The notes under the pieces were generated by a model. That model saw nothing but the letters and a program-made list of their open reading frames with translations. It did no database searches and was not told the DNA's origin. Source: Polynucleobacter meluiroseus (GTDB taxonomy: Bacteria > Pseudomonadota > Gammaproteobacteria > Burkholderiales > Burkholderiaceae). Taken from it: a stretch of DNA of 64,000 nt. A program made the position numbers and the translations under genes. The stretch is taken from contig CAMDKY010000001.1 of assembly GCA_945901245.1 (NCBI GenBank), positions 47,108 to 111,107 of the forward strand, written 5' to 3'. Below, piece by piece: positions 1-64,000 of this stretch. Each line of letters starts with the position of its first letter. The first letter of the stretch is position 1.

Positions 1-628
1 CCACTAGTCGAAAGGTGCCAATATGGGGTTTCGCAACGTACAAAATTTCTGCGGGGGCGCCGGCATTAACAAATTCGTGTAGTACCTTACGGCCATAAAA
101 CTTCGGATCTTTAATCTGACTCCAGAGTTTGCCATCGGAGAAGGTGCCTGCACCACCCTCGCCAAACTGCACATTGGATTCGGGGTTCAGGGTATTTTTG
201 CGCCACAAACCCCAAGTGTCTTGAGTGCGCTCACGTACCGCTTTACCCCGCTCGAGCACGATTGGCTTAAAACCCATTTGCGCTAGCAGCAAAGCGGCAA
301 AAATACCGCAGGGGCCAAAACCAATCACCACAGGGCGGCGTTCTAGCTTTGCCGGTGCTTTGGCGACAAAATGGTAGCGCGTATCGGGCGATGGCCGTAC
401 ATGGATATTGCCAGAAAATTGACTGAGAACCTGTGCTTCGTCTTTTACTGAAACATCAACGGTATAGATGAATGCCAAGGCCACATTTTTACGTGCGTCA
501 TAGCTGCGCTTAAATACCTCAAACGAAATCAAGTCCTTTGGCACAATTTTAAGAAAACACACGATCGCCAATTCCAATGCCTCAGGAGCATGGTCTATGG
601 CAAGGCGTAGTTCTGTAATTCGGATCAT
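1..628 (-). CDS. NAD(P)/FAD-dependent oxidoreductase (COG2509-like), N-terminal part; continues off the window edge
   Basis: Reverse-strand translation from ATG at 628: MIRITELRLAIDHAPEALELAIVCFLKIVPKDL...PVVIGFGPCGIFAALLLAQMGFKPIVLERGKAV; GxGPxG dinucleotide-binding motif; open to base 1. Confidence 0.75.
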   Translation of the reverse strand, partial: MIRITELRLAIDHAPEALELAIVCFLKIVPKDLISFEVFKRSYDARKNVALAFIYTVDVSVKDEAQVLSQFSGNIHVRPSPDTRYHFVAKAPAKLERRPVVIGFGPCGIFAALLLAQMGFKPIVLERGKAVRERTQDTWGLWRKNTLNPESNVQFGEGGAGTFSDGKLWSQIKDPKFYGRKVLHEFVNAGAPAEILYVAKPHIGTFRLV

Positions 629-706
629 AGGGCTATACGATACACAGTCTTAGAGCAGTAGGCGATCCAGCACTGTAACTGCTGAACTTTGGTTATAGTT
701 AATACC

Positions 707-1552
707 ATGGAAACGCCACCCCTATTTCAGTCGCGCATCGGCCTAGGTACCTGGCAGATGGGTGAAGACCCCAGTCAAGCCAAGGCAGAGTGCGCAGCTA
801 TCACGCATGCACTCGCGGTCGGATACCGCCTAATTGATTCCGCAGAAATGTACGCCGACGGCACTGCTGAATCGCTGGTTGGCAAGGCTCTAGGCTCCTT
901 CGCTTCCAGTCGCCGTACTGAAGTGACTTTAGTCTCCAAGGTACTGCCGCACAACGCTAATAAGAATGGCACGATCAAAGCCTGTGAAGCCAGTTTGCGG
1001 CGCATGCAATGCGATTACTTAGACCATTACTTATTGCACTGGCAAGGCAGTCATTCCTATGAGAGCACAATCGAAGGATTTTTAACGCTGCAAGAGCGTG
1101 GCCTGATTCGCCATTTTGGTGTGAGTAACTTTGACCTAAAGGCGCTGCAGTCCTGGCGCAAAGCTGAAGCGAATGTCGGATCCCCCTCTCAATGCCAAAG
1201 TAATCAGGTGTATTACGCCCTCAATGAGCGCGGCATTGAGTTTGATTTACTGCCTGGCATGAGCACCCTGAATATCGCCCTGATGGCGTACTCGCCACTC
1301 GGCACGGGTAATCTCGCACAGCATGCCGGCTTATCCCTGCTGGCAGCCGAGCATGGATTTACTGCTGCCCAACTCGCGCTCGCATGGATTTTGCGCCACC
1401 CGCACGCCGTCGCCATTCCGAAATCCACCCATCTCGCCCGCATTGAAGAAAACTGGCAAGCAAGTCAAATCCAATTGAGTGCTGCCACCTTGAATCAATT
1501 GGATGCCCTCTTTAAGTCACCAACGCGCGCTAGCCCATTGGCGATCATTTAA
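707..1552 (+). CDS. Aldo/keto reductase
   Basis: AKR motifs GLGTWQMG, LIDSAEMYADG, YLDHYLLHW, HFGVSNFD, AIPKSTHLARIEEN; ATG at 707 preferred over 689. Confidence 0.9.
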   Translation: METPPLFQSRIGLGTWQMGEDPSQAKAECAAITHALAVGYRLIDSAEMYADGTAESLVGKALGSFASSRRTEVTLVSKVLPHNANKNGTIKACEASLRRMQCDYLDHYLLHWQGSHSYESTIEGFLTLQERGLIRHFGVSNFDLKALQSWRKAEANVGSPSQCQSNQVYYALNERGIEFDLLPGMSTLNIALMAYSPLGTGNLAQHAGLSLLAAEHGFTAAQLALAWILRHPHAVAIPKSTHLARIEENWQASQIQLSAATLNQLDALFKSPTRASPLAII

Positions 1553-1566
1553 ATCGGTAAGCCGAG

Positions 1567-2016
1567 TTGATTGCAATTGACACTCAGCCTTGGCTAACGG
1601 CACGCGATGCGGCATACGCTATTCGCTATGCTGTTTTTATCGAAGAGCAAGGCATTCCTGCCGCATTGGAGATCGATGCCTACGACCCCATTGCCGTACA
1701 TGCGCTGGCCTTCTTGGATGGTCAGTGCGTTGCTACCGCACGAGTCTATCTGGATGAGCAGGATCCCAGTAAAGCCAAGATCGGGCGGATGGCGGTGCTC
1801 AAGGAATTTCGTGGTCAGGGCATTGGAACAGCGCTACTCGGTGAAGCGATCCGCGCCGGAATGATGCAAGGTGCAAGTGTATTTGAGCTCCATGCCCAGC
1901 AAAGCGCGGTTCCTTTTTACGCCAAACTGCAATTTAAACCGGATGGCGCCATCTTTGACGAGGTGGGCATTCCCCATCAGTGTATGCGGCTGGTTCTGGG
2001 CACTTCAGCACCGTAA
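1567..2016 (+). CDS. GNAT family N-acetyltransferase
   Basis: IGRMAVLKEFRGQGIGTALLGEAI acetyl-CoA binding motif; TTG start. Confidence 0.85.
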   Translation: MIAIDTQPWLTARDAAYAIRYAVFIEEQGIPAALEIDAYDPIAVHALAFLDGQCVATARVYLDEQDPSKAKIGRMAVLKEFRGQGIGTALLGEAIRAGMMQGASVFELHAQQSAVPFYAKLQFKPDGAIFDEVGIPHQCMRLVLGTSAP

Positions 2017-2092
2017 TACCCCAAGGGGATTATGATGGTCTGTTTTCTGCTGCCAATCAGTGCAAACGGCGGATTAATCTAGGGACTTTTTC

Positions 2093-2641
2093 ATGGCATT
2101 GCGCGCAACCATTCATAAAGCAGAACTCCACATCTCCGATGGCGATCGCTACTACTATGCTAGTCACCCCTTAACGATTGCAAAGCATCCGTCTGAGACC
2201 GATGAGCGCATGATGATTCGCATCATTGCCTTTGCCCTTAATGCCCAAGAACATTTGGCTTTTACCAAAGGATTAAGCGATACGGATGAGCCCGATATTT
2301 GGGTGAAAGACCTTACCGGCGCCATCAACCTATGGATTGATATTGGCCAACCCGAAGAGCGGCGTATTCTGAAAGCCTGCGGCCGTTCTGATCAAGTAGC
2401 AGTCTATTGTTATGCGGGCAATACCAGCAAACTGTGGTGGGATGGCATCAAAAACAAGCTAGAGCGCGCCCGCAACCTGAGCATTGTCGCCATACCTGAA
2501 GAGCAGTCCAAGGCCTTAATTGCGCTGGTGGAGCGCAGCATGATTATTCACATCAATATTCAGGATGGTGAAATGCTCGTGTCTGCCGATCAAGGTCAAG
2601 TCACGGTCATTCCGGAAATCTGGAAAGCACCTACCAACTAA
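2093..2641 (+). CDS. YaeQ family protein
   Basis: MALRATIHKAELHISDGDRYYYASHPLTIAKHPSETDERMMIRIIAFAL...; typical YaeQ N-terminus and length. Confidence 0.9.
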   Translation: MALRATIHKAELHISDGDRYYYASHPLTIAKHPSETDERMMIRIIAFALNAQEHLAFTKGLSDTDEPDIWVKDLTGAINLWIDIGQPEERRILKACGRSDQVAVYCYAGNTSKLWWDGIKNKLERARNLSIVAIPEEQSKALIALVERSMIIHINIQDGEMLVSADQGQVTVIPEIWKAPTN

Positions 2642-2657
2642 GGCATTTAGTTAAACA

Positions 2658-3125
2658 GTGAATCCCACTTTTACTGACATGAAACCCCGCTTAGTCCTCG
2701 ACACTAATGTCATTTTAGATTTACTGGTGTTTCAAGATCCAGCTGCTGAGGTCGTGCGGATGGCGCTCGATGCAAAACTAGTAGATGCAGTACGCACTGA
2801 AGCATCAATGCTAGAGCTCATCGATGTAATTCAGCGTCCAATCTTTAAGCTAAGCCAACAAGAACAAGAAATGATTCTCCAGGTATGGGAACGTAGTACT
2901 AGACTGCTGGAGAATGCGGCGATTGAGCCGGCTCCGTTTGCTTGCCGTGATACGGATGATCAAGTCTTTATCAATATGGCCTACAGTATTCGGCCGGCCT
3001 TACTATTGAGTAAAGATCTGCGCGTATTGGAACTGCGCCGCACTGCTATGCGTTATGGTATCGAGATCACTCAGGATTACGAGCGCATACAGGACTTTTC
3101 TACCCCATCAACTGAAAGCCTCTGA
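2658..3125 (+). CDS. PIN-domain protein (putative toxin family ribonuclease)
   Basis: LVLDTNVILDLLVF, conserved acidic residues, CRDTDDQVFINMA. Confidence 0.85.
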   Translation: MNPTFTDMKPRLVLDTNVILDLLVFQDPAAEVVRMALDAKLVDAVRTEASMLELIDVIQRPIFKLSQQEQEMILQVWERSTRLLENAAIEPAPFACRDTDDQVFINMAYSIRPALLLSKDLRVLELRRTAMRYGIEITQDYERIQDFSTPSTESL

Positions 3126-3358
3126 TGACACAAAAACCCCGCATGGCACAAGCATCCGATGGACGCTTTGCGCCCAACACCCAACTCCGGCACGTGAAGA
3201 CCGGTGGCCTCTATCGGGTGGTTTGTTTGGCTAATGTCGAAGCCGACTTAGCGCCTGCGTACGTGTATGAGTCCCTGCAAACCCATGATTTTTGGATTCG
3301 GCCTCAAGCCGAAATGGAAGATGGCCGCTTTGTAGTAATGCCATCGAAAACCAATTAG
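3125..3358 (+). CDS. DUF1653-like small protein
   Basis: LRHVKTGGLYRVVCLANVEADLAPAYVYESLQTHDFWIRPQAEM; start overlaps the stop of the PIN gene. Confidence 0.6.
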   Translation: MTQKPRMAQASDGRFAPNTQLRHVKTGGLYRVVCLANVEADLAPAYVYESLQTHDFWIRPQAEMEDGRFVVMPSKTN

Positions 3359-3369
3359 GAGGCGCTGCC

Positions 3370-3594
3370 ATGTCAAGTGAAGAACGCATTACCAATTTAG
3401 AAGTAAAGCTCAGTTTTACAGAGGACTTGATTGAAAACCTCAATCAAACAATCTACAAACAACAGCAGCAAATTGAATATTTGTACCGCGAGATCAAGTC
3501 ACTGAAGGAGCAGATGAGCGCGAGCGGCTCTGAAGGACTGGGTGGCGGTAACGACGCGAGAGACTTGCGCGACGAAATACCGCCCCACTACTAA
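3370..3594 (+). CDS. slyX: SlyX family protein
   Basis: MSSEERITNLEVKLSFTEDLIENLNQTIYKQQQQIEYLYREIKSLKEQM; internal ATG chosen from ORF 3292..3594 with SD-like aggaggcgctgcc. Confidence 0.75.
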   Translation: MSSEERITNLEVKLSFTEDLIENLNQTIYKQQQQIEYLYREIKSLKEQMSASGSEGLGGGNDARDLRDEIPPHY

Positions 3595-3601
3595 ACCGCA
3601 A

Positions 3602-4750
3602 TTAGGCTGCTACTGCGGCCACCGACTGAATCTGATCCATGGCTTTTTCCAGATGAGCCACGGTGCGATCCACGTGCGTCAACTTTTCTAAACCAAATAA
3701 ACCGATGCGGAAAGTTCTAAAATCTGGGCGCTCATCGCACTGCAAAGGTACGCCGGCAGCAGTTTGCAAGCCCAAGGCAATAAATTTCTTACCCGTCTGA
3801 ATATCTGGATCTTCGGTATAGCTCACCACCACACCCGCCGCTTCAAATCCCGGAGCAGCTACTGAGGGGTAGCCGCGCTCAACCAACATCGCGCGTACTT
3901 TTTTACCCAATTCGATTTGCTGATTGCGCAAGTGATCAAAGCCCAAGGCTTGCGTTTCTTGCATCACGTTACGTAAAATCTTCAAGGCGTCGGTTGGCAT
4001 CGTGGTGTGATACACGTGGCCACCTTTTTCGTAGGTTTCCATGATCTGCAACCACTTTTTCAGATCGGTTGAAAAGCTAGTGCTCTGCGTGCTGTCGATC
4101 TGAGTGCGTGCGCGTGCGCTTAAACCAATTAAGGCACAGCAGGGTGAGCTGCTCCAACCCTTTTGTGGGGCGCTAATCACCACGTCTACCTTGCACGCCT
4201 TCATGTCGACCCACATTGCGCCAGAAGCGATGCAATCCAGCACAAACAAGCCACCAACCGACTCCACCGCATCACCTACTGCGCGCAGGTAGTCCGCTGG
4301 CAGAATAATACCGGCCGAAGTTTCTACGTGGGGGGCAAAGACAACGGCTGGCTTCTCTTTTTTAATGTAAGCCACTACCTCGTCAATCGGGGCTGGTGCG
4401 TATGGCGCCTGCGTGGTGTTTTCGACTTGCTTACCCTTAATCACATGAATGTCTTGCGTAATATTGGCCATATCGAAAATTTGCGTCCAACGGTAGCTAA
4501 ACCAGCCGTTACGTAAGACCAAGATCTTTTCTTGGTTGGCAAATTGACGCGCCACTGCTTCCATACCAAACGTGCCGCTACCAGGGACGACAATCGCCGA
4601 GCTCGCCTGATAGGCATCCTTCAATACGCTAGAGATGTCAACCATGACTTTTTTGAACTCTTCCGACATGTGGTTAAGCGAGCGGTCGGTATAAACCACT
4701 GAAAATTCCAACAAGCCATCGGGATCAACGTTTGGAAGCAAGCCAGGCAT
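3602..4750 (-). CDS. Class V pyridoxal-phosphate aminotransferase (serine/alanine-glyoxylate aminotransferase-like)
   Basis: VVISAPQKGWSSSPCCALIGLS PLP-lysine region; start at MPGLLPNVD preceded by AAGGAGA. Confidence 0.85.
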   Translation of the reverse strand: MPGLLPNVDPDGLLEFSVVYTDRSLNHMSEEFKKVMVDISSVLKDAYQASSAIVVPGSGTFGMEAVARQFANQEKILVLRNGWFSYRWTQIFDMANITQDIHVIKGKQVENTTQAPYAPAPIDEVVAYIKKEKPAVVFAPHVETSAGIILPADYLRAVGDAVESVGGLFVLDCIASGAMWVDMKACKVDVVISAPQKGWSSSPCCALIGLSARARTQIDSTQSTSFSTDLKKWLQIMETYEKGGHVYHTTMPTDALKILRNVMQETQALGFDHLRNQQIELGKKVRAMLVERGYPSVAAPGFEAAGVVVSYTEDPDIQTGKKFIALGLQTAAGVPLQCDERPDFRTFRIGLFGLEKLTHVDRTVAHLEKAMDQIQSVAAVAA

Positions 4751-4826
4751 GCTATCTCCTTTAATGTAAGCAATAACCCACAATGATACTGGTCATCGGC
4801 AAACTACGTGTTTCTAAGGATATGGC

Positions 4827-5057
4827 CTAGCGATAAGGCCGCGTGGCGGTTTCGAGGGCAACAGAGTGGCCTCTTTCCGCCATGTGGTGGAGCTTGGCTA
4901 GCAGCTCTTTAATCTCCCGATCGCTTAAAGGAGCCAGTTTTTCAGGTATTAAGCCGTAATTTTCCACCATCAGGCGAATCGCACTGCGGCGCCCCAGGAT
5001 CTTGATTAGAAAATACAGGCCCAATAAAACGGCTAAAACAATAACAAGAATGGACAT
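4827..5057 (-). CDS. Small single-TM protein of unknown function
   Basis: MSILVIVLAVLLGLYFLIKILGRRSAIRLMVENYGLIPEKLAPLSDREIKELL. Confidence 0.5.
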   Translation of the reverse strand: MSILVIVLAVLLGLYFLIKILGRRSAIRLMVENYGLIPEKLAPLSDREIKELLAKLHHMAERGHSVALETATRPYR

Positions 5058-5122
5058 AAATTGAGCGTAAAAAAATGGTCTGCAATGGCAAATAAGCTTG
5101 AATCTTAGCAAACCCCGCTGGC

Positions 5123-6439
5123 TTATTTGGCAAACGGCAACTCATCCCAGCAGGTGGTGTAGTGGGGCGAGCAATTTTCAGAGCGCATGGCCCAGCCCAC
5201 AGTATTACCCATTGCCGCCGAATGCACGGTCTTTTTTCCAAAACGGGTATTGAGGGCATCCATTGCTTTCATCAATTCGGCTGACTTGTGATTCCAGCTG
5301 CGATCATCAAATAAGCTCTGTTGCTGCTGCGCCTTTTCTGAAATGCCGCTGAGTACAACACCCGCTTTTTTATAGCGGTAACCAGCTTTAAAAATCTGCC
5401 GCAAGCCCGCGAGCGCGGCCTCCGTCAATACAAGGGTGTCATCGCATGCCTCCACCAGTCCAATCGCAATGCTTGGACTGTATTGCAGCTCGCTCGGCTT
5501 AAAACGATTGGTACGCACAAATACCTGAATCATTGCCGCTACGGATGCTTGGGCACGCAACTTTTCGCAGGCCCTGGCCATGTGGGTGGCGACGGATTCC
5601 TCAAGCTCTTCTCGGCTAATGACTGCCCGACCAAAGCTACGCGATGCAATGATTTGCTGTTTGGCTGGCACCACTTCCTCGAGCTCTAAACAGGAAATAC
5701 CGTTGAGCTCACTGCATGTACGCTCCATCACGACACCAAAGTGGGTACGCAGGGTTTTTGGTGAAGTACGGCGCAAATCGCCCACCGTCTGAATGCCCAT
5801 CGCTTGCAGACGTAAGTTGATCTGGCGGCCCACGCCCCACACCTCACCCACCTCGGTAATTGCTAGCCAATGCTCGAGCTCTGCGCTTGTTAATGCATTC
5901 AGGTCACACACTCCATTGAATACAGCATGTTTTTTGGCCAGATGATTAGCTAACTTAGCCAAGGTTTTAGAGGCGCCCATACCCACGCACACCGGCAATC
6001 CAGTCCATTGCCGAATACGACTGCGCATGGTCTCTCCCATTGCAATTGAGCTCGGATAAAGATGGGTGACGGTATCGATGCGTAAAAAACTTTCATCGAT
6101 GCTGTAAACCTCCATGTCTGGTGAAAAGTCCCGCAAAATGGAAACTACGCGATCACTCATGTCGCCGTATAAGGTGTAGTTTGACGATAGCGCCTGTATG
6201 CCATGCTGGGCTGCTAAGTCCTTGAGCAAAAACCAGGGCGTTGCCATCTTCACGCCCAAGGCTTTCACTTCGCTGCTGCGCGCTACGGCGCAGCCATCGT
6301 TATTGGATAACACCACCAGCGGCACACCCTCTAGGCGTGGCTGAAAGACACGCTCGCATGAAACGTAAAAGTTATTGACGTCCACTAAAGCAAAATGCGC
6401 GGCGCGCGGCGCTACCCCCATCGCTGCCCCCATGGTCAA
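5123..6439 (-). CDS. umuC: Y-family DNA polymerase V subunit UmuC
   Basis: [47 protein letters not shown]; downstream of and overlapping umuD. Confidence 0.95.
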
Positions 6440-6957
6440 GAATGGACCGTGTTGCGCTGCTCAGCATGCGGCACTTTTTTATTGCTGTATTTACGTACTA
6501 CGCCAACCACCACCCCCCAGACTTGCAACTCAGCGCCATCCGTAAAGGTGATTGCTGGGTAGTTGGGGTTTTCAGGGCGTAGCTCGATCGTGCCGCGGTA
6601 TTTGTATAAACGCTTAATGGTGTAGTCGCCATTCACCACGGCGACGATGATGTCCTGGTGCTTGGGCTTGAGCGCTCGGTCCACCACCACCTTATCGCCA
6701 TCTTCAATGCTCGCACCCACCATCGAATCGCCGCGCACGGTAAACAAAAAGGTAGCCGGCTTATTCTGAATCAAGTACTGATTGAGGTCGAGCGCATCCT
6801 CGACGTAGTCTCCTGCCGGCGAGGGAAAGCCAGCAGATAAGCCATGCACCAGTAGGCGCAACTCAGAAGGTGGCGCCTCAAAGGCAAGGCGTTCAGGGGT
6901 TTGGCTCAGCCCTAACTCAGAAACAGCTGGAATGGGCCTTAAAACAGGGGTATTCAT
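6436..6957 (-). CDS. umuD: UmuD-type S24 self-cleaving peptidase
   Basis: [24 protein letters not shown] cleavage region, GDSM catalytic Ser, TIKRL catalytic Lys. Confidence 0.93.
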
Positions 6958-6975
6958 GGTGGGATTTCGTTAAAG

Positions 6976-6995
6976 TACTGTATAAAAACACAGTA
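6976..6995. promoter_or_regulatory. LexA/SOS box upstream of umuDC
   Basis: TACTGT-ATAAAAAC-ACAGTA: perfect CTGT-N8-ACAG with flanking TA symmetry, 18 bp before the umuD start. Confidence 0.88.
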
Positions 6996-7120
6996 TAAAC
7001 ACCCCATCCTAAAAATATCAAATTTACTAAAAGAATTGGCTTTTTAGTACCTATGCCACTGAATTCAGGCCCTTACGACTGGTAAGATCAATTGCACCCT
7101 TTTCCAGAAAGCACCTCGCC

Positions 7121-7495
7121 ATGCCAAACCTCCTCCCCTTTTTTGCGCAATGGGGTCTCACCGCCCTATCCCTATGGGTTGCGAGTTTTATTTTTGATGG
7201 CATTCAGTTTGATGGCGCAGGGGCGCTCATTGTTGCCGCCCTGGTATTAGGTTTTGCTAACGCCATTGTCAAACCCATCCTCATTTTGCTCACACTGCCA
7301 CTGACGGCCATAACGATGGGCCTCTTCTTGTTGGTGATTAATGCCTTAGTCTTAATGCTGGTCTCCAGCGTGGTGAGTGGCTTTACGATCTCTGGCTTTT
7401 GGACTGCCTTCTTTGCCGGCATCTTTATCTCTGTATTTAGTCTTTTTATTGGTGCCAGCGTGTTTAAAACCGAAGTGCGTTACGAGCGTAAGTAA
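7121..7495 (+). CDS. Phage-holin-family / DUF360-type 4-TM membrane protein
   Basis: Four hydrophobic segments; FDGIQFDGAGALIVAALVLGFANAIVKPILILLTLPLTAITMGLFLLVINALVL. Confidence 0.8.
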   Translation: MPNLLPFFAQWGLTALSLWVASFIFDGIQFDGAGALIVAALVLGFANAIVKPILILLTLPLTAITMGLFLLVINALVLMLVSSVVSGFTISGFWTAFFAGIFISVFSLFIGASVFKTEVRYERK

Positions 7496-9366
7496 ATACG
7501 ATCCCAGCTATGCATGGCTTCACGGCAGGGATGGGGTTTATTCATGACCCCTTCGGCATTTTGGGCGACGATCGATGCGCCGCCCGTTAAAAATCCCAGG
7601 CCCAGTGCCAACGCTTGATGTACTGCCGCCTCTTTGTTAATACCAACCTGGGGCTTTGCTAAGGTGCCTTGCAAGCGTACTAAATTAGCCAGATCAACGC
7701 CCGCCGTTAGCCCTGATTTTTCTTTGGGGTAGATGGCCAAATTAATCTGCTCGCTATTGAGATTGACCGATCCAGTTAAAACAATGTTTAAGCGATCCGT
7801 TTCTATGCCAACCGAGTCTTTAACCGAAACTAAGCCACCCTGGATTGGCAGATAGGCGACTGCGCATTCGAGTACCGTCTCATTGCTCTTTTTGCGCAGC
7901 GGGTTAATTGCATCAAATAAAGTAATAAAGACATCGCCACCTTGGTTCATAAAGCTCGATGCAAGGCGCGCACTGCCAATCGTGATCTGGCTTTGGCCGT
8001 TTAAGCTAGAAGCAATTTGATGCGGGCTCACACCACTACTCGTGAGATTAAATGCGGCGCGCATATCGCCACCGCTCACCTTCCCCTTCGAATCAGTTGA
8101 GGCAAGCAATTGCTCCAAGGTAAAGCCATTAGCCTGGCCCTTAAAGACCCAGCTAGGCATAGCCTGCGTACGAGCAATACGTAAAGAGCCATCAAACTGG
8201 CCCTTACCCAACTGAAATGCCGCCTTGGGAACATCGATCTGCTGTGGACTCAGGCGAGCGCCTATAACTACTTTGTTGAGTACTACTTTGCTGGGCAGAA
8301 CTAACTGTGCAATGTCAATATCGAGCGTGCCATTGGCATTGGGCAGGTACTGTAGTGGCAGCGGTACATCACTAAAAAACCGTCCAGTAGGGCTTGCCGC
8401 TGGAGTTGGATTGGATTGCGTAACTGCATTGATCGCCTTAGTAGCGGCCATATTGACGGTTGCTGCTGCCGCTACTGGTTTTGTAGGCGAAGTGGCGCTG
8501 GTAAATGGGGGTAGAACCGATAAATCGAGCTCCTTTGCCTTCAAGGCCAGATCAAACTGACTGGGCTTGGTGGGATTGAGCGCCACCTTGCCGTTGAATT
8601 GCACCGGCTTACTATTTAGCGCTACTTCAAAATCGAATGCCACCTCCATCGCTTCGGTACCCATGCTCTGCAATATCTTCCGAATCGACGTCATCTTGCC
8701 TTTAACTGTGATGGCAAGCGCATCCTGCTTGAAGTCGGCACTAATCGCTGTATCGCCACCACTCTTTTGCGTCGATAAACGCGAAATCACATAGGTACTC
8801 ATGGCGGCGCCACTGGCTTGGTAGTTAACTTGACCATTGATTAAATTGAGGTTTTCGATTGAGACCACATTGCGATCGGTAGCGGTGGCTTCACTTGCGG
8901 CTTTTGGGGTATTGGCTTGCGGCGCATTGGGCGCAGGCGAACTGGTATTGGTATCGGATGGGACGGGGTCGCCCATCAACCAATTGCCCTCACCAGCGCG
9001 ATTGGTTTCTAGATGCAGCATCAAGCCCGATAATTGAATGCTACTCACCTCAATGCGACGGCTTAGTAGTGGCATCAGGCTAATCTCCAGCGCTACCTTA
9101 TCGAGGCTCGCCATTGCTGGCTTCTTGGCCCAACTCGCATTACTTAGGCTCACCTGCTCTGCCGATACTGCAATCCTTGGGAAAAATCCCAAACGCACAG
9201 GCCCTGCAATGGTTAGCTCCCGCCCCGTTGCTTCACGCACTTCTAAAATAAGCATCTGCGTTAATTTGGCAGGGCTAATGAGGGTGCTTAGGTAGCTGAT
9301 GCCTGCTACCAAAAATACCCCCAGTGTGCCGATCGCAATCAGCACTATTTTGTACTTTTGACTCAT
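7480..9366 (-). CDS. AsmA family outer-membrane biogenesis protein
   Basis: N-terminal TM, REATGRELTIAGPVRLGFFPRIAVSAEQVSLSNASWAK, C-terminal AsmA-like region. Confidence 0.88.
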   Translation of the reverse strand: MSQKYKIVLIAIGTLGVFLVAGISYLSTLISPAKLTQMLILEVREATGRELTIAGPVRLGFFPRIAVSAEQVSLSNASWAKKPAMASLDKVALEISLMPLLSRRIEVSSIQLSGLMLHLETNRAGEGNWLMGDPVPSDTNTSSPAPNAPQANTPKAASEATATDRNVVSIENLNLINGQVNYQASGAAMSTYVISRLSTQKSGGDTAISADFKQDALAITVKGKMTSIRKILQSMGTEAMEVAFDFEVALNSKPVQFNGKVALNPTKPSQFDLALKAKELDLSVLPPFTSATSPTKPVAAAATVNMAATKAINAVTQSNPTPAASPTGRFFSDVPLPLQYLPNANGTLDIDIAQLVLPSKVVLNKVVIGARLSPQQIDVPKAAFQLGKGQFDGSLRIARTQAMPSWVFKGQANGFTLEQLLASTDSKGKVSGGDMRAAFNLTSSGVSPHQIASSLNGQSQITIGSARLASSFMNQGGDVFITLFDAINPLRKKSNETVLECAVAYLPIQGGLVSVKDSVGIETDRLNIVLTGSVNLNSEQINLAIYPKEKSGLTAGVDLANLVRLQGTLAKPQVGINKEAAVHQALALGLGFLTGGASIVAQNAEGVMNKPHPCREAMHSWDRIYLRS

Positions 9367-9414
9367 CTCGCTTTACGCATTGTTTTGTCCATTGCTCAAT
9401 ATAGCGTAATCGCC

Positions 9415-9443
9415 TTGGCATGGTCACAATTGAAAGGTATACA
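9415..9443 (+). promoter_or_regulatory. Sigma70 promoter of the lipocalin gene
   Basis: TTGGCA (9415-9420) - N17 - TATACA (9438-9443), 8 nt before ATG 9452. Confidence 0.65.
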
Positions 9444-9451
9444 GTATTGCT

Positions 9452-10069
9452 ATGAACATAACCAACACCAAAACCCACCCCCTTAGTCGATCGCTGATTG
9501 CTGCACTTTGCTTCAGCTTTACTGCGTGGCTAACACTGGCACCGGCTCAAGCCCAATCGACAGAGGTCCCACCTGCGCCGCTCGAAGCAATTGCCTCGCT
9601 CGATGTAGCGCGCTACATGGGCACGTGGTACGAGGTGGCCAAGTACCCTAATTGGTTTCAGAAGCGTTGTATTGCGAACACCAGCGCAAGCTATGCCGTG
9701 CAGCCTAATGGTATGTTGCAAGTTCTAAATCGTTGCCAAAAAGAAGATGGTTCGATGAGCGAAGCGCTTGGTGCGGCCAAACAAGTAGGCGACGCCAACT
9801 CCCCTAAATTAGAAGTCCGCTTTGCGCCAGCCTGGCTCTCCTTTTTGCCCTTTGTTTGGGGCAATTACTGGGTGATTGATTTGGATCCGCAATACCAGCT
9901 TGCAGCCGTTAGCGAACCCAGCCGCAAATACCTGTGGATTTTATCGCGCACTCAAACCGTTGAGCCCAAGGCCTATGAAGCGCTATTGCAGCGCTTAAAG
10001 CAAAAAGGGTTTAATCTCGACGCAATTGAAATCTCGAAACAAACAACGGCAAATCCAGTTACGCAATAA
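9452..10069 (+). CDS. blc: Bacterial lipocalin (Blc-like)
   Basis: LDVARYMGTWYEVAKYPNWFQKRC...NYWVIDLDPQYQLAAVSEPSRKYLWILSRT; signal peptide. Confidence 0.9.
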   Translation: MNITNTKTHPLSRSLIAALCFSFTAWLTLAPAQAQSTEVPPAPLEAIASLDVARYMGTWYEVAKYPNWFQKRCIANTSASYAVQPNGMLQVLNRCQKEDGSMSEALGAAKQVGDANSPKLEVRFAPAWLSFLPFVWGNYWVIDLDPQYQLAAVSEPSRKYLWILSRTQTVEPKAYEALLQRLKQKGFNLDAIEISKQTTANPVTQ

Positions 10070-10072
10070 GCC

Positions 10073-10720
10073 ATGAGTACGATCACCCGCATTTGTTTTG
10101 CCCGCCATGGTGAAACCGACTGGAACGCCGAACGCCGCATGCAAGGCCATATCGATATTCCACTCAATAGCCATGGGCAATCGCAAGCACGGCTGTTGGC
10201 GCAATCGCTACAGTATGCTGGCCATGCCTTTGATCACCTCTACTCCAGCGATCTAGAACGTGCCGCCGATACGGCCAAGCAGGTATCGAGTGCACTGGGG
10301 CTGAGCATCACCATTAATCCCGTCTTTCGGGAGCGGCATGTTGGCGTTTTGCAAGGCCTGCTTTTAGATGAGGCGCCCCATGCGGCTCCTGAAGTATGGC
10401 AAGCTCACCTGGCGCGAGACATTCATCATGACTTGGGTGGTGGTGAAAGTATCCAGGCGTTTCATGAACGGGCACAGCGCGCCTTGGCGATGCTGGTGGC
10501 TGCACATGCAGGCAAAACCATTTTGGTGGTGAGTCATGGCGGCACCCTCGACATGATGTACCGCATTGCCACTAAACAAGCCTTGGATCAGGCGCGGGTA
10601 GCGGTAGTACCCAATACATCCCTCAATTGGATCGCATACGACGGAGAAGCCTGGTCCGTTGAGCGCTGGGCCGATACCAATCACCTTAGTACCCTAGCCC
10701 TGGATAACGTCGATCTTTAG
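10073..10720 (+). CDS. Histidine phosphatase (phosphoglycerate mutase) family protein
   Basis: ICFARHGETDWNAERRMQGHIDIPLN ... VVSHGGTLDMM. Confidence 0.9.
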   Translation: MSTITRICFARHGETDWNAERRMQGHIDIPLNSHGQSQARLLAQSLQYAGHAFDHLYSSDLERAADTAKQVSSALGLSITINPVFRERHVGVLQGLLLDEAPHAAPEVWQAHLARDIHHDLGGGESIQAFHERAQRALAMLVAAHAGKTILVVSHGGTLDMMYRIATKQALDQARVAVVPNTSLNWIAYDGEAWSVERWADTNHLSTLALDNVDL

Positions 10721-10751
10721 CAAAGCCCCATCGCAACAGTAAAACGCCCGT

Positions 10752-11297
10752 TTACTTTGCCAGCTTCGTAATCTTGTTGCCCTGAATGCCGATACCGGCC
10801 ATGGCCCCTACTTGTCCGGTAATGAAGGCGTAGATATCGTCTTGTGCAGTAATCGTTGTGAGGGACTTGGCCATTCCATCATCCACTAGAACAACGGTAG
10901 GTCCCACTCCAATTTCAAAACCTTGAGTAGCATCCAATGCGCCAAGGGCCGATTCCTTCATGAAGAACAGCACATAACCATACTGCTGAGCGCCTAGCTG
11001 TAAACCAAATGATCCGCCTGCCGTGTTGTAATAAGCTGCTGGTCGCCCCCATTTAAATAAAACACCATCACCGTATTGCCCGCCCACCATAAAACCGGCT
11101 TTAATCACCGCTGGAAATACCAGGGTAGCAATCGCTTTCTCATTCAGTTTTTTTGCATTGTCATTGCTGGCAACTAATTGATTGAGTACGGTTCGTGCGC
11201 TACGGTCGAGATCTACTCGGCTATCTGCATGCGCAAGACCAAAGGAAAAGGCGAGGGATACCAATAACAGACCGATACTGCGACGAACTACATTCAT
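10752..11297 (-). CDS. YSC84/SYLF-domain lipid-binding protein
   Basis: AIATLVFPAVIKAGFMVGGQYGDGVLFKWG...YNTAGGSFGLQLGAQQYGYVLFFM; signal peptide. Confidence 0.88.
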   Translation of the reverse strand: MNVVRRSIGLLLVSLAFSFGLAHADSRVDLDRSARTVLNQLVASNDNAKKLNEKAIATLVFPAVIKAGFMVGGQYGDGVLFKWGRPAAYYNTAGGSFGLQLGAQQYGYVLFFMKESALGALDATQGFEIGVGPTVVLVDDGMAKSLTTITAQDDIYAFITGQVGAMAGIGIQGNKITKLAK

Positions 11298-11338
11298 GGT
11301 CAGCGTCCAAATAGATTGGGTTGATTACTTAAAATGAT

Positions 11339-11428
<90 letters not shown>

Positions 11429-11459
11429 GAACCGAACTGCAATTATAGCGTTGGGATGC

Positions 11460-13482
<2,023 letters not shown>

Positions 13483-13490
13483 AAATGAAT

Positions 13491-15794
13491 TTATTCAGAG
13501 CCGCGGACAAGGATTTCGCGGTTACCGCTGCCGCTCATTTTCGAGACCATGCCGGCTTTTTCCATATCCTCGAGTAAACGGGCTGCGCGGTTATAGCCAA
13601 TGCGTAGATGGCGCTGCACTAGGGATATCGATGCGCGCTTGTGCTCTAAAACGACTGCGACCGCTTGATCGTATAGTGGATCAGCTTCACCGCCGCCACC
13701 GCCACTGAGCACGTCCATATTGGACTCATCAGCACCCTCCAGCACGCCCTCAATGTAATTGGCTTCGCCTTTTTCTTTAAGCCACTCCACCACGCGATGC
13801 ACCTCATCGTCGGATACAAAGGCCCCATGCACCCGCACTGGAAGACCGGTACCGGGGGCCATGTAGAGCATATCGCCCATGCCCAGCAACGCTTCGGCAC
13901 CCTGTTGATCAAGGATGGTGCGGCTGTCAATTTTGCTACTGACCTGAAATGAAATCCGCGTTGGTACGTTGGCTTTGATCAAACCGGTAATCACATCGAC
14001 GCTGGGACGCTGAGTAGCGAGTACTAAATGGATGCCGGCTGCTCTGGCCTTTTGGGCGATACGCGCAATCAGTTCTTCGATCTTTTTGCCAGACACCATC
14101 ATCAGGTCAGCCAGCTCATCGATCACAATCACAATCACGGGGGCTTTGTAGATTGGCTCTGGATCATCCGGCGTCAAGCTAAATGGGTTAGTGAGTTTTT
14201 CACCTTTCTCTTCTGCTTCGAGAATCTTTTTATTAAAGCCCGCTAAATTACGCACACCAAATTTACTCATGAGTTTGTAGCGGCGCTCCATTTCATTCAC
14301 CGCCCAATTGAGGGCGTTGTAGGCCTGCTTCATGTCGGTTACCACTGGGCACAGCAAATGCGGAATCTTGTCGTACATCGCCATTTCTAACATCTTGGGA
14401 TCAATCATGATCAAGCGCACCTCATCGGGCTTGGCTTTAAATAGGATCGATAAAATCATGGCATTAATACCAACCGATTTACCAGCGCCCGTGGTACCTG
14501 CCACTAAGCAATGCGGCATCTTCGCCAAATCAGCCACCATTGGGCTACCCGAAATACCTTTGCCTAAGGCCAAGGTGAGCAGCGAATGGCTATCGTTGTA
14601 TACCTGTGAGCTGAGAATTTCTGAAAGGTAAACCGATTGACGGCTGGGGTTGGGCAACTCCAAAGCCATGCAGGTTTTGCCGGGAATGGTTTCTACTACA
14701 CGCAAGCTCACGAGGCCTAATGATCGTGATAGATCGCGCGACAAATTGACAATCTGACTGCCTTTGACGCCAATCGCCGGCTCAATCTCGTAGCGCGTCA
14801 CGACTGGGCCTGGGTAAGCTGCAATCACTTTGACTTCCACGCCAAATTCATCAAGCTTGCGCTCAATTAAACGCGAGGTAAATTCCAAGATGTCGGCAGA
14901 AATCGTTTCTTTTACTTCTGGCACCTCATCCAATAAAGACAGCGGTGGTAATTCAGAATCGGGAATGTCGACAAACAAAGGTTGCTGTTTTTCACGCTCG
15001 ACTCGCACACTCTTAGCAATCTGCAAGGGCGCCCGCACAATTTGGACGGCAGGGGCAATTTCAACCCGACCGCGCACTTCTTCAACAAACTCTTCACGCT
15101 CTTCTGCGGCTTGCTCGCCCAGCTTGCGGTCTTCCACGCTTTCTTGACGCTCGCGCAGCCGGCGGTAGAGCAGTTCTAAAGAACGACCCACCTGCTCTGC
15201 GACATTCAACCAAGAAAAACGTAAAAATAAAGAGAGTCCAGCAAATAGGCCAAACAGCAAGACAACGGTCGAGCCTGTAAAGCCAAGTGCCATCACCAAG
15301 GGATCGCCAATCAGCTCGCCCAAGATACCGCCAGGTGGTCGCGGTAAAGGCAAGGCCAACGAATGCAAACGAATCGACTCGAGGCCCATGCTCGAGCACA
15401 GAGTTAATCCAAAACCAAGCCAACGCACGAGCAGCGAGTCGGGTTTAGCTGCGAGGTCGGATGGCAACGGAATGCTCCACAGCTCACGCCAACCCACAAT
15501 GACTCGGCGGCCAAAGAGCACAACCCACCAAAACGCGGAAGCCCCAAAGATATAGAGCAATAAATCGGCAGTCCAGGCACCAAAGCGCCCTCCGATATTA
15601 CTCGGCGCCTCGAAGCTGGCATGCGACCAAGCTGGGTCTGACTTGGAATAGGTCAAGAGCACCGCGATGAGCCCGAGGCAAAGGCCTACTGTCAAAAACC
15701 AGCGGATTTCCAGAAAAAGGCGGGGCATTCGTCCCTGTCCACCATGTTGGGGGGGTGGATTGTAGTTATTGGGGTATTGGGTCGATTTAGCCAT
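13491..15794 (-). CDS. ftsK: DNA translocase FtsK
   Basis: [33 protein letters not shown]-terminal gamma winged-helix domain, four N-terminal TMs. Confidence 0.97.
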
Positions 15795-15829
15795 GTTTAC
15801 TAATTGTAATCAAGCAATCCTATAATTAG

Positions 15830-16786
<957 letters not shown>

Positions 16787-16803
16787 AACGCAAACGAACG
16801 GCC

Positions 16804-16834
16804 AAAAAAAACGCCCACATCATGGGCGTTTTTT
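16804..16834. terminator. Bidirectional intrinsic terminator between trxB and hppA
   Basis: A-tract + ACGCCCA-CATCA-TGGGCGT + T-tract. Confidence 0.85.
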
Positions 16835-16897
16835 CTTAACTACTTTTTTATGTCGACTTTTTCATATCGACTATTTGTTTACTAATCATGCGAGTGA

Positions 16898-18955
16898 TTA
16901 CCCCATTACTGGGAGCAATGGAACGATCAATAAAGCGACGATGTTAATAATCTTAATGAGTGGATTAATCGCTGGTCCAGCGGTATCTTTGTAGGGATCT
17001 CCCACCGTATCGCCCGTTACGGCAGCTTTGTGGGCCTCGGATCCCTTGCCGCCGTGATGGCCTTCCTCAATGTACTTTTTGGCGTTATCCCAAGCGCCGC
17101 CGCCGGTACACATCGAAATAGCGACAAATAAACCGGTCACAATCGTGCCCATGAGTAAGCCGCCGAGTGCGGCGGGACCCAGCAACAATCCCACCAAGAT
17201 CGGAATAATCACCGGCAACAGCGAAGGAATAATCATTTCTTTAATTGCGGCTGTGGTCAGCATGTCTACCGCTGTTCCGTATTCCGGCTTACCAGTACCG
17301 TCCATGATTCCTGGAATATCGCGGAACTGACGACGCACCTCTTCGACCACGGCTCCTGCGCAGCGACCGACGGCCTCCATTGCCATTGCACCAAATAGAA
17401 ATGGAATCATGCCTCCAATAAACAATCCAATAATGACCATGTGATTGGAGAGATCGAAACTGACTCGCTGACCACTTAAGGCCAGTGCATTGGTGTAATC
17501 GGCAAAGAGCACGAGTGCGGCTAAGCCGGCTGAGCCAATGGCATATCCCTTGGTAACCGCTTTTGTTGTATTACCGACCGCATCCAATGGATCGGTAATG
17601 TCACGAACCGACTGGGGCATACCGGCCATCTCCGCAATACCGCCCGCATTGTCTGTAATGGGGCCGTACGCATCCAAAGCCACCACAATCCCAGCCATGG
17701 AAAGCATTGCAGTCGCGGCGGTGGCAATTCCGTAAATGCCAGCAAACCAATAGGCGAGATAGATAGCGGCGCAAACGAACAAGACCGGATACGCGGTGGA
17801 GCGCATCGAAACGCCCAAGCCAGCGATGATATTCGTGCCATGGCCTTTTGTAGAAGCTTCAGCGATGTGCTTCACAGGTGCAAATTGCGTACCGGTGTAG
17901 TACTCCGTAATCCACACTAAGCCGGCCGTTAAACCAAGCCCCACCACGGTTGATGCGAATAAGCGCCACTGACTACCAGGCATTCCCAAGGCATCGTCTG
18001 GAATGATCCAGTTGGTCGCGAAGTAAAAAGCCACCAAAGAAAGTCCGCCTGCAATGACCAATCCCTTATACAAAGCCGGCATCACATTTTTCATGCCAGG
18101 GGTGGCTTTGACAAACGAGCAACCCACAATCGACGCCAAAATAGAGATACCACCAAGAACCAATGGATAGACTACTGCCTCAAAGGGGGCGCCGGTAACC
18201 ACAATCGCACCCAGCACCATCGTTGCAATTAAAGTAACTGCGTAGGTCTCAAATAAGTCGGCCGCCATACCGGCGCAATCGCCTACGTTATCGCCCACGT
18301 TATCTGCAATCACTGCAGGATTTCTGGGATCATCTTCAGGGATGCCCGCTTCGACTTTACCAACCAAGTCGGCACCCACATCAGCTCCTTTGGTGAAAAT
18401 ACCGCCACCAAGGCGAGCAAAAATGGAAATCAAGGAGGAGCCAAAAGCCAAGCCTATTAGCGGATGCAGTACATCCGAGAGATCACGGGCATCGCCGCTC
18501 AAAGCTAAAACCCAGAAAAAGACACCAACACCGAGTAAGCCCAAACCAACGACTAGCATTCCGGTAATAGCGCCACCCTTAAACGCCACATTAAGCGCTT
18601 CATTCATTCCAATGGTGGCTGCTTGTGCAGTGCGCACGTTGGCTTTGACCGAAACATTCATGCCAATAAAGCCGCAAGCACCAGACAAAACCGCTCCGAT
18701 CACAAAACCAACAGCCGTTGCGATATCTAAAAAGAGGCCGATTAATATAGTCAGGATTAAACCGACGACCGCGATTGTTTTGTACTGGCGAGATAAATAG
18801 GCGGCTGCACCCTGCTCAATTGCCTGAGCAATTTCGACCATTTTGGCATTCCCAGTGCTTTGCTTTAAAATCCAACTGCGCACACCGAAGCCATAAATTA
18901 CGGCGACTAGGCCGCAAGCCAAGGCAAAGTAGAGACCGAGCGTTGCATTATCCAT
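16898..18955 (-). CDS. hppA: Membrane-bound H+-translocating pyrophosphatase (K+-independent type predicted)
   Basis: [70 protein letters not shown] motif; start at MDNATLG. Confidence 0.95.
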
Positions 18956-19124
18956 CCTGAAATCCCTTTGTTTATACGTCGTTAATTTGCGCTTTTGATT
19001 ACCAATTCGCTCTAAATACCTAGAATCATCCAATCAAAATGCACAGCAAATAGTATGTAACAGAAAGGGTGCTTTGTCTCTTTGTTAAGATTAGGGTATC
19101 CACTAATAATTATTTGGAGTTTGT

Positions 19125-19661
19125 ATGAGTCTTGACAACGTAAAACCAGGCAAAAATATACCCGAGCATTTCAACGTCATTATTGAAATTCCGATGAATG
19201 CGGATCCAATAAAGTACGAGGTAGACAAAGAAACGGGGGCTATTTTTGTGGACCGCTTTATGGGAACGGCCATGCACTACCCCTGTAATTACGGCTACAT
19301 TCCGAAAACCATTGCTGGCGATGGCGACCCTGTTGATGTGTTGGTTGTCACCCCCTTTCCACTCATACCAGGAGTGGTTGTGAGTTGCCGTGCTATTGGT
19401 GTTTTACAAATGGAAGATGAAGGTGGTCAAGATGCTAAATTATTGGCCGTGCCTGAAGATCGTATTTTGTCCATCTACACCCACTGGCAAAAAATAGAAG
19501 ATATCAATCCGCTGCGCCGCAATCAAATCCAACACTTCTTTGAGCACTACAAAGACCTGGAGCCCGGCAAGTGGGTAAAGGTTCGCGGTTGGGGTGGCAT
19601 TGCTGATGCCCATCAAGAAATCCTCGAAGGCATTGAGCGCTACAACAAGGAAAAGGCATAA
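19125..19661 (+). CDS. ppa: Soluble family I inorganic pyrophosphatase
   Basis: YGYIPKTIAGDGDPVDVLVVTPFPLIPGVV; SD TTGGAG. Confidence 0.95.
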   Translation: MSLDNVKPGKNIPEHFNVIIEIPMNADPIKYEVDKETGAIFVDRFMGTAMHYPCNYGYIPKTIAGDGDPVDVLVVTPFPLIPGVVVSCRAIGVLQMEDEGGQDAKLLAVPEDRILSIYTHWQKIEDINPLRRNQIQHFFEHYKDLEPGKWVKVRGWGGIADAHQEILEGIERYNKEKA

Positions 19662-19664
19662 GCC

Positions 19665-21284
19665 TTGACCCCGTTTCACATTGCCCTTGCTCAAATTAAC
19701 CCGGTAGTGGGGGATTTGAGCGGCAATGCGAAACTCATTAGCGATGCGGCTGAAGTAGCCTACCGTGCTGGCGCTAAATTACTAATTACCCCCGAGCTCG
19801 CTCTAACCGGCTACCCCCCTGAAGACTTACTGCTGCGCCCTGCTTTTATTGAGACGGCGGCAGATGCCTTGGATCAATTGCGTCGTACTTTGGCGGTGTA
19901 CCCAGGTTTGGCTGTCGCAGTCGGTCACCCCCTAAAGACCCCAAAGGGATTGCACAATGCTGCATCGGTGCTGCGGGATGGCAAATCGATTGCGGTTTAC
20001 GCCAAGCATGAACTTCCCAACAACGAGGTCTTTGATGAAGTGCGCTACTTCACACCGGGTAATGCGCCTTGTGTTTTTGACATCGAGGGCTGCACTATCG
20101 GAGTGATCATTTGCGAAGATGCGTGGCATGCCGGTCCTGCGACCCAGGCCAAAGCAGCAGGCGCGCAGCTACTCATTTCGCTCAATGCATCGCCATACCA
20201 TTTACACAAAGAAAATTTACGACTAGAAGTGCTGCGCAAGGTCATTGGTGCAACCGGCTTACCATTTATTTATGTAAACGCCATTGGCGGTCAAGATGAG
20301 CTGGTCTTTGATGGTGGCTCTTTTGCGCTCGATGCCAATGGCTTAGTGGCTATTGCAATGCCGCAGTTTGAAAGCGGTATTGGTCTGCTTACGATTGATC
20401 AAAACGGAGAGCCCGAACTGGGGCAAATTGCTCCGTCCCAAAGCATGGAGTCACAAGCCTATGCTGCCTTAGTGCTGGGCGTACGTGATTACGTGCAAAA
20501 GAATGGATTCCCGGGCGTCATTATTGGTTTATCTGGCGGAGTCGATTCTGCTTTGGTGTTGGCTGTGGCAGTGGATGCCCTAGGCGCCGAGCAGGTGCGC
20601 GCCGTGATGATGCCATCGCCCTACACTGCTGAGATATCGTGGCTTGACGCTCAGGCGCTAGCGAAGAATCTGGGCGTGCAATACGATGTGATTCCGATTC
20701 AAGCGCCAATGGCGGCATTTGAGCAGGCCTTACATCCTTCATTTGAGGGGCTAGCCCCCGATACAACGGAAGAGAATATTCAGGCCCGTATCCGCGGCAC
20801 TCTACTCATGGCACTGTCAAATAAAACCGGCCGTCTGGTTTTAACGACTGGCAACAAAAGTGAAATGGCCGTTGGTTATTGCACACTCTACGGCGATATG
20901 GCGGGTGGCTTTGCGGTTATTAAAGACATTCCCAAAACCTTGGTCTATCAACTCTGTGCCTATCGCAATAGCGTGGCGCCCGTTATTCCAGAACGGATTT
21001 TGTCGCGTGCGCCTTCCGCTGAATTGCGCCCCGACCAAACCGATCAAGATAGCCTCCCTCCCTATGAACTCTTAGACGCCATCGTCGAGGGCTATATGGA
21101 GCAAAACCAATCGATTGCATCCTTGATTGAACGCGGGTTTGATGAGGCCAGTGTGCGTAAGATAACCCGCTTGATTAAGCTCAATGAATACAAGCGGCGC
21201 CAGGCGCCACCCGGCGTCCGCGTTACGACCCGGGCATTTGGCCGGGATTGGCGCTATCCGATTACCTCGGGATTTTTAGCCTAA
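19665..21284 (+). CDS. nadE: Glutamine-dependent NAD+ synthase
   Basis: N-terminal nitrilase domain (PELALTGYPPEDLL, YAKHELPNNEVFDEVRYF, VIICEDAW) and synthetase domain (IIGLSGGVDSALVLAVA); TTG start. Confidence 0.95.
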   Translation: MTPFHIALAQINPVVGDLSGNAKLISDAAEVAYRAGAKLLITPELALTGYPPEDLLLRPAFIETAADALDQLRRTLAVYPGLAVAVGHPLKTPKGLHNAASVLRDGKSIAVYAKHELPNNEVFDEVRYFTPGNAPCVFDIEGCTIGVIICEDAWHAGPATQAKAAGAQLLISLNASPYHLHKENLRLEVLRKVIGATGLPFIYVNAIGGQDELVFDGGSFALDANGLVAIAMPQFESGIGLLTIDQNGEPELGQIAPSQSMESQAYAALVLGVRDYVQKNGFPGVIIGLSGGVDSALVLAVAVDALGAEQVRAVMMPSPYTAEISWLDAQALAKNLGVQYDVIPIQAPMAAFEQALHPSFEGLAPDTTEENIQARIRGTLLMALSNKTGRLVLTTGNKSEMAVGYCTLYGDMAGGFAVIKDIPKTLVYQLCAYRNSVAPVIPERILSRAPSAELRPDQTDQDSLPPYELLDAIVEGYMEQNQSIASLIERGFDEASVRKITRLIKLNEYKRRQAPPGVRVTTRAFGRDWRYPITSGFLA

Positions 21285-21343
21285 GACCCTGAATTTATAG
21301 TCTATTAGACCGCCTGAGACGCAGCAATGGGTTTTGGGTATGA

Positions 21344-21703
<360 letters not shown>

Positions 21704-21731
21704 GACCGTAAGAGTGCCAGGAGAAGTACCG

Positions 21732-22868
21732 CTAGTCCGCCTGTACTAGTACTATGCTTTTTGAGTCGGCATTACTTGGCCGAACCCTGTAGCCTTGAAA
21801 AAATACCTCTGCAGATGACAGCCCAGAAGTCAGCAGCTTAAGCGGCGGCTTACCGTAAAAGGAATGGCCAAGGCCGGGCTCCATGGCCTTACTTTGTACC
21901 TTCCCATCCCCATCCTCCACGCAGATTACTTGTGCCGTCGGCATTTTGACGTAAACCATATTGCCTGGCTTACTTGCAGCGGGTGACTTGTAGTTTTCGA
22001 TGAGTGCATCTGTCGGCGGGCAAGCTGAATTGGCCGCCACTACCATCGCAGGACTCGGGGTGGTTGCAGGGCTCGGGGTAACTGGGGGGCTTACTTGCGG
22101 AGTTACGGCTGGAGCAGCACTTACCGGCTCAGCTGGAGGAGGACTAGCTGGCGCAGTATCCACCGGCGTTACAGTTAACGCAATTACCTCTGCTTGCTTT
22201 GACTTGCCCATCAAGGCATCCAGCTGGCTCACGAATAGGGGCTGAAATTGCACCAAAGCCAATACAAGCGCACCTACCGGCAGTAACCAAACCCATTTTT
22301 TACCAGCCGACTTTTGTTTGTGCCCAAGGGCTTGCGCCTGCATACTAGGCTCTGGCTTTACAGCCTCTACCAAAATAGGCTTCGCTTCTGGCTGACTGAC
22401 TGCTCGAGACTCTGCTTCCGTTTTTCTTGTTTTGCGAGCTGTTTTCTTTACTTCATTTGGCTCATCTTCTTTTGGCTCCGCTACTTCAGTTACATTCTCG
22501 GGCAAAAGGGGGCCAGGCGCACCACTCTGCTCTGCTACTTTTGCAGCATCGAGTAAGGGCTGTGACTCGGCTAGAGATGATTCACTCTGAGTAAACTCGC
22601 CCTCTTGGCTTAACGGTAACTCTGCTTGCGGCCCAAAATCAAATGCGTCCTTTTCGTCGAGCTGGATTAATTTGGCTACTTTCTTAGCGGCAACTAATTT
22701 AATTGTGGGCGAGTAAAAACTACTGCTTTGTCCGTTCTCGATCTGCTGAATTTGCTTCTTTGAGAGGCAGGCCAGTAGCGCCAACTGCTCGACCGACATG
22801 GCGCATTTTTCCCGTGCCGTGCTGAATGCGGCGCTGCGTATTTCAGGGGAGGATTGTTTTTGCACCAT
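21732..22868 (-). CDS. Helix-turn-helix membrane protein (RodZ-like architecture)
   Basis: N-terminal HTH (AREKCAMSVEQLALLACLSKKQIQQIENGQ), acidic/Pro-rich linker, single TM KKWVWLLPVGALVLALVQF, periplasmic C-terminus. Confidence 0.65.
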   Translation of the reverse strand: MVQKQSSPEIRSAAFSTAREKCAMSVEQLALLACLSKKQIQQIENGQSSSFYSPTIKLVAAKKVAKLIQLDEKDAFDFGPQAELPLSQEGEFTQSESSLAESQPLLDAAKVAEQSGAPGPLLPENVTEVAEPKEDEPNEVKKTARKTRKTEAESRAVSQPEAKPILVEAVKPEPSMQAQALGHKQKSAGKKWVWLLPVGALVLALVQFQPLFVSQLDALMGKSKQAEVIALTVTPVDTAPASPPPAEPVSAAPAVTPQVSPPVTPSPATTPSPAMVVAANSACPPTDALIENYKSPAASKPGNMVYVKMPTAQVICVEDGDGKVQSKAMEPGLGHSFYGKPPLKLLTSGLSSAEVFFQGYRVRPSNADSKSIVLVQAD

Positions 22869-22994
22869 CTACCTTGCTTTCAGCTACGGATCTTATAAAC
22901 GAATTTTTCTTGATTTAACAAAATTATCAATTGAATATCGTATTTAATAAATTCACCCAAGAGCCAATGGGACTCATTGCATTAATAGGTCGAC

Positions 22995-23612
22995 TCATAC
23001 TTTCTCAAGGGAGGCTTCTAAATAGGACTTCACTAAACCTTGCAATGAATCGGCCCGCATTTTTTCCATTACGCGCGCCTTGTGCACTTTAATCGTGGCA
23101 TCGGTGGTACCAAGCTTCACTGCAATGTCTTTATTTAAGAGGCCTTGGACCAGCAGGTGGCAAACCTCTTTTTCACGGGGAGTCAGCGTACTGAAATAAC
23201 GCTTAACCTCAACATCTTTAGAGACCCGCTTTAGCTGCCGACTGTCAAATGCAATGGCATCCGCGACGGAATGCAGTAGATCCTCTAAGTTAAAGGGCTT
23301 AAATAAAAAATCCAGAGCCCCTTTTTTTAAGCTTTTGACGATCTGTTGCGGATGACTTTGACCACTCACAAAAATGATGGGGGTCTTACGACCCATGCGC
23401 AGTAGCTCTTCCTGTAGGTCAAGCCCAGTCATGTCGGGCATTTGCATGTCGAGCAAAATCACTGCTGGCGCAATCGGTACCGAATGCTCGATAAAGGCTT
23501 TCGCACTGGCGAAATCGTGAACGTTGTAACCCAACTCGCGCAGCATTCTGCTCAAGGAAGCCCGCATTGACTCGTCATCATCAACTAGATAGACGTGCCC
23601 TGATGTATTCAT
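22995..23612 (-). CDS. FixJ/NarL-type two-component response regulator (orphan in this window)
   Basis: VYLVDDDESMRASLSRMLRELGY..VILLDMQMPDMTGL..VSGQ; LTPREKEVCHLLVQGLLNKDIAVKLGTTDATIKVHKARVMEKM. Confidence 0.9.
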   Translation of the reverse strand: MNTSGHVYLVDDDESMRASLSRMLRELGYNVHDFASAKAFIEHSVPIAPAVILLDMQMPDMTGLDLQEELLRMGRKTPIIFVSGQSHPQQIVKSLKKGALDFLFKPFNLEDLLHSVADAIAFDSRQLKRVSKDVEVKRYFSTLTPREKEVCHLLVQGLLNKDIAVKLGTTDATIKVHKARVMEKMRADSLQGLVKSYLEASLEKV

Positions 23613-23830
23613 GTTTTCACCCTAATTTGCAATTACTGCAAATGTAATAGAAGTGCTGTACTTTAGATATTAGCCCAATAGCTAACTTTTGAAGGCTAAG
23701 CTACTGGATTCATTATGGTTTTTTAACATTGCAGTGCAGCAATCTATTTCCCCATCATTGCCCGTACTTCACCCTATCCCCACTCATTGCACAATAGAGG
23801 TTTTTCTCAATTACAGATGGAGTCTGCCGC

Positions 23831-25522
23831 ATGAAACGCCTCAACGAACGCTCACGCATGGTCACTGAAGGGGTTGCGCGCGCACCCAATCGCTCGATGT
23901 ACTACGCCATGGGCTACAAAGATGGGGACTTCACTAAACCCATGGTGGGTGTGGCCAATGGTCACTCGACCGTAACGCCTTGCAATAGTGGCTTACAAAA
24001 GCTAGCTGATGCCGCAATTGAAGCGCTGGAGGCGGCTGGTGCCAAAGCCCAAGTATTTGGTACACCTACGATTTCAGATGGCATTGGCATGGGTACCGAG
24101 GGCATGAAGTATTCCTTGGTGTCACGTGAAGTCATCGCCGACAGCATTGAGTGCTGCGTGAACGGGTTGTGGCAAGACGGCGTGGTGGTGATTGGTGGCT
24201 GCGATAAGAATATGCCCGGTGGCATGATGGCCATGGTGCGCACCAATGTACCCAGTATCTATGTCTATGGCGGCACCATTCAGCCAGGCCATTACAAAGG
24301 CAAAGAGCTCAACATTGTGTCTGCTTTCGAAGCGGTTGGTGAATTTACATCTGGCCGTTTGAGTGAAGAAGACTTTAAGGGCATTGAGCAAAATGCCTGC
24401 CCTAGCAGTGGCTCGTGCGGCGGTATGTATACCGCCAACACCATGAGCTCATCATTTGAAGCATTGGGTATGAGCCTACCCTACTCATCAACGATGTCCA
24501 ACGTCGATGCCGAAAAAGTAGCTAGTGCTGCGGATTCAGCGCGCGCGGTGATCGAAGCAATTAAAAATAACTTACGCCCGCGCGATATTGTCACTAAAAA
24601 ATCGATTGAAAATGCCGTGAGCGTCATCATGGCCGTGGGTGGCTCAACCAACGCTGTGTTGCATTTCTTGGCCATTACCAGCGCCGCTGAAATCGACTGG
24701 ACCATCGATGATTTTGAGCGCATTCGCAAACGCGTTCCTGTGATTGCCGATATGAAACCATCAGGCACTTACTTAGCAACCGATTTACATCAGGCTGGTG
24801 GCATTCCCCAAATCATGAAAATCTTGCTCGATGGCGGCTTGCTGCACGGCGATTGCATGACCATTACCGGTAAGACCATTGCTGAAGTTCTAAAAGATGT
24901 TCCTTCGGTGCCTCGTGCAGATCAGAAAGTCATTCGTACCTTGGCGAACCCCATGTACGCCGAAGGCCATCTGGCTATTCTGAAGGGCAACATTTCGCCC
25001 GAGGGTTGCGTTGCCAAAATCACTGGCCTTAAAAATCCATCGATTACGGGTCCAGCACGCGTCTTTGATTCAGAAGATTTAGCCATGGAAGCCATCATGG
25101 CTAGCAAAATTAAGGCGGGCGATATTGTGGTGATTCGTTATGAAGGCCCCAAGGGTGGGCCAGGTATGCGTGAAATGCTATCGCCTACCTCAGCTTTAGT
25201 TGGCCAAGGCCTTGGTGAGAGCGTGGGCCTCATTACCGATGGCCGCTTCTCGGGCGGAACTTGGGGCATGGTTGTGGGTCACGTTGCACCTGAAGCCTAT
25301 GTCGGCGGTACCATTGCGCTGATCGAGGAAGGTGATTCGGTAACAATTGATGCGCACAAGCTCTTAATTCAGCTCAATGTTACAGATGATGAGATTGCTA
25401 AACGTCGCGCCGCTTGGAAACAACCTAAACCACGCTATACCCGCGGCCTACTGGCGAAGTACGCTAGTCTTGCCGGTAGCGCAAGTAAGGGCGCTGTAAC
25501 CGATATGGACTTGAAGTTCTAA
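23831..25522 (+). CDS. ilvD: Dihydroxy-acid dehydratase
   Basis: [54 protein letters not shown]. Confidence 0.97.
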
Positions 25523-25636
25523 TTTATGTAGTTCATTTGGACTTCGGGGTCAAGCTTGACTATTTGAGGCTTAAGTTACTTTTATCTACTTTTAGTCCAA
25601 ATCGTATTGCAACTATTGCATCTTTAGGGAATTACA

Positions 25637-25658
25637 AAAGGGCGCCGTGGCGCCCTTT
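25637..25658. terminator. Bidirectional intrinsic terminator between ilvD and the PCuAC gene
   Basis: AAAGGGCGCC-GT-GGCGCCCTTT inverted repeat. Confidence 0.8.
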
Positions 25659-25686
25659 GTTAATCTATAGACAATAGAGTTTTTAT

Positions 25687-26166
25687 TCAATGCTTAGCGC
25701 CGTGCCCATGACCTCCCGGGGCGTTGACTGGCATCTTAACTTCGACCTCGCCTGCTTTAGCGAACCTCAGCTTTACAGGCACCATATCACCTGCCTTCAG
25801 GGGTGCTTTGATGTTCATGAACATCAAGTGCAAGCCGCCCGGTTTTAGATCGACAGCGCCGTTCGCCGGCACTTCAATCTGCTTAACTTCCCGCATTTGC
25901 ATGACATTGCCATCCATTTTCATGGTGTGCAATTGCACTTCGGCCGAGACCGGTGAGCTCGCTGAAATCAATTGGTCGGCGGCGCCACTGCTCGTAATTT
26001 TCATATAACCGCCAGCGGCGGCTTGGCCAGCTACCGTTGCCCGCGTATATGCGCCGTTAATTGCAATATTACCTACTTTGGCATCCTGAGCAAAACTAAG
26101 GGATGGCGCCGCACAAATGAATGCAGTACTAACAATCAGGGTACGTAATTGAATCGTGGTTTTCAT
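25687..26166 (-). CDS. Copper chaperone PCu(A)C family protein
   Basis: Signal peptide; H(x)nM region MKMDGNVMQMREV ... GLHLMFMNIKAPLKAGDMVPVKLRF. Confidence 0.9.
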   Translation of the reverse strand: MKTTIQLRTLIVSTAFICAAPSLSFAQDAKVGNIAINGAYTRATVAGQAAAGGYMKITSSGAADQLISASSPVSAEVQLHTMKMDGNVMQMREVKQIEVPANGAVDLKPGGLHLMFMNIKAPLKAGDMVPVKLRFAKAGEVEVKMPVNAPGGHGHGAKH

Positions 26167-26184
26167 AATATCCTTTGAATATAT

Positions 26185-26613
26185 TTAGTGAAGATACATC
26201 TTCAGCTCCCGCTCAAATTGCGGGAGATTGTCGCGGTTCACAAAAATTCCGATGGGCGTTTCTTGGTCGGCGTGCTTCAGGACTAATCGGTACAAATGTT
26301 TTTCGGTACGGCCAATGCGGGCCCACACTGTATTAATTTCCTGTTTTTCTACTTTGCCGCCCCAGCTTTTTTCAATCGTCATGCATTTGCCGTCGATCGT
26401 GATCTTCTCGTAATCGAGGGCATGGCGACTATAAACATAAAGGGCTATCGTCAGGGCGGCGATTTCAATGCAAGTAAAGATCAAAATCATCCAAACGCCC
26501 ATGAGTAAAAACGAACCTGCCACCAAAAGCGAAAACAAGACAATGGAGGCGTAAAAATACCCCACCTGCTTCGGTGAAAAAGAACAGTTTCGTTTCATAA
26601 GCCAAACGCGCAT
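26185..26613 (-). CDS. DUF2244 family membrane protein
   Basis: MKRNCSFSPKQVGYFYASIVLFSLLVAGSFLLMGVWMILIFTCIEIAALTIALYVYSRHALDYEKI. Confidence 0.8.
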   Translation of the reverse strand: MRVWLMKRNCSFSPKQVGYFYASIVLFSLLVAGSFLLMGVWMILIFTCIEIAALTIALYVYSRHALDYEKITIDGKCMTIEKSWGGKVEKQEINTVWARIGRTEKHLYRLVLKHADQETPIGIFVNRDNLPQFERELKMYLH

Positions 26614-26625
26614 GGCAATACTCTA

Positions 26626-26742
26626 CTACTTGCCTAGGGTCTCTGCATTGCACTGAATACCGATACCTTGGCGAGTACAGTCATTGCCAAAGCAGGACGG
26701 TAGAAAGGTAGCAGTGGCTCGTTTTACATCGTGGAAGGTCAT
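26626..26742 (-). CDS. Putative 38-aa small protein, no family recognised
   Basis: MTFHDVKRATATFLPSCFGNDCTRQGIGIQCNAETLGK; ATAAGGAGAACC SD directly before ATG; 12 bp before the DUF2244 gene. Confidence 0.45.
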   Translation of the reverse strand: MTFHDVKRATATFLPSCFGNDCTRQGIGIQCNAETLGK

Positions 26743-26893
26743 GGTTCTCCTTATGGTTGAGGGTGAATACAAGTTAAGCAAGACGTGCATTGGCCTTTGT
26801 GGATTTAGATGGCCCAGGCATCCACTGGACAGAAAAAAGCCCATGGAAATAGTGGATTGGATGCAAATAATAAATAAATCTCCAAACATCAAA

Positions 26894-26934
26894 ACGGCAA
26901 CCGAGTTGCCAATTGCATAGCGCGTGCTATGCCC
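26894..26934 (-). terminator. Tandem hairpins downstream of the DUF2946 gene
   Basis: Minus strand after the stop: GCATAGC-ACGC-GCTATGC, then GGCAAC-TCG-GTTGCC followed by GTTTTG. Confidence 0.5.
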
Positions 26935-26945
26935 TAATTACTAAA

Positions 26946-27314
26946 TTAGGCGGATGTTGGAGGCGCTGCCGAGGGCGGCGCTATCCACGTAAAGCGTGGC
27001 TTGGGGGATTGGTAGAACAGCGCTGGAAAGAAAGCAAACTGCTGCGGATCCTGGAACTGCAACTGCGTTTGAAATGCGGGAGTAATAAGGGCCTGTACTA
27101 AGCAATACGAGCAAGACTTTAATTCAGCTTGCGGCACTGTAGGTTCTGCCATGCCAAAGACCTGAACTGTGCCATCGGCAGAACAAACCTCCATTGCAAA
27201 GCCTTGGCCATGTTGTGCCACAGAAACGGCTTGCGAAACTGCTGGCGCGACTGCCCCCATCAAAATCGATGCAGCAGCAATCCAGTGGATCAGTCGAGAA
27301 GCTTTAAACACCAT
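26946..27314 (-). CDS. DUF2946 family protein
   Basis: Signal-peptide-like N-terminus, VCSADG...ELKSCSYCLVQA. Confidence 0.7.
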   Translation of the reverse strand: MVFKASRLIHWIAAASILMGAVAPAVSQAVSVAQHGQGFAMEVCSADGTVQVFGMAEPTVPQAELKSCSYCLVQALITPAFQTQLQFQDPQQFAFFPALFYQSPKPRFTWIAPPSAAPPTSA

Positions 27315-27384
27315 GAATAAAGTGTAGCAGTTTTTAATACTTAACTCCTTTGCTGTCAGAGCCTATAAGCTCCGGGAATACAAA

Positions 27385-27402
27385 TGGGGGCTTACGCCCC
27401 CA
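27385..27402 (-). terminator. Hairpin downstream of tctA
   Basis: TGGGGGC-TTAC-GCCCCCA; no long U-tract. Confidence 0.5.
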
Positions 27403-27428
27403 CTTAAGTAACGCAATTGAAAGCTAAC

Positions 27429-28928
27429 TTACACTGCTGCCTTCTCTTTTCTGTCTGTGAACTTACCAATCAATGGCCAGAACAGCAAAATCAGAGCCAA
27501 GGTAGTGATACCGCCCACTAAATAGTTCGAGAAGAAGACATCAACGCTGCCCTGCGATATCAACATCGATTGGCGGAAGGAATCTTCAGCACGGGCTCCC
27601 AAGACCATGGCCAAGACCATCGGTGCCATTGGGTAATCGAGCTTCTTAAAGATGTATCCAATTACGCCAAAACCAAGCATTAACCAAACATCAAACATTG
27701 CGTTGTTCACGGTGTAGGCGCCGACTGCGCAAATCACAATAATGCAGGGGGCAATGATGGAGAACGGAATCCGCAGAATCGAAGCAAAGATCGGCACGCA
27801 AGTTAGGCACACAATCAGTGCAGTCAAATTACCAAGATACATACTGGCAATCAGGCCCCAGACAAAATCGGGTTTCTCAACGAAGAGCAGCGGACCTGGT
27901 TGTAAGCCCCAGATCAAGAGACCGCCAAGCAATACCGCAGCAGTCGGTGATCCAGGAATGCCCAAGGAGAGCATTGGCAATAATGCTGCGGTACCCGCCG
28001 CATTATTGGCTACTTCTGGGGCAAGTACCCCTTCAATTTCACCTTTGCCGAAATTCTTGCCTGTTTTGGAAAAGCGCTTTGCCATACCGTAAGCCATAAA
28101 GGATGCCGGTGTTGCGCCGCCGGGCGTGATGCCCATCCAACAGCCAATCAAACAACTGCGGACCATGGTTGCCCAATACTTTGGCATTTCTTTCCAGGTT
28201 TGCCAAACGATGGTGCTCTTAATCTTTGCAGCAGCACCGGAAAACTTCAAACCTTCTTCCATCGACAGAAGAATTTCACCAATACCGAACAGGCCAATAA
28301 CCGCAATTAAGAAATCAAAGCCACGCATGAGCTCATGACTACCAAAGGTCAGGCGCAATTGACCGGTAACGGTATCCATGCCAACGCAAGCCAAGGCAAA
28401 GCCCAGCATCATCGCTGAAATAACTTTAAATGGCGAGCCTTTGTTCATGCCCACAAAACTACAGAAGGTCAGTAAGTAGACAGAGAAGAATTCCGGGGGG
28501 CCAAACCTGAGTGCGAATCGCGCGATCAGCGGGGCTAAGAATGTGATCATAATGATCGCAACTAGAGCACCAACAAAAGAGGCTGTGAAGGCTGCCGTTA
28601 AGGCGGCGCCTGCTTTACCATTTTTGGCCATCGGATAGCCATCAAAAGTAGTAGCAACCGACCAGGGCTCGCCCGGGATATTAAAGAGGACGGATGTAAT
28701 CGCGCCGCCAAACAAAGCCCCCCAATAAATACAGGCCAGCATGATGATGGCCGATGTGGGCGGCATCGTAAACGTTAATGGCAAAAGAATGGCAATGCCG
28801 TTGGCACCACCCAGTCCGGGCAAAACGCCAATGATGACGCCCAAGATAACGCCGACAAACATCAACATGATGTTGAACGGGGTCAGTGCAACAGCAAATC
28901 CGCCATATAGAGCAGTTAATTCTTCCAC
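27429..28928 (-). CDS. tctA: Tripartite tricarboxylate transporter permease TctA
   Basis: GVLPGLGGANGIAILLPLTFTMPPTSAIIMLACIYWGALFGGAITSVLFNIPGEPWSVATTFDGYPMAKNGKAGAAL. Confidence 0.95.
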   Translation of the reverse strand: MEELTALYGGFAVALTPFNIMLMFVGVILGVIIGVLPGLGGANGIAILLPLTFTMPPTSAIIMLACIYWGALFGGAITSVLFNIPGEPWSVATTFDGYPMAKNGKAGAALTAAFTASFVGALVAIIMITFLAPLIARFALRFGPPEFFSVYLLTFCSFVGMNKGSPFKVISAMMLGFALACVGMDTVTGQLRLTFGSHELMRGFDFLIAVIGLFGIGEILLSMEEGLKFSGAAAKIKSTIVWQTWKEMPKYWATMVRSCLIGCWMGITPGGATPASFMAYGMAKRFSKTGKNFGKGEIEGVLAPEVANNAAGTAALLPMLSLGIPGSPTAAVLLGGLLIWGLQPGPLLFVEKPDFVWGLIASMYLGNLTALIVCLTCVPIFASILRIPFSIIAPCIIVICAVGAYTVNNAMFDVWLMLGFGVIGYIFKKLDYPMAPMVLAMVLGARAEDSFRQSMLISQGSVDVFFSNYLVGGITTLALILLFWPLIGKFTDRKEKAAV

Positions 28929-28968
28929 AGCAAGCTCCTTCTTTTCTAAGCTTTTTTAATCGTTACTG

Positions 28969-29508
28969 TTATTGAACGCCAACAAATGCGAGCGGATTGA
29001 ACCAGGTACCGTGCGGCAGTGGAATCTGGAACCAAAACTCAAATAGCATATAGAGGGCAAAGCTTACGCCGAAGCCAACACTGATTGCCTTCCAGGCTGC
29101 GTACTTACCCAACCAAATCATAAACACGATGATGTAAATGGTGGCAGCAACGTAAATGCCAATAACCTGCATCAAAAAGACAAAAAAGAATGCTGGAACT
29201 AAAACCGACAAGACAAGCTTGAATGGTCCTATGGAAACAAATGGCGAGTCCTCTTTTTTGCGCTCAAGGACCAGATACTGAAAGAGGGTTGCGGCGCTCG
29301 AAATCAAAATAATCAGGCTAATATAAAACGGAAAATACCCCGCTTGCGGTCCATCCATCCCCCACGATGAGCCCAACTTAATACTACCGATCATGATCGT
29401 TAAGCCGAATGCTAAAAATAAGAGGGCAACGATGATTTCCATGGTTCGCATACCAACGGATGCCTCTGGCTTTGAATTATTTGCGTGTTCCGACATGGCT
29501 TTACTCAC
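28969..29508 (-). CDS. tctB: Tripartite tricarboxylate transporter TctB family protein
   Basis: Four TM segments, WGMDGPQAGYFPFYISLIILISS; upstream of tctA. Confidence 0.88.
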   Translation of the reverse strand: MSKAMSEHANNSKPEASVGMRTMEIIVALLFLAFGLTIMIGSIKLGSSWGMDGPQAGYFPFYISLIILISSAATLFQYLVLERKKEDSPFVSIGPFKLVLSVLVPAFFFVFLMQVIGIYVAATIYIIVFMIWLGKYAAWKAISVGFGVSFALYMLFEFWFQIPLPHGTWFNPLAFVGVQ

Positions 29509-29688
29509 TAAAAAAGGTATTGGTGCATTCTAAAACAGTGAAGAAGTGATTTTTAAACAATAACGCCTTGCATGTCTTGATTGACATCAATAAAGCAGAA
29601 AATCACGCTGGGGAATTCTGATTTAGGCGAAGAAGGATGAATGGCATTAGTAGAAACCCGCATCAATTTCGATTACGTAACGCTAATG

Positions 29689-29764
29689 TGGTGCCGGAAA
29701 GAGGAATCGAACCTCCGACCTTCGCATTACGAATGCGCTGCTCTACCAACTGAGCTATTCCGGC
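29689..29764 (-). tRNA. tRNA-Thr (anticodon CGT), CCA encoded
   Basis: Reverse complement GCCGGAATAGCTCAGTTGGTAGAGCAGCGCATTCGTAATGCGAAGGTCGGAGGTTCGATTCCTCTTTCCGGCACCA. Confidence 0.96.
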
Positions 29765-29821
29765 GTAAGTAATATTTTAAAGCAAGCCTTAGTCAGACGG
29801 TATTTTGCAAACCAAGATCGC

Positions 29822-30286
29822 TTACAAAAAGCGATCCAATAACTTGCGGCTTTGCTTATCTAGCTGCGTAGAATCGCGTACCAAATACTGCACGCCATTG
29901 GCATCCGATATCAGTAAGGTATTGCCAGCAACTCGGCGAATATTTTCTTCGCCGTTGAGGCGTAATCGCGTCTCACCGCGATCAGTCAAAACCTGCCAAA
30001 TACTGGGGGTGGCATAGCTCGATACACTTTGAATGCATTCAATCACGGGCATGAATTCACGCGATGCCAGCTCCTCTAGAATCAATTCCTGATCGTGCTC
30101 CGGAATTGCTGCCATCGATGCATACCAGAACAGCTCCTTGCCGGCCTGATCCAACAGTGAAATACCAGCACTGGGGGCTGTAATTGGAAAGGCGCGAACG
30201 GCATGGACATCGCCATGGACTGTACCCGCCTCATCGGTGAACACCAGGCGACCTAGAGTGTCGCGCACTAAGCTAGGCTTTTTCAA
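29822..30286 (-). CDS. Cyanophycin metabolism-associated DUF1854 family protein
   Basis: SLVRDTLGRLVFTDEAGTVHGDVHAVRAFPITAPSAGISLLDQAGKELFWY; next to ABC exporter and cphA genes; TTG start at 30286 with GGAG 6 nt upstream inferred. Confidence 0.8.
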   Translation of the reverse strand: MKKPSLVRDTLGRLVFTDEAGTVHGDVHAVRAFPITAPSAGISLLDQAGKELFWYASMAAIPEHDQELILEELASREFMPVIECIQSVSSYATPSIWQVLTDRGETRLRLNGEENIRRVAGNTLLISDANGVQYLVRDSTQLDKQSRKLLDRFL

Positions 30287-32492
30287 GTGTTTCTCCAATC
30301 GCGCCGCCCTCAACCAATTCCGTGGCATGGCGTATTTGCGCTTGATAGAGCTGATAGTAAGCACCCTGTGCTGCCATCAATTCATCGTGCGAACCTATTT
30401 CCACAATCTCACCTTTATCTAGCACCACCAAGCGATCGGCTTTACGTAAGGTGGAAAGGCGGTGCGCAATCGCAATCGTGGTACGGCCCTTGACTAAATT
30501 ATCCAAGGCTCGCTGAATTTCTTTCTCCGTAGTGGTATCGACCGAAGAGGTGGCCTCATCCAATATCAAGATGCTAGGGTTAATTAATAAGGCCCGTGCA
30601 ATCGAAATGCGTTGGCGCTCACCGCCCGACAGAGACTGGCCACGCTCACCGACCAGTGAGTCATAACCCAAAGGTAAGCGTAGAATAAATTCGTGGGCGT
30701 GCGCTGCCCTGGCCGCTTCAATAATTTCCTCACGGCTTGCTTCCGGTTTGCCATACGCAATGTTCTCAGCAATGGTGCCAAAAAAGAGGAAAGGCTCTTG
30801 CAGTACTAGGCCAATGCACTTGCGATAGTCGGCCATTCCAATGCTGCGAATATCACGGCCATCCAATGTAATAGCGCCCTCGCTCACATCATAAAAGCGG
30901 CAGATTAAATTAACTAAGGTACTTTTTCCAGAGCCACTATGACCCACGAGCCCAATCATTTCTCCGGGTGCTATGTGCAAATTAATGTCTTTAGTCACTG
31001 CCCGGTTGCCATACCGAAAGCCAACGCCGCGTAAATCAATTGCACCCTTGACTGGGCCGAGTGGCAATGGGTTCACTGGCTCGGGAACACTCGAGACGTG
31101 ATCCAAAATATCAAAAATTCGCTTGGCGCCAGCAGCAGCCTTTTGGGTATGGGACACAATGCGGCTCATCGAATCCAAACGTATGTAAAAGCGTCCAATG
31201 TAGGCTAAGAAGGCAATCAGTACGCCAACGGAGACATTGCGATTAGCCACCTGCCAGATGCCGAAGGCCCACACCACCAAGAGACCAACCTCGGTCAAGA
31301 GGGTTACTGTTGGGGTAAATAAACCCCACACGCGATTGACGCGATCGTTAATTTGTAGATTATGGCGATTGGAGTCGACAAAACGTTTGAGTTCGCGCTT
31401 TTCTTGGGCAAAGGCTTTTACCACCCGAATGCCTGGAATGGTGTCCGTCAATACGTTGGTAACTTCCCCCCAAACACGGTCGATCTTTTCAAAGCCGTAG
31501 CGTAATTTATCGCGCACCACATGAATCATCCAAGCAATAAAGGGAAGCGGTGCTAATGTCACTAAGGCAAGTAGCGGATCAATCGAGGCCAAAATGGCGG
31601 CCGTCATGATGATCATGACCAAGTCTGTGATGAAGTCGAGTAAATAGAGGGATAAGAAAACGCAGATTCGATCGGTCTCCGTTCCAATGCGCGCAATTAA
31701 ATCCCCGGTTCGCTTGCCACCAAAATACTCCAACGATAGTTTTAATAGGTGCTCAAAGGTAGTATTGCGTAAATCAGCGCCAATGCGCTCGCTGACCAAG
31801 GCCAGCAGGTAGGTTCGCCACCACCCTAAACCCCATGCAAGCAAGGCCGCCGCTAACAAGGCCCCCAAGTACAAGCGTGCTAGATCAAAATCAATCGGCT
31901 GACCACGCTCATAGGGAATCAGGATGTTATCCATTAGCGGCATAGTGAGATAAGGCGGAACTAAGGTGGCGCCAGTCGACGCCAAGGTCAAAACAAAACC
32001 AAGGAGTAGTTCTTTTTTATAGGGTTTGGCAAAGCGCCACAGTTTTAATAGTGTCCATGTCGAGGGTGGCTTGTCTTCCTCCAGCTCGTCATCGCTCAGC
32101 AGGCCGAATGGATTCTGCGAAGCCTTGAGCTCATTTCTGAAAGCGGCCTGCAATCGAATTGCCTGAGGATTGACGGCGAGGGTGTAGTGCCATGACGCCA
32201 GCAGAATGCCGCCCTGCTCCAAACGCAAGCAGCCAACGCCCGCATGATCGGATTGCGTTAAGCTCAGTCCGGCCTGGATGGGCCAAGACTGGCACTGATT
32301 GCCATCGGTCCAAACTACGGCATCGCCATTAAGGACCAAGAGGGTTTTGTTAAAACGCAACCCGGCATCCAGATCGAGCTCAATCCAAGCTCGCAGCAAT
32401 AAGGGCTGCAATGCTGGAAACGATTGCACCGCCAAGCTCTCCTGCCAATACGCTGGGAGCGGCGGCGAAAGTGCGGGAAAATCAGGGTCCAT
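30273..32492 (-). CDS. Cyanophycin metabolism-associated ABC transporter (exporter half-transporter with N-terminal extension)
   Basis: Walker A GLVGHSGSGKST, LSGGERQRISIARALL, Walker B ILILDEATSSVD; six-TM exporter domain; ~150-aa N-terminal domain. Confidence 0.9.
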   Translation of the reverse strand: MDPDFPALSPPLPAYWQESLAVQSFPALQPLLLRAWIELDLDAGLRFNKTLLVLNGDAVVWTDGNQCQSWPIQAGLSLTQSDHAGVGCLRLEQGGILLASWHYTLAVNPQAIRLQAAFRNELKASQNPFGLLSDDELEEDKPPSTWTLLKLWRFAKPYKKELLLGFVLTLASTGATLVPPYLTMPLMDNILIPYERGQPIDFDLARLYLGALLAAALLAWGLGWWRTYLLALVSERIGADLRNTTFEHLLKLSLEYFGGKRTGDLIARIGTETDRICVFLSLYLLDFITDLVMIIMTAAILASIDPLLALVTLAPLPFIAWMIHVVRDKLRYGFEKIDRVWGEVTNVLTDTIPGIRVVKAFAQEKRELKRFVDSNRHNLQINDRVNRVWGLFTPTVTLLTEVGLLVVWAFGIWQVANRNVSVGVLIAFLAYIGRFYIRLDSMSRIVSHTQKAAAGAKRIFDILDHVSSVPEPVNPLPLGPVKGAIDLRGVGFRYGNRAVTKDINLHIAPGEMIGLVGHSGSGKSTLVNLICRFYDVSEGAITLDGRDIRSIGMADYRKCIGLVLQEPFLFFGTIAENIAYGKPEASREEIIEAARAAHAHEFILRLPLGYDSLVGERGQSLSGGERQRISIARALLINPSILILDEATSSVDTTTEKEIQRALDNLVKGRTTIAIAHRLSTLRKADRLVVLDKGEIVEIGSHDELMAAQGAYYQLYQAQIRHATELVEGGAIGETLEKA

Positions 32493-32700
32493 GGGTGCTC
32501 AAAGTATAGTGGAGTGCAGATCTTTTCAATTTATTAAATCTGTCAACTTATGGAGCTAGCCAGGCGTTTAAGCATGAATCTCCCATTCTTTTCACTTCTG
32601 ACCCTTTTCTGTTTGGCCCCCGACCTAAATCAACCGCTATCCTCTGCTCACCCGATGCTGACAAAAGCCGATCCGCTCTAAGCCAAAAAATCCCGTTTTT

Positions 32701-34890
32701 ATGCCCCAATTACTAGACAAAACCATTGAGATTCTGAGCGTCAAGCATCTCCGTGGCCCCAATATGTGGACCTACCATCCCGTGATTGAGGTTTGGGTTG
32801 ATATTGGTGATTTGGAAGACTATCCGTCTAACTTAATTCCGGGGTTTTATGAACGGCTAGTCGAGTGCATGCCCGCCTTGATTGAGCACCGCTGTAGCTA
32901 TGGTGAGCATGGTGGCTTTTTAAAACGCATTCAGGAGGGCACTTGGCCGGCGCATATTTTAGAGCACCTCACGCTCGAATTACAAAACATGGCCGGCATT
33001 CCTGGTGGGTTTGGTAAAGCGCGCGATGCCGATCGGCGCGGCGTCTATAAAGTGATTGTTAGTGCAATCAATGAAAAAGTTACCTTGACTGCCTTGGAAT
33101 ACGCTCGCGACCTGTACTTGGCCTTAGTGCAAGATACGCAGAATGCGTCTGTCTTATTAAAGCAGCTCGTCGATCAATTGCGTGACCTTAGTGATGACCT
33201 TCTACTAGGTCCCAGCACCGCTAGCATCGTCTACGCAGCGGAAGAAAAAGGAGTTCCATCGATTCGCTTATCCAGGGGCAATTTAGTCCAGCTAGGTTAC
33301 GGCGCAAAACAGCGGCGCATTTGGACCGCAGAAACCGACCGCACTAGCGCGATCGCAGAAGGTGTTTCGCGCGATAAAGACCTCACCAAAAGTTTATTGA
33401 ATAACGCAGGGTTACCGACCCCAGAGGGACGCATTGTGGCAACCGCCCTGGATGCCTGGGATGCGGCAGAAGAAATCGGCTTGCCGGTAGTGGTTAAGCC
33501 AATTGATGGTAACCACGGCCGCGGCGTCTTCATCAATCTATACACCCAAGCAGAAGTTGAGGCAGCTTACGCCGTTGCTGTGCAGGAAGGCAGTGCGGTA
33601 TTAGTAGAGCGGCATATTTTAGGTGATGAGCATCGCCTGCTCGTCGTTGGCAACCGTGTGGTTGCGGCCGCAAAAGGTGAAACGGTCTGGGTCATTGGCG
33701 ATGGCATTCACAGCGTAGCCGACCTCATCAGCCTGCAAATCAATTCAGATCCGCGGCGCGGAACTGCTGAAGAATGCCCTTTGAATCCGGTACGGGTTGA
33801 TTCAGCTGTGGAACTCGAGCTCACTCGGCAAAAGCTCAGTGCAAAGGCGATTCCTGCAGAAGGGCATCGGGTATTTATTCAGAGCAATGGCAACGTTGCC
33901 TTTGATGTAACTGATCAAGTTCACCCCGAAATAGCCCGGCAAGTCGCCTTGGCAGCGCGCGTGGTTGGGCTTGAGATAGCTGGAGTTGACTTAGTAGCCC
34001 AAGACATTAGTAAGCCTTTTGAAGAACAAGGCGCGGCGATTGTAGAAGTCAATGCAGGCCCCGGCTTATTGATGCACTTAAAACCAGCCAGCGGAAACGC
34101 ACAGCCGGTTGGTAAAGCCATTGCGGATCACCTATTCCCGGCCGACGTGGATTTTAGAATTCCATTGGTCGGCATTACCGGCTCCAGAGGCAAAACCGTG
34201 GTTGCTGAAATGGTTGGGCACTTTCTCAGACTAACTAATCAATATGTTGGGGTCTCGTGCGGTGACCAGCTCTATTTTGGTAATCGCGTGATTAAAAAAG
34301 AACATCCATCCGATTGGGAAAACGCACGCCGCACCCTTCTTAATCGCGCAGTAGATGCAGCGGTGATTGAAAACAACCACCTGTCGATGTTAATTGAAGG
34401 CCTTGCCTACGATCGCTGCCAAGTTGGGGTTGTGCTCAACATTGATCCCAGTGCGACCTACCCAGAATACGCGATTTACGACGAAGATCAGTTATTTAGT
34501 ATTGTTCGCACGCAAGTCGACGTGGTTTTGCCGACAGGCGCGGCCGTTCTCAATGCCGATGATCCGCTGGTAGTAAAAATGGCTGAACTCTGCGATGGTG
34601 AAGTCATTTTCTTCTCCAGCAATGCAGCGTCTCCCTTGATTGAGAGTCACTTAAAACAAGGCGGCCGCGCAGTATTGGTGTGTGGTCAAGAGATCGTTTT
34701 AAAAACGGCTCGGCGCGAAGAGCAGGTATTGCACTTGCCGAAAAATTCTAAAAACACTACAGGCTTGCAGTCCAAATCAATTAATTTAGCGGCAGCAATT
34801 GCATCCGCCTGGGCCTTGAACATTCCATTTAATATTATTGTTGCTGGTACAGAGACCTTTTATTCTGATACCAATCAGGAAGAGGCGTAA
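32701..34890 (+). CDS. Truncated/divergent cyanophycin synthetase paralogue (CphA'-like)
   Basis: KHLRGPNMWTYHPVIEVWVDIGDLEDYPSNLIPGF N-domain; ATP-grasp VVKPIDGNHGRGVFINL, IVEVNAGPGLLMHLKP; degenerate P-loop GSRGKTVV; lacks the C-terminal Mur-ligase domain. Confidence 0.9.
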   Translation: MPQLLDKTIEILSVKHLRGPNMWTYHPVIEVWVDIGDLEDYPSNLIPGFYERLVECMPALIEHRCSYGEHGGFLKRIQEGTWPAHILEHLTLELQNMAGIPGGFGKARDADRRGVYKVIVSAINEKVTLTALEYARDLYLALVQDTQNASVLLKQLVDQLRDLSDDLLLGPSTASIVYAAEEKGVPSIRLSRGNLVQLGYGAKQRRIWTAETDRTSAIAEGVSRDKDLTKSLLNNAGLPTPEGRIVATALDAWDAAEEIGLPVVVKPIDGNHGRGVFINLYTQAEVEAAYAVAVQEGSAVLVERHILGDEHRLLVVGNRVVAAAKGETVWVIGDGIHSVADLISLQINSDPRRGTAEECPLNPVRVDSAVELELTRQKLSAKAIPAEGHRVFIQSNGNVAFDVTDQVHPEIARQVALAARVVGLEIAGVDLVAQDISKPFEEQGAAIVEVNAGPGLLMHLKPASGNAQPVGKAIADHLFPADVDFRIPLVGITGSRGKTVVAEMVGHFLRLTNQYVGVSCGDQLYFGNRVIKKEHPSDWENARRTLLNRAVDAAVIENNHLSMLIEGLAYDRCQVGVVLNIDPSATYPEYAIYDEDQLFSIVRTQVDVVLPTGAAVLNADDPLVVKMAELCDGEVIFFSSNAASPLIESHLKQGGRAVLVCGQEIVLKTARREEQVLHLPKNSKNTTGLQSKSINLAAAIASAWALNIPFNIIVAGTETFYSDTNQEEA

Positions 34891-37461
34891 TTGAAAGTAT
34901 CTCGCATTCGGATGTTACGTGGGCCTAATTTATGGAGTAGGCACACCGCATTAGAAGCCATTGTAGATTGCGATGCCTCTGAACGCGCTATCGATCAATT
35001 GCCCGCATTTGAGGTGAAGCTGCGAGAGCGCTTTCCACAATTGGGCTTCATGGGCTTTAGTGGCAAGACAGAAGTAGTTTCACTTGCACATGTGATTGAG
35101 CACGCCGCACTTGACTTGCAAGCACAGGCAGGCTGCCCAGTCACTTTTAGTCGAACCATCCAAACCAGTGATGACGGCGTGTATCAAGTCGTGGTGGAAT
35201 ACACCGAAGAGGCTGTTGGCCGCATGGCTTTCGACTTTGCACTGGCTTTAATTCAGGCGGCCCGAGATGAGGCTCCATTTGATTTGGCAACGGCACTGCA
35301 TGAGCTAGCCTCTTTATTTGAAGAGGTGCGCCTTGGGCCAAGCACTGGCTCGATTGTGGATGCTGCTATTGCGCACCACATTCCCTATCGGCGTATGACT
35401 GAAGGAAGCATGGTTCAGTTTGGCTGGGGCAGTAAACAAAAACGCATTCAGGCAGCAGAAACCAGTGATACCAGTGCCATCGCTGAGTCAATCGCACAAG
35501 ACAAAGAGCTCACCAAAAATCTACTGCATGCAGCTGGCGTATCGGTTCCCCATGGCGAAGTGGTTACCAGTGCCGATGAGGCATGGCGCGCTGCCCAAGC
35601 GATTGGTGGTCCAGTCGTGTTAAAGCCAAAGGATGGTAATCAAGGCAAAGGCGTTGTCGCCAACATTCGCAGCGAGGCACAAGTACGCGCCGGCTTTGAG
35701 GCAACCCAGGCATATGGGAGCAAGACCATTGTCGAGCGTTATCTGCCAGGTCAAGACTATCGCTTACTGGTCGTAGGCAATCAACTGGTTGCCGCTGCCC
35801 GCCGAGAGCCGGCCCAAGTAATTGGTGACGGGAAGCACACAATTGCGCAACTGGTTGAGTTGGAAAATAAAAATCCCTTGCGCGGCGATGGTCACGCAAC
35901 GGCATTAACCAAAATCCGCTTGGATGCGATTGCGATTGCCACCCTAGCGACAGTCAATCTCGATACGGCCTACGTTCCTAAAATGGGTGAGCGTATTTTA
36001 TTACGCAATAACGCCAATTTAAGTACCGGAGGTACCGCCACCGATATAACGGATGACGTGCATCCAGATGTGGCTGCAAGCGCAGTCGCTGCGGCGCAGA
36101 TGATTGGACTGGATATTGCTGGCGTGGATATTCTCTGCGAAGCAATATATAAACCCCTAGAGCCCCAAGGCGGAGGCATTGTTGAAGTGAATGCGGCGCC
36201 AGGCCTACGAATGCACTTGCAACCCTCCTACGGTAAGGGCCGTCCTGTCGGCGAGCACATTATTAATATGATGTTTCCGGGCGGTGACAACGGTCGCATA
36301 CCCACAGTTGCAGTAACCGGTACCAATGGAAAAACCACTACTGTCCGGCTAATAGCGCACCTCATTGAGAAAACTGGGCTGCGCATTGGTATGACCACTA
36401 CCGACGGCGTTTATGTCGAGGGCAGACGGATTGATACGGGTGATTGCAGTGGCCCTAAAAGTGCCCGCAATGTATTGATGCACCCCGATGTAGATGCTGC
36501 TGTATTAGAAACAGCCCGCGGCGGCATGCTTCGAGAAGGCCTAGGGTTTGATCGCTGCGACGTTGCCGTAGTGACCAATGTCGGCGAAGGCGATCATCTG
36601 GGTATGAATTTTATTCATACGGTTGATGATATAGCCTTAGTAAAACGTGTGATTGTTCAAAACGTCTCTACAACGGGCGTTGCCGTTCTGAATGCAATGG
36701 ATCCATTGGTGGTGAAGATGCGTGAAAGCTGCCCAGGCGACATTACTTTCTTTTCATATGATCAGAACCACCCCGTGATTGTGGCGCACCGAGCCAAAGA
36801 TAATCGGGTGGTCTTTTTTGATGGCACCGATATTGTTGCTGCCAAAGGTGTTGAAGAAATTCAACGCATCCCAGTTAAACGCATTCCGATGACCAAGCAG
36901 GGTCTTCTGCCCTTTCAGATTGATAATGCGATGGCTGCAGTTGGGGCTGCTTGGGCGCTTGGACTGCAGTGGAGCGCTGTGCATGCTGGACTAGACTCAT
37001 TTGATTTAGATGCCAATGCAGTACCGGGTCGATTTAATCTCTTTCAACACCGCGGCGCGACCGTGGTAGCCGATTACGGACACAACCCCGATGCCATGCG
37101 CGCCCTAGTCGACGGCATACAAGCCATGAAGCCCAAACGCAGCCATGTGGTGATTAGCGGTGCCGGTGATCGCCGCGATGAAGACATTCGCTCCTTAACG
37201 CGCATTTTAGGCAATGCATTTGATGACGTCATTTTGTACCAAGATCAATGCCAGCGTGGTCGCGAAGATGGCGAGGTAATAAAACTATTGCAAGAAGGCT
37301 TAGTCGGCACCAGCAAAGCAAAGCGAGTTCAAGAAATCCGTGGTGAGTTCTTAGCCATCGATACTGCGCTGAATCAACTTGAAGCAGGTGATGTTTGCCT
37401 TATTTTGATTGACCAAGTCGAGGAAGCTTTTGCTTACCTTGCTAAGCAGGTCAAAGCCTAA
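34891..37461 (+). CDS. cphA: Cyanophycin synthetase (full length)
   Basis: RMLRGPNLWSRHTALEAIVD, ATP-grasp VLKPKDGNQGKGVVANI, GTNGKTTTVRLIAH, ILETARGGMLREGLGFDRCDVAVVTNVGEGDHLG, VPGRFNLF; TTG start abutting the preceding TAA. Confidence 0.96.
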   Translation: MKVSRIRMLRGPNLWSRHTALEAIVDCDASERAIDQLPAFEVKLRERFPQLGFMGFSGKTEVVSLAHVIEHAALDLQAQAGCPVTFSRTIQTSDDGVYQVVVEYTEEAVGRMAFDFALALIQAARDEAPFDLATALHELASLFEEVRLGPSTGSIVDAAIAHHIPYRRMTEGSMVQFGWGSKQKRIQAAETSDTSAIAESIAQDKELTKNLLHAAGVSVPHGEVVTSADEAWRAAQAIGGPVVLKPKDGNQGKGVVANIRSEAQVRAGFEATQAYGSKTIVERYLPGQDYRLLVVGNQLVAAARREPAQVIGDGKHTIAQLVELENKNPLRGDGHATALTKIRLDAIAIATLATVNLDTAYVPKMGERILLRNNANLSTGGTATDITDDVHPDVAASAVAAAQMIGLDIAGVDILCEAIYKPLEPQGGGIVEVNAAPGLRMHLQPSYGKGRPVGEHIINMMFPGGDNGRIPTVAVTGTNGKTTTVRLIAHLIEKTGLRIGMTTTDGVYVEGRRIDTGDCSGPKSARNVLMHPDVDAAVLETARGGMLREGLGFDRCDVAVVTNVGEGDHLGMNFIHTVDDIALVKRVIVQNVSTTGVAVLNAMDPLVVKMRESCPGDITFFSYDQNHPVIVAHRAKDNRVVFFDGTDIVAAKGVEEIQRIPVKRIPMTKQGLLPFQIDNAMAAVGAAWALGLQWSAVHAGLDSFDLDANAVPGRFNLFQHRGATVVADYGHNPDAMRALVDGIQAMKPKRSHVVISGAGDRRDEDIRSLTRILGNAFDDVILYQDQCQRGREDGEVIKLLQEGLVGTSKAKRVQEIRGEFLAIDTALNQLEAGDVCLILIDQVEEAFAYLAKQVKA

Positions 37462-37467
37462 GCCACA

Positions 37468-38493
37468 TTAGCTTTGAGTGTGGTATTTGCGGAGTAAATT
37501 GACTTCATCTTTGGAGCCCAGCATTACGGACACCCGCTCATGCAATGCCTGCGGCTGCAAATCCAAAATGGCGTCCACGCCATTGATAATTTCACCGCCT
37601 GCCTGCTCGACTAAAAACCCCATCGGATTGGCTTCGTACATTAAGCGCAGCTTGCCTGGTTTCTTCGGATCTCGCTGATCCCAGGGGTACATAAACACCC
37701 CGCCGCGCGACAATACCCGGTGCACATCGGCAACCATCGATGCGATCCAGCGCATATTGAAGTCCTTCTGGCGAACCCCACCACTACCAGCCAAGCATTC
37801 ATCAACATAGCGTTTTACTGGCGCAGCCCAGTGGCGCATATTGGACATATTGATGGCGAATTCACTCGTGGATTCAGAAATCCGCACGCCCTGCTTAATC
37901 AGCAAAAACTCACCGGAGACCGCATCCAGCGCAAACAAGTCAACGCCTGCACCCAAACTCAATGCCAAGGTAGTTTGCGGGCCGTAGACTACATAACCGG
38001 CAGCCACTTGCGTGCGCCCTGCTTGTAAAAAATCAGCCGTGGTCAGCAGCGCATTGGGGTCTGGTTTTTTGAGAATAGAAAAAATAGTGCCAATCGATAC
38101 ATTGACGTCAATATTGGATGAGCCGTCGAGGGGATCAAACAGCAGAAGATAGTCGCCTAGCCCCTTACCTACTGGCAAAGGCTCCTCAATTTCTTCCGAG
38201 GCGATACCGGCTAAGGATTGACAAGACTGCACTCCCGCAATCAGCAAATCGTTTGCAATGACGTCGAGTTTTTGTTGTACTTCACCCTGCACATTACCGG
38301 TTCCAGCCGATCCAAGAATTCCAATCAAGGCGCCCTGTGCGACTTCATTACTTAAAGTGATGCAGGTATCGGTGAGCAAAACCAGCAATTCCTGCAAGCC
38401 ACTTGGAACCGGGGTGCCATGCGATTGAAATTCGCGAACATAGTGCCGAAAGGATGTCTTTAACTGAATTGGCTTGGTCAACGCATTCTCCAA
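37468..38493 (-). CDS. fbp: Class I fructose-1,6-bisphosphatase
   Basis: LLLFDPLDGSSNIDVNVSIGTIFSIL, GGVFMYPWDQRDPKKPGKLRLMYEANPMGFLVEQAGG. Confidence 0.96.
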   Translation of the reverse strand: MENALTKPIQLKTSFRHYVREFQSHGTPVPSGLQELLVLLTDTCITLSNEVAQGALIGILGSAGTGNVQGEVQQKLDVIANDLLIAGVQSCQSLAGIASEEIEEPLPVGKGLGDYLLLFDPLDGSSNIDVNVSIGTIFSILKKPDPNALLTTADFLQAGRTQVAAGYVVYGPQTTLALSLGAGVDLFALDAVSGEFLLIKQGVRISESTSEFAINMSNMRHWAAPVKRYVDECLAGSGGVRQKDFNMRWIASMVADVHRVLSRGGVFMYPWDQRDPKKPGKLRLMYEANPMGFLVEQAGGEIINGVDAILDLQPQALHERVSVMLGSKDEVNLLRKYHTQS

Positions 38494-38581
38494 ATAGGGT
38501 CTGGCAATCAGGATGGCTTTATTTTGCCTGTTTCAGATCAGGCAATGGAATTTTGAAACGCTGGGTACCCATGGTCCGCCA

Positions 38582-41221
38582 TTAGCCATTGCCCAAAGCC
38601 TTGACAATCACCTCATTGACATCCGCTGATAAGGTCTTAGCAGCCGCAACATGCTGTAAAGCAGCCTGCATTTGATCTCGGTAGGGCTCTGCAAAAACAG
38701 TCCAGCGGTCCAGCGCCCTTGCCAAACGCGCAGCAATTTGCGGATTAATCGCATCGAGCTTCTGCACCTTCTCTGCCCAAAACTGGTAACCACGTCCATC
38801 CGCCATATGAAATCCCGCTGGATTACCCATGCAGTACGAGTGAATTACGCTGCGAACCCGATTGGGGTTAGTGTATGAAAACGCTGGGTGCAGTAAAAGC
38901 GTAGTGACACGTTCAAGACTGGCAGCAGGATTTTGTGGTGTGGGCGGGCAAGTGGCTTGCAAACCAAACCATTTATCCACCACCAGCGGATCATCCTTAA
39001 AGCGCTCGTAAAAATCAGCTAAGCAAGCGACGCCCTCCGGTAAATTGTTCTGTACTAAATGGGCGAGTGCTGCGTAGCGATCGGTCATGTTATTCGCTGA
39101 CGCATACTGCTCTTGTGCGCGGGCTGCCCACACTGCTGGATCGGCAATCAAGAGCATGCCAAGAGCTAGGTTCTTTAAGCTACGCTTACCTGCGCTAATC
39201 GCATCCGACTGGAAAGCGCCAGGGGTTTGCATTGCCTCATAAAGACGCTGCCATTCAGGCTTTAAATGCCGAGCCATCGCTTGCCGAAATGCCTTGCGGT
39301 TAGCATGAATCAATTGCGGATCCACGCTGGCACACTGCTCATACAAATAGGTTTCGGCCGGCAATGTCAGGGCCAACTCTTTAAAGGCTGGATCTAACTG
39401 AGGATCTTGCAAAATCAAACAGTAGGTTTGGAGCAAGGCCTCATCCGGAGTGCGCCCAGCCAATATCCATTGCATCGCAAGCTTCTGCCCAGCCTCCCAG
39501 CGATTAAAGGCGTCATCATCATTGGCAAATAAGGTAAGTAAGTCGCCTTCACTTTGGTCATACTCAATCACAATGGGCGCAGAGAAGCCGCGATTAATCG
39601 ATAGCACCGGCTCACTGGGCACTTGATCAAAAACCCAAGTCTGCGTTGCATCGGTTAATTCCAATAAACGCTCAGCACGCAGTGATGGATCGACCGATTC
39701 ACCATTCGCAAAAAGGAACTGGGTTCGTAGCGGAATGTGAAACGGCTTTTTATCTTTTTGGCCCGGCGTATCTGGGCAGGACTGACTCAAGGTCAGCGTA
39801 TAGCGCTGGGTCTTTGTATCAAAATGGGTTTGCACCTGAACCCGCGGTGTACCGGCCTGACTATACCAATGCTGAAATTGACTCAAATCCCTGCCATTCG
39901 CATCGGCCATTGCCGCTAGAAAGTCATCGCAGGTGACTGCCTGCCCATCGTGGCGCGCAAAGTAGAGATCCATTCCTTTCCGAAAGCCATCGACGCCCAG
40001 TAGCGTTTGATACATGCGCACCACCTCGGCGCCTTTTTCATAAACGGTGACGGTGTAAAAATTATTAATCTCTTGATAGGCATCGGGGCGAATCGGGTGT
40101 GCCATCGGACCTGCATCTTCGGGAAATTGGAGTTGGCGTAACAGGCGCACGTCTTCAATCCGCTTGACTGCCCTACCCGACTCACTACCCATCTGATCGG
40201 CTGAAAATTCTTGATCCCGAAAAACCGTCAAACCCTCTTTAAGCGAGAGTTGAAACCAGTCACGGCAGGTTACGCGGTTACCGGTCCAATTATGAAAATA
40301 CTCGTGCGCTACAACGCTTTCGATATTGGCAAAATCGGTATCGGTTGCCGTCTCGGGCTGAGCAAGTACATACTTAGTATTAAAGATGTTGAGGCCCTTA
40401 TTCTCCATCGCGCCCATATTAAAATCGCCCACGGCCACAATCATGAAGCGATCCAAGTCCAGCTCTAAACCATAACGCGCCTCATCCCAGCGGATCGAAT
40501 GAATTAGGGAATCCATGGCATGGCGTGTTTTGGCTAAATCCCGTGGCTCAACCCATATCTGCAGGAGCTTTGAAGCTCCGCTGCCGGTTGTAATGCTCTC
40601 CTCAATACAGACCAGCTTGCCAGCCACCAAGGCAAACAAATACGATGGCTTGGGAAACGGATCTTCCCATACTGCGCTGTGCCAACCGTTAGGCAACTCT
40701 TCTGTGGCAACCAGATTGCCGTTGGCCAGCAATACAGGAAAGTCCGCTTTAATCGCACGCAGCGTAACGCGATAGCGGGCCATCACATCCGGGCGATCTA
40801 AAAAATAGGTGATCTTCCGAAAACCCTCTGCTTCGCATTGCGTAAAGAAATTGCCATTCGATACATACAAGCCCATCAAGGAGGTGTTTTTTCCGGGCAC
40901 GCAAACGCAAATGATTTCAACTGTGAATGGCTCTGCTCCATTGCTAGGCAGCGAATGAATCGTTAGTGTCTGGGGTGTTAATTCAAAGTGTCGATGCGGC
41001 GTGCCATTAATACGCAGGCTTATGAACTCAAGATCAACCCCCTGCAGAACCAAAGCGCTTGCCGGACCTCTTCCGCTATGTGGATTTGGCAAGACCTCGA
41101 TGCGGCTCTTGACAATAGTCTTTGCTGGATCGAGGGCAATGTCTAAATCGACCTGGTCAAATAAAAAAGCAGGTGGGCTGTAAGCCAGTCTTTGGAATGC
41201 GTGAGCGAGGTCGGTTTTCAT
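38582..41221 (-). CDS. pepN: Aminopeptidase N
   Basis: VGDFNMGAMENKGLNIFN, VVAHEYFHNWTGNRVTCRDWFQLSLKEGLTVFRDQEF. Confidence 0.97.
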   Translation of the reverse strand: MKTDLAHAFQRLAYSPPAFLFDQVDLDIALDPAKTIVKSRIEVLPNPHSGRGPASALVLQGVDLEFISLRINGTPHRHFELTPQTLTIHSLPSNGAEPFTVEIICVCVPGKNTSLMGLYVSNGNFFTQCEAEGFRKITYFLDRPDVMARYRVTLRAIKADFPVLLANGNLVATEELPNGWHSAVWEDPFPKPSYLFALVAGKLVCIEESITTGSGASKLLQIWVEPRDLAKTRHAMDSLIHSIRWDEARYGLELDLDRFMIVAVGDFNMGAMENKGLNIFNTKYVLAQPETATDTDFANIESVVAHEYFHNWTGNRVTCRDWFQLSLKEGLTVFRDQEFSADQMGSESGRAVKRIEDVRLLRQLQFPEDAGPMAHPIRPDAYQEINNFYTVTVYEKGAEVVRMYQTLLGVDGFRKGMDLYFARHDGQAVTCDDFLAAMADANGRDLSQFQHWYSQAGTPRVQVQTHFDTKTQRYTLTLSQSCPDTPGQKDKKPFHIPLRTQFLFANGESVDPSLRAERLLELTDATQTWVFDQVPSEPVLSINRGFSAPIVIEYDQSEGDLLTLFANDDDAFNRWEAGQKLAMQWILAGRTPDEALLQTYCLILQDPQLDPAFKELALTLPAETYLYEQCASVDPQLIHANRKAFRQAMARHLKPEWQRLYEAMQTPGAFQSDAISAGKRSLKNLALGMLLIADPAVWAARAQEQYASANNMTDRYAALAHLVQNNLPEGVACLADFYERFKDDPLVVDKWFGLQATCPPTPQNPAASLERVTTLLLHPAFSYTNPNRVRSVIHSYCMGNPAGFHMADGRGYQFWAEKVQKLDAINPQIAARLARALDRWTVFAEPYRDQMQAALQHVAAAKTLSADVNEVIVKALGNG

Positions 41222-41253
41222 ACTTCGATTTTATGCCTTGATAGCAAAGTACA

Positions 41254-41829
41254 TTAACCGTAGAGCAGCGTCAGAATACCGATCGCAATAAAGGTTGCTG
41301 CTGCAAGGGCATGAACCCATTTAATCGGAATGCGATTTGTAAATTTCCGCCCAATCCACACAGCGGGGGCATTGGCCAGCATCATTCCTAAGGTCGTGCC
41401 CAGTGTTACCGCAATCACGTCCTCGTAGCGCGCGCCCAGGGCGATCGTCGCAATTTGCGTCTTATCGCCCATCTCTGCGAGAAAAAATAAACCGCTGGTC
41501 AGCAGAAAAACGGGCCACGCGGCATTTTTGACCCGCGTGCCACCTGCCTCATCGAGGCGATCAGGTATGAATAGCCAAAAGCCGATAGCCAAAAAGCCCA
41601 CGCCCAATATCCAGCGCATTGCATCGGGGCTTAAAAAAGCCGCAATTAAGTGGCCGAAATAGGCTGCGCAGGCATGATTGGCCAATGTGGCGACGAGTAT
41701 TCCTGCAATAATAGGAAGTGCTTGGCGAGGGTATCGCGCTGCCAACATTAAGGATAAAAGCTGGGTTTTATCGCCCATTTCAGCGAGCAGCACCACTCCA
41801 GTTGATAAAAATACAGCGGAAAAGTCCAT
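41254..41829 (-). CDS. TMEM165/GDT1 (UPF0016) family cation transporter
   Basis: Two copies of the E-x-G-D-K-T motif: LLAEMGDKTQLLSLMLAARY and FLAEMGDKTQIATIALGARY. Confidence 0.92.
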   Translation of the reverse strand: MDFSAVFLSTGVVLLAEMGDKTQLLSLMLAARYPRQALPIIAGILVATLANHACAAYFGHLIAAFLSPDAMRWILGVGFLAIGFWLFIPDRLDEAGGTRVKNAAWPVFLLTSGLFFLAEMGDKTQIATIALGARYEDVIAVTLGTTLGMMLANAPAVWIGRKFTNRIPIKWVHALAAATFIAIGILTLLYG

Positions 41830-41982
41830 TTAACCCAGTTATTTAGGTAATTACTATCGATATTGTTAATTAATACAATTTGGCTATTAAGCCATGAGCC
41901 CCTAAACTTAGGGTATTCCCAAATACGAACGGTAAGCATAACAACTTGCCAGGTAGACCAATCAATATCAATGAGGAAGTAA

Positions 41983-43320
41983 ATGAGCACACGCGAAGGT
42001 AGTTTAGAGGCCCCAACACGGCACCCCCTAGATTGGAAAAATCCAGAGTTCTATGACCGCGGTAATTTAGAGGCAGAAATGGAGCGGGTTTTTGATTTGT
42101 GCCACGGCTGCCGTCGGTGCTTAAGCTTGTGCGGCTCATTCCCTACCCTCTTTGATCTGATCGACGCCACCGAAGACGGCGAAGTTGAGCAGGTACAAAA
42201 GGCAGACTACCAGGCGGTTGTGGATCAATGTTATTTGTGCGACGTCTGTTACATGACCAAATGCCCTTACGTTCCACCCCATCCGTGGAATTTGGATTTC
42301 CCACACCTGATGTTGCGCGCTAAAGCCGTTGCGTTTAAAGAGGATAAAACTACCTTCCGCGATAAATTACTGTCTTCGACTGACAAGTTGGGTCACTTTG
42401 CGGGTATTCCGATCGTTACGCAAGCCGTCAATGCCGTAAACCATACTGGCGTTGCCCGCTTGGTGATGGAAGGCGCGCTTGGCGTAGATAAGAAGGCATG
42501 GATTCCAGAATACGCCTCCAAGACCTTTCCACAAATAGCTGAAAAGTCCACTGCATTCCCCGTCAAAGACGGCAATAAGACGCCAGGTAAAGTGGCTATT
42601 TATGCAACCTGCTATGTGAATTACAACGAGCCTGGCATTGGTCAAGACTTGATCAAAATTCTGCAACATAACGAAATTCCATATGAGCTGGTTGATAAAG
42701 AAGCTTGCTGCGGTATGCCTAAACTCGAGTTGGGTGACCTTCAATCGGTTGAAGAAAACAAGAACAAGAATATTCCGAAGCTGGCTAAATTAGCAAAAGA
42801 AGGTTATGCCATTCTGACGCCAATTCCATCGTGCACCTTGATGTTCAAACAAGAGTTACCACTGATGTTCCCAGATGATGCGGATGTTCAGTTAGTCAAG
42901 CAAGCCATGTGGGATCCATTTGAGTATTTGGTTGCACGTAACTCCGATGGCTTACTCAAGACCGATTACAAAACCGAATTAGGTCATGTCAGCTACCACG
43001 TTGCCTGCCACTCGCGCGTTCAAAATGTCGGGCAAAAAACCGCTGAAGCACTGAAGATGATTCCAGGGACCGAGGTCCATGTCGTCGAGCGTTGCTCCGG
43101 CCACTCCGGTACATGGGGTGTGAAGAAAGAGTTCCATGCCATGGCCATGAAGATTGGTAAGCCGGTATTTAAAAGCATGGCGGAGAACGAGCCTGATTAC
43201 ATCAGCTCCGATTGCCAGCTTGCCGGTCACCACATTGCGCAAGGCATGGAAGAGCTGGGCTTGCCTAAGTCGGCTATGGCGCACCCCCTCACCTTGATGG
43301 CAAAAGCCTACGGTCTCTAA
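41983..43320 (+). CDS. Heterodisulfide reductase/GlpC-like (Fe-S)-binding protein
   Basis: CHGCRRCLSLCGSFPTLFDLID, CYLCDVCYMTKCPYVPPHPW, CCGMPKLE, ERCSGHSGTWG. Confidence 0.92.
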   Translation: MSTREGSLEAPTRHPLDWKNPEFYDRGNLEAEMERVFDLCHGCRRCLSLCGSFPTLFDLIDATEDGEVEQVQKADYQAVVDQCYLCDVCYMTKCPYVPPHPWNLDFPHLMLRAKAVAFKEDKTTFRDKLLSSTDKLGHFAGIPIVTQAVNAVNHTGVARLVMEGALGVDKKAWIPEYASKTFPQIAEKSTAFPVKDGNKTPGKVAIYATCYVNYNEPGIGQDLIKILQHNEIPYELVDKEACCGMPKLELGDLQSVEENKNKNIPKLAKLAKEGYAILTPIPSCTLMFKQELPLMFPDDADVQLVKQAMWDPFEYLVARNSDGLLKTDYKTELGHVSYHVACHSRVQNVGQKTAEALKMIPGTEVHVVERCSGHSGTWGVKKEFHAMAMKIGKPVFKSMAENEPDYISSDCQLAGHHIAQGMEELGLPKSAMAHPLTLMAKAYGL

Positions 43321-43363
43321 CCGAATCTGATCAATACAAACTGAATACAGGAATATACGTACC

Positions 43364-43948
43364 ATGGCAAAAATTACCCGCGATAGCCTCTTAAGTTTAG
43401 AGGCGTACCACAAGGATCGCCCAGAAATTCGGGAGAAAGCGATTCAAGAGCGCCGTATGCGCACCGTGCATTTAGGCGAGCACCTCACCCTGATTTTTGA
43501 AAACGAATTCTTAATGCGTTATCAAATTCAAGAGATGCTGCGCGTGGAGAAAACCTTTGAAGAAGAAGGCATTCAAGATGAACTCGATGCCTACAATCCA
43601 CTCGTACCCGATGGCACCAACTTCAAAGCCACGATGATGCTCGAGTACCCCAATGAAGGTGACCGTAAAGTAGCCTTAGCTAAATTAGTTGGCGTTGAGG
43701 ACAAAATCTTTCTAGAGGTAGAGGGACAGCCCCGTGTCTACGGCTTGGCCGATGAAGACCTGGAGCGCTCGACCGCGGAAAAAACATCGGCAGTGCATTT
43801 CATGCGCTTTGAGCTCACACCTGACATGATTAAGGCCCTCAAAGCAGGCGCACAAATGATGGTGGGCTGTGATCACAAAGAGTACCCGATGCACGTTAAA
43901 ACCTTGCCGCCCGAGACTTTGGCTTCGCTCATTACCGATCTGAACTAA
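43364..43948 (+). CDS. DUF3501 family protein
   Basis: ITRDSLLSLEAYHKDRPEIREKAIQERRMRTVHLGEHLTLIFEN; downstream of the Fe-S protein. Confidence 0.85.
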   Translation: MAKITRDSLLSLEAYHKDRPEIREKAIQERRMRTVHLGEHLTLIFENEFLMRYQIQEMLRVEKTFEEEGIQDELDAYNPLVPDGTNFKATMMLEYPNEGDRKVALAKLVGVEDKIFLEVEGQPRVYGLADEDLERSTAEKTSAVHFMRFELTPDMIKALKAGAQMMVGCDHKEYPMHVKTLPPETLASLITDLN

Positions 43949-43980
43949 GCCGCCGTCTTCGAATGGCAAGCGATGCCCTT

Positions 43981-45099
43981 TTACGCTGCCAATAGCTCCA
44001 CTGCCGGAACAAAGTCCAGCTGTTGAGCACTAGCAACTGGCTCTGAGGCCAACTGACCGCGATGCACATTCAGGCCATTGCGCAAATGCACATCGTGATT
44101 CAGGGCAGCCACTAAACCCCGATTTGCCAATGCTTCCACAAATGGATAGGTTGCATTGGTCAAACCAAAGGTGGATGTACGCGCCACTGCCCCCGGCATA
44201 TTGGCGACGCAATAATGAATCACACCGCCCATCAAATAACTCGGATCGCTGTGCGTAGTTGGGCGAGATGTTTCAAAACAGCCGCCTTGGTCAATGGCTA
44301 CATCCACTACTACTGCTCCTGGCTTCATCTTGGCGACCATGCTGGCACTGACTAATTTAGGCGCCGCACCTCCCGGCAAGAGAACTGCACCAATGACCAC
44401 ATCGGCTGCATAGACTTCACGCTCAATCGACAGGGGATCGGAATAGTATGTCCGAACGCGATTGCCATAAGCGGCATCGATTTGACGCAGACGATCGAGG
44501 TCTTTATCGATGATGCAAACATCCGCGCCAATGCCAACGGCCATCTGCAAGGCGTTTCGACCTACTACACCCGCGCCCAAAATTACCACCTTCGCAGCTG
44601 CTACCCCCGGAATGCCCGCTAACAAGATGCCAGGCCCACCATGGCTCTTTTCCATTTGCGCAGCGGCTGCCTGAATCGACATCCGTCCTGCTACTTCACT
44701 CATCGGCGCTAATAAAGGCAAGGTGCCAGCGCGCGAGGTTACGGTTTCGTAGGCAATGCAAGTTGATCCAGAGCTCAGGAGTGCTTTGGTTTGTATTGGG
44801 TCTGGTGCCAGATGCAAGTATGTAAATAGGATTTGATCTTCACGTAACATCGCGCATTCTTGCGGCTGCGGCTCTTTGACTTTCACGACCAATTGGGATT
44901 TTGCATACACTTCAGTAGCGCTCTCCACTAAAGAGGCGCCAGCAGAACGATAGAGTTCATCCGTCAGGCCAATCTGCTGACCAGCGCCACGCTGAATCAA
45001 TACAGCATGACCCTGGGCTACTAACCCGCTGACATTTCCCGGGGTCAAGCCGACCCGAAATTCATTGTCTTTTACTTCGCTTGGTACGCCAATAATCAT
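43981..45099 (-). CDS. ald: Alanine dehydrogenase
   Basis: MIIGVPSEVKDNEFRVGLTPGNVSGLVAQGHAVLIQRGAGQQIGLTDELY; GAGVVGRNALQMAVGIGADV; AAGGAG SD. Confidence 0.96.
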   Translation of the reverse strand: MIIGVPSEVKDNEFRVGLTPGNVSGLVAQGHAVLIQRGAGQQIGLTDELYRSAGASLVESATEVYAKSQLVVKVKEPQPQECAMLREDQILFTYLHLAPDPIQTKALLSSGSTCIAYETVTSRAGTLPLLAPMSEVAGRMSIQAAAAQMEKSHGGPGILLAGIPGVAAAKVVILGAGVVGRNALQMAVGIGADVCIIDKDLDRLRQIDAAYGNRVRTYYSDPLSIEREVYAADVVIGAVLLPGGAAPKLVSASMVAKMKPGAVVVDVAIDQGGCFETSRPTTHSDPSYLMGGVIHYCVANMPGAVARTSTFGLTNATYPFVEALANRGLVAALNHDVHLRNGLNVHRGQLASEPVASAQQLDFVPAVELLAA

Positions 45100-45109
45100 G
45101 TGATGCTCC

Positions 45110-46480
45110 TTATTTCAGTTTATTTTTACGATGCAGGCCTAAGACGTAATACATAGCGACATAGACCACCAATAAGCACGGACCCAAAATCAAGGCGGCG
45201 CGTGCATCCTCATGCAAGCCCATCAAGACAATGACGAGCGCAATGAAGGCTAGAGCAAACCAGGAGGAGTATGGCCACCATGGCGTGCGATAACTCAGAC
45301 TCTTGGCTTCTGCTGGAGTCAGCGATTTTCTAAAACGCATTTGGGTATAGAGAATGGCAATCCAAACCATCAGTCCAATAAAGGTCACTGCCGCCATGAC
45401 GTACTGGAACGCCTTATCCGGAACGAAGTAGTTCAGAACCACGCCAATCATCGGCACCATGACAGCGGCCATCACGGCCCGGTGCGGCACGCCATTCTCA
45501 GAGAGGTGGGCAAACTTTTCGGGGGCATAGCCATTGATCGATAGGGAATAAAGCAGTCGCCCGCCACTGAAAATGCCGGCATTGCATGAAGACAGCGCTG
45601 CCGTTATCACCACGAAATTAACAATGCCAGCAGCTTCGCGCAAACCCAAGCGCTCGAACATCACGACAAATGGACTGCCTTGCTGCCCTACCTCATTCCA
45701 GGGAAAGATCGCCAAGATAACCAAGATGGCGCCCATATAAAAGATCAAGATTCGCCATGCAAGCGAGTCAATTGCCATCGGAATGGTTTTCTTGGGATTC
45801 TCTGCTTCGCCAGCGGAGAGGCCAATCATTTCAATGCCAACGTAGGCAAAGAGGACCATCTGTAAGGACATCAATAAGCCGCCTATTCCATTTGGAAAGA
45901 AGCCGCCATGGATCCACAAGTTATCAAAACCCAGTGGTACCCAGTCATTGGTAAAGCCAAAGAACACAACCGCTGCCCCCATCGCAATCAAGGCGATGAT
46001 GGCGACGACTTTAATTAAAGAGAACCAAAACTCAAACTCCCCAAAGAGCCGAACCGCAATCATGTTGATGAGCCCCATCAAAATGATTGATGACAGCGCC
46101 CAGACCCATTGCGGCATATCCGGAAACCAAATGCCCATGTAGATTCCCACGGCAGTGACTTCCGCAATGCTGACCACAATCCAATAGGTCCAATAGCCCC
46201 AGCCCACCATGTATCCCGCAAGGGGTCCTACATAGGAATTGGCATAGGCAGCAAAGGAGCCAGCGACGGGCTCATGCACGGCCATTTCACCCAGCGTGCG
46301 CAGCACAATAAAGGCCACAATCCCTGCTAGCAAATACCCCAAGAGAATGGAAGGACCTGCGAGTTGAATCGCACTAGCGGAGCCAAGAAAAAGTCCAACA
46401 CCAATGGTCGAACCCAATGCCATGAGGCGAATGTGCCGTACTTTCAGATGGCGTTTTAAGCCTGTTTGTTCTGTCTGCAA
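45110..46480 (-). CDS. APC-family amino acid permease
   Basis: LKRHLKVRHIRLMALGSTIGVGLFLGSASAIQLAGPSILLGYLLAGIVAFIVLRTLGEMAV; TTG start at 46480 preferred: AAAAGGAGG-TTTCTC-TTG-CAGACAGAACAAACAGGC. Confidence 0.92.
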   Translation of the reverse strand: MQTEQTGLKRHLKVRHIRLMALGSTIGVGLFLGSASAIQLAGPSILLGYLLAGIVAFIVLRTLGEMAVHEPVAGSFAAYANSYVGPLAGYMVGWGYWTYWIVVSIAEVTAVGIYMGIWFPDMPQWVWALSSIILMGLINMIAVRLFGEFEFWFSLIKVVAIIALIAMGAAVVFFGFTNDWVPLGFDNLWIHGGFFPNGIGGLLMSLQMVLFAYVGIEMIGLSAGEAENPKKTIPMAIDSLAWRILIFYMGAILVILAIFPWNEVGQQGSPFVVMFERLGLREAAGIVNFVVITAALSSCNAGIFSGGRLLYSLSINGYAPEKFAHLSENGVPHRAVMAAVMVPMIGVVLNYFVPDKAFQYVMAAVTFIGLMVWIAILYTQMRFRKSLTPAEAKSLSYRTPWWPYSSWFALAFIALVIVLMGLHEDARAALILGPCLLVVYVAMYYVLGLHRKNKLK

Positions 46481-46737
46481 GAGAAACCTCCTTTTCGTTT
46501 TGATGTTGGTCATGCACCAACGCAACGAAGTCTAGGCAGGAGTTGGGCGCAGTACTAGCCCTTAAAAATTCATTAAATATGCAAAACTAAAAAAATGCCA
46601 AAGGAATAAAAAGGGAGAGCCCTTGAATCAGGAGATGGATAGCAAAATAAATATTGCTTCCTACAACAAAATATGAAATTTCTTACAGGGCATTCCCTAG
46701 GCTTGTTTGCGCTCTTTGGGAATGAAATGGAATTGAT

Positions 46738-47523
46738 TTACTCGGATACGCTGTGTTGCATCCGTATCAACGAGAGAACTTCAGCAGCAGCAACCAAACC
46801 GGCTGCTGCCGTGACAGTTACCGCCGAGCCATAACCAGAGCAGGCTAAACCGCCGGTAGCAGCGCCGGCGCGGGGTTCTTTTGAATACACCGCCCGAATG
46901 CCCATCTTCTTTTTTAAATCACGCGAGAAGCCATGATCGGTTCGCAGTCCAACGCGCACCTTAGCGAGCAGTGCATCTTGCTCCGTTCTGGATAAATCAT
47001 CGCAGCGCAGTTGGGTCGGATCAGCTTTGCCACCAGAGGCACCGCACATGACGAGTAAACGTTGATTTGCCACACTCCAGGCTGCAAGGGCAATTTTGAC
47101 TTGCACTGAATCGGTTGCATCTAAAACGATGGCACCCTTTGGAATCAATGCATCGAGCGTATCGGGCTCTAAAAAAGCATCGTGGCAGGTTAGCTGTATA
47201 TGGGGATTGATTTGGGTAATGCGCTGCGCCATTGCGTCCACTTTGGCCTTGCCATACTCACCATCAAGGGCGTGCAACTGGCGATTGGTATTACTTTCAG
47301 CAATGTGGTCAAAATCAATTAAGACTAAATGGCCAATTGCGGACCTTGCGAGGGCTTCAGCAGCCCAAGAACCAACGCCGCCCAAACCAGCAACCACTAC
47401 CGTAGCTTGTTGAAACTGGGCTTGAGCAGCTTCGCCGTATAAACGGGCCACCCCGCCAAACCGGCGATCCATTGGGCTAGAGTCCTGCTCCGGTGTTGGT
47501 GCTTGAAAGTTCGCCATCGTCAT
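46738..47523 (-). CDS. tcdA: tRNA threonylcarbamoyladenosine dehydratase
   Basis: [66 protein letters not shown]. Confidence 0.93.
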
Positions 47524-47545
47524 CGCTTCTCTTTATACTGAAAAC

Positions 47546-48181
47546 ATGGAATCCATTGCTGAATTACGTAAAAACTACACCCGCGGTGAACTGTCGGAGC
47601 AAGACGTACCGCAGGAACCCTTCCGTCTTTTTCAGACTTGGTTCGAGCAAGCGGTCCAGGCAGAGTGCCCCGAGCCCAATGCAATGGCATTAGCAACCGC
47701 AAATCAAGCCGGCATTCCATCTGTACGTATTGTCCTATTAAAAGCTGCAGACCAGGGTAGTTTTACTTTCTTCACCAATTACGAAAGCCAAAAGGGCAAA
47801 GAGCTGGCTGCGCAGCCCCATGCATCCTTACTCTTTCATTGGCATGAGCTAGAGCGGCAGGTTCGCATCAGCGGTACCGTTGAGCGCGTTAGCGCCGCTG
47901 AAAGCGATGCCTACTTTCATTCCAGGCCTCCAGCTTCACGCATTGGTGCATGGGCCTCCCCCCAAAGTAGTGCAATTCCCAATCGCCAATTTTTAGAAGA
48001 TCAAGAGCAGCAGTTCAAAGCAGAGCATGGTGATAACCCACCTCGCCCACCCCATTGGGGCGGGTATCGTTTGATACCAACTCAAATTGAATTTTGGCAA
48101 GGCAGACCTTCGCGCCTGCACGATCGCATTTGCTATAGCCGTACCGCTAGCGGCTGGTCAATTACACGACTAGCGCCTTAA
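47546..48181 (+). CDS. pdxH: Pyridoxamine 5'-phosphate oxidase
   Basis: [31 protein letters not shown]...[32 protein letters not shown]. Confidence 0.96.
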
Positions 48182-48738
48182 TTAAAAGCGGGATTAATCA
48201 AGCTTTTTAAAGTAGCGCGAAACTTAGCCAATTTGGGTGCAACGACCGCCATGCAATACCCTTGCCCCGGGTGCTGGACAAAATAATTCTGGTGGTAATC
48301 CTCGGCTGGATAAAAAATCGGAGCCGGGGCAATGATGGTGACAATCGGCCTTGGAAAGATTTTTTCATCGCTTAATTCTGTCAGCATCGCTTGTGCACAT
48401 TCCATTTGCGCATCGGAGTGCGTGAAGATAACGGAACGGTAGCGCGCGCCAACATCATGACCTTGGTAATTGAGGGTAGTTGGGTCGTGGATCACAAAAA
48501 AGATGGTGAGAATGTCCCGATAAGAAACGATCGCTGGATCAAACTGGATTTGCACAACTTCGGCATGGCCAGTCGTTTCCGAGCATACGGCTTCGTAGTT
48601 TGGGTTTGTGTCGTGGCCACCTGCATAGCCAGATACAACCGAATGCACGCCGCGTACCTGCTGATAGACCGCCTCTAGACACCAAAAGCAGCCACCCCCG
48701 AGGGTTGCTGTCTCAAAAGTTATTTGTTTTTTATCCAT
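48178..48738 (-). CDS. msrA: Peptide-methionine (S)-S-oxide reductase MsrA
   Basis: [31 protein letters not shown]. Confidence 0.96.
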
Positions 48739-48808
48739 GGCTTTATCCTAATGCCTTATTGCTATATTTGCACAAACTCACTTAGACCCGTCAAACTGAT
48801 ATCCCTCT

Positions 48809-50224
48809 ATGAATCGCCTGACCATCCAGCTTGATGAAATCCGCGCAGCGTATGCAGCGGAGCCGCACTCCACGATTGAAAAGCGCCTGGAGCGGATTGG
48901 CCGAGTGGAGGCAATGCTGCGCGCCAATGAAGAAAAGCTCTGCAAAGCAGTAGCCGCTGACTTTGGTCACCGCCATCCGATGGAAACCCAGCTGGCAGAA
49001 CTCAGTCAAATTTATCAGGCCTGCCGATATACCAAAAAACACCTCAAAGAATGGCTCAAACCCGTTCATTTAGAGACGCCGGCTTACCTGTCTAGCTCGA
49101 CTGCTTGGATGCAAGCCCAGCCCAAGGGCATTGTGGGCATCATGAGTCCCTGGAACTACCCCATCTTGTTGGCGCTTGCGCCGGCCATTGCCGCATTGGC
49201 TGCCGGTAACCGCGTTTGGCTCAAACCATCCGAACGAAGCAGTCGTACCTCTGGTTTTTTGGCTTCTCTAATTCAGGAGTACTTTCATTTCACTGAATTT
49301 AATGTGACGACGGGCGATGCCAACACCGCAGCTGATTTTGCAGCCCTTCCTTTTGATCACCTTTTCTTTAGTGGCAGCACTGCCATCGGCAAAAAAGTGA
49401 TGCGCGCTACTGCCGACAATCTGGTGCCAGTGACTTTAGAGCTGGGTGGCAAGTCCCCTGCCCTGGTGGATGCCTCAGCTAATTTACGGGATGCAGCCAG
49501 CAGCATTGTGTATGGCAAATTACTCAATAGCGGGCAAACCTGCATTGCCCCAGATTACGTTCTGGTTAGCGAGCAACAACACGATGTGCTCCTAGCTGAA
49601 CTCATGAAGGCGGCACAAACTCAATTTGCTAAACCTGAAATGCTCACGGGCCCAATTGATCCAGAGCAAACGGCGCGCTGGCATTTTTTAGTCGCCGATG
49701 CCATCGCCCGTGGTGCAACCGCCACACCATTACTAGAACCTAGTACCGAGTCAGAACGGGTTTTTGAACCGGTGGTGCTGAGCAAGGTTTCTCCGGAATC
49801 CGCCGTGATGAAAGAAGAAATCTTCGGCCCCATTCTGCCCATTATCACAGTGAGTGATGGCGCAGCCAGCACAACAGCGATGATCGATTTCATTAATGGC
49901 GGCAACTCACCCACGCCACTGGCACTCTACTGGTTTGGAAAGAATAAGGCGAACCTCAATCGCGTGATTGCCGATACCCGCTCTGGTGGCATCACCGTCA
50001 ATGACGTCTTATTGCATGCCGCATGTGATGGCATCCCCTTTGGTGGCATTGGGTCTAGCGGTATGGGTTCTTATCACGGCAAAGCCGGATTTGATGCCTT
50101 CAGTCACTACAAGCCAATACTTCAGGTGCGCGGTTTATTTGGGCTTAATTGGTTACGCGGTACTAGCGCAGTACACCCACCCTATGGAAAAAAAGTAGCG
50201 CGCTTATTAAAACAACTCAAATAG
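48809..50224 (+). CDS. Aldehyde dehydrogenase family protein (coniferyl-aldehyde-dehydrogenase-like)
   Basis: GIVGIMSPWNYPILLALAPAIAALAAGNRVWLKPSE, VTLELGGKSPALVDASA, NSGQTCIAPDYVLV. Confidence 0.92.
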   Translation: MNRLTIQLDEIRAAYAAEPHSTIEKRLERIGRVEAMLRANEEKLCKAVAADFGHRHPMETQLAELSQIYQACRYTKKHLKEWLKPVHLETPAYLSSSTAWMQAQPKGIVGIMSPWNYPILLALAPAIAALAAGNRVWLKPSERSSRTSGFLASLIQEYFHFTEFNVTTGDANTAADFAALPFDHLFFSGSTAIGKKVMRATADNLVPVTLELGGKSPALVDASANLRDAASSIVYGKLLNSGQTCIAPDYVLVSEQQHDVLLAELMKAAQTQFAKPEMLTGPIDPEQTARWHFLVADAIARGATATPLLEPSTESERVFEPVVLSKVSPESAVMKEEIFGPILPIITVSDGAASTTAMIDFINGGNSPTPLALYWFGKNKANLNRVIADTRSGGITVNDVLLHAACDGIPFGGIGSSGMGSYHGKAGFDAFSHYKPILQVRGLFGLNWLRGTSAVHPPYGKKVARLLKQLK

Positions 50225-50887
50225 TAAACGCAGACTAAAGGCAATAAAGAGTGTGCCGGTCGCTAGCCATATACCCGTTGCAATTTGGGGATGGTGACTA
50301 ACCCAACCCAAGCAGTATTGTCCTGCTCCAATCAAGATCACTAAATAGGCGACGCTGATCAGCTGGGTTATTACCGCAAGGTAGAGAAAACTCAGTGCCG
50401 GCTGGTGAAAGCCAGGATCAACGAACTGCGTAAAAAACGACACGAAAAAGAAAATAGCTTTGGGATTGGTAAGCGCTAGCAGTAATGCCGCCAAAAAAGG
50501 GGGCAAGCGCATGATTCCGCCTGCCTGCGATACGCTCGGCGTCTCTGTTGTTACTTCTTTCGCCTGAAAACGTTTCAAGCCGCTACGGATAATCCCAAGA
50601 CCCAGCCATGCCAAATAAATGGCGCCCGATAAGCGCAGCAGATTGTAGGTAAGCGGAGATGATGCAAGTACGGTCGCCGCACCGAGAGCAACGCTGAGCA
50701 TGATGATGGAGTCGCCCACCACAATCCCAGCTGAGGCCCAGAGGCCTTTACGCCATCCTCGCTCAGCGGATACAGCTAAAACATAGAGGGAGTTGGGTCC
50801 CGGCAAGAGAATAATCAGAATTGCGCCCAGTACATAGCTGGGAAAGTGGATGATGCCGATGTCTGACCAATGCAGTAAAAAACCCAT
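50207..50887 (-). CDS. LysE/RhtB/LeuE family amino acid exporter
   Basis: LLPGPNSLYVLAVSAERGWRKGLWASAGIVVGDSIIM; six TM segments. Confidence 0.9.
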   Translation of the reverse strand: MGFLLHWSDIGIIHFPSYVLGAILIILLPGPNSLYVLAVSAERGWRKGLWASAGIVVGDSIIMLSVALGAATVLASSPLTYNLLRLSGAIYLAWLGLGIIRSGLKRFQAKEVTTETPSVSQAGGIMRLPPFLAALLLALTNPKAIFFFVSFFTQFVDPGFHQPALSFLYLAVITQLISVAYLVILIGAGQYCLGWVSHHPQIATGIWLATGTLFIAFSLRLLFELF

Positions 50888-51038
50888 GAACCGATCATAA
50901 TCAGAAAAATCGCCCTAGGGATTGCCCTTAGAAAAGAACCATGTCATAATGAAGGGCTTTTTGAAACATCGTCCCCAGCAATTTACATATTCAGCGAATC
51001 AGTTTAGTAGCCATAAACAACACCGCTGCCGCTTGTCT

Positions 51039-51114
51039 GATGGTCGATGCCCTAGACCATCGCGCCCTTTAAAACACTGAGGCGCACAACCGGAGACATC
51101 CCCGATGGGGATGT
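51039..51114 (+). promoter_or_regulatory. Two-hairpin 5' leader of the DEAD-box helicase gene
   Basis: GATGGTC-N9-GACCATC (51039-51061) and ACATCCCC-GAT-GGGGATGT (51096-51114), the second ending 7 nt before ATG 51122. Confidence 0.5.
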
Positions 51115-51121
51115 AATTTGC

Positions 51122-52810
51122 ATGACTTTTTTAAATGAAAACCACACTGGGTCAACTGACTCGCATATTGATGTTCCTGCAGGCGAAAAAGTAACGGTAT
51201 CTGTCGTTACTTCCAGCGCCAATGCCTTTGCATCGTTTGGCTTAGCAGCCCCTCTCTTACAAAACGTGGCTGAATTGGGTTTTACCCAAGCCACTCCAGT
51301 GCAAGCACAGGTTATTCCTGCGGCGATGGCTGGCGGCGACCTCTTGGTCAGCAGCCAAACCGGTAGCGGCAAAACCGCTGCCTTTTTACTACCCCTCTTA
51401 AATAAACTGATCGCCAGCAACCCGGGTAATTCACCGGTTCCTGGCCGCGCACAACCAAGCGTCTTAGTTTTGTGCCCTACCCGTGAACTAGCCCAACAGG
51501 TGGCTGCTGATGCTATTAATTTGGCGCGTGGCCTCAAAGGCATTCGCATTGCAACCGTCATGGGCGGCATGCCTTACGGCAAGCAAATCCAAGCACTCAA
51601 AGGTGCACTGCTCGTCGTTGCAACTCCAGGTCGTTTACTGGATCTGAGCGACAGCCGTGCCATTCGCCTGGATGACGTCAAGCAACTGGTGATTGATGAA
51701 GCCGACCGCATGTTAGACATGGGTTTTGCAGATGACCTCGAGGCCATTGATCAGCGTTGCAAGCAACGGTCGCAGACCCTGATGTTCTCGGCGACCTTTG
51801 CGCCTAAAGTGATGTCCTTGGCTACCCAATTGACCAATGATGCAAAGCGTATTGAGCTTGCGCAAGCTGGTGACGTGCATTCCAACATTGAGCAGAAATT
51901 GCATTGGGCCGACAACATGGCACACAAGCACCGCTTGTTAGAGCACCTCTTAACTGATCCTACCGTTGACCAAGCAGTGGTGTTTGCCAGCACCCAAGTG
52001 GAAAGCGAAAAGATTGCGGATACCTTGCGTGCCAATGGTTACGAAGCAACGGCACTGCACGGCGCAATGCCCCAAGCGGTACGCATGCGTCGCCTCGAAT
52101 CGCTACGTAAAGGCCACACCAAGATTTTGGTTGCCACTGACGTTGCCGCGCGTGGCATTGATGTGCCCCGCATCAGTCACGTGATTAACTTTGGTTTACC
52201 AATGAAGCCAGAGGACTATACCCACCGCATCGGTCGTACAGGTCGTGCTGGTCGTAACGGTATTGCTATTACCTTAGTGGAGCATCGCGATCGTGCCAAG
52301 ATTCGGAACATCGAACGCTTTACCCAGCAAGACATCGTTGCCTCCGTGATTCCGGGTTTGGAGCCACAAGCCAAGCCCAGCTTTAATGGTGGTGCACGTC
52401 CTGGTAGCCGCTCAGGTGGTCGTCCTGGCGCGCGTTCCGACTCGCGTCCTGGTAACCGTTCAGGTGGTCGTTTTGAGTCCCGTTCGGGTGGCAGTCATTT
52501 TGAGCAACGCAGTGGTGGCGATTCCCGTCCAGCGCCGCGCTTTGATTCCAAACCATCTGGTAGCTATTCTGGTGATTCACGTCCTACCGGTCGCTTTGAT
52601 TCCAAACCATCTGGTTTCTCAGGCGACTCCCGTCCTGCCAATCGTTTTGATTCCAAGCCGGCTGGAGCACGTTCAGGCGATTCACGTCCTACCGGTCGCT
52701 TTGATTCCAAACCAGCAGGTGCTCGCTCGGGCGATTCACGCCCAACCGGTCCCCGCTTTGGTAAGCCAAAAGCAGCGGGAAGCCAACGGAGATCCTTCGG
52801 CGGCAATTAA
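51122..52810 (+). CDS. DEAD-box ATP-dependent RNA helicase (RhlE-like) with repetitive RGG-type tail
   Basis: LLVSSQTGSGKTAAFLLPLL, VIDEADRMLDMGF, MFSATF, HRIGRTGRAGRNG; C-terminal Gly/Ser/Arg/Asp repeats. Confidence 0.95.
   Translation: MTFLNENHTGSTDSHIDVPAGEKVTVSVVTSSANAFASFGLAAPLLQNVAELGFTQATPVQAQVIPAAMAGGDLLVSSQTGSGKTAAFLLPLLNKLIASNPGNSPVPGRAQPSVLVLCPTRELAQQVAADAINLARGLKGIRIATVMGGMPYGKQIQALKGALLVVATPGRLLDLSDSRAIRLDDVKQLVIDEADRMLDMGFADDLEAIDQRCKQRSQTLMFSATFAPKVMSLATQLTNDAKRIELAQAGDVHSNIEQKLHWADNMAHKHRLLEHLLTDPTVDQAVVFASTQVESEKIADTLRANGYEATALHGAMPQAVRMRRLESLRKGHTKILVATDVAARGIDVPRISHVINFGLPMKPEDYTHRIGRTGRAGRNGIAITLVEHRDRAKIRNIERFTQQDIVASVIPGLEPQAKPSFNGGARPGSRSGGRPGARSDSRPGNRSGGRFESRSGGSHFEQRSGGDSRPAPRFDSKPSGSYSGDSRPTGRFDSKPSGFSGDSRPANRFDSKPAGARSGDSRPTGRFDSKPAGARSGDSRPTGPRFGKPKAAGSQRRSFGGN
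52517..52745 (+). repeat. 54-nt in-frame tandem repeats in the helicase tail (about 4.5 imperfect units)
   Basis: Units begin at 52517, 52571 (51 nt), 52622, 52676, 52730; consensus GGCGATTCACGTCCTACCGGTCGCTTTGATTCCAAACCAGCAGGTGCTCGCTCG = GDSRPTGRFDSKPAGARS. Confidence 0.85.
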
Positions 52811-52812
52811 GT

Positions 52813-53373
52813 ATGCAGCACCGAAATCGCCTCCGTTCTGTTTGGAATCGAGTCGGTTCCGGTGCGATTCACCTTGCGCCACGGCAGTTGCAAACGTGGC
52901 TAAGCGATACCGGTTCCTTAACGCGCAAACTCGAAGCGGCGTTTGAAAGTCGCATCGAGGTGCTGGTGTTAGCCGACCGTCTTCAAACCATCCATAGCGA
53001 CGAAAGTCGCTTTTTTCATGGTCGAATCAAACGCTGCCGTGTACGCGAAGTCCTCTTACTGATTGACGGGCAGTCCATCGTCATTGCACGCAGCATTATC
53101 CCCACGTCCACGGCAAGCGGTAGTAATCACGCCATTCTGAAATTAGGCACAAAGCCGCTCGGCGCGGTTTTGTTTCAGGGTCGCAATCGCAATCGACTCA
53201 AAGTCCATCGCGAGATTACGCAGTTGGATCGTCGCCATCCCTTATGGAAATACTGTCAGCGTCGTTATCCTGAAATGCCAAGCGGCTCATGGGCCAGAAG
53301 AACCCTTTATCACCTCAAGGGGCATCCCTTATTGGTTAACGAGGTTTTTTTAACGCTGCCTCCAACCAAGTAA
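52813..53373 (+). CDS. ubiC: Chorismate-pyruvate lyase
   Basis: LQTWLSDTGSLTRKLEAAF...FFHGRIKRCRVREVLLLIDGQSIVIARSIIP...KPLGAVLFQ. Confidence 0.85.
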   Translation: MQHRNRLRSVWNRVGSGAIHLAPRQLQTWLSDTGSLTRKLEAAFESRIEVLVLADRLQTIHSDESRFFHGRIKRCRVREVLLLIDGQSIVIARSIIPTSTASGSNHAILKLGTKPLGAVLFQGRNRNRLKVHREITQLDRRHPLWKYCQRRYPEMPSGSWARRTLYHLKGHPLLVNEVFLTLPPTK

Positions 53374-54184
53374 CCGTAGCCTGAACTAAAGCAGCATCAC
53401 CGGAGTGGCACTCCTTTACAGCCCCAAATCCAATCTCGTTGGCACTGCGGGCTATGTTGTGATGTGGGCACAGTGCGCGTGCATTGGCTAGATAATCTTG
53501 GCGACCCTGCTGTTTTAAAACAGCACCCAAATGCCGAACTGCTTCAGATGAGGTGAGAATCCACAGGGCATCATCCGTATTGGCATTGAGTACTTTCTCC
53601 CACTGCGGACTAGACTCGCTTAGCGGTATGCGCGAGTACACCGCAATTGCCTCAACCTGCGCTCCAGCCGCTTGCAGTTGATCTGCTAGCCACTCGCGGC
53701 CACCATCGCCACGAAACAAGACTACCTTTAGGCCGGCCCAATTCGGAAAGCGGTCTTTAATTACGCTCCACAGCCCTTCCGAATCCGATTCAGCTAGATT
53801 GTGTGGCATCCATATTGGCGTCGGACTACCGGGCTCAATGCCAACGCCATGACGGTGTAAAGCATCGCGGCTACTTTGCCCCACTACACCAATTGGAATT
53901 ACTTTAGTAGCGATAGACTGCCAAGCATCCCCCAATAAGCGCATTGCACATTCGATGGCGTTAGGACTTACAAACACAGCAAGGTCTGCAGTTTGCAATG
54001 CGCTCTGAATGGCCGTGGGTAAATTGGAATCGGACTTTGGTGCAATCGTCAAAAGGGGCAATGGCACGATCGACTGAGGCTGCTGCGCTATCGGTAGTTC
54101 AGCGATTGCGTTTTGCAAGGCCTCGATTAACCCTATCGCTTGACCACTTGGCCGAGTGACAACAAGGGTAATGCTGGCTTTCAT
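53336..54184 (-). CDS. hemD: Uroporphyrinogen-III synthase
   Basis: VVTRPSGQAIGLIEAL...VFVSPNAIECAMRLL...ILTSSEAVRHLG; downstream of hemC. Confidence 0.88.
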   Translation of the reverse strand: MKASITLVVTRPSGQAIGLIEALQNAIAELPIAQQPQSIVPLPLLTIAPKSDSNLPTAIQSALQTADLAVFVSPNAIECAMRLLGDAWQSIATKVIPIGVVGQSSRDALHRHGVGIEPGSPTPIWMPHNLAESDSEGLWSVIKDRFPNWAGLKVVLFRGDGGREWLADQLQAAGAQVEAIAVYSRIPLSESSPQWEKVLNANTDDALWILTSSEAVRHLGAVLKQQGRQDYLANARALCPHHNIARSANEIGFGAVKECHSGDAALVQATVTWLEAALKKPR

Positions 54185-54189
54185 AAGGC

Positions 54190-55146
54190 TTACGGCAATA
54201 GCGCGCTGGCGCCTTGCGAAAGCAAATCCTGCGCAACAGCCAAGCCCAAGGCCTCTGCGTCAGCAACCGTCTTGATCTCGGCAGCAGCACTGGCCAAGCA
54301 GATTTGCGTACCATCCACACTGGCCACAAACGAGCGAATACCCAATTGAGTACCGTTCCATTGGCCGTGGGCTGCTAGTGGAACTTCACACGAACCGCCC
54401 AACTGCCTCGACACCATGCGCTCGGCCGAAACGGCAAGCAAAGTAGGCAGATCGTTGAGTGGCGCGAGCCAGGCATGCATATCCGCCCGATCACTGAGGG
54501 TTTCAATACCGAGGGCGCCCTGACCTGCTGCCGGAGTGTAGGGGTCAAGCGGTAAGAAGGCCTTAATACGACTCGCCAGTCCCAGGCGCTTTAAGCCAGC
54601 GGCAGCCAAGATAATCGCTTGGTATTCACCACGGTCCAATTTGCCCATGCGGGTGTCTAAGTTGCCACGCAAGGCCTGAATCTGTAGGTGCGGAAAATAT
54701 TTGCGTAGGATTGATTCTCGGCGCAGGCTCGATGTGCCGACAATGGCGCCCTGTGGCAGATCATCCAGTGAAGCGTAATCATTGGAAACAAAGGCATCGC
54801 GCGCGTCTTCTCGGCTCATGACGCAGGTTAAGGCAAAGCCATCCGGCATGATCATGGGCATGTCTTTGAGGGAGTGGACTGCTAAGTCGGCACGGCCATC
54901 GGCTAAAGCAGCCTCCAATTCCTTCACAAAAAGGCCCTTACCACCTACCTTGGATAGCGCACGGTCCAAAATTTGATCGCCGCGGGTGGTCATTCCTAAA
55001 ATCTCGACCTGGCAGTCGGGATACAGGGCTTTTAAGCAATCGCGCAGGTGCTCAGCCTGCCACATCGCCAGGCGGCTTTCTCGGGAAGCAATCACTAAAC
55101 GCGCTGGGGGGAGGGATAAAGGGGGAGAATTCGGTTGTTGGGACAT
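54190..55146 (-). CDS. hemC: Hydroxymethylbilane synthase
   Basis: [18 protein letters not shown]...[53 protein letters not shown]; start at [10 protein letters not shown]. Confidence 0.96.
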
Positions 55147-55188
55147 AACATTTAAAATAGAGATGACTGACACCAATATACTGCCTTT

Positions 55189-56613
55189 ATGAGCTCCTCT
55201 AAAAATTCCCTCGCCAATAAGGCCCAAGCGTGGTCGGCGCGCTTTACCGAGCCAGTCGATGAACTGGTCCAGCGCTATACCGCCTCGATTGGGTTCGACC
55301 ACCGCTTTGCCTTGGTCGATATCGAGGGCTCTTTGGCCCACGCCGAAATGCTCGCCAGGCAAAAAATCATTAGCGCTGCGGATTTAGCGGACATTCAAAA
55401 AGGAATGGCCCAAATCAAAGGGGAAATCGAAGCTGGGCAGTTTGAGTGGCAATTGGCCCTAGAGGATGTTCACCTCAACATCGAGGCACGCCTAACTGCC
55501 TTGATTGGCGATGCCGGTAAACGCCTGCATACCGGCCGCTCACGCAATGACCAAGTCGCGACCGATTTGCGTTTATGGCTACGCAGCAACATTGACGAGA
55601 TTCAAGGCTCCTTAACGGCATTACGCTCCGCCTTACTGAATCTGGCAGAGACCCATGCAGCCACCATCATGCCGGGCCACACCCATTTACAGGTGGCTCA
55701 ACCAATTACCTTTGGCCATCACCTCATGGCCTATTTTGAAATGTTTAGCCGCGATGCCAGCCGCCTCGCTGATTGCCGCAAGCGCATGAATCGCCTGCCA
55801 TTGGGCGCTGCTGCCTTAGCTGGAACCAGCTACCCGATTGACCGCGAGTGGGTGGCGCAGAAGCTGGGCTTTGATGGCATCTGCACTAATTCCTTGGACG
55901 CCGTATCGGATCGGGATTTTGCGATTGAGTTTTGTGCCTTTTCGGCGACGCTGATGATGCACGTCTCGCGCCTATCGGAAGAGCTCATCTTATGGCTCAG
56001 TCCACGTTTTGGTTTTATTGATTTGCCTGACCGGTTTTGTACGGGCAGCTCCATCATGCCGCAAAAGAAAAATCCTGACGTGCCCGAACTGGCCCGCGGT
56101 AAAACCGGGCGCGTGTATGGTGATTTGATTGCCCTGCTTACCCTCATGAAAAGCCAGCCTTTGGCTTACAACAAAGATAATCAAGAGGACAAAGAACCCT
56201 TGTTTGATGCGGTCGATACCGTTCAAGATACCTTGCGTATTTTTGCCGACATGATTCCGCACATCGAAGTTCAGAAGGCAGTCATGCAAGCGGCAGCAGA
56301 AGAAGGCTTTGCTACCGCCACTGACTTGGCCGACTATTTAGTTAAAAAGGGCTTAGCCTTTCGGGACGCACATGAGGCGGTAGCCCATGCAGTCAAAGCC
56401 TGCGTGGGCCGGAAATGCACTCTAACGGACCTGAGCTTATCGGAGCTCCGCTTTGCCTGCGGTCTGGATGCTAGGCCTGATCTGATCAGCGAGGATGTCT
56501 TCCCCTTACTGACTGTGACTGGATCAGTACAGTCTCGCCAGCATCCCGGCGGCACAGCACCACAGCAAGTCTTGGCGGCTGTTCAGCGGGGCCGCGCCGA
56601 ACTCAAACTCTAG
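55189..56613 (+). CDS. argH: Argininosuccinate lyase
   Basis: [61 protein letters not shown]. Confidence 0.97.
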
Positions 56614-56637
56614 TTACCCCTTTTTTCAGGAACGGTG

Positions 56638-57189
56638 ATGGCTTTCTGGCAGCGCATCTCCTCTAGTATCGACAGCATCAATGCGTGGTTTGGGAAGGCT
56701 GCGAGTATCTTCATTTTGCTGTCCTGTGTGATTTCAGCAGGCAATGCGATCATGCGCTACGGCTTTGATCTCAGCGATAACTGGCCTTTGGAATTGCAAT
56801 GGTATTTATTTGCTGCGGCCGTGATGCTCGGCGCCTCTTATACCCTCAAGCGCAATGAGCATGTCCGAGTAGATCTGATTTACGCTCGTCTCTCGGAGCG
56901 AGGCCGCATCTGGGTGGATCTATTTGGTCTGAGCTTCTTTTTAATGCCAGCCTGCATCTTATTCGCCTGGCTATCCTGGACCTCCCTGTTCTACCCTTCA
57001 TTCTTATCCCTTGAACATTCGATTAATTCGGGTGGGCTCTTGCGCTACCCGATTAAGTTTGTCGTACCGATGGGATTTTTCATGCTGTGCTTGCAAGGTC
57101 TTTCTGAAATCATCAAGCGCATTGCATTACTGCAAGCCAATACACCTGATAGCCCTACCATTGCCGCTTACGAGAAGCCCAAACAATGA
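56638..57189 (+). CDS. dctQ: TRAP transporter small permease DctQ
   Basis: NAIMRYGFDLSDNWPLELQWYLFAAAVMLGASYTLKRNEHVRVDLIY. Confidence 0.88.
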   Translation: MAFWQRISSSIDSINAWFGKAASIFILLSCVISAGNAIMRYGFDLSDNWPLELQWYLFAAAVMLGASYTLKRNEHVRVDLIYARLSERGRIWVDLFGLSFFLMPACILFAWLSWTSLFYPSFLSLEHSINSGGLLRYPIKFVVPMGFFMLCLQGLSEIIKRIALLQANTPDSPTIAAYEKPKQ

Positions 57190-58718
57190 TTGCCATGGAG
57201 TGGATGCCGCCCTTGATGTTTGCTGGCCTGATTGTTTTTATGTTGGTTGGCTTTCCAGTGGCATTTTCCTTGATGGCTGCCGGACTTTTCTTTGGCGCCA
57301 TTGCGATCAGCCAAGGCTTTTTTGATCTCGTCTTTTTACAGGCCATACCGCAGCGTATTTTTGGCGGCGTTTTAGCAAATGATTTATTGCTAGCCATTCC
57401 TTTCTTCACCTTTATGGGCGCCATTCTGGAGCGCTGTGGCCTTGCAGAAGAAATGCTCGAATCCATGAGTCAACTCTTTGGACGCATACGCGGCGGGCTG
57501 GGGTATTCGGTCATCATTGTGGGCTTTGTGCTGGGTGCTATTACGGGAACGGTTGCGGCGCAAGTCATTGCGATGGCCATGATTTCCTTGCCGATCATGA
57601 TCCGCTATGGCTACAACATGCGCTACGCTACTGGCGTATTGGCGGCTTCTGGCACGATTACCCAATTGGTGCCGCCCTCCCTCGTATTAATTGTGCTCGC
57701 CGATCAACTTAAAACACAAACTGGCAGCGCGGATGTGGGCAGTATGTACTTGGGCGCTTGGGGGCCATCTTTGATCCAGATTGGTCTTTTTGCTCTCTAT
57801 ACCTTTGTACTCACCCGCCTCAAACCAGACTGGCTACCAGCAGCACCACTCGGTGATGTGCAAACCGATGGCTGGCTGCTGTGGAAAAAATGTTTATTGG
57901 GCATCATTCCATCTGCGGTTTTAATCTTTTTAGTCTTGGGCACTATCTTGCTTGGCATTGCCACACCTACAGAATCAGGTGCCATGGGCGCTATGGGGGC
58001 TCTGTTACTAGCTTGGCTGCGGCGCGCCAAGATTGCTAATCTCAAAAAACAAATTACCGAGTCCTATCAAAACACCATGCGCCTCACCTCCATGGTGATC
58101 TTTATCTTGATCGGCTCCACCTGCTTCTCGGTAGTCTTTCAGGGAGTGGATGGCGGCGTATGGGTAGAGCATCTCTTTGCCGATATTCCCGGCGGCTGGA
58201 TTGGCTTCTTGATTGTGGTGAATATCCTCGTCTTTTTCTTGGCCTTCTTTTTGGATTTCTTTGAGATTGCCTTCATCATCGTCCCTTTACTCGCGCCCGT
58301 TGCTGAAAAAATGCTCGCGCCGGTTTTGCTCGAGGCCATGGGCGGCAATCTGCAGGCTGCTGGCAATGCAGCCCTGGTGTGGTTTGGCGTCATGCTCTGC
58401 GTCAATATGCAAACCTCCTTCATGCACCCGCCCTTTGGCTTTGCCCTGTTTTATCTTCGTGGGGTTGCGCCCAAAGAGGTCAAGAGCAGTGACATCTACT
58501 GGGGCGCTCTGCCCTGGGTTGGCTTGCAACTCATCATGGTTGGTTTGGTCATTGCCTTTCCAGCGCTGGTCACCGCGTTTCTAGATAAGCCTCCACCGGT
58601 TGCGATGAGTCAAGAGTTTGACTTTACAGGCGGGCAAAGTGCCGAGGGAGATCAGGTCTCGCCCAAAGCAGATGAGGATGCGCCAGTCCGCTTTGAGCTT
58701 GAAAAACCCAGCCGATAA
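57186..58718 (+). CDS. dctM: TRAP transporter large permease DctM
   Basis: Many TM segments; MLVGFPVAFSLMAAGLFFGA; GTITQLVPPSLVLIVLADQ; ATPTESGAMGAMGALLLAW. Confidence 0.93.
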   Translation: MIAMEWMPPLMFAGLIVFMLVGFPVAFSLMAAGLFFGAIAISQGFFDLVFLQAIPQRIFGGVLANDLLLAIPFFTFMGAILERCGLAEEMLESMSQLFGRIRGGLGYSVIIVGFVLGAITGTVAAQVIAMAMISLPIMIRYGYNMRYATGVLAASGTITQLVPPSLVLIVLADQLKTQTGSADVGSMYLGAWGPSLIQIGLFALYTFVLTRLKPDWLPAAPLGDVQTDGWLLWKKCLLGIIPSAVLIFLVLGTILLGIATPTESGAMGAMGALLLAWLRRAKIANLKKQITESYQNTMRLTSMVIFILIGSTCFSVVFQGVDGGVWVEHLFADIPGGWIGFLIVVNILVFFLAFFLDFFEIAFIIVPLLAPVAEKMLAPVLLEAMGGNLQAAGNAALVWFGVMLCVNMQTSFMHPPFGFALFYLRGVAPKEVKSSDIYWGALPWVGLQLIMVGLVIAFPALVTAFLDKPPPVAMSQEFDFTGGQSAEGDQVSPKADEDAPVRFELEKPSR

Positions 58719-58720
58719 TC

Positions 58721-60976
58721 TTATTTTTCTGAGCGCACGCAATCGACGTAGTATTCGCTGCGGCCATCCACCTCGGTCTTTACCAGGCCATGGATATCGG
58801 TCTCAAAGCCAGGAAACTGCGCATTAAAGTCGCGAGCAAAGTACAGATAGTCGACGATGCGTTTATTAAAACGCTCGCCTGGAATCAGCAAAGGAATGCC
58901 GGGTGGATACGGCGTCACCAGCATCGCGGTAACGCGCCCTTCGAGTTGATCCAATGGGACGCGATCGACTTTTTTGTGCGCCATCTGCGCCCATGCATCC
59001 GAGGGCATCATTGCCGGCACCATGTCGGAGGTGTACATCTCGGTCGTCATGCGTGCAACATCGCGGCCTTTGTAGAAAGCATGAATTTGCTGGCAAATAT
59101 CATTCAAGCCAACCCGCTCATAGCGTGGGTGCTTGGCCACAAACTCCGGCAACACTTTCCAGAGGGGTGCGTTTTTATCAAAGTGATCTTTAAATTGCTG
59201 CAACTCAGTAACTAAGGTATTCCAGCGACCCTTGGTAATACCAATGGTGAACATAATGAAGAAGGAATACAGTCCGCATTTTTCAACAATAATGCCGTGC
59301 TCAGCCAAATACTTGGTGACGATACTGGCAGGTATTCCAGTTGCGCCAAAGTTGCCTTCAATATCAAGACCCGGAGTCACAATGGTGGCCTTGATCGGGT
59401 CGAGCATATTGAAATCGCTTGCAAGCTTGCCAAAATCATGCCAGCTGGCGTTAGGCTCTAAAACCCAGTCACTGCGCTCACCAATGCCCTCTTCGGCCAA
59501 ATGATCGGGTCCCCAGACCTTAAACCACCAGTCAGAACCAAATTGCTCATCCACCTCGCGCATAGCCCTGCGGAAATCCATCGCCTCGGCAATCGACTCT
59601 TCCACTAAGGTAGTTCCGCCCGGAGCCTCCATCATGGCAGCCGACACATCGCATGACGCAATGATGGCGTACTGCGGGCTGGTGGAGGTGTGCATCAAAT
59701 ACGCTTCATTAAAGCAATCGCGATCGAGCTTATGCTCATCCGCATCTTGCACCAAGACTTGCGATGCTTGCGATAAGCCAGCCAACAGTTTGTGGGTGGA
59801 TTGGGTAGCAAACATCAAGCTTTTCTTCGTGCGCTTGCGGTCGGCACCGATGGCATGCATGTCCTTATAAAACGGATGGAAGGCCGCGTGCGGCAACCAT
59901 GCTTCATCGAAATGCAAGGAATCCACCCTACCGTCCAGCATGTCTTTAATCATTTCGACGTTGTAAATGATGCCGTCGTAGGTACTTTGCGTGAGGGTCA
60001 TCACGCGGGGTATTGCGTTCTTATCTTTGATAAAGGGATTGGCATCGATTTTCTTTTTGATGCTGGCCCACTCAAATTCCTCTTTTGGAATCGGGCCAAT
60101 AATGCCAAGATGGTTACGCGTTGGCATCAGGAAAATTGGAATAGCGCCCATCATCGTGATCGAATGAATTACCGATTTATGGCAATTGCGATCAACGATG
60201 ACAATGTCACCTGGGGCAACCGTCGAGTGCCAAACAATCTTATTGGACGTGGACGTGCCATTGGTCACAAAAAACAAGTGATCGGCATTGAAAATGCGCG
60301 CCGCATTACGCTCGCTGGCTAGTACTGGGCCGGTGTGGTCGAGTAACTGGCCTAATTCTTCAACGGCATTACAGACGTCGGCGCGCAGCATATTCTCACC
60401 AAAGAATTGATGGAACATTCGGCCCACCGGGCTTTTGAGGAAAGCAACGCCGCCCGAGTGACCTGGGCAATGCCAGGAATACGAGCCCTCAGAGGCGTAA
60501 TGCGTCAGGGCACGGAAGAAGGGAGGCGCCAACGAGTCGAGGTAGACCTTTGCCTCACGGATGATGTGGCGCGCTACAAACTCTGGCGTATCTTCATTCA
60601 TATGAATGAAGCCATGTAACTCGCGCAAAATATCATTGGGCATGTGGCGTGAGGTACGCGTCTCGCCATACAAGAAAATCGGAATGTCTTCATTGCGCTT
60701 ACGCACTTCAGCAACAAAGGCGCGCAGGTTATTTAACGCGGGTAAATCGTTGTCTTCGGTATCGCTGATGAATTCTTCATCGTCGATCGATAAAACAAAA
60801 CAGGAGGCGCGCGAGGCTTGCTGTGCGAACGACGTTAAGTCCCCGTAGCTGGTTAGGCCAATCACCTCGATGCCCTCGCCTTCGATGGCTAAAGCCAGAT
60901 CACGGATACCTGAACCTGAAATATTTTCAGAGCGAAAATCCTCATCAATAATGATGATTGGGAAACGAAATTTCAT
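58721..60976 (-). CDS. Arginine/lysine/ornithine decarboxylase (fold type I, with receiver-like N-domain)
   Basis: LHFDEAWLPHAAFHPFY, FATQSTHKLLAGLSQASQVLVQ PLP-lysine motif, SWHCPGHSGGVAF; start at MKFRFPIIIIDED. Confidence 0.93.
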   Translation of the reverse strand: MKFRFPIIIIDEDFRSENISGSGIRDLALAIEGEGIEVIGLTSYGDLTSFAQQASRASCFVLSIDDEEFISDTEDNDLPALNNLRAFVAEVRKRNEDIPIFLYGETRTSRHMPNDILRELHGFIHMNEDTPEFVARHIIREAKVYLDSLAPPFFRALTHYASEGSYSWHCPGHSGGVAFLKSPVGRMFHQFFGENMLRADVCNAVEELGQLLDHTGPVLASERNAARIFNADHLFFVTNGTSTSNKIVWHSTVAPGDIVIVDRNCHKSVIHSITMMGAIPIFLMPTRNHLGIIGPIPKEEFEWASIKKKIDANPFIKDKNAIPRVMTLTQSTYDGIIYNVEMIKDMLDGRVDSLHFDEAWLPHAAFHPFYKDMHAIGADRKRTKKSLMFATQSTHKLLAGLSQASQVLVQDADEHKLDRDCFNEAYLMHTSTSPQYAIIASCDVSAAMMEAPGGTTLVEESIAEAMDFRRAMREVDEQFGSDWWFKVWGPDHLAEEGIGERSDWVLEPNASWHDFGKLASDFNMLDPIKATIVTPGLDIEGNFGATGIPASIVTKYLAEHGIIVEKCGLYSFFIMFTIGITKGRWNTLVTELQQFKDHFDKNAPLWKVLPEFVAKHPRYERVGLNDICQQIHAFYKGRDVARMTTEMYTSDMVPAMMPSDAWAQMAHKKVDRVPLDQLEGRVTAMLVTPYPPGIPLLIPGERFNKRIVDYLYFARDFNAQFPGFETDIHGLVKTEVDGRSEYYVDCVRSEK

Positions 60977-61005
60977 GTGTGCCTTTGGAAAATTGCGAAA
61001 TGCAA

Positions 61006-61572
61006 TTAGGTCTTGGGTAGCGTAACGCCCTGCTGCCCTTGGTACTTGCCGCCGCGGTCCTTGTACGAGGTGCCGCAAACTTCATCGCTTTCAAAAAAGA
61101 GAACTTGAGCACAGCCCTCGCCTGCATAGATTTTGGCTGGCAATGGCGTTGTGTTTGAAAACTCGAGAGTGACATAGCCCTCCCACTCAGGCTCAAATGG
61201 CGTGACATTCACAATAATGCCGCAGCGCGCATAGGTGCTCTTACCAACGCAGATCGTCAAAACACTGCGTGGGATTTTGAAGTATTCGACCGTACGTGCT
61301 AAGGCGAAGGAGTTGGGCGGAATAATGCACACATCCCCCTGAAAATCCACAAAGGATTTTTCATCGAAATGCTTCGGGTCCACAATCGTGCTGTTAATGT
61401 TCGTGAAGATCTTGAATTCGTTCGCACAGCGAATGTCATAACCGTAGCTCGAGGTACCGTAGCTCACGATTTTTTGTCCAGTGGCGTCTTGGCGGATTTG
61501 GCCGGGCTCAAACGGGCTGATCATGCCCTGTTCAGCCATACGGCGGATCCAGTGGTCGGATTTAATAGTCAT
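61006..61572 (-). CDS. dcd: dCTP deaminase
   Basis: [27 protein letters not shown]...[20 protein letters not shown]...[45 protein letters not shown]. Confidence 0.96.
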
Positions 61573-61613
61573 GGCGGAATTGTAAAACCAACCTGGCCTG
61601 CAAGACCATCTAT

Positions 61614-62456
61614 TTACTGCTGAGGCGGACTAAAAACAACCCGTTCGGGGGCGTTGTAAATCTCAAAATGGGTTCCCGAGCAACGCGACAGAAGCGTCAG
61701 GCGGGTCTTTCGAGCAAGCTCGAGGCCCATCTGGGTTACACCGGAACGCGTGAGTAAAAAGGGGATGCCCATCTGCGCACCTTTGATGACCATCTCTGAG
61801 GTTAAGCGCCCGGTCGTAAAAAACACCAAATCTCGACCCGCCTTATCGGCCAGCCACATCAGCCCTGAAATCGAGTCGACGGCATTGTGGCGGCCCACGT
61901 CCTCAATAAAGTGGAGTAATTCAACCTGATCCTCGCCCTTGCGCTCAAATACAGCGCAGGCGTGTACCGAGCCTGATTTTTTGTAAATGGTGTCGTGTTG
62001 GCGTATTTGGTCGATGAGGTCAATAATGGCTGCTTGATTGAGGGCGGGGCCTTCCGCCAAGCGAATTTGCTCCATTTCTTCGATGAGGCCACCAAACATC
62101 GTGCCCTGGCCACAACCGGTAGTCACAATGCGCTTGCTGGTCATTTGATCAATATCGACAGTGCTACGCCGAGTTTTGACTGCAGCCGAATCCGTTTCCC
62201 AGTCGACCTGAATGCTTTCGATGTCGTCTGGCGATTCGACTAAGCGCTGATTACGCAGATAACCTAAAACCAGAGCCTCTGGGGCACTGCCCAGGGTCAT
62301 GAGGGTGACGAGCTCACGCTTATCCAAATAGATCGTCAGCGAGCGCTCTCCTGGCACGTGAACCGTTTTGTGGCGGCCAGCCTCATCAATGATCTGGACC
62401 TCATGGATAAGGGGTACAGAAGCATTGGACATCGCAATTCGGGGATTTACTGCCAT
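61614..62456 (-). CDS. fdhD: Formate dehydrogenase accessory sulfurtransferase FdhD
   Basis: [75 protein letters not shown]. Confidence 0.95.
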
Positions 62457-62596
62457 TCAGGTGTTCCTTGATTCATTTGGACTATTTTAAATGCGAGCCT
62501 TACTTTAACCGCAGTCTAAAATCCATGCTCTAGCAGCATAATTCAACCTAAAAGACCAATTTTGCCTTTTTATCAAAACCGTACCCCTCCTACAGC

Positions 62597-64000
62597 ATGA
62601 GTCGTTCACCACGCCGCCTTTTAATTACCTCTGCCCTGCCCTATGCCAATGGGCAGATTCACATTGGCCATTTAGTGGAATACATTCAAACCGATATTTG
62701 GGTTCGCTTCCAGCGGATGCAGGGGCATGAGGTGCATTACATGGGGGCAGACGATACCCATGGCACGCCCATCATGCTGCGTGCCGAAAAAGAGGGTCTA
62801 AGCCCCAAAGAACTCATTGCCCGGGTTTGGCAAGAGCATAAGCGCGACTTTGATGCATTTTTAATCTCCTTTGATCACTACTACACCACCGATAGCCCTG
62901 AAAATGAAAAGCTAGCGGGGGATATTTACTGCAAGCTGCGCGACGCCGGTCTGATTGAAAAGCGCGCCATCGAGCAGGCTTATGATCCCGTAAAAGAAAT
63001 GTTCCTGCCGGATCGCTTTATTAAAGGCAAGTGCCCTAAATGCAAAGCGCCCGATCAGTATGGTGACTCCTGCGAAAAGTGCGGAGCCACTTATGTACCA
63101 ACCGATCTAATCGATCCCTACTCGGTTGTCAGCGGCGCGACGCCGATTCGCAAGGTATCCGATCATTATTTCTTTAAATTGTCGGATCCGCGCTGTGAGA
63201 CCTTCTTGCGCGACTGGACTCAGGTTCGCACACCGCTGCAACCCGAAGCGCGCAACAAAATGAAAGAGTGGGTTGGGCAAGCTGGCGAAAGTAAATTGGG
63301 TGATTGGGATATCTCGCGCGATGCCCCCTACTTTGGCTTTGAGATCCCTGATGCACCCGGCAAGTATTTTTATGTTTGGCTCGATGCGCCGATTGGCTAT
63401 TACGCCAGCTTCTTAAAGTACTGCACCGATCAAGGTCTGAATTTTGATGAGTGGGTAAAGCCAGAGAGCACCACCGAGCAGTATCACTTCATCGGCAAAG
63501 ACATTTTGTATTTCCACACTTTGTTTTGGCCTGCTACCTTGCATTTTGCTGGCTACCGCACCCCTACTAATGTATTCGCGCACGGCTTTCTGACGGTCGA
63601 TGGCGAAAAGATGAGTAAATCACGCGGCACCCTGATCTCCGCTAATAGCGTGATGGAGTCAGGCTTTAATCCTGAGTGGTTCCGCTACTATTTTGCGACC
63701 AAGCTCAACGACAGCATGGAGGACCTTGACCTCAATCTGAGCGACTTCGTTGCGCGAGTCAACAGCGACTTGATTGGCAAGTACATCAATATTGCAAGCC
63801 GTAGTGCTGGCTTTTTAGTCAAGCGCTTTGGCGGGGTAGTGGCGGATGATGCTATGCAAAATCCCTTGCTGATTTCGATTCGAGCAGCCAATACCAAAAT
63901 AGCTGAACTGTATGAAGGACGCGAGTTTGCAAAAGCCGTTCGCACCATCATGGAGTTGGCAGATCAAGTCAACGCCTTTGTTGATGAACATAAACCATGG
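62597..64000 (+). CDS. metG: Methionyl-tRNA synthetase, runs off the window edge
   Basis: [60 protein letters not shown]; zinc-type [23 protein letters not shown]. Confidence 0.96.

Follow-up and report, generated by a model that had tools for sequence, protein, structure and literature searches.

Two adjacent CphA genes in the window

We analysed a stretch of 64,000 nucleotides from Polynucleobacter meluiroseus (henceforth the window), which carries two adjacent genes related to cyanophycin synthetase. The first, cphA' (32,701–34,890, + strand), is an open reading frame of 729 aa with an N domain, a G domain and an Mcore but no Mlid; the second, cphA (34,891–37,461, + strand), encodes 856 aa with intact aspartate-binding and Mur-ligase sites. 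cphA' matched the cyanophycin synthetase profile NF010623 with 994 bits (covering positions 1–721 of 871) and scored 711.1 bits against TIGR02068, below the equivalog cut-off of 850, whereas cphA scored 1007.9 bits and lay above it. Mur_ligase_C (Pfam) was found only in cphA, whose Mlid (37,015–37,458, + strand; PF02875, 65.2 bits) has no counterpart in CphA', and Mur_ligase_M reached 22.8 bits in cphA' against a cut-off of 24.

An earlier note on this DNA had pointed to positions 34,150–34,890, which cover only the C-terminal third of cphA'. The motif changes it described, TGSRGKTVV for TGTNGKTTT and IENNHLSMLIEGL for LETARGGMLREGL, are present in the first gene, and this gene indeed lacks the C-terminal Mur-ligase domain: it ends with TFYSDTNQEEA at the Mcore/Mlid boundary, and its C-terminal helix (34,828–34,884, + strand; residues 710–728 in the AF2 secondary structure) lies where the absent Mlid would begin.

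The TTG start codon of cphA directly abuts the TAA stop codon of cphA' in the same frame (34,888–34,893). This abutment is kept across Polynucleobacter (52 of the 154 loci surveyed), an ATGA overlap occurs in eight other loci of the same survey, and translational coupling of the two genes is likely. Genes on the opposite strand flank the pair; from reading the sequence, we take one for an ABC transporter gene and the other for a fructose-bisphosphatase-like gene. cphA' is thus a real, conserved paralogue directly upstream of a full-length cphA.

AF2 modelling gave a pLDDT of 92.7 and a pTM of 0.90 for CphA', and 90.5 and 0.87 for CphA. The pair shares its three-domain fold with CphA1 (SuCphA1, 7LG5 and 7TXV; TeCphA1, 7WAE), and the PDB folds closest to CphA' were those of CphA1 (7wae and 7txv), with a TMq of 0.83–0.86 to cyanobacterial CphA1 compared with 0.62–0.66 to CphA2. 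A helix (CphA' 72–79) ahead of the zinc-site helix is absent from the CphA model, where the segment has low confidence.

Survey of CphA-like proteins

We aligned 361 distinct CphA-like proteins from 270 loci with four solved CphA1 sequences (SuCphA1 numbering is used throughout) and divided them into three classes: 171 CphA', 167 CphA and 18 solo CphA, the last having all N, G and M sites. Five atypical sequences were at first left out, and four of them were later added to CphA' on the basis of their N site (giving about 175 homologues). Positions 323 and 458 were used in part for sorting CphA', while the N site, the loop deletion, Gln267 and the M site played no part in defining it.

The same truncated paralogue adjoins CphA in dozens of genera. 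Its end region is shared by most of the CphA' clade, and we thus rejected chance or an assembly artefact as the source of the truncation. The lid was lost throughout CphA' other than in eight of the 88 non-redundant sequences, which keep the lid or much of it and have an intact P-loop. Natural CphA'-CphA fusions were looked for and none was found.

The survey also recovered proteins of other layouts. A very divergent single CphA-like protein (locus L110, 1261–3585) has a changed ATP-grasp loop, and neither an N nor an M site can be recognised in it. Mur-ligase-only proteins of ~560–600 aa occur in solo-cphA genomes of Gammaproteobacteria, Deinococcus and Ruegeria, near cphA or cyanophycinase in the loci viewed (L164–L169, similar to CphA 476–860; L274, 7475–8079; L278, 5817–7553). 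Two non-cyanobacterial genomic loci (L265, 1529–3448; L266, 1622–3892) encode CphA2-like proteins with an N-G-truncated M layout, an ATP-grasp loop DKDGGRG or NRDGGIG and no zinc site. Searches of plasmids gave matches only outside pair-bearing genera; of the five examined, four (from Deinococcus, Sphingobium, Rhizobium and Ruegeria) are of the solo CphA type and have a cyanophycinase gene nearby, and the fifth, a Chryseobacterium CphA, is without the N site.

Complementary loss of active sites

The motif Cx19HxxEH, a zinc endo-cyanophycinase that makes primers (PMC9262961), lies in the N domain of CphA' (32,893–32,967, + strand; residues 65–89), where Cys65, His85, Glu88 and His89 correspond to C59, H79, E82 and H83 of SuCphA1; it is also present in most CphA1. 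All 171 CphA' have H57, C59, R70, H79, E82 and H83. What is left of this site in the window's CphA is H67-xx-E70-H71 (35,089–35,103, + strand), the equivalents of Cys59 and Arg70 and their segment being missing. Although the N site was used for separating CphA from solo CphA, none of the 167 CphA has even Cys59, and the full site is never present; accepted CphA1 such as TmCphA1 are likewise without it. This site, which the earlier note had missed, is the sole fully conserved active site of CphA' and is lost in its partner.

The ATP-grasp domain of CphA' combines a conserved nucleotide site with an altered acceptor pocket. Its P-loop DGNHGRG (33,505–33,525, + strand) retains the equivalent of His267, and the ATP/acyl-phosphate residues are nearly invariant (H267 in 168/171; K220, K261, R309 and D431 in 171/171; E450 in 170/171). 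In characterised enzymes His267 and Arg309 stabilise the acyl phosphate, and the incoming aspartate is held by Arg323, Asn394 and Arg458 in a space lined by Ser396; mutating R323, N394 or R458 impairs TeCphA1 (PMC9427784). Three of these aspartate determinants are gone from CphA'. Position 323 is Gly in 171/171 CphA' (Gly326 in the window; 33,676–33,678, + strand) and Arg in 167/167 CphA and 18/18 solo CphA, and position 458 is L, I, Q or E in 171/171 CphA' (Leu457; 34,069–34,071, + strand) and Arg in 167/167 CphA, figures of 100% that hold partly by construction given the use of both positions in sorting. The aspartate-recognition loop is shortened (33,874–33,906, + strand) from ANLSTGGIA to GNVA, with SuCphA1 396–400 deleted; the S396 loop is deleted in all 171 CphA', and the S396–I400 deletion holds in at least 98% of 80 non-redundant ones. 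Of the ATP-grasp motifs that the earlier note called intact, the DGNHGRG loop is so, but calling VEVNAGPG intact conceals the change that follows it, LLMH: NAGPGLLMH replaces NAAPGFRMH, with Leu where Arg458 stands, and working enzymes have FRMH or LRMH.

CphA keeps R323, N394, R458 and R561 in 167/167 sequences and S396 in 166/167. Its ATP-grasp loop is DGNQGKG, in which Gln251 (35,641–35,643, + strand) replaces His267, as it does in 161/167 CphA and in the Chryseobacterium solo CphA; all four solved CphA1 sequences used have His. H267A is the mutation used for inactivating the G domain of SuCphA1, and with position 267 mostly Gln, CphA alone may thus be weak at adding aspartate. This substitution, together with the nearly invariant ATP residues of CphA', favours the model of the earlier note, in which CphA' is a specialised subunit that keeps the Asp-adding half-reaction and leaves Arg addition to CphA. 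However, the residues forming the aspartate site (PMC9427784) are lost in CphA' (R323 to Gly, the S396 loop deleted and R458 replaced, each in 171/171) and kept in CphA. Of the 85 G-domain residues that never vary in solo CphA, CphA also retains 73 and CphA' 59, the losses of CphA' clustering in the aspartate pocket. We regard an Asp-adding CphA' as very unlikely, and rejected it on account of this lost pocket.

Since the aspartate pocket is gone next to a conserved ATP site, the G domain of CphA' may catalyse something else: it may act on another acceptor, or its ATP site may be purely structural or regulatory. In one version, the ATP-grasp domain would ligate an end cap or, like CphA2, the beta-Asp-Arg dipeptide, so that CphA' would both cut and re-join; the complete ATP/acyl-phosphate site, the acceptor pocket remodelled in all CphA', and an N-G-truncated M layout resembling that of CphA2 (the cyanobacterial beta-Asp-Arg dipeptide polymerase; 7TA5, 8FXH/8FXI) are consistent with it. 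By contrast, in a comparison by fold, layout and N motif, the fold of CphA' is nearer CphA1 (TMq 0.85) than CphA2 (0.66), and CphA2 lacks the N site (PMC9262961) that CphA' possesses and has not been described as an obligate tandem partner of CphA. Identity with CphA2 was rejected on motif and fold, and we consider ligation to another acceptor rather improbable.

In the Mur-ligase part, Arg addition in CphA1 is served by Lys499 and the lid (PMC9427784). The Mcore P-loop of CphA is intact (GTNGKT, 36,319–36,336, + strand; K499/T500 in 167/167), and its M site is essentially whole; with a TIGR02068 score above the cut-off and both Asp and Arg sites intact, CphA resembles CphA1 in these respects. 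CphA' has lost R561 in all homologues tabulated, D585/H586 in most, and in the window copy the whole lid with R731 and H748, which bears out the earlier claim that its Arg-adding site is lost. The P-loop of the window's CphA' had been called degenerate, which is too strong, because GSRGKT (34,180–34,197, + strand) still fits GxxGK[ST] and retains the Walker Lys and Thr equivalent to K499/T500 of TeCphA1; the description does suit its relatives, most of which have a decayed loop (GxxGK[ST] is intact in 35/88 non-redundant CphA').

The proportion of solo-invariant residues retained was 23/30 (N), 59/85 (G), 8/48 (Mcore) and 0/18 (Mlid) in CphA', and 10/30, 73/85, 39/48 and 18/18, respectively, in CphA. 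Within the otherwise decayed Mcore of CphA', Arg603 and Asp607 (34,507–34,521, + strand) are each present in 171/171 sequences and are among only 11 of 237 Mcore positions conserved at 98% or more; by our own arithmetic, the chance of drawing both among these 11 is about 0.002. Their equivalents, S603 and E607, are reported to contact cyanophycin when it occupies the N-domain site (PMC9262961). This conservation suggests that the Mcore of CphA' has been kept to serve the cutting site.

Phylogeny, linkage and selection

In a tree of representatives, the 63 CphA' and 45 CphA were each monophyletic and mutually sister, with a joint node support of 1.0, so the tree places the two as sister clades derived from one old duplication. 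In fetched loci with enough flank, CphA' lay just upstream of CphA on the same strand (152 counted automatically; further linked loci were L189, L219, L243 (open frames overlap) and L263 (tblastn)), and exceptions were contig ends and divergent copies. A phylum-wide draw found two genes in every matching genome of the window's order and one in each of nine matching genomes outside it; one of the nine, G851, has a CphA'-like score and belongs to an assembly with 8% contamination. One other family of the class has pairs as well (G533, G633 and G412). The partnership with full-length CphA that the earlier note proposed is supported, as an obligate one.

Within Polynucleobacter, median dN/dS was 0.011–0.030 in every domain of both genes (0.016–0.030 across CphA' domains; Mcore 0.030 in CphA' and 0.011 in CphA), which by this codon measure indicates strong purifying selection on both proteins. 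A decayed M domain, the lost lid and the breakage of the partner gene in some streamlined genomes could be read as signs of a functionless relic, yet the low dN/dS in every domain, the invariant N site and the persistence of CphA' with CphA across many families of the order make a relic hardly credible; purifying selection rules out a pseudogene as a general statement. In two genomes of one genus (G017 and G023), cphA is fragmented and cphA' still mostly readable, and in two others of that genus (G001 and G022) most or all of the pair is lost.

Cyanophycinase and the gene pair

We searched 300 genomes of the window's order for cyanophycinase (TIGR02069), and found it in 4 of the 81 genomes where a pair was confirmed compared with 9 of 9 with solo CphA (Fisher p 1e-9, ignoring phylogeny); this co-occurrence is phylogenetically confounded because the nine solo genomes come from two families. 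Three genomes with the pair and divergent extra copies were set aside (L179, L181 and L183, one genus, f8/g59). Their extra genes are head-to-head, full-length and CphA-like, stand beside a cyanophycinase gene, have Gln267 and no N-site Cys, and branch just outside the CphA'/CphA duplication. The window's own genome (94% complete) gave no cyanophycinase at E<=10 and no S51 match above the cut-off; IaaA and IadA were not found in it either. More widely, a recognizable cyanophycinase is encoded by only 2.8% of 903 CphA1-encoding beta-Proteobacteria, which was called unanticipated, with unknown isozymes suggested (PMC10206079).

The difference between pair and solo genomes suggests, short of proof, that CphA' supplies cyanophycin cleavage. 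One reading would make CphA' the missing cyanophycinase of betaproteobacteria, its zinc site serving mainly to break down stored polymer and its link to the synthetase serving regulation. The scarcity of cyanophycinase in our survey, in the window's genome and in the published set agrees with such a role. The characterised N site, however, works slowly and releases fragments about four dipeptides long, not free dipeptides (PMC9262961). The window's genome would still be short of IaaA and IadA, and solo CphA carrying this N site is found alongside cyanophycinase; with the solo genomes drawn from two families, we deem a mainly degradative role unlikely. It is possible but doubtful that the splitting of a trifunctional polymerase produced, in CphA', a dedicated zinc endo-cyanophycinase subunit that supplies primers for synthesis and, in betaproteobacteria, also stands in for the missing CphB.

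Discussion

CphA1, the enzyme behind the nitrogen-storage polymer cyanophycin, appears to be split in the window's freshwater bacterium and in most betaproteobacteria that have CphA. CphA1 carries all three sites on one chain, whereas in the pair no chain has all three: CphA' has the N-domain zinc motif and the ATP site of the ATP-grasp domain, and CphA the Asp and Arg sites. Our favoured explanation, which we hold to be probable, is that a trifunctional CphA1 subfunctionalised into a cutting, primer-making CphA' and a polymerising CphA, probably in one complex. From the observed sequence partition, phylogeny, linkage, selection and intact predicted fold we infer zinc-peptidase activity of CphA', primer dependence of CphA, a physical complex and the identity of the polymer.

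The duplication would thereby have divided the three CphA1-type active sites between the two proteins. CphA would add Asp through its ATP-grasp domain and Arg through its Mur-ligase domain and, its N-domain zinc site gone, would depend on primers as TmCphA1 does. This primer-dependent enzyme (PDB 7LGN) resembles CphA in having no N-domain motif and in keeping the Asp and Arg sites; it differs in having His267, for which CphA usually has Gln, and CphA is accompanied by an adjacent paralogue dedicated to the N site. The N-domain zinc endo-cyanophycinase of CphA' would cut cyanophycin into primers and perhaps also mobilise the polymer, its Mcore surviving mainly as a scaffold that also helps to cradle the polymer at the N site; its ATP-grasp domain would have lost the known mode of binding free aspartate. 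The two proteins would probably assemble, as linkage and complementary loss suggest, and the chains that CphA makes would be the ones cut. Against the split model counts the behaviour of SuCphA1, which performs somewhat better with its three sites together on one protomer than with them divided. An artificial version of the CphA'/CphA pair already exists: the isolated SuCphA1 N domain, supplied in trans, turned primer-dependent TmCphA1 primer-independent (PMC9262961).

Tandem cphA genes in betaproteobacteria are already known. Pairs termed cphA/cphA' or 'CphA1/CphA2' have been described for Ralstonia eutropha H16 (PMC11362209, citing Adames 2013), in line with the earlier note's statement that Ralstonia/Cupriavidus have two cphA genes, and for Gallionellaceae (PMC5178258), where the two cphA genes are adjacent. 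In the parts of these two accounts available to us, no site-by-site division of labour is given, and 'CphA2' would be a misnomer in such pairs if one gene is a CphA' orthologue. We found no report of a reciprocal active-site split in the literature available, in which Krehenbrink 2002, Fuser 2007 and Adames 2013 were known through citations, so priority is not established. As for the polymer, a review states that no cyanophycin was observed in wild-type R. eutropha with its two homologues (PMC11362209), which counts against the model, and a cyanophycin synthetase of P. asymbioticus is slightly up-regulated in the cold (PMC7522526).

The CphA'/CphA pair would be a clear example of duplicated genes that have reciprocally lost active sites, and the natural counterpart of chimera and trans-complementation experiments. 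Where a single CphA1 chain both cuts and builds, protein levels offer no means of adjusting the balance (PMC9262961); in the pair, these activities sit on two chains. The pair also suggests why expressing a single gene from a betaproteobacterial pair may fail to give polymer. It would further offer a specific candidate answer to the puzzle of why 97% of CphA1-bearing betaproteobacteria lack cyanophycinase, and the split might be part of how these bacteria get by when the standard cyanophycin-degrading enzyme is missing. If true, one polymer would be made and cut by two halves of one ancestral enzyme.
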